Source: Chlamydiia bacterium (GTDB taxonomy: Bacteria; Chlamydiota; Chlamydiia; Chlamydiales; JAAKFR01). Taken from it: DNA of 34,014 bases. Within the stretch, counting starts at the first letter, position 1, and the number at the start of each line of letters is the position of its first letter. The notes under the pieces are model-generated. The model was not told the origin of the DNA and did no database searches. It saw only the letters and a list, made by a program, of their open reading frames with translations. Both the position numbers and the translations under genes were made by a program. Below are positions 1 through 34,014 of this stretch, in pieces. The stretch spans positions 1-34,014 of the forward strand of contig JAGRNW010000009.1 in NCBI GenBank assembly GCA_020440555.1, given 5' to 3'.

Positions 1-160
1 ACATTTTCTGGGTTTTGTCTCATGTTATAGAGGGGAAAAGGCCCAAAAAACACGATTAGCTGTCAAACTCTGGAATTGGTATTTGAGAATGGAAATTATC
101 GAACCACTAAAATGAATTCAGCAGTTGAGCTTATCGGTCAGTTTCAGAGGGAGTTAGATG
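1..160. other. unassigned left edge; short open segments only
   Basis: No gene can be assigned here. On the plus strand one frame is open from the window edge to about 115 (about 37 codons, ending in residues MEIIEPLK). Another is open from about 31 to 243, but it runs through the tRNA terminator and into the tRNA, so its 3' part cannot be coding as such. Either could be the decayed end of a gene lying to the left. I recognise no family, and the two overlapping frames suggest a frameshifted remnant rather than an intact gene. Confidence 0.2.
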
Positions 161-202
161 AGAAAAAAGACGGACGTTCTTCTTTTTTGGGAAAAACGTC
201 CG
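160..202 (-). terminator. rho-independent terminator after tRNA-Leu
   Basis: Read on the minus strand, the arms CGGACGTT (202-195) and AACGTCCG (178-171) form an 8-bp perfect stem. The 3' arm is followed by a T-rich tract (TCTTTTTTCTC). The hairpin starts 7 nt after the tRNA discriminator base, so it fits as the terminator of the tRNA transcript. Confidence 0.8.
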
Positions 203-208
203 ATCAAG

Positions 209-292
209 TGCCGATGACTGGACTCGAACCAGCACCCTATTGCTAGGAGTAGATTTTGAGTCTACCGCGTCTACCAATTCCACCACATCGGC
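209..292 (-). tRNA. tRNA-Leu (anticodon CAA)
   Basis: Reading the minus strand gives an 84-nt class II tRNA. The acceptor stem is GCCGATG paired with CATCGGC, with discriminator base A. The D-arm contains TGGTAGACG. The anticodon stem GTAGA/TCTAC encloses the loop CTCAAAA, so the anticodon is CAA, decoding UUG leucine. A long variable arm (CTCCTAGCAATAGG region) is typical of tRNA-Leu, and the T-arm carries GGTTCGAGTCC. The 3' CCA is not encoded and must be added enzymatically. A terminator hairpin follows directly. Confidence 0.95.
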
Positions 293-315
293 AAGGAAGG
301 AAAGTATAGAGTTAA

Positions 316-426
316 ACTCATTCCACTGCAAGAATTGGTTTTCGACTACGCGAAAATTTCGGACTGAAATCGTTTGAATCGGAAGTTTTCGCGTAGTCGA
401 AAACCAATTCTTGCAGTGGAATGAGT
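316..426. repeat. dispersed repeat copy A: 41-bp perfect inverted repeat
   Basis: Positions 316-356 and 386-426 are perfect reverse complements (41 bp each) around a 29-nt centre, so either strand can fold into one long hairpin. The outer part (ACTCATTCCACTGCAAGAAT) is a diverged version of the repeat end seen at 3368, 6411, 9701, 28865 and 33646, with GCAGTGGAATGAGT replacing GAAGTGGAATGGGT. The inner arms (TCGACTACGCGAAAA) differ from those of the 6411 copy. It lies 9 nt past the stop of the minus-strand lipoprotein gene and just upstream of tRNA-Leu, so it could also serve as a transcript end. Confidence 0.85.
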
Positions 427-434
427 ATTTTTCA

Positions 435-1256
435 TTAATATCTACGGAACTTTTGCGCTTCTTTTTCGTTAAAAACAACCGGGCGACCTGTTTCTCTATC
501 CATGCGAAGTTGGATTCCAATGTAAGGATGAGAGTGTTGATTATCCAAATCCCGCCCTTCTCCTTCTTGATAAAGCTTGATAAAGATCTCTTTATTGTAC
601 CAAGGAGGATGTGCCACATTTAACCCCTCTCGGTAGTACCTTTTAAAAATTTCATATTCTGTATCGCCTTTAAAAGGAGGTACTTGTTGATAGTAACTGA
701 TAATGAGATCAACAATTTCTTGAGGGTTTGTTTCCATAGTCTCGACAAAAAAATCACATTCAGCCCCAAGGAGATGTTTGGATCCCCAGTTGGATGGAGT
801 GGGATCGCAATAAAGATTATGTTCTTGACACCTGTGTCCCGTTGTAATTACCACACGATGCCCTGTTTTCTCCTGGATATAATTGAGAATTTCGACCAAA
901 CAAGGATAAATAAACTCTTTTCCTTCTCGTAAGGGAAGGCCATGTCCCCCCTTGCCGTAGCAGTCCCGATAATAAAGAGTTTCCTTTCCTTCTCTTTTCC
1001 ATTCTCTAATAGGATTAAGAGGATTTCCTTTACATCTAAAAAATTCTTTAGTAATTCGTGGATATTTTCCTGCAAATCGATGATCCCAAGAATAAACAGG
1101 AAGGGGCCTTGATTGAGGATTTTCAAGAGTGAAGTAAGTTTCATTTTTGCATCGATAAATCGCTTCCCCTGATTTTTTTTTTTGATGCATGTCTTGACAA
1201 GCAGAAAAGAGAAGGATGAATAAAAGAGAGAGTAGTTTATATTGTTTAGCATGCAT
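435..1256 (-). CDS. putative lipoprotein with M15-type (D-Ala-D-Ala carboxypeptidase-like) domain
   Basis: The 273-residue product begins with a positively charged, hydrophobic leader ending LLFILLFSAC, a plausible lipobox with Cys at about residue 20, so it is probably an envelope lipoprotein. The centre contains TTGHRCQEHN followed by SKHLLGAECDF. This resembles the SxHxxGxAxD zinc-binding arrangement of peptidase M15 and related peptidoglycan hydrolases; a later His in NQHSHPYIGI could be the third ligand. That suggests cleavage of peptidoglycan peptides, but catalysis is inferred. I chose the ATG at 1256 because it gives a complete signal peptide. That start codon shares the palindrome ATGCAT with the start of the divergent HAD gene. 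Repeat copy A follows the stop codon. Confidence 0.7.
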   Translation of the reverse strand: MHAKQYKLLSLLFILLFSACQDMHQKKKSGEAIYRCKNETYFTLENPQSRPLPVYSWDHRFAGKYPRITKEFFRCKGNPLNPIREWKREGKETLYYRDCYGKGGHGLPLREGKEFIYPCLVEILNYIQEKTGHRVVITTGHRCQEHNLYCDPTPSNWGSKHLLGAECDFFVETMETNPQEIVDLIISYYQQVPPFKGDTEYEIFKRYYREGLNVAHPPWYNKEIFIKLYQEGEGRDLDNQHSHPYIGIQLRMDRETGRPVVFNEKEAQKFRRY

Positions 1257-1946
1257 AAGAAAAATTACCAGCTGTATCTCTTTGATTTTGATGGCTTATT
1301 GGTTAATACAGAGGAGCTGCATTTTCTTGCCTATCAGAAAATGTGTGCGAATCATGGCTTTAATCTCTCCTGGAATTTCTCTACATATTGCAATTATGCT
1401 CACTTTAGTGCTACAGGTATCCAAGAAGAGATCTGTTCTCTTTTTCCTCAGATTTTAAAAAGAACAACGTGGGAAGCGCTTTATCAAGAAAAAAAAGAAG
1501 TCTATTTAACAATTTTAAATGAATGTTCTGTGTCTCTGATGGCGGGCGTTGAACTCTTGTTAAAATGGCTTGAAATAGAAGAAATTCCCTGCTGCGTGGT
1601 GACCCATTCTCCATTGCGGCAAACGTTGCTCATTCGTGAACAAATTCCGCTTCTCAAAACGATTCCTCATTGGGTGACTCGGGAGGACTACACGCGTCCC
1701 AAACCAGCTTCTGAAGGATACCTTACAGCCATAGAACGGCATGGAAATGGGGTTACCTCAATAGTTGGGTTTGAGGATTCAAAAAAAGGATTAGCATCCT
1801 TGGTTAAGGCTCCCGTGGACGCCTATCTAATTTCTTCAGTTTTATCAAAGGCACAAGTTGCCGAGATTAGGGAACAACTTGGAAAATTCTTTTTTTTTCA
1901 TTCTTCTTTTCAGGAGTTTTTCGGACAGGGAAATTCACTCATCTGA
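1251..1946 (+). CDS. HAD-superfamily hydrolase (beta-phosphoglucomutase/phosphoglycolate phosphatase-like)
   Basis: The 231-residue protein has all four HAD motifs in order. Motif I is FDFDGLLVNTE near the N-terminus with the nucleophile Asp. Motif II is VVTHS in mid-protein, motif III is the Lys in RPKPASEGY, and motif IV is GFEDSKKG. The DGLLVxTE form is usual in the phosphoglucomutase/phosphoglycolate phosphatase branch, so a small phosphorylated metabolite is the likely substrate. In C. trachomatis a phosphatase of this kind sits next to truA and ispD (from memory, CT464), as here. The ATG at 1251 is preferred over an in-frame TTG at 1242. The 3' end overlaps the converging truA gene by 37 bp. 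The exact substrate cannot be told from sequence. Confidence 0.8.
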   Translation: MHKKNYQLYLFDFDGLLVNTEELHFLAYQKMCANHGFNLSWNFSTYCNYAHFSATGIQEEICSLFPQILKRTTWEALYQEKKEVYLTILNECSVSLMAGVELLLKWLEIEEIPCCVVTHSPLRQTLLIREQIPLLKTIPHWVTREDYTRPKPASEGYLTAIERHGNGVTSIVGFEDSKKGLASLVKAPVDAYLISSVLSKAQVAEIREQLGKFFFFHSSFQEFFGQGNSLI

Positions 1947-2692
1947 ACTGAGGCGTCATAGTTAATTCTGATGAGGGTGAGACCGCATGCAGGGGCCCCT
2001 TTTGGGGCTGCCCTCCGATCTTTTGCTTTAAAAAGTTTTGGAATCTCTTCTAAAGCAAGTTTTCCCGATGCCACTTCAAGCAAAGTCCCCACAATGTTGC
2101 GCACCATCTTATAGAGAAATCCGTTTCCTTCAAATGCAAGGCATAGCACTCTCTCTTCCTTTAAAAGATCAATGCGAAAGAGAGTTCGTACACGATTTTT
2201 CACTTTTCCTCCCACATTAGCAAAAGTTGTGAAATCGTGTGTCCCAATAAACAATGGAATTGCTTTCTGCAGTTGATCAACATCAATAGGAGTGCGAGGA
2301 CGGTATGTATACCTGCGAGTAAATGGGTTGTCACAGGGTTCAGATGATATTCTGTAATGGTAGATTTTGGAATGGGCGCTATATTGAGCATGAAAATCGT
2401 CTGTTGTAGTCTCCACTTTAAGAATGCGAATCGTTTTGGGAAGAAGGGCATTGAGACCCGCTTGAAAACGTTCAGGTCCCATTGTCAGTTTCCCATCAAA
2501 GTGGGCAATTTGACCCAGGGCATGGGCTCCGGCATCCGTGCGGCCAGATCCGATGATTCGAATGTGCTGAGAAAGAATTTGTTGAGCGCACTTTTCCAAG
2601 AGTCCTTGAATCGAAATTGCATTGGGTTGTAATTGCCATCCTGAAAAATCTGTTCCGTCGTAAGCGATTTCAATTTTGTATCTCAAGGTCAT
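1910..2692 (-). CDS. truA: tRNA pseudouridine synthase A
   Basis: The 260-residue product converts uridines at positions 38-40 of the tRNA anticodon arm to pseudouridine. Diagnostic segments are the N-terminal KIEIAYDGTDFSGWQ, the catalytic GSGRTDAGAHALGQ with the nucleophile Asp, and the later NGFLYKMVRNIVGTLLEV. Length matches the family. The reading frame stays open upstream, but the homologous region begins at MTLRYKIEIAYDG, so I place the start at 2692. That puts the first 23 bp inside the end of ispD, and the two genes are probably translated together. The 3' end overlaps the opposing HAD phosphatase gene. Confidence 0.93.
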   Translation of the reverse strand: MTLRYKIEIAYDGTDFSGWQLQPNAISIQGLLEKCAQQILSQHIRIIGSGRTDAGAHALGQIAHFDGKLTMGPERFQAGLNALLPKTIRILKVETTTDDFHAQYSAHSKIYHYRISSEPCDNPFTRRYTYRPRTPIDVDQLQKAIPLFIGTHDFTTFANVGGKVKNRVRTLFRIDLLKEERVLCLAFEGNGFLYKMVRNIVGTLLEVASGKLALEEIPKLFKAKDRRAAPKGAPACGLTLIRINYDASVQMSEFPCPKNS

Positions 2693-3332
2693 CCTGGGTG
2701 GTAATTTTGATGTTTTGGTATGAACCTGTAATAATTTTGACAGGGATATTAGCAAGTTCGGCCAAGGAAACATCGTCGGTGACTGTGAGGTTTTCTTTAT
2801 TAGCAAGGGCGAATCCTTCGGATAAGACCTCTTTAGTGACAAGTTGTGGAGTTTGGATTTCAAAAAGTTTCTCGCGATCCAGCGTTCTATCCACCCATCC
2901 CCCTTCTCGACATTCTTTGACTGTGGCTTTCATTGGCATCCCCAAAGCTATAGCTTGGGCTTCATGTTGCGCGCAAAATAAACGGTCGAGCATCTCATGC
3001 GAAATAAAAGGACGAACGGCATCATGAACACAGATCCAAGGAGTAGAAAGCAATTGCATTCCATTGGCAAGAGAGTCCTGACGTCTTTTTCCGGGCTCTC
3101 CAAAAAAGAAAGGCAAACAAGTTTTTTTAAGCAAAGGGATAAAACACATCTGATACTCCTGCGGAGTGACCACCGCAATTTCTTCGATCCTTGGATGGCT
3201 TACCAAGATTTCAAGACTATGTAGAGCGATTTCTTTACCTTTCAGTTTGTAGAATTGCTTTGGGAAAGAAAGGCCCATACGAGTTCCCTTCCCTCCAGCC
3301 AGAAGGACGAGGCCAATTTTTAGTCTCGACAT
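2670..3332 (-). CDS. ispD: 2-C-methyl-D-erythritol 4-phosphate cytidylyltransferase
   Basis: IspD couples CTP to methylerythritol phosphate, the third step of the non-mevalonate isoprenoid pathway. The 220-residue product shows the nucleotide-binding loop LLAGGKGTRMGLSFPKQF at the N-terminus, the VHDAVRPF motif, and the C-terminal VTDDVSLAE and IKITTQDDLE motifs, all usual for the family. The start at 3332 is supported by AAAGGTG about 5 nt upstream; the open frame continues further only through repeat copy B. It overlaps truA by 23 bp. ispF, a later step of the same pathway, lies at 33136 in this window, and uppS at 24180 uses the pathway's products. Confidence 0.95.
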   Translation of the reverse strand: MSRLKIGLVLLAGGKGTRMGLSFPKQFYKLKGKEIALHSLEILVSHPRIEEIAVVTPQEYQMCFIPLLKKTCLPFFFGEPGKRRQDSLANGMQLLSTPWICVHDAVRPFISHEMLDRLFCAQHEAQAIALGMPMKATVKECREGGWVDRTLDREKLFEIQTPQLVTKEVLSEGFALANKENLTVTDDVSLAELANIPVKIITGSYQNIKITTQDDLEIQN

Positions 3333-3365
3333 TCTTTCACCTTTGATAAGTATCCTTTGGCGCAG

Positions 3366-3400
3366 CCAAAATCCCAATTCTTGAAGTGGAATGGGTATAT
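3366..3400. repeat. dispersed repeat copy B: single arm
   Basis: The sequence CAGCCAAAATCCCAATTC, continuing into GAAGTGGAATGGGTAT, is identical over about 36 bp to the right arm of the 163-bp element at 6411. No matching opposite arm is present nearby, so this is a solo end. It lies between the SWIB gene and ispD, downstream of the SWIB terminator as read on the minus strand. Confidence 0.8.
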
Positions 3401-3467
3401 ATCCAAATGACTACAGCATGAGAATCTTGAAAGATATTGTGACACCGCTGAAGTGTATCACAAAAGG

Positions 3468-3503
3468 AAAGAAAAAGCCAAGCTATGACCCAGGCCATAG
3501 CTT
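3468..3503 (-). terminator. rho-independent terminator of the SWIB gene
   Basis: AAGCTATG (3480-3487) pairs with CATAGCTT (3496-3503), an 8-bp perfect stem with an 8-nt loop. On the minus strand the stem is followed by GGCTTTTTCTTTCC. It starts 14 nt past the SWIB stop codon. Confidence 0.75.
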
Positions 3504-3516
3504 GTGAACACAGTCT

Positions 3517-3771
3517 CTATTTAAGGTGTTTCGAAACTTTTTTTGTCATTTGGAACATATCTACAGGACTTTTTGTTCCGAAGACTTTTGCAAGTTTTGC
3601 ATCGGGGATGATGTTTCGCTTGTTATTCTGGTCTTGACATTTATTTTTCTTGATATAGACCCAAAGTTTTTTTATCACTTCGGTGCGAGGCATAGGGCCC
3701 GGACCAATAACCTCTCCGAGCTCATCACTTACCTCAACTGGTTTCATAAAGGCAGAATTTTTCTTTGCCAT
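3517..3771 (-). CDS. SWIB/MDM2-domain protein
   Basis: The 84-residue product is almost entirely a SWIB domain: FMKPVEVSDELGEVIGPGPMPRTEVIKKLWVYIKK, followed by the conserved RNIIPDAKLAKVFG and the C-terminal MFQMTKKVSKHL. In eukaryotes this fold occurs in chromatin remodelling complexes. Free-standing bacterial SWIB proteins are characteristic of chlamydiae, where a role in chromosome condensation or host nuclear targeting has been proposed; function here is inferred. The start is supported by AGGAG seven bases before the ATG. A terminator follows 14 nt downstream, so the gene is probably monocistronic. In C. trachomatis the equivalent gene also lies beside prfB, as far as I recall. Confidence 0.92.
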   Translation of the reverse strand: MAKKNSAFMKPVEVSDELGEVIGPGPMPRTEVIKKLWVYIKKNKCQDQNNKRNIIPDAKLAKVFGTKSPVDMFQMTKKVSKHLK

Positions 3772-3860
3772 ACTAAATCTCCTAAAACTAGAGGAAAAGC
3801 TTTCTTCAGAAAAATTTCCTCCTTGATTTGTGAAAAGGGTTTACTCTACTTCGGGATTCT

Positions 3861-3888
3861 TTTATCGTTGAGAGCGGTTTCTAGTCAA
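3861..3888 (-). promoter_or_regulatory. candidate sigma70-type promoter for the SWIB gene
   Basis: On the minus strand, TTGACT (3888-3883) and GATAAA (3866-3861) are separated by 16 bp. The -35 matches consensus at 5 of 6 positions and the -10 at 4 of 6. Transcription would begin about 80-90 nt before the SWIB start codon. No promoter has been shown experimentally. Confidence 0.35.
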
Positions 3889-3969
3889 AACAATTCGACG
3901 GAAGATTTCGAACATTTCCTAAACTGGGGACTGTAAAAAATTATTTAAATAAATAATAGCAAGTGTTTT

Positions 3970-6243
3970 ATGACATATTTTCCACCTTGTGAACAGCCCT
4001 TGATCATCTGGGGGGAAGAGAGAGAAATTGTGAGTAAGGAAGTGGTGCAGGTAGAAGAGGTTTGTCAAGAGATTCTCAAACGTACAAATCAAGTTGAAAA
4101 AAATGCTTTTCTTTTGGATTTGAAACAGGTCAAAGAAGGGTTAAAAGATCCAAAGATTGGAACGTTATTCTCAAAATTGAATGGTGATGAAGTTTATGTG
4201 GGGACCTTCCTTTCTGTGCTTGCTATTTTTCAACAAAAGGTTTTGTTTGCTTATGCTGATGATCTCGATCCAGATGTTGTGGATAAACGATTCAAAGCTC
4301 TTATGGATCAACTTGTGACGGTTGAAAAAACCTATCTCAGCCTGGGTGGAGTGATTGGTTATCACGCGGCGGTTAAGCGATTGCTTGCCATGGACAGAAG
4401 AAAAATCGAGAGCCGGAAAATAAGTCGAGCATCGGGACCTGATATTGGCTCTTCAAATGAGACAAGGCAGAAGGCGGTGATAGAGGGCCTCAGACTCATG
4501 CCAGAGTTGGCAGAAATTTATCCCATTGGAGGGTTGGGGTCCAGACTAGGTCTCAGAGATCGCTTTGGAATCCCTCTTCCCGCTGCCGCCCTGAAATTTG
4601 GGGGGAGAACTCTCCTCGAAGGATTATTGCGTGATCTTGAAGCCAGAGAATATCTTTATTATAAAGTTTTTGGACATGAAATCACAACTCCCATTGCCAT
4701 GATGACCTCTCACGAAAAACATAATCATCTTCATATCAAGATCCTGCTAGAACAAAATCAATGGTTCGATCGAAAGCCTGAGACTTTCTTTTTGTTTGTC
4801 CAACCTTCAGTCCCTGTTTTAACCGAAAAAGGAGAGTGGGTGATGCGGGGAGATTTGGAGCTCTACCTTCAGCCAGGAGGGCACGGCGCGATCTGGCAGG
4901 TCGCAAGCCAAGAGGGGGTATTCGATTGGTTTGCAAAGCTAGGACGCAAAGTGGGAGTTATCCGACAAATTAATAATCCGATTGCTGGGGTAGATGATGG
5001 TCTTTTGGCTTTTACAGGAGTAGGTCATCTCAACAACAAAGTTTTTGGTCTTGCCTCTTGTGACCGTCTTGTTCAAACAGCTGAAGGGATGCTTGTTCTT
5101 TCCTCAAATCAAAAAGGGGTAACCCTCTCCAATATCGAATACACCGATTTTAAAGCTCAGAAAATTGAAGATTGTCCCGTAAAACCTGGTAGTTCCTATT
5201 CCTGTTATCCCGCTAATACCAATATCATTTATGTTGATTTTGAAAAAATCGCTCCTTACATCGCTAAGCAGCCCCTTCCTGGATTGATGATCAATATGAA
5301 AACAAAACTTGATCTTCAGTCGTCTAAAACGGGTCGCATCAATCGGCTTGCCTGCGGGCGTCTCGAAAGTATGATGCAAAATATCTCGGATGAGCTTGTA
5401 GGTAGAAGAGAGGAGGAACTTCCCACTTTTCTGACCTATAACTCTCGAGAAAAAACCATTTCAACAGTCAAGCAATCCTACTTTTCTGAACGTTCAATGG
5501 TAGAAACTCCGGTTGGGGCTTACTATGATCTTCTTAAAAACGGTCATACCCTCCTTAAAAATCATTGTAAGGTAAAGGTTCCTCCCTTCTCAAAACAATA
5601 TGAATATCTTGAAAATGGACCTTCGGTTCTTTTTGTATATCGCCCTGCCCTTGGTCCCTTGTGGGATGTGATTGGGCAGAAAATTGTTGGAGGGGAATTT
5701 ATGCCAAATTGTGAACTTAACTTGGAGATTGTGGATCTCAAACTTTTCAATCTTGTCCTTGATGGCTCTCTTCTTATCGAGGCTAAAAATCCATTAGGGA
5801 GAACAGAGAGCTCTCGATTTGGGTGTGGGGGGGGGCGAGCGATTTTGGAAAATGTAGTGGTGACCAATTTGGGGATCGATCGAAGGATCCCTCAAACATG
5901 GTGGAAAAATGAAATCAGTAGACTTGAGGCATGCATGATCACACTTGAGGGAAATGGAGAGATTATATTGAAAAATATCGCTCTTGAAGGGAATCAGATG
6001 ATCACGGTTCCTGATGGAGAAAGGTGGACGGCAAAAGGATTTGAGGAGGGAAAAGTTGTGTGGATAAAAGAAAAAATTACAAATCCTGCCTGGGAGTGGA
6101 AGTATGCATTAAGAGATAACGCCATCAACCTTGAGCTGGTGGAGAACAGTACCGATCATAAGCTTTTTTCACCAAGTAAAGAACTCCAGACATTGGCACA
6201 ACAAACAAGGCAGCAAAAAAGAGAAGGGGAACGAAGTGATTGA
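3970..6243 (+). CDS. large UDP-sugar pyrophosphorylase-like nucleotidyltransferase, plant UGP3-like
   Basis: The 757-residue product has a nucleotidyltransferase core from about residue 185. YPIGGLGSRLGLRDR is the UTP-binding loop, followed by IPLPAAALKFGGRTLLEGLL, then MMTSHEKHNH and QPGGHGAIWQVA. The last 250 residues, with repeated short strands (DLKLFNLVLDGSLLIEA, GEIILKNIALEGN), look beta-helical. The arrangement and many blocks (EAREYLYYKVFG, FDWFAKLGRK, FGLASC) recall the plant plastid UDP-glucose pyrophosphorylase UGP3, used in sulfolipid synthesis, more than ordinary bacterial GalU. The expected reaction is UTP plus a sugar 1-phosphate giving UDP-sugar; the actual substrate is unknown. 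No sulfolipid gene is visible nearby. No clear ribosome binding site precedes the ATG. The 3' end overlaps a possible opposing small gene. Confidence 0.75.
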   Translation: MTYFPPCEQPLIIWGEEREIVSKEVVQVEEVCQEILKRTNQVEKNAFLLDLKQVKEGLKDPKIGTLFSKLNGDEVYVGTFLSVLAIFQQKVLFAYADDLDPDVVDKRFKALMDQLVTVEKTYLSLGGVIGYHAAVKRLLAMDRRKIESRKISRASGPDIGSSNETRQKAVIEGLRLMPELAEIYPIGGLGSRLGLRDRFGIPLPAAALKFGGRTLLEGLLRDLEAREYLYYKVFGHEITTPIAMMTSHEKHNHLHIKILLEQNQWFDRKPETFFLFVQPSVPVLTEKGEWVMRGDLELYLQPGGHGAIWQVASQEGVFDWFAKLGRKVGVIRQINNPIAGVDDGLLAFTGVGHLNNKVFGLASCDRLVQTAEGMLVLSSNQKGVTLSNIEYTDFKAQKIEDCPVKPGSSYSCYPANTNIIYVDFEKIAPYIAKQPLPGLMINMKTKLDLQSSKTGRINRLACGRLESMMQNISDELVGRREEELPTFLTYNSREKTISTVKQSYFSERSMVETPVGAYYDLLKNGHTLLKNHCKVKVPPFSKQYEYLENGPSVLFVYRPALGPLWDVIGQKIVGGEFMPNCELNLEIVDLKLFNLVLDGSLLIEAKNPLGRTESSRFGCGGGRAILENVVVTNLGIDRRIPQTWWKNEISRLEACMITLEGNGEIILKNIALEGNQMITVPDGERWTAKGFEEGKVVWIKEKITNPAWEWKYALRDNAINLELVENSTDHKLFSPSKELQTLAQQTRQQKREGERSD

Positions 6244-6394
6244 ATGGGTTAATAAAAAGATCTAAAAAAAATTCTTTTGCAATCATAGCTGTAGTCGTTG
6301 AAGTAGTCGTGGCGACGGTGACGCCCGTTGACCATAAAACTCCAGTCACTGCTCCGATAAAGGCCATTTTTAGTTCTTTCAATTCAGATCCCAT
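6125..6394 (-). CDS. possible small two-helix membrane protein
   Basis: An 89-codon frame could encode a protein with two hydrophobic stretches: MAFIGAVTGVLWSTGVTVA, and FVPLLFFAALFVVPMSGVLY near the C-terminus, ending in a polar tail. The last 119 bp are antisense to the end of the UGP3-like gene. The frame extends upstream through the repeat element at 6411, but that part is palindromic DNA and unlikely to be translated, so I start at the first Met beyond it. No ribosome binding site is obvious. It is not recognisable as a known family and may be spurious; the long hydrophobic character is its only support. Confidence 0.3.
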   Translation of the reverse strand: MGSELKELKMAFIGAVTGVLWSTGVTVATTTSTTTAMIAKEFFLDLFINPFNHFVPLLFFAALFVVPMSGVLYLVKKAYDRYCSPPAQG

Positions 6395-6410
6395 TCTGGG
6401 CAACCAATGG

Positions 6411-6573
6411 TATACCCATTCCACTTCAAGAATTGGTTTTTGGCAATGCGAAAATTCCCGCGATTGAACGATCATAAACAGCCCAATATTAGAAATATGG
6501 GGTTGTTTATGATCGTTCAAGCTCGGGGCTTTGACACAGCCAAAATCCCAATTCTTGAAGTGGAATGGGTATA
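6411..6573. mobile_element. dispersed repeat copy C: 163-bp MITE-like hairpin element
   Basis: The element starts TATACCCATTCCACTTCAAG and ends with the reverse complement, giving terminal inverted repeats of 26 bp that continue imperfectly to about 34 bp. Inside is a second perfect 17-bp inverted repeat (TTGAACGATCATAAACA and its complement, about 6464-6480 and 6504-6520) around a small AT-rich centre. The whole element can fold into one rod. It has no coding capacity. The TATA ends are consistent with a TA target duplication as made by IS630/Tc1-type transposases, so I read it as a non-autonomous miniature element. It lies in the 3' region between the UGP3-like gene and prfB. Positions may be off by one. 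Confidence 0.8.
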
Positions 6574-6608
6574 GAATATCAAGTAGCACAATTTTTGTCC
6601 TTTGAGTA

Positions 6609-6621
6609 AGATGTAACATCT
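6609..6621. promoter_or_regulatory. 13-bp palindrome upstream of prfB
   Basis: AGATGTAACATCT is a perfect 6-1-6 palindrome 59 bp before the prfB start. Its core AGATGTAACAT recurs, on the other strand, upstream of euo (14218-14229). It could be a protein-binding site; no binding protein can be named. Confidence 0.3.
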
Positions 6622-6680
6622 CAATCTTAGGCAAAAAATTTGCTTACGATGAGGGATCAATTCTAGGTAAGGTGATGTTT

Positions 6681-7791
6681 ATGAAAGAAGAATTAGACAC
6701 AAGACTAAAAAATATGCAAGAACGAGTCCTTCATATGTGGAGGTATCTTTGACCTCGAAAAGAAGCAAAAACGAGTGGTTGCTCTCGAAGAAGAGATGGA
6801 GGTCGAACATTTTTGGGATGATGCCGCTTTAGCTCAAGAAAAAATTGCCAAATGTAATGAGCTTAAAGAATGGACTGTTCCTTATCATGAAGCGAAAAGC
6901 CGTTTTGAAAGTGTGGTCTCTCTTTTGCCCGAAGCCATCGAATTAGCAGATGAAGCTTTAATTGCTGATCTTATTGCGGAGCTTGCTGAAGTAGATAAAG
7001 TCCTTGGACAACTGGAAATTCGTCGGATGTTGGGGCACGAGCTAGATAATAAAAATTGTTACTTAAGTATCAATGCAGGGGCAGGAGGAACTGAGAGTTG
7101 TGATTGGGTGAGCATGCTGGCTCGGATGTATCAAAGATGGGCGGGAAAAAAAGGATGGCAGGTAACGCTTGTTGATCAAGTAGATGGAGATGTCGCTGGA
7201 ATTAAAAATATCACCTATAAATTTTCTGGTTCTTTCGCTTATGGGTATGCTAAAGCCGAAAAAGGGGTTCATAGATTAGTAAGAATCTCTCCTTTTGATA
7301 GTGGTAGCAGACGACATACAAGTTTTGCATCTGTCGATGTAACACCTGAGATCACCGATGATATTCGGGTAGAGCTCAATCCTCAAGATCTCAGAATAGA
7401 TACCTTCCGCTCTTCTGGAGCAGGGGGGCAACATGTGAATGTGACTGATTCTGCTGTAAGAGTCACCCATATCCCGACAGGAATTGTAGTTACCTGCCAA
7501 AATGAGCGAAGTCAGCTACAAAATAAAGAGACATGTATGAAAATTTTGCGTTCTAAGCTTTATGAAAAAGAGGTGCTTGAACGGCAGGCGGAATTAGATA
7601 AAATGGGGGGAGAGAAAAAAGAGATTGCTTGGGGGAGTCAGATCAGAAATTATGTCTTCCAACCCTATACGCTTGTCAAAGACACAAGAACGGGGTATGA
7701 AACAGGCAATATCACAGCCATGATGGATGGTGAGCTTCTCGATCCTTTTGTGGAAGCTTATTTAAAAGAATTTGGGAGTTTCAATGAGTGA
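6681..7791 (+). CDS. prfB: peptide chain release factor 2 (programmed +1 frameshift)
   Basis: RF2 releases nascent chains at UGA and UAA. Translation from the ATG at 6681 (AAGGTG lies six bases upstream) gives 23 codons ending CTT TGA. Skipping one base at 6750 continues as DLEKKQKRVVALEEEMEVEHFW to the stop at 7791, about 369 residues in all, normal for RF2. The domain 2 stop-recognition tripeptide SPF (RISPFDSGSRRHTS) and the peptidyl-transferase motif GGQ (SSGAGGQHVN) are both present near residues 202 and 247. The frameshift is the classical autoregulation: at low RF2 levels the UGA is read slowly and the ribosome shifts. An alternative ATG lies at 6675. The 3' end overlaps the acetyltransferase gene by 8 bp. 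Confidence 0.96.
6738..6753 (+). promoter_or_regulatory. programmed +1 frameshift site of prfB
   Basis: The run TGGAGGTATCTTTGAC contains an internal Shine-Dalgarno-like GGAGG three bases before the slippery CTT codon, followed by the in-frame UGA and a C. This is the same arrangement as the bacterial RF2 shift site. The zero frame ends at the TGA (6750-6752), and the +1 frame enters at GAC (6751). Confidence 0.95.
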
Positions 7792-8314
7792 TAATGAAAA
7801 AAATGAGACAAAAGCAGTTCCTGAGGTTCCTGGTCTTGAACTGAGATACACAGTCCTTGAAGATTCAACTTATCTCAAGCAATGGTTGATTGAACCTGGT
7901 GTTTTGCATGGATTTCCAATGTGTGATCCTCTTGAGGTTGAAGATGCGGCTAAGCATTGGATAGGATTCGCCAAATACAAATCTAGCCTCACTGCAGTTA
8001 TGGAGGGGGTACCCTGCGGCATAGCCACTCTTTGTTTGATGCCTTATCGAAAGCTTGCCCATCAATGTCTCCTTTCCATCGTTGTGGGAGGAGGACAACG
8101 TGGAAAAGGAGTGGGGACAGTTTTAATGAATAATCTTCTTCATTTAGCCAAAAATCACTTCCATATGGAAGTGATCTATCTGGAGGTTTATGAGAGAAAT
8201 CCAGCTATTTCTCTCTATCGTCGTTTTGGTTTTTATGAAGTTGGAGTTCAAAAGTACTTCATGAAAGAAGAGGACCATTACGTTGGCAAAATCATCATGG
8301 AAAGGATTTTATGA
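7784..8314 (+). CDS. GNAT-family N-acetyltransferase
   Basis: The 176-residue product carries the acetyl-CoA-binding segment LLSIVVGGGQRGKGVGTVLMNNLLHLA, a form of the RxxGxG/A motif A loop (QRGKGVG). It is followed by YLEVYERNPAISLYRRFGFYEVG, the typical motif B with the N-x-x-A-x-x-L-Y-x-x-x-GF pattern. It should transfer an acetyl group to an amine on an unknown target. The ATG at 7784 overlaps the end of prfB, and GGGAG lies five bases before it. It is followed by an ATGA overlap with the next gene, so prfB, this gene and the metalloprotease gene are probably co-translated. Next to prfB, a release-factor or ribosomal-protein modifier is conceivable but unproven. Confidence 0.85.
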   Translation: MSDNEKNETKAVPEVPGLELRYTVLEDSTYLKQWLIEPGVLHGFPMCDPLEVEDAAKHWIGFAKYKSSLTAVMEGVPCGIATLCLMPYRKLAHQCLLSIVVGGGQRGKGVGTVLMNNLLHLAKNHFHMEVIYLEVYERNPAISLYRRFGFYEVGVQKYFMKEEDHYVGKIIMERIL

Positions 8315-8988
8315 GTCTAACGTTTCAAAAACGTTTGGAAAAATATCTTAAAATAGCTTGTAGAGTTAAGATCAATCAAAATCGTTCAACCATGCTCAAT
8401 CTTCTGACAAAACAAGGAGGATGTACTAGGGTTTCTATCCATCGGATGTTTCTCGATGCTCCTGATGAGGTCATTGCATCGATTGCACATTATGTCCGTG
8501 GAACAAGACGAGATAAACAGCTCCATGATGGCAGAATTAAGCAATATATCCATGAAAATCTCGACCGTTATAATGATTCTCACCAAGTGATACGAGAGAA
8601 ACTCATCACGCGAGGGAAAATTTATGACCTTCAGACCATGTATGATCGGCTGAATGCAGAGTATTTTAATCATAAACTTGAATTAACTTTCACTTGGTAT
8701 GGTGATCCTAAAAAAAGATGTCGCTCTCGTATTGTTTTTGGTCAATACCTTTCGACCTTAAGACTCATCAAAATACATGCACTACTCGATCATCCTCGTT
8801 TTCCCTACTATTTTGTCTCATTTGTTCTTTACCATGAAATGCTCCATGCCATTGTTCCTGTGACTTTTAACGCAAGCGGAAAAACATGTATTCATGGTCC
8901 TGAATTTAAAATACTTGAGCGACGTTTTCGTTATTATAAAGAAGCGAAGGCTTGGGAAAAAATGCATAGAGATCAATTATTTAGGTAA
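8311..8988 (+). CDS. SprT-like zinc metalloprotease domain protein
   Basis: The 225-residue product has a zinc-binding HExxH motif at residues 175-179 (LYHEMLHAIV), followed by IHGPEFKILERRFRYY, where His195 is a likely third ligand. This spacing and the preceding LNAEYFNHKLELTFTWYG match SprT/Spartan-like domains; the eukaryotic relatives digest DNA-protein crosslinks. The N-terminal 100 residues are basic, with no recognisable domain. The start codon overlaps the preceding stop as ATGA, so translation is coupled. It ends three bases before yebC. Whether it is an active protease cannot be decided from sequence, although the metal ligands are intact. Confidence 0.75.
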   Translation: MSLTFQKRLEKYLKIACRVKINQNRSTMLNLLTKQGGCTRVSIHRMFLDAPDEVIASIAHYVRGTRRDKQLHDGRIKQYIHENLDRYNDSHQVIREKLITRGKIYDLQTMYDRLNAEYFNHKLELTFTWYGDPKKRCRSRIVFGQYLSTLRLIKIHALLDHPRFPYYFVSFVLYHEMLHAIVPVTFNASGKTCIHGPEFKILERRFRYYKEAKAWEKMHRDQLFR

Positions 8989-8991
8989 AGC

Positions 8992-9714
8992 ATGGCAGGA
9001 CACAGTAAATGGGCCAATATCAAACACAAAAAAGAACGAGCTGACGCCCAAAAAGGGAAGATTTTTTCTAGGGTGTCTAAGGAGATTATTAGTGCTGTCA
9101 AGGTGGGGGGGGCCGATCCCAAAAGTAATGCTCGCCTTCGGCTCGCCATTGAAAAAGCAAAGGCTGCCAACGTTCCTAACGAAAATATCGAAAGAAATAT
9201 CAAAAAGGCAGCAAATGTTGATCAGACCGATTATACTTCCATTACCTATGAAATTTATGGTCATGGGGGAGTAGGGATGCTTGTCGAAATGATGACAGAT
9301 AACAAAAACAGAGCGGCTTCAGATATAAGGATTGCGATCAACAAACGCGGAGGATCAATTGGTTCTCCAGGTTCAGTAGCTTTTAATTTTGACCGCAAGG
9401 GAGTGATTCAGGTCGCCTCGAATGAAGAGAATGAAGAAGTTCTTTTTCAAGCAACCATTGAAGCAGGGGCCGAGGATTTTGAAGCAGTGGAAGAAGGGTA
9501 TATGATCACCACGGATCCTGCGGATCTTTATATCGTTAAAGAAAAACTTGAAGAAAAAGGAATCGTGACTGTTGGGGTTGATATTGAGATGATTCCGAAA
9601 ACACTTGTAGTTTGCGATGAGGAGACACAGCGAAGTAATCTCGCCCTGATCGAATGGCTAGAGGATCTCGATGATGTCAATAATGTTTACCACAACATGG
9701 ATACCAATTCTTGA
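8992..9714 (+). CDS. yebC: YebC/TACO1-family protein
   Basis: The 240-residue product begins MAGHSKWANIKHKKERADAQKGK, the hallmark of the family, and continues with GGADPKSNARLRLAIEKAKAANVPNENIERNIKKA. The middle carries YEIYGHGGVGMLVEMMTDNKNR, and the C-terminal part the usual LIEWLEDLDDVNNVYHNM. Family members act as translation activators or transcriptional regulators; recent work points to relief of ribosome stalling. That would suit its place in an operon with prfB. The final codons after HNM (DTNS and the stop) lie inside repeat copy D, so the natural end of the gene has been replaced by repeat sequence. Confidence 0.95.
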   Translation: MAGHSKWANIKHKKERADAQKGKIFSRVSKEIISAVKVGGADPKSNARLRLAIEKAKAANVPNENIERNIKKAANVDQTDYTSITYEIYGHGGVGMLVEMMTDNKNRAASDIRIAINKRGGSIGSPGSVAFNFDRKGVIQVASNEENEEVLFQATIEAGAEDFEAVEEGYMITTDPADLYIVKEKLEEKGIVTVGVDIEMIPKTLVVCDEETQRSNLALIEWLEDLDDVNNVYHNMDTNS

Positions 9715-9729
9715 AGTGGAATGGGTATA
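9701..9729. repeat. dispersed repeat copy D: minimal copy forming the yebC stop
   Basis: ATACCAATTCTTG followed by AAGTGGAATGGGTATA is a 29-bp copy lacking an internal region. It is nearly identical to copy F at 33646. The TGA of yebC (9712-9714) is part of the repeat motif, and the first bases encode the last residues of YebC. No separate terminator is visible downstream. Confidence 0.8.
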
Positions 9730-9769
9730 TCATTTAGGATTTTCCAAACGGGCTCTTAGAGATCGTTCA

Positions 9770-10372
9770 TTAAGTTTTTTTAGTGGTGTTTGTATCTTTC
9801 ATTATTTGGGGGCGTTGATAAGCATGTTGATTTTCCAATTTTTCCTTAGTCAGTTCTTCAACTCGTTTCTGGATATCCAGATCCTTGGTTGAAATTTCAG
9901 CTCCTGTCAATTTTGATCGACGAATGTAAGTATAGCGTCCATTTTGACGCTTAAGATACTGGCTCTCGTAAGCCGTTACTTTACCCGATTTGGCCCAAAC
10001 AACGAATGAAAAGTAGGGGGCATGCCCTTCATCGATTCTTTTTTGTACCGCGGGACCAATCGCATCATAAGCGATCATATAAATACGGACTACCTCTTCA
10101 AGATCCTTTCCTTTATAGGCTTTATCAGGTCGGTTAGCAGGATGAAGTTTAATTGATTGTATTTTCTCGTAGTCATTTCCAGGAATCAGAATCATTGAGC
10201 TTCTCTCTTGGTCGACCCAATAAACATGGCCGCCAAAGTACAGCATTTTTGTTTCATTATTACGAGCAAATTTTTGAAGACTACTTTTACTCAAAGGATT
10301 ATATTTCATCATATCGGCAGGATCAATATCGATGCCGCGAGGTGGGCTTCCTTCGATTCGACTGTATGACAT
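9770..10372 (-). CDS. hypothetical protein
   Basis: I do not recognise this 200-residue protein. It is hydrophilic and has no signal peptide or membrane segment. The sequence has a mixed alpha/beta look in the middle (MLYFGGHVYWVDQERSSMILIPGNDYEKI and PYFSFVVWAKSGKV) and a charged, probably helical C-terminus (DLDIQKRVEELTKEKLENQ) ending in a Lys/Thr-rich tail. The start is supported by GAGGAG five bases before the ATG. A near-consensus promoter lies 40-70 bp upstream, so it is probably an independent, well expressed gene. It is positioned between the end of the prfB-yebC operon and gltX. Its function is unknown. Confidence 0.7.
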   Translation of the reverse strand: MSYSRIEGSPPRGIDIDPADMMKYNPLSKSSLQKFARNNETKMLYFGGHVYWVDQERSSMILIPGNDYEKIQSIKLHPANRPDKAYKGKDLEEVVRIYMIAYDAIGPAVQKRIDEGHAPYFSFVVWAKSGKVTAYESQYLKRQNGRYTYIRRSKLTGAEISTKDLDIQKRVEELTKEKLENQHAYQRPQIMKDTNTTKKT

Positions 10373-10413
10373 AATAACTCCTCATAGATTGCTTTTATTA
10401 TTATCTAAGATCA

Positions 10414-10442
10414 ATTATAGCATCTAACGTATTAAAAGTCAA
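10414..10442 (-). promoter_or_regulatory. near-consensus sigma70-type promoter
   Basis: On the minus strand TTGACT (10442-10437) and a perfect TATAAT (10419-10414) are separated by exactly 17 bp. Transcription would start near 10407, about 35 nt before the start codon of the unknown 200-residue gene. Eleven of twelve consensus positions match, the best promoter I see in the window. Confidence 0.7.
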
Positions 10443-10474
10443 AAAAATAATATCAATAAACTCTTTGGCTTCTC

Positions 10475-10515
10475 ATAAAAACGAGAACACAGGTTAAAAA
10501 GTATTTTTCTCGTTT
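10475..10515 (-). terminator. candidate terminator of gltX
   Basis: On the minus strand AAACGAG (10515-10509) pairs with CTCGTTT (10485-10479), with a 23-nt loop, and is followed by TTATGAG. The stem is short and the loop long, so this is a weak candidate. It lies 9 bp past the gltX stop codon, where a terminator is expected because a separate promoter follows. Confidence 0.4.
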
Positions 10516-10523
10516 CTTGAACT

Positions 10524-12026
10524 TTATTGGGTAGATGAAGAAAACTCAAGGAGTGAGGCGCATTCTCGCCTCTCCCAATGATCTTTTAGAGTTATAAGTT
10601 TCTTTTTAGGAATGCCACCTAAAAATTCAATAGCTGCCAAAAAACGGGCCCGCGTTCTCTCTTTTCCAAGAAGATCGACGCTATCGAACAAGGGGGGGCC
10701 TTGCCATTTTCCCATAATGGTCGCGAAAAGTAAAGGCATCACGATCTTCTTATGATTGACTCCAAAAGCGGAGGCAACTTCAAAAGAGGCTTTTTGAATG
10801 TTCTCTCTTCCCCAATTTTCCTTTTCTTCCATGGCCCATAAGATACTTTGCAGGATCATAGCACTGGAAGGTTTAGCAAGTCCTTTTGGAGCAAAGAGAG
10901 TATCGGTATAGGGAATGTGATTGACGAAGAGAAAATAGGTAAGCTCCAAAAATTCGCCAAAGGTCTTGATGCGTGTATGAACAAGAGGCATTAACTGATT
11001 CATGAAGTTGTCGCTATAGCTCCACGTTTTGATTTTTTCCCAAAGTTGATTCTCAGGGACGCAATTGATGAGATAATGTTGGTTGAGCCAGTCAAGCTTT
11101 TTAAGGTCAAAAACAGCGCCAGACACTCCAATTCTTTTGGGATCAAATTCTTTGATTATTGCATCGAGTGTGTAAACCTCTTGATCACTCGGCATACTAT
11201 ATCCCATTAAAGTGAGAAAGTTGACAAATGCCTCGGGAAGATATCCACTATCTCGGTAAAAGAAAATCGAGGTGGGGTTGCGCCGTTTTGAAAGTTTTCG
11301 TCCATCAGTACCTAGAAGAAGGGGCATGTGAAGAAATCGAGGGGGGGGCCAACCAAAATATTCATAGAGAAGAATATGTTTGGGAGTGGAACTGAGCCAT
11401 TCATCTCCTCTGATCACATGAGTAATCTTCATAAGATGATCATCAACAATATTAGCAAGATGATACGTGGGGAATCCATCGGATTTTAAAAGGATTTGAT
11501 CATCAATATCAGCCCAAGGGTAGGTGATTTGTCCCTTAATATCATCAATAAACACACAATCACCAGTTAGAGGAACTTTAAGTCGAATTACATAAGATTG
11601 TCCTGCTGCAAGCCGTTCTCCAATTTCTTGTGCACTTAAATTGCGATAGCGGCGATCATAGCCACGTCCAATCAAACGCATTTCGGCAAGTTCTTCAGGG
11701 GTAGCAAAACATTTGTAGGCCTTACCTTCGGCAACAAGTTGATCGGCATATTTTTTATAGATAGCAGTACGTTCCGATTGTCTATAGGGGCCATAAGGCC
11801 CTCCAACGTCGGGTCCTTCATCCCAGCGGATGCCACACCAATGGAGAGTATCAAAAATTGCTTGTTCATAGTCTTTCCGGGAGCGTGTTTGGTCGGTATC
11901 TTCGATTCTTAAGATAAATTCACCATTAAAATGACGAGCAAAAATTAAATTAAAAAGAGCCATATAGGCGGTACCGACGTGGGGATCCCCGGTGGGGGAA
12001 GGAGCAATACGTACTCGAACAGACAT
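10524..12026 (-). CDS. gltX: glutamyl-tRNA synthetase
   Basis: The enzyme charges tRNA-Glu, and in bacteria lacking GlnRS it also charges tRNA-Gln before amidation. The 500-residue product has the class I signatures: [14 protein letters not shown] (the HIGH site as HVGT) near residue 15 and KLSKR in [15 protein letters not shown] near residue 255. [27 protein letters not shown] and [19 protein letters not shown] are standard active-site segments; the C-terminal third is the helical anticodon-binding region. The ATG at 12026 begins [13 protein letters not shown]; an in-frame TTG two codons earlier is possible. No strong ribosome binding site precedes it. It is followed by a possible terminator. 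Confidence 0.95.
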
Positions 12027-12095
12027 AGGCAATGAGGATATAGGATTTTACAAAATAGACCAAGAATGAAAAATCGAACACGAAAAGAAAAAAAA

Positions 12096-14006
12096 TTAAT
12101 TAACGAGAAGAATTAAATCTTTCATCACATTAACAGTCTCCTCAAGCTGTAAATCGGCTTTAGAGTAAAGTTCAAAAACTTCTGCTTGATGATCTTCTTC
12201 TTTTTTAATCTCCTCGAGAAAGTTTTGATAGAGCGCATTCAATGCGATTCTTCTTTCACTATTTTCTTTCAATTGAGGAAGGTGTTTTGTAAAGCTTCTT
12301 AAGCGCGTTTGAAGATTAAATTTATAAAGCCAATTGATTTGTTCTCGTCGTGAGGGGGGGATATCGGAAAGATCATCATTGAAATGTTCTGTGATCGAAT
12401 CATTTTCAACAGGATATTTGGCGTATTGTTCGCCTATCTCCATTTCAGAAAAAAGACCAGGAATCACAATATCAGGCCTCACACCGACAAGTTGAGGGCT
12501 TTTTCCCGAAACGGTGTAATATCGACCCCTTGTGACCTTGTACTCGCCTTTTGGATTTACCTTTTCATGTTTTGCCTGATCTAAAGTGAAGGTTTGAAAT
12601 GTCCCTTTTCCAAATGTATGAGAGTCTCCGACGACAATGCCTCTTCCATAATCTTGTAAGGTTTGCGCGACAATTTCTGCTGCAGAAGCAGAAATTTTGC
12701 TTGTTAAGACCACGAGAGGACCGTCCCAGACCGTTTTTCCATCAATATTTCGAAGATGCTCGATATGACCTAGGTTGTCTTTGATTGAGCATACAATTCC
12801 TTTAGTGATAAAAAGCCCGGTAACAGCAACAGCTTGAGGGAGAACTCCTCCAACATTTTGTCGAAGATCGAGAATCACACCCTTCAAAGCATTTTGTCGT
12901 TTGATGCGTGTGAGCTCTTCCATCAAATCAGTGGCTGATGAGTGTTGCGGATCTTGGTAGAAAGCGTGGAGCTTAATATGCGCTAGCACTCCGTTTCCAT
13001 AAGGAATGGTGTTTGATTCAAGTCTGGCTTCTTTGATGACCACCTCACCTCGCGTAATAGGAATCTGCATAAGAATTTCTTCCTGATTTTGACGAATCAC
13101 GGTGAGAGTCACTTTTGTCCCCTCCGGACCTCGAATTAACTCAACAACATCAAAAATGGAAAGTCCCACAACAGGTTCATCGTTAATTGCGATCACAAGA
13201 TCGTCTTTTTTAAGTTCAGATCGGCTAGCGGGTCCTCCCTCGAGGATTTTTACAATTAAAAAACCATCGAGATTATCACGTAATTGAGCGCCGACACCAA
13301 AGAGACGTTGTTGCAATTGGATGATGAATTGTTTAGCTTCTTGAGGAGTAAAATAAGCAGTGTGATTATCAAAAGAGGCAGTTAAAGCACGCAAAATATT
13401 GCTTAAAATAAATTGTTCTCGTAGCTTTTTGTCTTCTGTTAAGATTTCTTCCTCTCGACTAGATTGCCTTTTTTGAATCCTTTGCAAAGCTTTTTCTTTA
13501 GTATCTCCTACCAGTTTTTGAGCAGCGTGAAGTTGAATCGCTTTAATTTTGAGTAATCTTTCCTTTAATGTGGCGATATCTTGAGCCCAATTGAGGCCTT
13601 TTAGTTCTTTGGTCGGCACATTCTCGGGAAATTTTAGATGACTCATTTCGAGATCAATTGCAGATCTCCGATAGATCGCGAAGATCATCTGATCGTGGAT
13701 TTTTGCAAAATAAGAATAATCTCCTTGGCTGATGGCTTCTGTAACCTGAGTGAGTTGATCGTCGTTTATGTTAAGAAGGGCAGAAATTTCTTCCTTAAGA
13801 AAATAAATTTTTGCAGGATCGAGAATGTCAATATATTCTTCGAGCGCTCTTTTCACTAAAAGGGGAGTAAGAGATTTATAGGAGACATGGGCCTCGAGAA
13901 TTTTATCGATCATGTGGAAGACATCTTTTGATGAGAGGTCGGGAGGTTGAATGCCGAGAAGAGGGGTAAAAAAAAGAAAAAGAGAGAGAAAAAAACTACG
14001 AAACAT
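12096..14006 (-). CDS. tsp: tail-specific (C-terminal processing) protease, S41 family
   Basis: The 636-residue precursor has an N-terminal signal peptide (FRSFFLSLFLFFTPLLGIQ) for export. A PDZ domain lies near residues 230-315 (GVGAQLRDNLDGFLIVKILEGGPASRSELKKDDLVIAINDEPV). The S41 protease core follows, with the catalytic serine in TSKISASAAEIVAQTL and the general-base lysine in HTFGKGTFQTFTL. The C-terminal 130 residues are charged and helical. Homologues remove misfolded or tagged proteins by recognising C-terminal residues. Chlamydial Tsp (CT441) has been linked to host and sex-hormone responses and lies near omcB in C. trachomatis; I recall this from the literature. Here it diverges from euo across a 538-bp spacer. 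Confidence 0.93.
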   Translation of the reverse strand: MFRSFFLSLFLFFTPLLGIQPPDLSSKDVFHMIDKILEAHVSYKSLTPLLVKRALEEYIDILDPAKIYFLKEEISALLNINDDQLTQVTEAISQGDYSYFAKIHDQMIFAIYRRSAIDLEMSHLKFPENVPTKELKGLNWAQDIATLKERLLKIKAIQLHAAQKLVGDTKEKALQRIQKRQSSREEEILTEDKKLREQFILSNILRALTASFDNHTAYFTPQEAKQFIIQLQQRLFGVGAQLRDNLDGFLIVKILEGGPASRSELKKDDLVIAINDEPVVGLSIFDVVELIRGPEGTKVTLTVIRQNQEEILMQIPITRGEVVIKEARLESNTIPYGNGVLAHIKLHAFYQDPQHSSATDLMEELTRIKRQNALKGVILDLRQNVGGVLPQAVAVTGLFITKGIVCSIKDNLGHIEHLRNIDGKTVWDGPLVVLTSKISASAAEIVAQTLQDYGRGIVVGDSHTFGKGTFQTFTLDQAKHEKVNPKGEYKVTRGRYYTVSGKSPQLVGVRPDIVIPGLFSEMEIGEQYAKYPVENDSITEHFNDDLSDIPPSRREQINWLYKFNLQTRLRSFTKHLPQLKENSERRIALNALYQNFLEEIKKEEDHQAEVFELYSKADLQLEETVNVMKDLILLVN

Positions 14007-14217
14007 GAAGCAATGATGTGACGATTGACATAAATCCTTTCATTTAGCAAGTCTCTTGTTAAAAAGCTACCTTAATACTCCAGGCGATTGGTCATTTAAT
14101 ATTTCGCTAAACACAGGGATAAAAAAAATAGGAAAAGTTGGAGATTAAGATTAGTTAAAGAAAAAAATTGCTCTTATCAGTAAAAAATTCGTTGCCTTCA
14201 ATTCTTATCTTTATCAA

Positions 14218-14229
14218 AATGTTACATCT
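14218..14229 (-). promoter_or_regulatory. copy of the AGATGTAACAT motif upstream of euo
   Basis: Read on the minus strand the sequence is AGATGTAACATT. It matches 11 bases of the palindrome at 6609-6621 upstream of prfB. In both places CAATCTTAG is found within 20 bp. It may be a shared operator, or coincidence. Confidence 0.25.
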
Positions 14230-14362
14230 TCTATTAAACTAAGATTGAAAGAATAGGACTTCGGTCACGGAAGAGAACGGTACAAGTTTTTAAATATATT
14301 AGAGATATGATGAATTGAGTAGAAAAAAATTGTCTTATTCTTAATGTGATGCAAAAAAAATC

Positions 14363-14391
14363 TTGATCCTAAAATCGATATAAGAGATAAT
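14363..14391 (+). promoter_or_regulatory. candidate sigma70-type promoter for euo
   Basis: TTGATC (14363-14368) and GATAAT (14386-14391) are separated by 17 bp, matching 4 of 6 and 5 of 6 consensus positions. A start near 14398 would leave a leader of about 147 nt. The same TTGAT(C/T)-17-GATAAT form occurs before omcA at 30460. Confidence 0.4.
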
Positions 14392-14544
14392 AGTGATTTG
14401 AAGACTAAAAAAACGATTAAGAAAAGAAAGTGAAAATAACAAGACTGAACAGAAGAAATAAACTAAATAGACGTGAGTTCGGTAAAAATAGTTAAAAAAT
14501 AATAGTTAGATTTTTTATTAACAACAACCTTAGGGGGTTATAAA

Positions 14545-15006
14545 ATGAACGAGCATAATCACGAGGAAGAGGTCGTTTCGATCATCTCTCATGTTGATGA
14601 ACCAGCAGAGGAAAAAAAAGTTGTTTCAATTACTGAGGCAGCGCGGATCAATAATGTCACTCGTCAAGCTATTTATGTAGCGATTAAGCAAAAAAAACTT
14701 AAAGCGACAAAGAAGACACGATGGGAGATTGATTTGCAGGATTTAGAAGAGTATCGTAACAATAAGTACTCTCGCTCTAAATCAATGTATAATGGAGAAC
14801 TGCTCTTTAATAATGAAGAAGGGTATTATTCGATTAATCAGGTGGCCGAGATGCTTGGGGTGCCAGCGCAAAAAATTTACTATGCCACACGTACGGGGAA
14901 ATTGGCAGGAACACGTAAGGGAGCGGCGTGGGTGATTCATTCCGATGAAATGAAGAGATATAGATGTGAGTATTTAGAGAAAAAGGTTCGCCGTCAGGTG
15001 GTGTAA
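14545..15006 (+). CDS. euo: Euo, chlamydial early-expressed DNA-binding repressor
   Basis: Euo is found only in chlamydiae, where it is transcribed soon after infection and represses late genes until reticulate bodies convert to elementary bodies. The 153-residue product has two MerR/excisionase-type helix-turn-helix domains in tandem. The first is at residues 28-70 (SITEAARINNVTRQAIYVAI) and the second at 95-140 (YSINQVAEMLGVPAQKIYYA). Each is followed by a basic wing and a W-containing strand (TRWEIDLQDL; AAWVIHSDEM), so the protein looks like an internal duplication. The linker YSRSKSMYNGELLFNNEEG is close to the chlamydial sequence I remember. The N-terminal 25 residues are acidic. A strong AGGGGG ribosome binding site precedes the ATG and a terminator follows. 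Confidence 0.95.
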   Translation: MNEHNHEEEVVSIISHVDEPAEEKKVVSITEAARINNVTRQAIYVAIKQKKLKATKKTRWEIDLQDLEEYRNNKYSRSKSMYNGELLFNNEEGYYSINQVAEMLGVPAQKIYYATRTGKLAGTRKGAAWVIHSDEMKRYRCEYLEKKVRRQVV

Positions 15007-15027
15007 TTTTTCTCATCACACATTTTA

Positions 15028-15080
15028 AAAGCTCTTATTTTAGAAGGGTAACCTTTGGAAGTAAGAGCTTTCTTTTTATC
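15028..15080 (+). terminator. rho-independent terminator of euo
   Basis: AAAGCTCTTA (15028-15037) pairs with TAAGAGCTTT (15062-15071), a 10-bp perfect stem with a 24-nt loop containing a small GGGTAACC helix, followed by CTTTTTATC. It is 22 nt after the euo stop and 20 nt from the end of the opposing recJ gene, so it may act in both directions. Confidence 0.8.
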
Positions 15081-15099
15081 AAAATTTTGACAAGCACAA

Positions 15100-16848
15100 T
15101 CAGTGTTGAAACTCACCGACCACTTGAAAATCTCGGATAAATAGCTGAATACTACTTTTATTATGAAATCGATTGATTTGGGGAGTATAGGCGATTTTAA
15201 GGGTTAAGTTGCGTTTTTTAATCTGGGCAGCTCGATCTCCCATTCCAAAACCAATTCCTTCTAACATGCGATCTTCTTGTTCTAAATAAATTTTTAAATG
15301 GGAACCTCCGATCACTTTGGGGGGCCATGCTTGTCTAGCCTCACAATAGAGAATCGGTTGATGATTCTCATTTCCGTAAGGTTCAAAGAGTTCTAAAGAT
15401 GAAAGGAGATCATAGGTTAGATCTTTGAAATCTGCTTGCGCATCGAGATAGAGCTTTGAGAGGATATCATGTTCCTTAAGCCTTCCATCCGCAATTTCGA
15501 TGAAGCGTCTTGTGAATTCCGGGATGTTTTCTTCTTTGATCATCATTCCAGCTGCGTAGTCATGTCCTCCATAATTTAGGAGAAGATCAGCACATTTCTT
15601 AAGGGCGGGTAACAGAGGAAACTCACGAATGGTCCGCATGGATCCTTTTCCTACCCCTTGATCGATGGCGATCATCACAGTGGGGCGGTTATAGAGCTTA
15701 GCAATGCGAGCAGAAATAATCGGAATGACCCCTGGGTGCCATTTTTTGGACCGTAGTACGATGGCTCGGTGAGAAAAGAGCTCTGGTTTGGTGTTTAAAA
15801 TTTTCTCCACATCAGAGCTTACGGCTTGTTCCACTTTTTGTCGTTCAATATTAAATAAATCGAGCTCCCTGGCCAGTTCTTCAGCTTTTTTCTCATCTCG
15901 AACCAGAAGAAGCTCCACTCCCTTTCTAGGTTCAGCTACACGTCCCAGGCTATTCATTCTAGGGGCAATTTTTGAAGCAATATCGATGGTTGTCAGTTCT
16001 GAGCGGGCCACACCACAGACTAAAAAAAGCTTAATAAGTCCTATGCGTTTTGTTTTTTGCAGTTGTTTGAGTCCATAACGGACTAGAATTCTATTTTCTT
16101 CCAAAAGAGAGCCCATATCGGCGATGGTTCCCAAGGCGACTAGATCTAGAAAAACTTTAAGATCAATCTTTGTTTTTGTGATCTCTCCTTTTGTGACAAG
16201 AAAATTGGTGACTCCATGAACCAACTTAAAAGCGACGCCTACACCTGTTAACTCCCGGTTGGGGTATTTTTGGTTCACAAGTTTTGGATTTAAAGTGGCG
16301 ATGCAATGGGGGATTTTATCTGTTGGCTCATGGTGATCAGTGATAATGACATCAATTTTTTCGCGCGCGATGATTTCCATTTCTTCTGCAGCGGTGATTC
16401 CACAGTCGACGGTAATCAAAAGTGTGCATTCGTGCGTCTTTGCAAATTCTAGTGCATCTAAATAGAGATTTTGACGAGAGACATTTTGATTGGGGACATA
16501 AAAATGAACTTTCCCACCCACTTTTTTTAGAAACTCAGAAAGAAGAGCCGTTCCAGTCATTCCATCGACATCGTTATCCCCATAGATCAAAATGTTTTCA
16601 TTGTCCACTAAGGCTTTGTAGATACGTTGTACAGCTTTATCCATATCAAGAAAACGTTTTGGATCGAGAAGATCGGGAAGTTTGGAATAGAGGTAATGGT
16701 GAATTTCGTTTAGTTTCTTAAAACCTCTTGAAACAAGTATCTGAGCTGTGATCGGGTGAATACGAAATTCTCGTACGATCTCATCCGCCCATTTCGGATC
16801 TTCCTTAGGGTAGACCCAAATAGGATCGGCCGTTTGTTGATGTGACAT
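15100..16848 (-). CDS. recJ: single-stranded-DNA-specific 5'-3' exonuclease RecJ
   Basis: RecJ degrades single-stranded DNA from the 5' end during recombination and mismatch repair. The 582-residue product shows the DHH phosphoesterase motifs in order: YGDNDVDGMTGTALLSEF, LLITVDCGIT, IITDHHEP (the DHH motif), and LVALGTIADMG. The DHHA1 domain has LLNYGGHDYAAGM, with its GGH motif. The C-terminal OB-like part contains GGSHLKIYLEQ. Length is normal for the family. GGAG lies seven bases before the ATG. It is last in the argS-P1B ATPase-recJ row, 71 bp after the ATPase gene, so it may be co-transcribed or have its own promoter. Confidence 0.95.
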   Translation of the reverse strand: MSHQQTADPIWVYPKEDPKWADEIVREFRIHPITAQILVSRGFKKLNEIHHYLYSKLPDLLDPKRFLDMDKAVQRIYKALVDNENILIYGDNDVDGMTGTALLSEFLKKVGGKVHFYVPNQNVSRQNLYLDALEFAKTHECTLLITVDCGITAAEEMEIIAREKIDVIITDHHEPTDKIPHCIATLNPKLVNQKYPNRELTGVGVAFKLVHGVTNFLVTKGEITKTKIDLKVFLDLVALGTIADMGSLLEENRILVRYGLKQLQKTKRIGLIKLFLVCGVARSELTTIDIASKIAPRMNSLGRVAEPRKGVELLLVRDEKKAEELARELDLFNIERQKVEQAVSSDVEKILNTKPELFSHRAIVLRSKKWHPGVIPIISARIAKLYNRPTVMIAIDQGVGKGSMRTIREFPLLPALKKCADLLLNYGGHDYAAGMMIKEENIPEFTRRFIEIADGRLKEHDILSKLYLDAQADFKDLTYDLLSSLELFEPYGNENHQPILYCEARQAWPPKVIGGSHLKIYLEQEDRMLEGIGFGMGDRAAQIKKRNLTLKIAYTPQINRFHNKSSIQLFIRDFQVVGEFQH

Positions 16849-16919
16849 ATATTTTCTCCATTCATAATTTCAGAGGATATCACATCATAGGATTAATGAA
16901 AAATCCGGGCTATTGTCCT

Positions 16920-18896
16920 TCAGGGCGTTTGCCCTGTATTTTTTCTTTTTAAAAGACGCAATGCATTTGCAATCACAATTAGTGTAGCTCCCGTGTCTGC
17001 CGCGATTGCCATCCATAGGGTCGCTAATTCAAGAAGGGCTAATACGAAGAAAATCCCCTTTACAAACAAAGAAAATCCGATATTTTGTTTGATCACACGC
17101 AGCGTCCATCTCGAATGCTTTATTAGCCAGGGAACTCTTGATAAATCATCACTCATCAAAGCGATGTCTGCTGCTTCCATCGCTACATCTGCCCCCATTC
17201 CTCCCATTGCAATTCCCAAAGTGGCGCAAGCTAACGCAGGCGCATCATTCACTCCGTCTCCAATCATCGCCACTGCTCCCACTTCTTGTTTCAAATTCTC
17301 GACCGCATTCACTTTGTCCTCAGGAAGGAGATTGGCCATATATTCTTCGATACCAGCATGTTCAGCAATTGCCTTGGCCGTCTGCACATTGTCTCCCGTG
17401 AGCATTACAATCTTTTCAATACCAAGCTCTTTCAATGCTAGAATCGTTTTCGCAATCTCCCTTCGAGGCTCATCTGCCACTGAGATCAGTCCACACACAT
17501 GATCATCAGTTCCAATGGCGATCATTGAATGGCCTGCATCTTCTAAAGCTACAGCTTTTGCATGAACTTCTTCGGTTTCTTGACCCTCTTCATGCATCAA
17601 TCGATGGGAGCCCATCCAATATTGTTTACCGAAGAGGGTAGCCTCCGCTCCCTTGCCCTTAATGATAGTAAAATTTTTCATCGAAGGAATTTCAATATTT
17701 TTTGCGTGTGCCATCTTCATGATAGCCTTAGCGAGTGGATGATCACTGTTTTGTTCCAGCGCCGCTGCCCGTACGAGAAGTTCTAATTCTGTATGTTGAT
17801 TTAGAGGGACAATAGTTTGTACCTCGGGATGTCCATAAGTGAGGGTTCCTGTTTTATCTAGAGCCAAAACTTTGATTTTTCCAATGGTTTCCAGATAAAT
17901 TCCTCCTTTGATCAAAACTCCTGTTCTAGCAGCTGAAGTAAGTGCAGATACAATGCTTACAGGAGTTGAAATGACAAGAGCGCAAGGACAAGCAATCACG
18001 AGAAGGACAAGCCCTTGATAAATCCAATCAAACCAAGGGAAACCAAGCAAAAGAGGGGGGATAATCATCACCAAAATAGAAAAAAAGAGCATTAAAGGGG
18101 TGTATACTTTAGCGAAGCGTTCCACCCATTGCTCATTTTTAGAACGTTTTTCTTTCGCCTCTTCCACTAAACGGATGATTCTTGCCAGGGTTGTATTATT
18201 AAACCTCTTAGTGACTGTAATTTCAAGTGCTCCTTCCTCATTCAGAGTCCCTGCAAAAACCTCGTCTCCCTCCTCTTTGGGGCATGGAATGGATTCTCCC
18301 GTAATCGGCGATTGATTGATCGAAGAGATGCCCGAAGCAACCACTCCATCAAGCGGAACTTTTTCTCCAGGTTTTATAAGAAGCCGCGTCCCAATCTCAA
18401 TTTCGTCGACTTGTTTTTCTTCCACTTGTCCATTAAACGGATTCATCACGTGAGCGCGGGGGGGGGCGAGATCAAGAAGTGAGGAGATAGCTCGACGAGC
18501 CCTCCCAACACTCCACATTTCCAAACAAAGAGCGAGTGAGAAAAGAAAAGCCACGGAAGCCGCTTCAAACCACTCTTGTATCCCAATAGCTCCTAAAATA
18601 GCGATCACCATCAACAGATTGATATCGGGGCGGATCTTTTTTACAGAACAATAGGCTTTAGGGACTATCATCCACACTCCGGAAATCACCGCCAACACAT
18701 ACAAAATTTTGGATGAGAAGGGTATCGTATGCCCATTGCCGCCCCTCTCAAATAAGTCGAGGTGAATAAAGGAATGGGTGAGGAAACCTGCAATTAAAAA
18801 TAGAAAAGACAGAAGTGTTGAAAGCTCTCTGATGTAGCGAAAACCTTTAGGTTTTGCACCGCAACAAAGCTCATTCTTCTTTTCTTGTTCGCTCAC
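16920..18896 (-). CDS. P1B-type heavy-metal-transporting ATPase, zinc/cadmium group
   Basis: The 658-residue pump has at least six membrane segments and all P-type landmarks: ITGESIPC (actuator loop), the transmembrane metal site VIACPCALVIS, LALDKTGTLTYG (phosphorylated Asp), NSDHPLAKAI (the HP locus specific to P1B pumps), and MIGDGVNDAPALACA. The final transmembrane region ends AADTGATLIVIANALRLL. That acidic DxG motif is characteristic of the Zn/Cd/Pb (ZntA/CadA) group, so zinc export is the best guess. The usual N-terminal HMA domain is missing; only CCGAK at residues 11-15 might bind metal. The GTG start overlaps the argS stop by two bases (GTGA), so expression is coupled to argS. Confidence 0.92.
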   Translation of the reverse strand: MSEQEKKNELCCGAKPKGFRYIRELSTLLSFLFLIAGFLTHSFIHLDLFERGGNGHTIPFSSKILYVLAVISGVWMIVPKAYCSVKKIRPDINLLMVIAILGAIGIQEWFEAASVAFLFSLALCLEMWSVGRARRAISSLLDLAPPRAHVMNPFNGQVEEKQVDEIEIGTRLLIKPGEKVPLDGVVASGISSINQSPITGESIPCPKEEGDEVFAGTLNEEGALEITVTKRFNNTTLARIIRLVEEAKEKRSKNEQWVERFAKVYTPLMLFFSILVMIIPPLLLGFPWFDWIYQGLVLLVIACPCALVISTPVSIVSALTSAARTGVLIKGGIYLETIGKIKVLALDKTGTLTYGHPEVQTIVPLNQHTELELLVRAAALEQNSDHPLAKAIMKMAHAKNIEIPSMKNFTIIKGKGAEATLFGKQYWMGSHRLMHEEGQETEEVHAKAVALEDAGHSMIAIGTDDHVCGLISVADEPRREIAKTILALKELGIEKIVMLTGDNVQTAKAIAEHAGIEEYMANLLPEDKVNAVENLKQEVGAVAMIGDGVNDAPALACATLGIAMGGMGADVAMEAADIALMSDDLSRVPWLIKHSRWTLRVIKQNIGFSLFVKGIFFVLALLELATLWMAIAADTGATLIVIANALRLLKRKNTGQTP

Positions 18897-20623
18897 ATCC
18901 TCTCCACTGTCCTAAGTCCCAGAATATGAAGTCCTTGTTTCATTGTTTTCGCTGCTACCTCACAAAGAAGGAGACGAGAAGATTCTTCCCTAGATCCTAC
19001 CACTTTACAGTCGCGAAAAAAAAGATTAAATTTTCCCGCTAATTGGTAAAGATAGTCAGTTAAACAGTGAGGGAGTAAATCATCAGCAAACTTTCTTAAG
19101 ACTTCGCCAAAACGAAGCAAATGAAGCCCCAAACTTATCTCTGTTAAGTGGACAAGGGAAATGGTTTCTTTCCCGCTCAGTGTTGAGATGTCAACATGGT
19201 TAGCTTTTCTTTTGATCCCATTGATTCGAACATATGAGTAAAGAATGAAAGCTGCTGTATTTCCCTCAAATCGTAGCATTTTATCGTAACTAAAGATATA
19301 GTCGCTGATGCGGTTGGAAGAGAGATCGGCATACTTGACTGCATCAATTCCTAATATCTGACTGAGATCATCTATTTCTTCTTTTGAAAGATCGTGTTCT
19401 TTTTCTGTTAGAATCGCATGAGCTTGTTTGACACTTGTTTTTAGAAGATCGATAAGCTTCTCTGTCTCTCCAGATCTTGTTTTAAATTTTTTTCCATCAG
19501 ATCCTAGCACCACTCCAAAAGGGACATGATCAAAGCGTAATTTTTTAGGATCGAGATATCCAGCCTTTATACAAGCTTCATAAATTAATTTAAAATGGAG
19601 ACTTTGTCCACTATCGGTCACGATAATGACTCGATCGGCCTTCTCATGATCAACCCGATCTTTCATTGCTGCAATATCCGTGGTATCGTAAGTAAAGCCT
19701 CCATCAGATTTTTCAATCATCAAAGGGAGATCGATGCCTTCAATAAAAATGCACTTTGCTCCCTCTGAAGTTTCTGCAACTTTTCTCTTCATTAAATCTG
19801 CGACAATCGGAGCCAACTGAGGGTTGTAGTACGACTCGCCTCGTTCTTCAATCTTTACTTCCAGTAGATCATAAATTTCCTGAAAAGAGCTGCGAGAGAC
19901 ATCACAAATGAATTTCCATGCCTTGAGAGCCTTTTCCCCTCCTCCCTGTAATTCAACAACAGCCAAACGAGCTCTTGTCTTAAACTCAGGGTCTGTATCA
20001 AATCGTTTTTTTGATTCTCGATACCAATGCATGAGAGAAGAAAGATCGGCCCTTTGTGTTCCACCGAGAACTTTTGGGACTTCTTCGCGCATATAAACGA
20101 TCAGCATTCCAAATGCGGTTCCCCAGTCTCCTACATGGTTAAGACGAATTACATTGTGCCCTAAATATTCAAACAAACGAGCAATTGCATCTCCAATGAT
20201 TGTCGATCTTAGATGACCTACATGCATTTCCTTAGCAATATTAGGAGAAGAAAATTCAACAACAATCTTCAAAGCTTGCATTGGTTTAGGGATCCCTAGG
20301 CGATGATCTTTTAAAACTCCTTGAAGCCGGTTTGAAAGGAAGAGAGGATGCAAGGTAAGATTGATAAAGCCGGGTCCGGCAATCTCAATGCTTTCGAGAC
20401 CATCACGATCCATATTTTCAACAATTGCCTCAGCAATTTTCTGAGGGGGCTGTTTGAGAGATCGGGCTAACCGCATAGCGCTATTGCATTGGTAATGACC
20501 GAATTTTTCAGAAGTGGCAGGGCCAATCTCAATGTGTTGCTCATTTTTTGGAAGATCAGGAAAAGCTAACCCAAGGGCCTCAAGCAGGGTGTCATGAAGT
20601 TGATCAATCAGCAATTGTGTCAT
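18893..20623 (-). CDS. argS: arginyl-tRNA synthetase
   Basis: ArgS charges tRNA-Arg. The 576-residue product begins with the N-terminal additional domain typical of the family (EIGPATSEKFGHYQCNSAMRLA). The class I signature FSSPNIAKEMHVGHLRST (HVGH form) follows near residue 130, then GHNVIRLNHVGDWGTAFGMLI. The C-terminal anticodon-binding part contains SNRISDYIFSYDKMLRFEGNTAAFILYSYVRI and ends LLLCEVAAKTMKQGLHILGLRTVERM. There is no KMSKS in classical form, as is common in this enzyme; the region around VVLGSDGKKFKTRSGE plays that role. The metal ATPase gene follows with overlapping stop and start codons. Confidence 0.95.
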   Translation of the reverse strand: MTQLLIDQLHDTLLEALGLAFPDLPKNEQHIEIGPATSEKFGHYQCNSAMRLARSLKQPPQKIAEAIVENMDRDGLESIEIAGPGFINLTLHPLFLSNRLQGVLKDHRLGIPKPMQALKIVVEFSSPNIAKEMHVGHLRSTIIGDAIARLFEYLGHNVIRLNHVGDWGTAFGMLIVYMREEVPKVLGGTQRADLSSLMHWYRESKKRFDTDPEFKTRARLAVVELQGGGEKALKAWKFICDVSRSSFQEIYDLLEVKIEERGESYYNPQLAPIVADLMKRKVAETSEGAKCIFIEGIDLPLMIEKSDGGFTYDTTDIAAMKDRVDHEKADRVIIVTDSGQSLHFKLIYEACIKAGYLDPKKLRFDHVPFGVVLGSDGKKFKTRSGETEKLIDLLKTSVKQAHAILTEKEHDLSKEEIDDLSQILGIDAVKYADLSSNRISDYIFSYDKMLRFEGNTAAFILYSYVRINGIKRKANHVDISTLSGKETISLVHLTEISLGLHLLRFGEVLRKFADDLLPHCLTDYLYQLAGKFNLFFRDCKVVGSREESSRLLLCEVAAKTMKQGLHILGLRTVERM

Positions 20624-20710
20624 ACGTTTCGGTAGTGTATCAAGGCTAAACCTAATTATTCAAACAGAATTATGACATTGTAGGATTCTTATTTTTTTTG
20701 TTTTAGGAAC

Positions 20711-20754
20711 TCACCTCGCAAAAAATTTGCTTAAACAATTTTTTTGCGAGGTGA
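20711..20754. other. 15-bp-stem hairpin between argS and the 20825 gene
   Basis: TCACCTCGCAAAAAA (20711-20725) is the reverse complement of 20740-20754, with a 14-nt loop. On the minus strand it would lie in the argS leader, and on the plus strand in the leader of the 20825 gene. Neither 3' flank has a good T-run, so I do not call it a terminator. Confidence 0.55.
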
Positions 20755-20767
20755 AAATTTTGTTTTT

Positions 20768-20801
20768 AAAAAAGAAGTGTTTCTTTAGACTTCTTTTTTT
20801 T
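20768..20801 (+). terminator. terminator-like hairpin just ahead of the 20825 gene
   Basis: AAAAAAGAAGT (20768-20778) pairs with ACTTCTTTTTT (20789-20799) around a 10-nt loop, with two further T residues. It ends 23 bp before the GTG start of the small unknown gene. There is no plus-strand gene upstream for 5 kb that would need it, so it may be a leader attenuator or may end stray transcription. Confidence 0.4.
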
Positions 20802-20824
20802 AATCATCCAACGAGGACTGTTTT

Positions 20825-21193
20825 GTGAGTATTTCTTTCCCTTTTCTTAACCCTCTCCATCCAAGAACCGAACATGCTGATCGCCTCATCAGAAAATGTT
20901 TAAGCTTAATCGAAAATCATGACGGCTTCGAGAGAGCAATTCCCATCATTACCCAGCTGGTTGTAGCCATGAGATTACTTGACTATGCTTCATTTTTTGA
21001 TTTAAAAAGGAGGGAATGTCGTATCGAAGGACGAAGAGCGACAAATGATCCACTGTTTGGGACGATTGACGAAATCTCCGCGCGTGTTGTCTCCATTGAA
21101 CTCTCCACACGAGCTGGATGTCAGATTGCTCTTGCTGTTATGATGGTTGTGATTCCTCTTTTAGTTGCCATGAAATTTTTTGATTGTCTTTAA
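20825..21193 (+). CDS. hypothetical tail-anchored small protein
   Basis: I do not recognise this 122-residue protein. The first 95 residues are soluble and helix-rich (HADRLIRKCLSLIENHDGFERAIPIITQLVVAMRLLDYASFFDL). One hydrophobic segment at the C-terminus (CQIALAVMMVVIPLLVAMKFF) leaves only three residues after it, so the protein is probably anchored by its tail with the bulk in the cytoplasm. The GTG start is supported by CGAGGA seven bases upstream. The stop overlaps the end of the opposing plsC gene by 4 bp. In C. trachomatis argS and plsC are adjacent as I recall, so this gene looks like a lineage-specific addition. Confidence 0.65.
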   Translation: MSISFPFLNPLHPRTEHADRLIRKCLSLIENHDGFERAIPIITQLVVAMRLLDYASFFDLKRRECRIEGRRATNDPLFGTIDEISARVVSIELSTRAGCQIALAVMMVVIPLLVAMKFFDCL

Positions 21194-21834
21194 GGAGGAG
21201 ATCCATTGGCCCCAGAAAGATACCATTTCTGAAGATTGGCAATAGCTTCCATAATCTGATCGACAATCTTCTTTTGCAACATTTTTTTGTTGTCACCATT
21301 TTCGTTAATATAATCTGAAAAATCAAGAGGCTTTCCAAAAACACAGGCGATTTTTTTACCTAAACGAGGACATTTATGATGTTTGTTCCACGCTTCAAAT
21401 GTTCCGTGGATGTAGGTAGGAATAACTGTGGCTCCAGCCTGATAAACAAGGAGTCCCACACCACGCAAACCACTTCCAAGCTTTCCATCAGATGAACGTT
21501 TACCTTCAGGGAAGATCACCAATTTTTCTCCCATTCTAATGAAGCTACGTGTTTTTTTGATGGTTTGCAAATTTCCCTTTCCTCGTTGAATAGGATGAGC
21601 TCCTAACTTTTTTAAAAACCATCCAAAAGGGGGGAAAGCAAAGAGCGAATCTCTTGCCAAAATATGCGTTGTATGAGGACAAGAAACTCCAATGACAGGG
21701 GGATCAAAAAAAGAGGCGTGATTTGATGCGATGATCGCTCCGCCCTTGGGAATATGTTCCTTTCCATAAACCTTAAGCCGATGAAACAAAATAAGATAAA
21801 TTTTATAAATGATAATTGAGAACGTCCGTATCAT
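21190..21834 (-). CDS. plsC: 1-acyl-sn-glycerol-3-phosphate acyltransferase
   Basis: PlsC adds the second acyl chain to lysophosphatidic acid, making phosphatidic acid at the inner membrane. The 214-residue product has the acyltransferase motifs: IIASNHASFFDPPVIG (the NHxSxxD catalytic His/Asp), LGAHPIQRGKGN, VIFPEGKRSSDGKL (the glycerophosphate-binding E-G block), and GATVIPTYIHG. An N-terminal hydrophobic stretch (TFSIIIYKIYLILF) likely anchors it. It is the last gene of the uppS-cdsA-cmk-plsC row and starts 3 bp after cmk. Its product feeds CdsA, encoded two genes upstream. The tail overlaps the opposing 20825 gene by four bases. Confidence 0.93.
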   Translation of the reverse strand: MIRTFSIIIYKIYLILFHRLKVYGKEHIPKGGAIIASNHASFFDPPVIGVSCPHTTHILARDSLFAFPPFGWFLKKLGAHPIQRGKGNLQTIKKTRSFIRMGEKLVIFPEGKRSSDGKLGSGLRGVGLLVYQAGATVIPTYIHGTFEAWNKHHKCPRLGKKIACVFGKPLDFSDYINENGDNKKMLQKKIVDQIMEAIANLQKWYLSGANGSPP

Positions 21835-21837
21835 GTG

Positions 21838-22497
21838 TCATTTAACTTTTCTAATAAGATTAATCACTTCGTCAACGACCTGGTTGACATCAAGTTCAGT
21901 TGTGTCGATCAATTGTGCATCTTCTGCCTTTTGAAGAGGAGAAATTTCCCGAGAGGAATCATAGGCATCTCGCGCAATCATTTCATTTAATATTGTTTTA
22001 AAAGAAACGTTTTCCCCTTTACTTTTCATTTCCTTATAACGTCTATTGGCCCTCTCTTCGCAAGAGGCAGTTAGAAAGATTTTTACCTCTGCGTTTGGAA
22101 AAACGGTCGTCCCCATATCTCGTCCTTCAAATACGACGTTCCCCAATTTGCCCACCTGGCGTTGAAGGTTAACCATTGCGTTTCTCACATCAAAGAGAGC
22201 AGAAACTTCAGAAACAGTCCGGGTTACATCAGTCGAGCGGATGGCTACTGTCACATCATCATGCCCAATAAAGTATCGTTTTTCTCCGTCCGTTTCTTTG
22301 ATGGAAAAAGAAAATTGACCCAAAAATTCTGTTAAAGCCTTTTTATCTTTCCAGTCAATACCCTCTTTTACAAGAGCATAGGTAACAGCTCGATACATCG
22401 CCCCTGTATCACAATATACAAATCCAAGTCTATGAGCTACATCTCTTGCGATTGTTGTTTTTCCTGTCCCAGCAGGCCCATCAATGGTGATAATCAT
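21838..22497 (-). CDS. cmk: cytidylate kinase
   Basis: Cmk phosphorylates CMP and dCMP. The 219-residue product starts with the P-loop MIITIDGPAGTGKTTIARDVAHRLG, followed by YCDTGAMYRAVTYA (the family signature after the Walker A). NVVFEGRDMGTTVFPNAEVKIFLTAS and AREISPLQKAEDAQLIDTTEL-type blocks complete the fold (here SREISPLQKAEDAQLIDTT). The start is ATG at 22497, whose A is the last base of the cdsA stop (TGATG); a GTG one codon earlier is also possible. Located between cdsA and plsC, it recycles the CMP released from CDP-diacylglycerol use. Confidence 0.95.
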   Translation of the reverse strand: MIITIDGPAGTGKTTIARDVAHRLGFVYCDTGAMYRAVTYALVKEGIDWKDKKALTEFLGQFSFSIKETDGEKRYFIGHDDVTVAIRSTDVTRTVSEVSALFDVRNAMVNLQRQVGKLGNVVFEGRDMGTTVFPNAEVKIFLTASCEERANRRYKEMKSKGENVSFKTILNEMIARDAYDSSREISPLQKAEDAQLIDTTELDVNQVVDEVINLIRKVK

Positions 22498-23405
22498 CAC
22501 GTATAGTAAATTTTGAGAAATATATGTACAATAGGAACTGTAAAAATTAAAGAATCAACCATATCGAGAATTCCTCCTACAGCTGGAAGCGAGTTGCTAT
22601 CCTTAACACCTGCATCTCTTTTAAGAAGGGATTCAGCAAGATCTCCTATCTGGCCAACAACACCTATAATGAGTCCCATGATGAGGGCAGCCACATAAGA
22701 AAAGTGGGAAAAAACATGAAATAGTTTGCCTACTAAACAAACCAAAAGACTTAGACCAGTGCAGGTCATAAGCCCTCCGACGGCACCTTCCAATGTTTTA
22801 TTTGGACTAATTCTAAGGGCAAGTTTATGTCGCCCAAAATAACGGCCAATGAAATACCCTCCCATATCAGCACTTTTGGTGACAATAAGAAGATAAAACA
22901 ACCAAAAAGTGCCTTCAAAATAGGGATCATTTTGTCCACCATAAATAAAAAAATAAGCAATTCGAATAATTAATCCTAAAGGGATCACAACATAAACAAT
23001 TCCAAGTAGAGTGGTTGCAATGTTGACAATCGCTTCTTTTTTTGGAGAGGAAAAAGCCGCAAAAGTGGCCACAAAGGTGAAGGCTAGCATAATTTCAGGG
23101 CTGTTTTGCCAAAATGAGCCCAAAGTTGAATAAGGCCCTCCCGTTTTAATAAAGATGGAGAAAACATAAGCGACTGAAAAAACAATACCTAAAGCTCTTG
23201 CGGGGGCATAGCCCTTTTTTCTTGCGAGACCATAAAATTCAAAAAGTGCAACGCCAATGATCGCGGCCATTCCTCCGGTAAAAATCCATCGAAAGCCAGG
23301 AAGTTCTGCAATCACAATGAAAAGAATCACAAGAAGTCCAGCCAATCCATTGACTAAGATTCTGTGTTTTAAATCACTCATTTTTTTTGAATCATCAGAG
23401 CCCAT
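22497..23405 (-). CDS. cdsA: phosphatidate cytidylyltransferase
   Basis: CdsA makes CDP-diacylglycerol from phosphatidic acid and CTP, the branch point of phospholipid synthesis. The 302-residue product is an integral membrane protein with about eight hydrophobic segments. The C-terminal signature SLLKRDAGVKDSNSLPAVGG continues into LDMVDSL, matching the S-x-x-K-R-x(4)-K-D-x(5)-P-x-x-G-G-x-x-D-x-x-D family pattern. I place the start at 23405 (MGSDDSKKMSDLKHRIL) because AAAGAGG lies four bases upstream; a longer open frame reaches into uppS without support. It overlaps uppS by 11 bp and cmk by one base. Confidence 0.93.
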   Translation of the reverse strand: MGSDDSKKMSDLKHRILVNGLAGLLVILFIVIAELPGFRWIFTGGMAAIIGVALFEFYGLARKKGYAPARALGIVFSVAYVFSIFIKTGGPYSTLGSFWQNSPEIMLAFTFVATFAAFSSPKKEAIVNIATTLLGIVYVVIPLGLIIRIAYFFIYGGQNDPYFEGTFWLFYLLIVTKSADMGGYFIGRYFGRHKLALRISPNKTLEGAVGGLMTCTGLSLLVCLVGKLFHVFSHFSYVAALIMGLIIGVVGQIGDLAESLLKRDAGVKDSNSLPAVGGILDMVDSLIFTVPIVHIFLKIYYT

Positions 23406-24180
23406 AGCGCCTCTTTCGCGTTCGATAAGACCCAACCGCTTCAAGAAGATCTTGAGAAGTAAAATCGGGCCAGAGGACATCCGTTATATAAATCTCTGTG
23501 TAGGCGAGTTGCCATAAAAGAAAGTTACTTATCCTCATCTCTCCACTCGTGCGGATAAATAGATCAGGATCTCTCCACCTAGCTGTATCCAGGTGAGCTC
23601 CGATCAAATCGGGAGTGATTTGATCGATTGAGAGCAATCCCTCCTTGATTTTTCCAAAAATTTTTTTCATGGCGCGTACGATCTCATCTTGGCTTCCATA
23701 GTTGAAGGCAATGATCAAGTCAATTTTGCCACTCTTCCTTGTAGCCTCTTCGACATCTAAGATCAACTCTTTTAACCGATCGGAGAAAGGTTCAAAATTT
23801 CCAATCGTGTGGAATCTAACCCCCTGGTCAATCATTTTTTGTTTATTTTGCTTAAGATAAATTTCAAAAATCTGAAAGAGCATGTCCACTTCCTTGAGAG
23901 GACGTTGCCAATTTTCTGTTGAGAACCCAAAAAACGTGAGTTCTTTAATTCCTAGCGCACTGGCTGCTTCAACAATTGGAAAAATATTTTCTGCCCCTGC
24001 CCAATGTCCAAACGCAACGTCTTTATTTGATTTTTTTCTTGCTGCCCAGCGTCTATTTCCGTCCATGATGATCGCAATGTGATAGGGAATGTCTCCTTCA
24101 AAAATCCATTCAGCCTCCTCAGCGGAATGAACAGAAACTTTTGATGTCAAAGCCAAACAAGCCTCAAAAATTTTTATCAC
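23395..24180 (-). CDS. uppS: undecaprenyl diphosphate synthase (cis-prenyltransferase)
   Basis: UppS extends farnesyl diphosphate to the C55 lipid carrier needed for peptidoglycan and surface polysaccharides. The 261-residue product carries HIAIIMDGNRRWAARKK (catalytic Asp of the MDGNRRWA motif), GHWAGAENIFPIVEAA, LTFFGFSTENWQRP, AFNYGSQDEIVRA and the C-terminal RDPDLFIRTSGEMRISNFLLWQLAYTE, all diagnostic. The N-terminus has about 35 extra residues before the core. The start is GTG at 24180 with no clear ribosome binding site. It heads a row of four overlapping or abutting genes, with a promoter candidate containing a palindrome immediately upstream. Confidence 0.94.
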   Translation of the reverse strand: MIKIFEACLALTSKVSVHSAEEAEWIFEGDIPYHIAIIMDGNRRWAARKKSNKDVAFGHWAGAENIFPIVEAASALGIKELTFFGFSTENWQRPLKEVDMLFQIFEIYLKQNKQKMIDQGVRFHTIGNFEPFSDRLKELILDVEEATRKSGKIDLIIAFNYGSQDEIVRAMKKIFGKIKEGLLSIDQITPDLIGAHLDTARWRDPDLFIRTSGEMRISNFLLWQLAYTEIYITDVLWPDFTSQDLLEAVGSYRTRKRRYGL

Positions 24181-24197
24181 GAATAAACAATCATAAA

Positions 24198-24226
24198 AAC
24201 ATACTTCAAATGAGCATTTGAATCAA
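24198..24226 (-). promoter_or_regulatory. candidate uppS promoter with palindrome in the spacer
   Basis: On the minus strand TTGATT (24226-24221) and TATGTT (24203-24198) are 17 bp apart. The spacer is almost filled by the perfect palindrome TTCAAATG-AG-CATTTGAA (24205-24222). A protein bound there would block polymerase. The predicted start is about 10 nt before the GTG codon. Confidence 0.4.
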
Positions 24227-24228
24227 CG

Positions 24229-24257
24229 TTGACAGAATGGATAGAGTTTGGTATTTT
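24229..24257 (+). promoter_or_regulatory. sigma70-type promoter for secDF
   Basis: A perfect TTGACA (24229-24234) is followed after 17 bp by TATTTT (24252-24257, 4 of 6). Transcription would begin near 24264, about 35 nt before the secDF ATG. The palindrome at 24205-24222 ends seven bases upstream of the -35 box. Confidence 0.6.
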
Positions 24258-24298
24258 TCAATGTAATTTCTTGTCGTTTTAATTATTAGGAATTCTTC

Positions 24299-27200
24299 AT
24301 GGAAAAGCGGAAACGTTGGCAACTCTTTTTGATCTTGGGCGTCATTGTTTTGACGATTTATAACATTCTCCCTACGATTTTCTTCTATGCAAAGCCTTTG
24401 AAAAGACCTGTGGGTGAAAAAGAGGCTATGGAGGTTGCTTCAAAGATCGCTAAACGGGTCAACGATTTAGAAGGGTTCACCCTTTCCTGGTTGAAGGCAC
24501 AGAGTAAAAATCTTAAATTGACCCCTCTTTCCATAGCACTTGACCCCGATAACCCTCGTTTGGCCAAAGTGACGTTTAGAACACCTGAAGATGCAAGGTT
24601 TTTTTCAGAAACTCTTCATCGAGCAGGGTCTCTGATTCCGTTCGTTCCTGCCCAGTTATCTCCTTCTTCTGGAGGAGAAAATTCTACAACAGTGACGGTA
24701 TTAAGACGCATTGGTGTTCATTTAGACGAAAAAAATCTGAGAGAACTTTTTACTTATATTCCGAAAGAAAATGAGCAAGGAGAACTCACCCAAGAGTATC
24801 GCAATCTTGTGTCGGGACGAGCTCTTCAACTCGCTCTAGGTTTTGGAGGTCAAAGCAATTCTGCTGCATTTCTTCTTTCTTTAGAAGAGAACAGTTCATC
24901 TCAAGATGAAGAGATGATCCGCCTCTGTCGCGCGATTGTTGAATATGAAAATGTCTTTGGGGATACGAACCCCCTTACCCAGCGCTATTTTTCCAGTTTC
25001 AGCCAAATTGAGTCTCGAAGTGTCAATCGAACAGAATTGATTTCAAACTTCATCTCTCGACAGGAGAGTTTAAGTTCTCGATGGGGAGCACAAATTGCCG
25101 CAATTGAAATTCAGAAGGATAACCTTAAGAACGCAGGGGGCTTTTTGAGTTCCAACGAGCAACAAAAACTTGAAACTTTACACAATCAAAAAGGAATTGT
25201 TGAAGCTGCTACACAAATCGTAAAACGTAATGTCCGAATATTTGAGGCGGGAAAGACCCCCATCACACTTCAGGAAGTTAAAAAAGCTCTTTCCTCAGAT
25301 GAAAAAGTACAAATCATTACAATTGGTGATCGTAATCCTTTTGTAGAAACTCTTAGAATTGACTATGACAAAGAGACTATCGATATTCTTCTTCATCAAG
25401 ATATCCTTGTTATTCGTGACGCAGAAGCTTCAACCGAACAACTTGCTATTGAACAAGAGAAATTGGATCAACTGCTTTTTAATGAAATTGCTCAGGTAGC
25501 ACGAAACTCGGATGAAACCATCTCACCTTCCCTCAATCAATTTTCCGTTTCTTTAAATGAGTTGATTAATTCTTCTTCTTTTTTGGCTCTTGACATTGGA
25601 GAGGTTGCAAAACTTCAATCGCACACATTACAGCATTTGCTTACCAATACGTGGTCTCCAAGCGATGGGGAACTCACCCATCTAAATTATCCTGTCTATG
25701 ATTATGCTACCTACGAGCAACTTCCAGCAGCCTCGCAAAAGCTGGGTCTTGTGATTTTTGCCCCTATTTTGATGAAAAATCCTCCTGAAGGTTTTCGCAA
25801 CAGCTCTATTTATGTCATCGGAAGGGGTCTTGAGGCAATGATTAAAAACTATACGGAGCTTCCGGATAGTGCTGAGAAGAGTGCTTTTGAAAAAGATTTA
25901 GCCTCTCTTGAAGGGCTAATGCGGCAAAATGGATTTATCAGTTATTCGGCTGCTTCAGCCAAGCTCCCTTCTTCCTTTCACCAGGATCTTGTTTTCGAAC
26001 TAGATGATTATTATTCCTATTTGTTAGCAGCCACTAGAGAGAATTTTTCTGTTCTTGGTCACAAAGAAAACGCTCTTCTCGAATTTACGGATCTAGAACA
26101 GAGAATTTTAACAGAAAATAAAATCGATACTCTTATTCATGAAGATTTAGTCAAATGGCGGGATGAGTATCAGGCCGCTAATGTGAGCCTCGTCCCCCAA
26201 GCAAAATACGATGTTCCCAAACCGACGAAAAATGTTTTTTTAAGCAATATGAAACTCTCCACGATCAAATACTTTCGTGGAGATAACCGTAAAATTCTAA
26301 AATGGGGGCTTGATCTCTCGGGAGGAAAGACCGTTCGGCTAGGTCTTAAAGATAAAAATAATCAACACATCACTGATGAAGCAGACCTTCGACAAGCAGT
26401 GAATGAACTCTACGGTCGAGTGAATAAGCTGGGGGTTTCCGAAGTAGGCATCAGGACAGAAGGATCAACGATTGTTCTCGATTTTCCAGGATCACAGGGG
26501 CTTTCAGCCTCAGAACTCATCCAGGCCTCGGCAATGTACTTCAATGTTGTCAATGAGAAATTTACTGCTAATCACTCAACACTCGCGGAAGCTGTAAATA
26601 CATTTCTTGAAGAGGTGTGGAATGAAGCTGTGATTACAAACCGGACTGACGCTGAAAGTTTGGGGCTGATCGCATGGAAACATTTGGGGGGCAATCCTGA
26701 TAATCCCTTAGAATTTAGTCCATTGAGCAGTCATGCTCAACTTCTTTACGCAAATGGACTACGTTTGGCAGGACCTGGAGCACCCATTCCATCGAGTCAA
26801 TTTGATGACACGCTTTCAACCATTGCCCGTTATCGAGGGCGGGATTTCGCTGATTGGCAGGGGCAAACTTATCCTCTTTTGATTGTCTTTCATAACTATG
26901 CTCTTGAAGGAGCTGATCTAACAGACGTTCAGACAGCTTACGATACCTCCGAAGGAAACATTTTGAATTTTGCAGTAGGAGGAGTTTACACAAAAAAAGA
27001 TGGGGAGAAGATCAATCCTCGAGAGGATTTTTTTGCATGGACCTCCCAATTTTCTGAAGAAAAAATTGTGGGAACGCCAAAGGAGGAGGCCTCAGGAGGA
27101 CGTGGTTGGAGAATGGCTGTGATTCTCAATGGAACGGTGATCAGTGCTCCTGTTCTCAATGCTCCTCTAAGGGATCAAGCGAAAATTTCGGGTCATTTTT

Positions 27201-28834
27201 CTCAAAGAGAAATCAACCAGCTTGCAGCTGACCTTAAAGCGGGTTCTTTAAGCTTCACTCCTTACATTCTTTCTGAAGAAAACATCAGTCCTGACCTTGG
27301 AAAGGAGCAAAGGACTCAAGGTATTTTTGCAGCAGCTTTTGGTTTGTTTCTTGTGATTATGATCATGTGTAGCTACTATAGATTTGCTGGAGTTGTAGCG
27401 TCGATTGCTGTGGTCTTTAACCTTTTAATTATTTGGGCTGTTCTTCAAAATCTTGGAGCAACTCTCACTTTACCGGGTATTGCTGGGATTATTCTGACGA
27501 TTGGGATGTCAGTGGATGCAAACGTCCTTGTCTTTGAAAGAATTCGAGAAGAATTTTCCTTATCAGGACGTCTCCCTTCTGCTGTTCAAGCGGGATACCG
27601 TAAGGCTTTTAGTGCGATTATCGATTCGAACCTCACTACGATTTTGGCAGCGATTATTCTCCTTAACTTTGATTCTGGACCTGTCAAAGGGTTAGCTCTT
27701 ACCCTTGTAATCGGTATTCTTTCTTCAATGTTAACAGCTCTATTTATGACCCGGTTCTTCTTTGCAGGTTGGGTGCAGAATCCAAAAAATAAAATTCTTA
27801 AGATGGCGAAGATTTTTGGAAAAACATCCATTGATTTTTTAAAGCGCACGAAAATTACCTTTTTGATTACGGCCCTTATTTTTCTTGTTGGAGTGGTTAG
27901 CTTTATATCAAAAAAGCAAACGTTGTTTGGGATGGACTTTACAGGAGGATATTCGCTGTCTGTAACTCTCCGAGAGAGAGATGATACTAATTATCGCTTG
28001 GCTGTAGGTCAGGCTTTGGAAGCAGCCGGAGCAGCCTCCTCCGATTTTCAAATCAGGGAGCTTAATAAACCCTATCAGCTCCGTATTCAGTTGGGAACCA
28101 GCATGGAGTTGCCTGGAAAACCTTTTTACGGGATCGATGAAGAGATCATTCCAAAAAACCCTATGTATAACTATCAGGATAATCCTCGGATTGTTTGGAT
28201 CGTTGGGTCCCTTGAAAAAGGAGGGCTAGAGATCAATCCCACCACCCTTTCAACTCTTGAACTTTCCTGGACGGAAATGAGTGGTCAGCTTTCCGACACG
28301 ATGCGTAACAGTGCTCTGATCGGTCTTGGACTCGCGTTGGTTGGGATTTTGCTCTATATCACCTTCCGATTTGAATTTAAATTTGCCATCAGTGCAACCT
28401 TGGCCCTTGCTCATGATTTGCTATTAACGGTGAGTTTGCTTTCGATTATCCACTTCTTTTTTGAAGGGGTCCAGATAGATTTGCAAGTGATTGCAGCTCT
28501 TTTGACCATTGTGGGTTACTCCCTCAATGATACGATCATTATTTTTGACCGAGTACGAGAGGATGTCCGCCTTATGCGTAAAATGAAATTTGATGAAATC
28601 ATCAATTTGGCTCTCAATTCCACTTTGAGTCGTACTATGATGACTTCAACAACGACCATTGTGGTTCTTCTTGCCCTTGTGGTCTTTGGGGGGGCTTCTG
28701 TCTTTAATTTTTCACTTGTTATGACCATAGGTGTGGCTATCGGAACCCTATCTTCTCTTTATATAGCCTCTCCGCTGCTTCTCTTTTTTCATAAAAAAGA
28801 ATTGGAACGACTAGAAGAATCCAAATCTCAGTAG
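24299..28834 (+). CDS. secDF: fused protein-export membrane protein SecDF
   Basis: SecD and SecF use the proton gradient to help pull proteins through the SecYEG channel. Here they are one 1511-residue chain. After TM1 (FLILGVIVLTIYNILPTIFF) comes a very long periplasmic region of about 600 residues, then the SecD motif KWGLDLSGGKTVRLGL. A TM block follows (FAAAFGLFLVIMIMCSYYRFAG; TIGMSVDANVLVFERIREE with its conserved Asp). The SecF half starts with GMDFTGGYSLSVTL, and its TM block contains LLTIVGYSLNDTIIIFDRVREDVR. The region between TM1 and the SecD motif is much longer than in E. coli SecD, as in other chlamydiae. TAGGA lies seven bases before the ATG. No terminator is seen, only repeat copy E. 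Confidence 0.95.
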   Translation: MEKRKRWQLFLILGVIVLTIYNILPTIFFYAKPLKRPVGEKEAMEVASKIAKRVNDLEGFTLSWLKAQSKNLKLTPLSIALDPDNPRLAKVTFRTPEDARFFSETLHRAGSLIPFVPAQLSPSSGGENSTTVTVLRRIGVHLDEKNLRELFTYIPKENEQGELTQEYRNLVSGRALQLALGFGGQSNSAAFLLSLEENSSSQDEEMIRLCRAIVEYENVFGDTNPLTQRYFSSFSQIESRSVNRTELISNFISRQESLSSRWGAQIAAIEIQKDNLKNAGGFLSSNEQQKLETLHNQKGIVEAATQIVKRNVRIFEAGKTPITLQEVKKALSSDEKVQIITIGDRNPFVETLRIDYDKETIDILLHQDILVIRDAEASTEQLAIEQEKLDQLLFNEIAQVARNSDETISPSLNQFSVSLNELINSSSFLALDIGEVAKLQSHTLQHLLTNTWSPSDGELTHLNYPVYDYATYEQLPAASQKLGLVIFAPILMKNPPEGFRNSSIYVIGRGLEAMIKNYTELPDSAEKSAFEKDLASLEGLMRQNGFISYSAASAKLPSSFHQDLVFELDDYYSYLLAATRENFSVLGHKENALLEFTDLEQRILTENKIDTLIHEDLVKWRDEYQAANVSLVPQAKYDVPKPTKNVFLSNMKLSTIKYFRGDNRKILKWGLDLSGGKTVRLGLKDKNNQHITDEADLRQAVNELYGRVNKLGVSEVGIRTEGSTIVLDFPGSQGLSASELIQASAMYFNVVNEKFTANHSTLAEAVNTFLEEVWNEAVITNRTDAESLGLIAWKHLGGNPDNPLEFSPLSSHAQLLYANGLRLAGPGAPIPSSQFDDTLSTIARYRGRDFADWQGQTYPLLIVFHNYALEGADLTDVQTAYDTSEGNILNFAVGGVYTKKDGEKINPREDFFAWTSQFSEEKIVGTPKEEASGGRGWRMAVILNGTVISAPVLNAPLRDQAKISGHFSQREINQLAADLKAGSLSFTPYILSEENISPDLGKEQRTQGIFAAAFGLFLVIMIMCSYYRFAGVVASIAVVFNLLIIWAVLQNLGATLTLPGIAGIILTIGMSVDANVLVFERIREEFSLSGRLPSAVQAGYRKAFSAIIDSNLTTILAAIILLNFDSGPVKGLALTLVIGILSSMLTALFMTRFFFAGWVQNPKNKILKMAKIFGKTSIDFLKRTKITFLITALIFLVGVVSFISKKQTLFGMDFTGGYSLSVTLRERDDTNYRLAVGQALEAAGAASSDFQIRELNKPYQLRIQLGTSMELPGKPFYGIDEEIIPKNPMYNYQDNPRIVWIVGSLEKGGLEINPTTLSTLELSWTEMSGQLSDTMRNSALIGLGLALVGILLYITFRFEFKFAISATLALAHDLLLTVSLLSIIHFFFEGVQIDLQVIAALLTIVGYSLNDTIIIFDRVREDVRLMRKMKFDEIINLALNSTLSRTMMTSTTTIVVLLALVVFGGASVFNFSLVMTIGVAIGTLSSLYIASPLLLFFHKKELERLEESKSQ

Positions 28835-28864
28835 CTCACTCTATGCAAAACTCAGATGGCTGCA

Positions 28865-28901
28865 CAGTCAAAATCCCAATTTTTGAAGTGGAATGGGTAT
28901 A
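28865..28901. repeat. dispersed repeat copy E: single arm
   Basis: ACAGTCAAAATCCCAATTTT followed by GAAGTGGAATGGGTATA matches copies B and C with a few substitutions. It fills the 73-bp gap where secDF and murA converge and ends 7 bp from the murA stop codon. No partner arm is present. Confidence 0.8.
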
Positions 28902-28907
28902 AAAAGG

Positions 28908-30272
28908 TTATCCAACTTTTGAAAGGATTTTGCAGGCATCTGAATTTGTCTTCAGCTTTTTGACATCAGCACCTAAGCTCTGCAATTTATCTACCAAATT
29001 TTCATATCCTCGTTCAAGAAAGGGAAGCCCAGAAATGATACTTTCTCCTTTTGCGATTAATGCTGCCATTACATAAGCAAATCCTGCTCGAAGATCGGGG
29101 ATGGAGATCTGGGAAGAAGTGAGCGGTGTGGGGCCTTTTACGATAATACTGTGTTCATAGTTACAACCGTCAAATCGACACTGTTTTCCTCCCAAACATT
29201 GTTTAAATAACTCGATGTCGGCACCCATTTTTTTGAGAACCTTTGTATAGCCAAATCTGTTTTCGTAGACCGTTTCGTGGATCACAGAGGTGCCATGGGT
29301 TTGGGTGAGTAAAACAGCATAGGGTTGTTGCCAGTCAGTCATAAAACCAGGATGGACATCCGTCTCAATATGAAGCCCTCCTTTTAAAGGTCCTTCGTAG
29401 AAAAAACGAATCCCGTCTTCCTTGACTTCAAACCCTCCACCGATCTCTCTAAGCTTATTTAAGAAAGTGATCATATGAAGATGAGAAGCTCCCTTGATGT
29501 AAATGTCTCCCTTGGTAGCAATCGCCGCCATCCCAAAAGAAGCCGCTTCAATTCTGTCCGAAAGAACTTTATGTCTCACCTCATGAAAAGTTTGAGTTCC
29601 CTCAATCCGAATGGTCCTATCAACATCTAAGGTAATGATGGCACCTAATTTTTGTAGAAAAAGAACCAAATCAACAATTTCAGGCTCGATTGCGGCATTT
29701 TTAATAACGGTTGTCCCTCGAGCTCGTATGCTTGCTAAAATCGAATTTTCTGTCGCACCAACTGATGGAAAGGGGAGTTGAATCAGGTTACCGTCCAATC
29801 CATGGTGAGCATGCGCAAAATAGGCTCCCTCCTTTCTCATTTCGCGATATTCGATGGAGGCTCCTAATTTTTTTAAAGCATCCACATGAAAATTGACAGC
29901 GCGTTTTCCAATCGCATCTCCACCTACCGTTGGGACAATAATATCCTCTGTGGTACGTCCTAGAAGCGCTCCGATCATTAAAATAGGAATACGATTAGCA
30001 CCAGAAAAACGTTGGGGAATGTAAGATGTGTTCAGCTCTTGTGTGATGATTTCAATCACACCTTGTTCTTTATCCCATTCAACCTTTGATCCAAGTTCCT
30101 TGCACAAGTTAACAGTGATTTCCACATCACCAATGTTTGGAACATTGGTAAAAATACACTTTTTTGATGAAAGAAGAGATGCGACAAGAAGTTTTGTCAT
30201 CGCATTTTTGGCTCCAGATCCCTTCACTTTTCCTTTCAGGGATCCTCCTCCTCTAACTTTGAGTGCATCCAT
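28908..30272 (-). CDS. murA: UDP-N-acetylglucosamine 1-carboxyvinyltransferase, Cys-to-Asp form
   Basis: MurA transfers enolpyruvate to UDP-GlcNAc, the first committed step of peptidoglycan precursor synthesis. The 454-residue product has the N-terminal GSGAKNAMTKLLVASLL, the mid-protein IEAASFGMAAIATKGD, and the C-terminal PDLRAGFAYVMAALIAKGES. The active-site loop reads VPTVGGDAIGKRAVNFHV, with Asp (about residue 119) where most bacteria have the Cys attacked by fosfomycin. C. trachomatis MurA has the same change and is fosfomycin insensitive, so resistance is expected here. I start at MDALKVRGGGSLKG, which aligns with the family start. An upstream TTG at 30368 would add 32 residues of no known role. 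No clear ribosome binding site is seen. Confidence 0.94.
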   Translation of the reverse strand: MDALKVRGGGSLKGKVKGSGAKNAMTKLLVASLLSSKKCIFTNVPNIGDVEITVNLCKELGSKVEWDKEQGVIEIITQELNTSYIPQRFSGANRIPILMIGALLGRTTEDIIVPTVGGDAIGKRAVNFHVDALKKLGASIEYREMRKEGAYFAHAHHGLDGNLIQLPFPSVGATENSILASIRARGTTVIKNAAIEPEIVDLVLFLQKLGAIITLDVDRTIRIEGTQTFHEVRHKVLSDRIEAASFGMAAIATKGDIYIKGASHLHMITFLNKLREIGGGFEVKEDGIRFFYEGPLKGGLHIETDVHPGFMTDWQQPYAVLLTQTHGTSVIHETVYENRFGYTKVLKKMGADIELFKQCLGGKQCRFDGCNYEHSIIVKGPTPLTSSQISIPDLRAGFAYVMAALIAKGESIISGLPFLERGYENLVDKLQSLGADVKKLKTNSDACKILSKVG

Positions 30273-30459
30273 TTTAAAAAGTTCTGGATTTAAGTTGGTT
30301 GCTTCTTTTGTTTCGATTTTTTCTCCCACTTTTCGACTAACGTTAATCCAGAGATTCGTTATCTGCAATTAATAAAAACAGAAAAATTTTATAGATATGA
30401 AAATCAACAGGTTAAATCGTTGTGTTAAATTTTTCAAATTATTTCTTATAAAAAATTAA

Positions 30460-30488
30460 TTGATTATATTTAGTTTTAGTTTGATAAT
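30460..30488 (+). promoter_or_regulatory. candidate sigma70-type promoter for the omcA leader
   Basis: TTGATT (30460-30465) and GATAAT (30483-30488) are 17 bp apart. Transcription would start near 30495, only a few bases before the first hairpin of the structured region. The same promoter form is seen upstream of euo. Confidence 0.5.
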
Positions 30489-30494
30489 AGAGAC

Positions 30495-30702
30495 ATAAAG
30501 GCTGTACTCAAGAGTACAGATGCCCGTAGGTAGAAATGTATTCAGATTAGAATGACAAGATCGGGTGACCGACCAAGTCCGAAAATCTGAATCTCCACTT
30601 AGAGAGGATGAGTAGGCTAATGTGGGATACAGAAAAAGAACATTTCTACCGACTCTCTGCGGGGAAAACAACAGTCTCTAATCTAAACCAAGGAGTTTCG
30701 CG
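30495..30702 (+). ncRNA. candidate structured 5' leader or small RNA upstream of omcA
   Basis: Hairpin 1 is CTGTACT-CAAG-AGTACAG (30502-30519). A long closing stem pairs 30526-30539 (GTAGGTAGAAATGT) with 30640-30653 (13 of 14 bp). It is directly stacked on an inner stem of 30540-30548 (ATTCAGATT) and 30584-30592. The inner stem encloses a TCGG-GTGA-CCGA hairpin, and 30593-30639 can form another small stem (TCCAC with GTGGG). This gives a possible three-way junction. There is no open reading frame of note. I recognise no known riboswitch or 6S, SRP or RNase P core. It ends 50 nt before omcA, whose ribosome binding site AAGGAG is at 30691-30696. Confidence 0.5.
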
Positions 30703-31158
30703 ATGAGCAAAACTTTAAAATTGTTTGCTGCAGCGCTTCTAGTATTGAGCGTCGTATGCACAGCTGGTTGTAGTCGGTGGTGTGATTGTTTCGGCGATCC
30801 TTGCTGCAAGCCTAAGTGTGAGCCTTGCTGCTACCCTCGTACTAAAACTAAGTGCTGCCCTGATAGATGTGAGCCATGTTGTCCATCAAAGTGTGACCCA
30901 TGCTGCGCACCTAAGTGTGAGCCATGCTGTCCACCAAAATGTGACCCATGTAGCCCATCACAATGTGATCCATGTAGCCCATCAAAATGTGATCCATGTA
31001 GCCCATCAAAATGTGACCCATGTTGTCCATCAAAATGTGACCCATGCTATCCATCAAAGTGCAATCCGTGCAACCCATGTCCTTCTAACTGCAATCCGTG
31101 CACGCCTTGCCCACCTCGATGTAGCCCATGTGATCCTTGCCCAGGCCGTTGCTATTAA
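30703..31158 (+). CDS. omcA: small cysteine-rich outer membrane lipoprotein OmcA
   Basis: OmcA is a small lipoprotein of the disulfide-crosslinked envelope of chlamydial elementary bodies. The 151-residue precursor has a signal peptide ending VVCTAGC, a lipobox-like site with Cys23. The mature part is mainly Cys, Pro, Lys/Arg and Asp, and contains four near-identical units of the type CDPCSPSK (24 bp each, about 30949-31044) flanked by diverged units ([20 protein letters not shown]). It is longer than the roughly 90-residue OmcA of C. trachomatis, the difference lying in the repeat. AAGGAG sits seven bases before the ATG. omcB follows 210 bp downstream, as in Chlamydia. Expression is expected late in development. 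Confidence 0.88.
30889..31080 (+). repeat. 24-bp tandem repeat inside omcA
   Basis: Units of the form TGTGATCCATGTAGCCCATC plus four bases repeat about eight times, with the central three almost identical, each coding for eight residues (CDPCxPSK). The in-frame length keeps the reading frame whatever the copy number, so number variation between strains is possible. Confidence 0.85.
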
Positions 31159-31189
31159 TGCAATCATGAAAGGGTAGGTTAAGGAAACC

Positions 31190-31217
31190 GGTTCTGAGGG
31201 GGCTTCCCCTCAGAACC
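31190..31217 (+). terminator. strong hairpin after omcA
   Basis: GGTTCTGAGGGG (31190-31201) pairs with CCCCTCAGAACC (31206-31217), a 12-bp GC-rich stem with a 4-nt loop. It lies 31 bp after the omcA stop. The 3' flank is AATTAAAAAAA rather than T-rich, so it is more likely an mRNA-end stabiliser or partial terminator between omcA and omcB than a full terminator. Confidence 0.45.
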
Positions 31218-31234
31218 AATTAAAAAAAGTTAGC

Positions 31235-31283
31235 ACTCTGCTTCCACAGTTTTTATTCAAGATAAAAAAAGTGGAAACAGAGT
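31235..31283 (+). other. hairpin in the omcB leader
   Basis: ACTCTGCTTCCAC (31235-31247) pairs with GTGGAAACAGAGT (31271-31283) with one mismatch. An inner TTTTTAT/ATAAAAA extends the stem. It sits 85 bp before omcB and could be a processing site or regulatory leader element. Confidence 0.5.
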
Positions 31284-31368
31284 GGTAGAGAGACACAGAA
31301 GAAAAGCGAACTTTTTAACCACTTGAGAAATGCATTTGTTTGTTATTAATAGAAAGTAGGAGTTTCCT

Positions 31369-33003
31369 ATGATCCGACCCTTTCGAGTCTTTTTATCAGT
31401 GCTCATGGTAATGGGCCTGTTTACGTTAAGTAGCTGCATGCGCAGCCAATACGGTTCAAATTCGTCTTGCTATTCGCCACGATGCGAGCCGATTGCACCA
31501 ACTTGTTGTCAACCCGATGATTTAAATTGTTTCGCACCTTGCGGTCCTGATTTTTATCCATGCGGGGGAGGAAAGTGTGGTTCTGTCAATGGCAGTCAGC
31601 CCTGTTTTCCAGAGGAAATCTGCTATCGTAATATGCGGAGCTATGAGACCTGTGATGACTGTAACGTCTATCTGCGTCAGTGTGCTCCCGAGTTTGCAAC
31701 AGTAGGTGCACCTTATCCAATTGAAATTCACATCACAGCTGTGAAGGAATGTGCAGCTGTGGAAGTGAATCAAACCCTGCCTTGTGATTCAACATTCATT
31801 AAAAGTGAACCATCTGCAATACCCAATGAAGATGGAACTTTAACTTGGAGTTTTCCTCACATGACAGAGGGACAAACTCAATCGATTTGCGTCTGGGTGA
31901 AACCTTCTCGAGAAGGATGTTGTTTAGCAGCAGCCACTGTGTGTGCTTGCCCACAACTTTGTGCTTACACAAACTGTGGTCAACCTGTTGTTTGCATCAA
32001 TAAGTGTGGGCCAGCTTGTGGGTGTCTGAACTGCCCTGTTAATTATGTGATTGATGTTTGTAATAGTGGATCAGCAACCGCCTATGATGTTGTTGTCACA
32101 GATACTGTTCCAGATGGACTTGTCCACTGTAGTGGAATGAGATGCCTCCGCTATGAGTTGGGAGCTCTTTGCCCCGGTGATTCTAAAAGAATTTGCGTTG
32201 AATTTTGCGCTTGTAAGCCGGGAATGGTGTGTAATACAGCAACTGTGACCTATTGCGGTGGGCCAGACTGCAGTGCCGAAGCTTGCACAATGATTAATGA
32301 GCCCTGTGTTGAAGTCACCAAAACAGGTCCCGACTGGGCTTATATCTGTAAGACTGTTGAATATACTATCACTGTCACGAATCCAGGTGATTTAGTTCTT
32401 CGAGATGTGATCATCGATGATGTTTCAGCTCCAGGAACGGTCATCGTTGCTGCTCCCGGTGCTGAAGTTTGTTGCAATCGGGCTATCTGGTGCATTCCAG
32501 AGTTTTGTCCAGGAGAAACCCGAACATTCACAGTGTCTGTGAAGTCTCAGGTTCCAGGAAAACTTTGTAACAAGGTTGCTGTGACATCACAATCTGATTG
32601 TGGTCCATGCACTGAGTGTGCAGAGGCTTGCACGTTGTGGAAGGGAATTCCTGCTGTACATATGTGTATGGTGGATACAACTGATCCAATCTGTATTGGC
32701 GAGTCAACAGTTTACAGAGTCTGTGTGACCAACCGTGGTACAGCTGATGATCATAATGTGAAGTTGGTGATCAAGTTCACTGATGAACTGCAACCACAAA
32801 GTGTTAATGGTCCGACTAAGGGAACTATTTCTGGTCAAACTGTGACATTCGAGCCTATCGACAAGATGTTGCCTAAGCAGTCATTTGAGTTTTGTGTGAC
32901 TGTGAAAGGAGTTTCTGTTGGAGATGCTCGTGGAGAAGCGACATTATCTTCTGATATGTTGAGCTCTCCGGTGGTCGATACCGAGAGTACGCACGTTTAC
33001 TAG
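31369..33003 (+). CDS. omcB: large cysteine-rich outer membrane protein OmcB
   Basis: OmcB is the main crosslinked structural protein of the elementary-body envelope. The 544-residue precursor has a signal peptide, then a Cys-rich N-terminal region (about residues 23-100). Several beta-sandwich repeats of the DUF11 type follow, for example YVIDVCNSGSATAYDVVVTD, PDGLVHCSG, YTITVTNPGDLVLRDVIIDD and YRVCVTNRGTADDHNVKLVI. Dozens of Cys residues are spread over the whole length. The leader ends LFTLSSCMRS, a good lipobox (LSSC), so this version may be lipid-anchored, unlike what I know for Chlamydia OmcB. TAGGAG lies six bases before the ATG. A strong terminator follows. Confidence 0.93.
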   Translation: MIRPFRVFLSVLMVMGLFTLSSCMRSQYGSNSSCYSPRCEPIAPTCCQPDDLNCFAPCGPDFYPCGGGKCGSVNGSQPCFPEEICYRNMRSYETCDDCNVYLRQCAPEFATVGAPYPIEIHITAVKECAAVEVNQTLPCDSTFIKSEPSAIPNEDGTLTWSFPHMTEGQTQSICVWVKPSREGCCLAAATVCACPQLCAYTNCGQPVVCINKCGPACGCLNCPVNYVIDVCNSGSATAYDVVVTDTVPDGLVHCSGMRCLRYELGALCPGDSKRICVEFCACKPGMVCNTATVTYCGGPDCSAEACTMINEPCVEVTKTGPDWAYICKTVEYTITVTNPGDLVLRDVIIDDVSAPGTVIVAAPGAEVCCNRAIWCIPEFCPGETRTFTVSVKSQVPGKLCNKVAVTSQSDCGPCTECAEACTLWKGIPAVHMCMVDTTDPICIGESTVYRVCVTNRGTADDHNVKLVIKFTDELQPQSVNGPTKGTISGQTVTFEPIDKMLPKQSFEFCVTVKGVSVGDARGEATLSSDMLSSPVVDTESTHVY

Positions 33004-33036
33004 AAGCCTCGAGCTTTTAGAAAGCAAAAAACTTTC

Positions 33037-33070
33037 AAAACCGTCCGTGGTCTTCACGGGCGGTTTTTTT
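33037..33070 (+). terminator. rho-independent terminator of omcB
   Basis: AACCGTCCGTG pairs with CACGGGCGGTT (one G-T pair) around a five-base loop and is followed by a run of T residues. It starts 36 nt after the omcB stop. Confidence 0.9.
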
Positions 33071-33135
33071 GATTTGATGACAACATGAATTGAGGATTTC
33101 TTTTTTTTAGCAAATTTGTTACAAGCTTTCTTCAT

Positions 33136-33624
33136 ATGTATCGAGTAGGAATTGGACAAGATAGTCACCGTTTTTTGCCCGAGGCTTCTACCAAGCCATG
33201 TATCATAGGGGGAGTAATTTTCGATGACGTCCCTGGGTTTATGGCCAATTCGGATGGAGATGTAGTCTTTCATGCCCTTTGTAATGCCATCACCTCTTTA
33301 ACGGGGGAGGTGATTTTGGGAAATGTAGCTGATGATCTTCTTAAAAAGGCAGGGATTACAGATAGTCGTGTTTATCTCGAAAAAGCTCTTAAAACTTTAG
33401 GAAATCAAAAGATTCTCCATATAGCTTTTACCCTTGAAGGGAAACGTCCTAAATTTTTGCCATATCTTGAAGAGATACGCACAAGCGTTGCCAAAGCCTG
33501 TGGGATAAAAATGTCCCAAGTAGGTTTAACGGCAACGACGGGAGAAGGGCTGACCGATTTTGGTTGCGGTGACGGTGTTCAATGTTTTTGTATTGTTACC
33601 GTTTATTCCGAAGGTTCTCTCTAA
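33136..33624 (+). CDS. ispF: 2-C-methyl-D-erythritol 2,4-cyclodiphosphate synthase
   Basis: IspF closes the cyclic diphosphate in the non-mevalonate isoprenoid pathway. The 162-residue product has the zinc site in [10 protein letters not shown] (Asp9, His11) and [15 protein letters not shown] (His46). The C-terminal substrate-binding block is [20 protein letters not shown]. The residue order and length are standard for this trimeric enzyme; the GCGDGV form replaces the usual GRGEGI. A T-rich stretch rather than a clear ribosome binding site precedes the ATG. ispD lies 30 kb away in the same window. Repeat copy F follows the stop by 21 bp. Confidence 0.93.
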
Positions 33625-33645
33625 GAAATTTCATTCAGTAAAGAC

Positions 33646-33676
33646 TATACCCAATTCTTGAAGTGGAATGGGTATA
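33646..33676. repeat. dispersed repeat copy F: minimal 31-bp copy with TATACCC/GGGTATA ends
   Basis: The sequence begins TATACCCAATTC and ends GGAATGGGTATA. Only the outer seven bases of the left end are kept, joined directly to a right arm. It looks like a full element whose interior was deleted by recombination or imprecise excision. It lies between ispF and an opposing small ORF. Confidence 0.8.
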
Positions 33677-33685
33677 AAATCTAAT

Positions 33686-33952
33686 CTAATTTTTAGACTT
33701 TGCTCTATTCGAGGGAGGCAAACCTAAGGCTTTCGCTTTTATCAGAATTTCCTGATGTTTCTGCTTAAGCTCTTCAAAACGTTTCTGACTGCGCTCAAGA
33801 CTAGCTTTTTTTTCTTCTTCAAACGGAAGTTCCGCCAAGAGACTTTTGCTATCCTCTACACTACCAAGGGTGTAGTGAACTTGCTGCATCGTTTGGGTTT
33901 TGCCTACAAAAAGCCAAAACTGATTCCTGGAAAAGCTGATGCTGAGAAACAA
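33686..33952 (-). pseudogene. short charged ORF, probably the surviving end of a disrupted gene
   Basis: The C-terminal 45-50 residues (ASLERSQKRFEELKQKHQEI, then LIKAKALGLPPSNRAKSKN) look like a real coiled-coil tail of a minus-strand protein. The N-terminal 40 residues, from about 33825 upward, are simply the antisense of a transposase coding segment on the plus strand. I therefore read it as the 3' remnant of a gene cut by an insertion element near 33825. Its family is not recognisable. Confidence 0.4.
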
Positions 33953-34014
33953 AAAGCCTTTTTAGAAGAGTATGAGAAGCTCAAAAAAGAGCGAAAAGAG
34001 GGTGAAGAGATTCT
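33818..34014 (+). mobile_element. IS630-type transposase fragment, truncated at both ends in this window
   Basis: The plus-strand frame reads TTKGVVNLLHRLGFAYKKPK followed by LIPGKADAEKQKAFLEEYEK and a Lys/Glu-rich stretch up to the window end. This is the characteristic linker of IS630-family transposases between the helix-turn-helix and the DDE catalytic domain (LLHRLGFxYKKPKxxPGKAD). The N-terminal part that should precede it is missing: upstream codons become poly-Phe and there is no fitting start, so the gene appears 5'-truncated. The catalytic domain would lie beyond the window. The overlapping minus-strand ORF ends inside it. Confidence 0.75.

Follow-up and report, generated by a model that had tools for sequence, protein, structure and literature searches.

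A 163-bp palindrome near prfB in a Chlamydiia genome is probably a full-length copy of an order-wide, IS630-type MITE lineage

The window analyzed, a stretch of 34,014 nucleotides, is contig 181 of a draft genome of 1,574,034 bases (181 contigs) from a Chlamydiia bacterium. A 163-bp element resides between the end of a gene encoding UDPGP and hexapeptide domains (3970-6243) and prfB. The start of prfB is found about 108 bp past the element, and the gene features the usual in-frame TGA frameshift site GGAGGTATCTTTGAC (6681-6760). Runs of about 9-10 G residues, candidate phase-variable tracts, are present within two long ORFs, at 5820-5839 in the UDPGP-domain ORF (3970-6243) and at 18451-18470 in the ORF 16920-18896 (minus strand). 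The element and its relatives in the window are given below; scores refer to the covariance model R1, built from 18 copies of type A (the element type related to the window copy) from 8 genomes.

6411-6573, minus strand: full-length 163-bp element, oriented by the core polarity predicted by R1 (minus 176 bits, plus 138 bits)
6411-6436, plus strand: left terminal inverted repeat TATACCCATTCCACTTCAAGAATTGG, the outer TA being taken as the duplicated target
6464-6480, plus strand: left arm of the inner 17-bp perfect inverted repeat, within the conserved core
6504-6520, plus strand: right arm of the inner 17-bp perfect inverted repeat
6548-6573, plus strand: right terminal inverted repeat CCAATTCTTGAAGTGGAATGGGTATA
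313-429, no strand assigned: separate 117-bp hairpin, relative of the element (R1, 83 bits)
3355-3399, plus strand: truncated copy, right end only, upstream of ispD
9700-9729, plus strand: putative deletion form of about 30 bp, which supplies the stop codon (TGA, 9712-9714) of a yebC-family ORF
28857-28901, plus strand: truncated copy, right end only, between convergent genes
33646-33676, plus strand: putative 31-bp deletion form TATACCCAATTCTTGAAGTGGAATGGGTATA, just after ispF

The left 26-bp end (6411-6436) is the exact reverse complement of the right one (6548-6573), and the whole element is a near-complete palindrome. Folded as single-stranded DNA it reaches -63.3 kcal/mol, compared with -16.4 +/- 2.9 for shuffled sequences (z = -16). 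The hairpin with nested inverted repeats reported in a preliminary description of this DNA is thus borne out, as is the statement that the element carries no gene, the sole ORF spanning it (6125-6634, minus strand), a mechanical read-through, having no Pfam match. The five other places in the window where parts of the element had been said to recur were all found again (313-429, 3355-3399, about 9700-9729, 28857-28901 and 33646-33676). The arms of the 117-bp relative have diverged, yet are mutually complementary (316-369 and 373-426, 93% complementary). An N-terminally degenerate IS630 transposase (33755-34012, plus strand; HTH_33, E 2.7e-13) starts about 80 bp after the 31-bp form and runs off the contig end. 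An ORF made up of cysteine-rich 24-bp tandem repeats (30703-31158), with no Pfam match, adjoins the gene of a cysteine-rich outer membrane protein (Chlam_OMP6, 31369-33003).

A search of the whole 1.57-Mb genome with the 26-bp end, as had been proposed, gave 95 matches at up to 3 mismatches, and none with the reversed control pattern; copies elsewhere, the lack of which would have spoken against a mobile family, are therefore abundant. Paired ends fall into size classes of 163-164, 193, 117, 71-73 and 36 bp, and single ends include forms of 31 and about 28 bp. The 71-73, 36 and 31-bp forms are common, as are short forms devoid of the core. Judging from their junctions, the short forms look like internal deletions: in the 31- and 36-bp forms TATACCC or TATACCCATTCC is joined to AATTCTTG at CC/CCC, and in the 72-bp forms (e.g., C96:11914) the junction falls at a TTCAAG common to end and core. 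One and the same 72-bp form is found between unlike flanks at C117:1971 and C121:54, which means that either short forms are themselves mobile or one deletion has arisen repeatedly. The two arms of copies in this genome deviate jointly from the consensus at 16 cells, 3.0 being expected. No larger pairs of terminal inverted repeats flanking a gene were found in this genome. The ends of contigs C111, C176, C7, C10, C15 and C140 (G000) fall within element arms; the palindromes thus interrupt the metagenome assembly and explain part of its fragmentation. Half elements with unrelated left flanks (in C25, C94, C125, C166, C106, C170 and C180) were set aside, since draft contigs break inside the palindrome and some of them may be assembly artefacts; the half element at C15:287 resembles a genuine deletion that extends into a flanking repeat.

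Empty sites were sought by joining the flanks of copies and searching for the empty versions, and two cases are clear. In G035, a 163-bp copy is nested in another copy of the element (L302), the filled site reading AAG-TA-[TACCG...CGGTA]-TA-AACCC, and the empty versions (L171, L289) AAG-TA-AACCC. In the window's own genome, a 36-bp copy (C20:965-1000) resides inside a repeat, other copies of which (C100, C115) read TGATT-TA-GGCAACAA. From the comparison of filled and empty sequences in both genomes, TA is duplicated on insertion, and the true ends of the element are TAC...GTA. Both nested and repeat-embedded insertions thus show the target-site duplication expected of a MITE, at the TA used by IS630 and Tc1/mariner elements.

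According to mechanical gene calls, and counting single ends too, the neighboring ORFs are convergent for 25 copies, tandem for 24 and divergent for 7. As a genome has roughly as many convergent as divergent gaps, the excess of the former over the latter denotes promoter avoidance, or use at 3' ends.

The family extends far beyond what the preliminary description proposed. A degenerate end pattern matched 54 of 234 genomes of the order Chlamydiales (control, 0). Full-length homologues, mostly 161-166 bp long, were detected by R1 in 85 of 177 genomes and 68 of 114 genera of the order, although hairpin shape alone may account for the score of the weakest matches; 16 candidates were scored per genome, and copy numbers are lower bounds. 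At E <= 0.001, R1 had no match in 92 of the 177 genomes, some of the window's own family among them, and none in 247 kb of non-chlamydial loci, and no relative of the element was found in collections of plasmid and viral contigs. Copies reside in named chlamydial contigs, such as those of Parachlamydia sp. bin.582 (L067). End matches number 65 in a closed genome of 2,496,337 bp, which in length matches that of Simkania negevensis, and 45 in one of 2,116,312 bp, which matches Waddlia chondrophila in length (PMC2878342). No match to the end pattern was found in genus-14 genomes (1.0-1.3 Mb, probably classical Chlamydia). Paired copies are 161-166 bp long in many genera. Type-A copies of 163 bp from Simkania align with the window copy almost gap-free; others differ markedly in the interior while keeping a similar length, and those of Waddlia measure 175 bp. 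The element lineage is probably old and widespread in Chlamydiales. Literature searches for a chlamydial MITE or palindromic element returned no paper describing it, so the suggestion of an undescribed miniature family stands, but the family is spread over the order. One palindromic lineage is therefore present in about half of the sampled genomes of an order whose classical members have been described as nearly repeat-free (PMC2878342).

Families with diverged end sequences have retained both length and core. At the outer five bases, mostly TATAC, there is hardly any variation; conservation is lowest at end positions 6-16 (0.83 bits), and in the core (27-137) it ranges from 1.1 to 1.4 bits. 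Since R1 scores one orientation higher in every copy, by about 4-59 bits, the core has a polarity. In an alignment of 18 copies dominated by Simkania (A1), 94.4% of the cells in 65 pairs are standard pairs, and 32 of these pairs have changed on both sides. The covariation score reaches 0.356; shuffling gives 0.157, and sliding the partners gives 0.096 at most. When 27 genomes were represented by one copy each, two-sided changes were seen at 47 of 67 pairs. With 31 G-U and 28 A-C cells in this set, the two are equally rare, which suggests that the palindrome is maintained as DNA rather than as RNA.

IS630 transposases were verified by matches to DDE_3 and NF033545. In three other genomes they are flanked by ends resembling those of the local element. 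In the Simkania-sized genome (G231; L309), the ends of a 1,119-bp IS (952-2070) are TATACTCAAGGTGACTCAAAAATTGG and TATACCCAAGGAAATTCAAAAGTTGG, those of the local element TATACTCAAACAACTTCAAAAATTGG. One IS630 end in G168 (L308) is identical to the local element at 26 of 26 positions, and in G009, where element ends are atypical (TATAGCAGAATCAGTTGAAAAATTTACA), the IS630 end TATATTCAAATAGATTGAAAATTTTACA agrees at 20 of 28. An IS630 also appears to have inserted itself in a TA of an element's apical loop in G009. The partner is, from these end sequences, likely of IS630 type. In the window's own genome, the search for an IS630 with matching inner ends was negative: the readable ends of its IS630 copies and fragments (C66, C88, C33, C136 and window 33755-34012) are TATACTCAGG... 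or TATACCCTTCG... and have only the outer bases TATAC(CC) in common with the element. These IS630 were discarded as direct partners, their ends disagreeing beyond the outer bases; the partner may have been lost from this genome, or collapsed in the assembly. DDE_3 matches were also missing in several genomes rich in copies, for instance in G035 (99% complete), and no transposase flanked by element ends was seen in two regions of G231 searched for autonomous copies (992500-995600 and 873000-877600). An IS630 group of the own genome has ends TATACTCAGGYRRATTTAGTTTGAG (L327, L325), the L325 member being internally deleted with both ends kept.

The element most probably (rough probability 0.78) is a full-length copy of an order-wide lineage of IS630-type MITEs, mobilized in trans, the arms of which are kept complementary at the DNA level. 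The MITE-like nature already proposed for it has gained from the terminal repeats, the lack of coding capacity, the roughly 95 ends per genome, the TA duplication, and the IS630 with similar ends in other genomes; a length of 163 bp, perfect 26-bp terminal repeats and dispersed non-coding copies are what is generally expected of MITEs. IS630-family (Tc1/mariner-type) DDE transposases would move the gene-less element in trans, recognizing the terminal repeats and joining the ends to a TA dinucleotide, which would be duplicated. Once a copy is inserted, its middle could be lost by slippage between short repeats (CC/CCC or TTCAAG), as the junctions suggest, and remnants of 71-73, 36, 31 and about 28 bp would be left. 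Arms stay complementary while ends diverge between genera; their matching would be ensured on the DNA itself, by selection for a matched pair of transposase sites together with template-switch correction between arms, not by a folded RNA. Copies would build up where least harmful, behind stop codons and in gaps between convergent genes. New features are the spread over a whole order, the retention of length and core with lineage-specific, mutually complementary ends, and the DNA-symmetric covariation.

A plain trans-mobilized MITE is predicted to have conserved ends and a free interior; here end positions 6-16 are less conserved than the core. The middle, not the ends, might then be the conserved functional part of an ancient mobile palindrome; tentatively, the core would be under selection in each lineage, as a DNA structure or as a module bound by protein, and the terminal arms would be re-tuned to the IS630 transposase of each lineage and kept complementary by arm-to-arm correction. 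Similarly, and compatibly with a trans-mobilized MITE, the palindrome could function as DNA, a chlamydial protein (a nucleoid, replication or recombination factor, or the transposase itself) reading the conserved core or its cruciform and thereby keeping length and core constant in all lineages. The length of 161-166 bp in many genera, a core better conserved than positions 6-16, the polarity kept in each copy and the DNA-symmetric covariation are in line with such a role, which is nonetheless doubtful, as copy number is erratic, the 92 genomes with no match at E <= 0.001 include members of the window's own family, and short forms without core are common.

Selection on a transcript fold, the element being a conserved structured RNA, or a 3'-UTR or terminator hairpin, copied around the genome, is improbable. 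All helices covary strongly, the apical loop and the core are conserved, and sites after stop codons and between convergent genes are preferred; moreover, in the smaller, Simkania-dominated A1 alignment a hand count gave about 48 G-U against about 25 A-C cells, cells not being independent. Yet a functional RNA strand should tolerate G-U, which in the 27-genome set is no more frequent than A-C; according to RNA energies neither strand is consistently better folded, no Rfam family is matched at the gathering threshold, and no T run is found behind the hairpin. The equality of G-U and A-C, the missing strand bias and the missing Rfam family led to its rejection as the main explanation. Spread without IS630, as by the HUH/Y1 transposase of REP and REPIN sequences, would account for copy-rich genomes with no detectable IS630 but is the least probable reading and was rejected, the TA duplication at nested sites being a Tc1/mariner hallmark, which HUH elements are not known to make, and the ends reading TATAC with no GTAG or CGTC tag.

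Small mobile repeats of other bacteria offer partial parallels to the IS630-type MITE lineage. The 107-bp RUP elements of Streptococcus pneumoniae are thought to be moved by IS630-Spn1 (PMC3049150). They are likewise small, non-coding, highly base-paired and flanked by a target duplication, with ends resembling an IS630 of the same host; by description they differ in size and sequence, and are confined to one species group, whereas the chlamydial lineage is order-wide and has a conserved core. Correia or NEMIS elements of Neisseria have 26-bp ends beginning with TATA, and a TA target. They are repetitive intergenic MITEs, present in more than 120 copies per genome (PMC10969869). High copy number and location between genes are common to both families; Correia elements, by description, have another sequence, occur in one genus, and often reside upstream of genes with promoter activity, whereas chlamydial copies are mostly 3' of genes. 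Rickettsia palindromic elements (RPE) are palindromic repeats of about 100-150 bp of obligate intracellular bacteria, with deletion forms. By description, RPE often reside within genes in the reading frame, and no transposase is known for them, whereas the chlamydial element is mostly intergenic with IS630-like ends. REP and REPIN sequences, associated with TnpA-REP (RAYT), are also short, palindromic, extragenic and highly repeated; they carry the tag absent from the chlamydial element, and lack the TA target duplication.

The chlamydial copies make up a natural data set for testing whether palindromes undergo correction at the DNA level. A likely donor transposase is also provided for tests. 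A second family of palindromic repeats, with arms AACCTGAGTTTTGGGTTTTTC...AACCCAAAACTCAGGTT, was noticed at L041 (C25), L138 (C99), L008 (C96) and L329, and looks like another MITE-like family; a related AACCTGAGTTTTGGGG stretch is found behind an element in G017 (L162).
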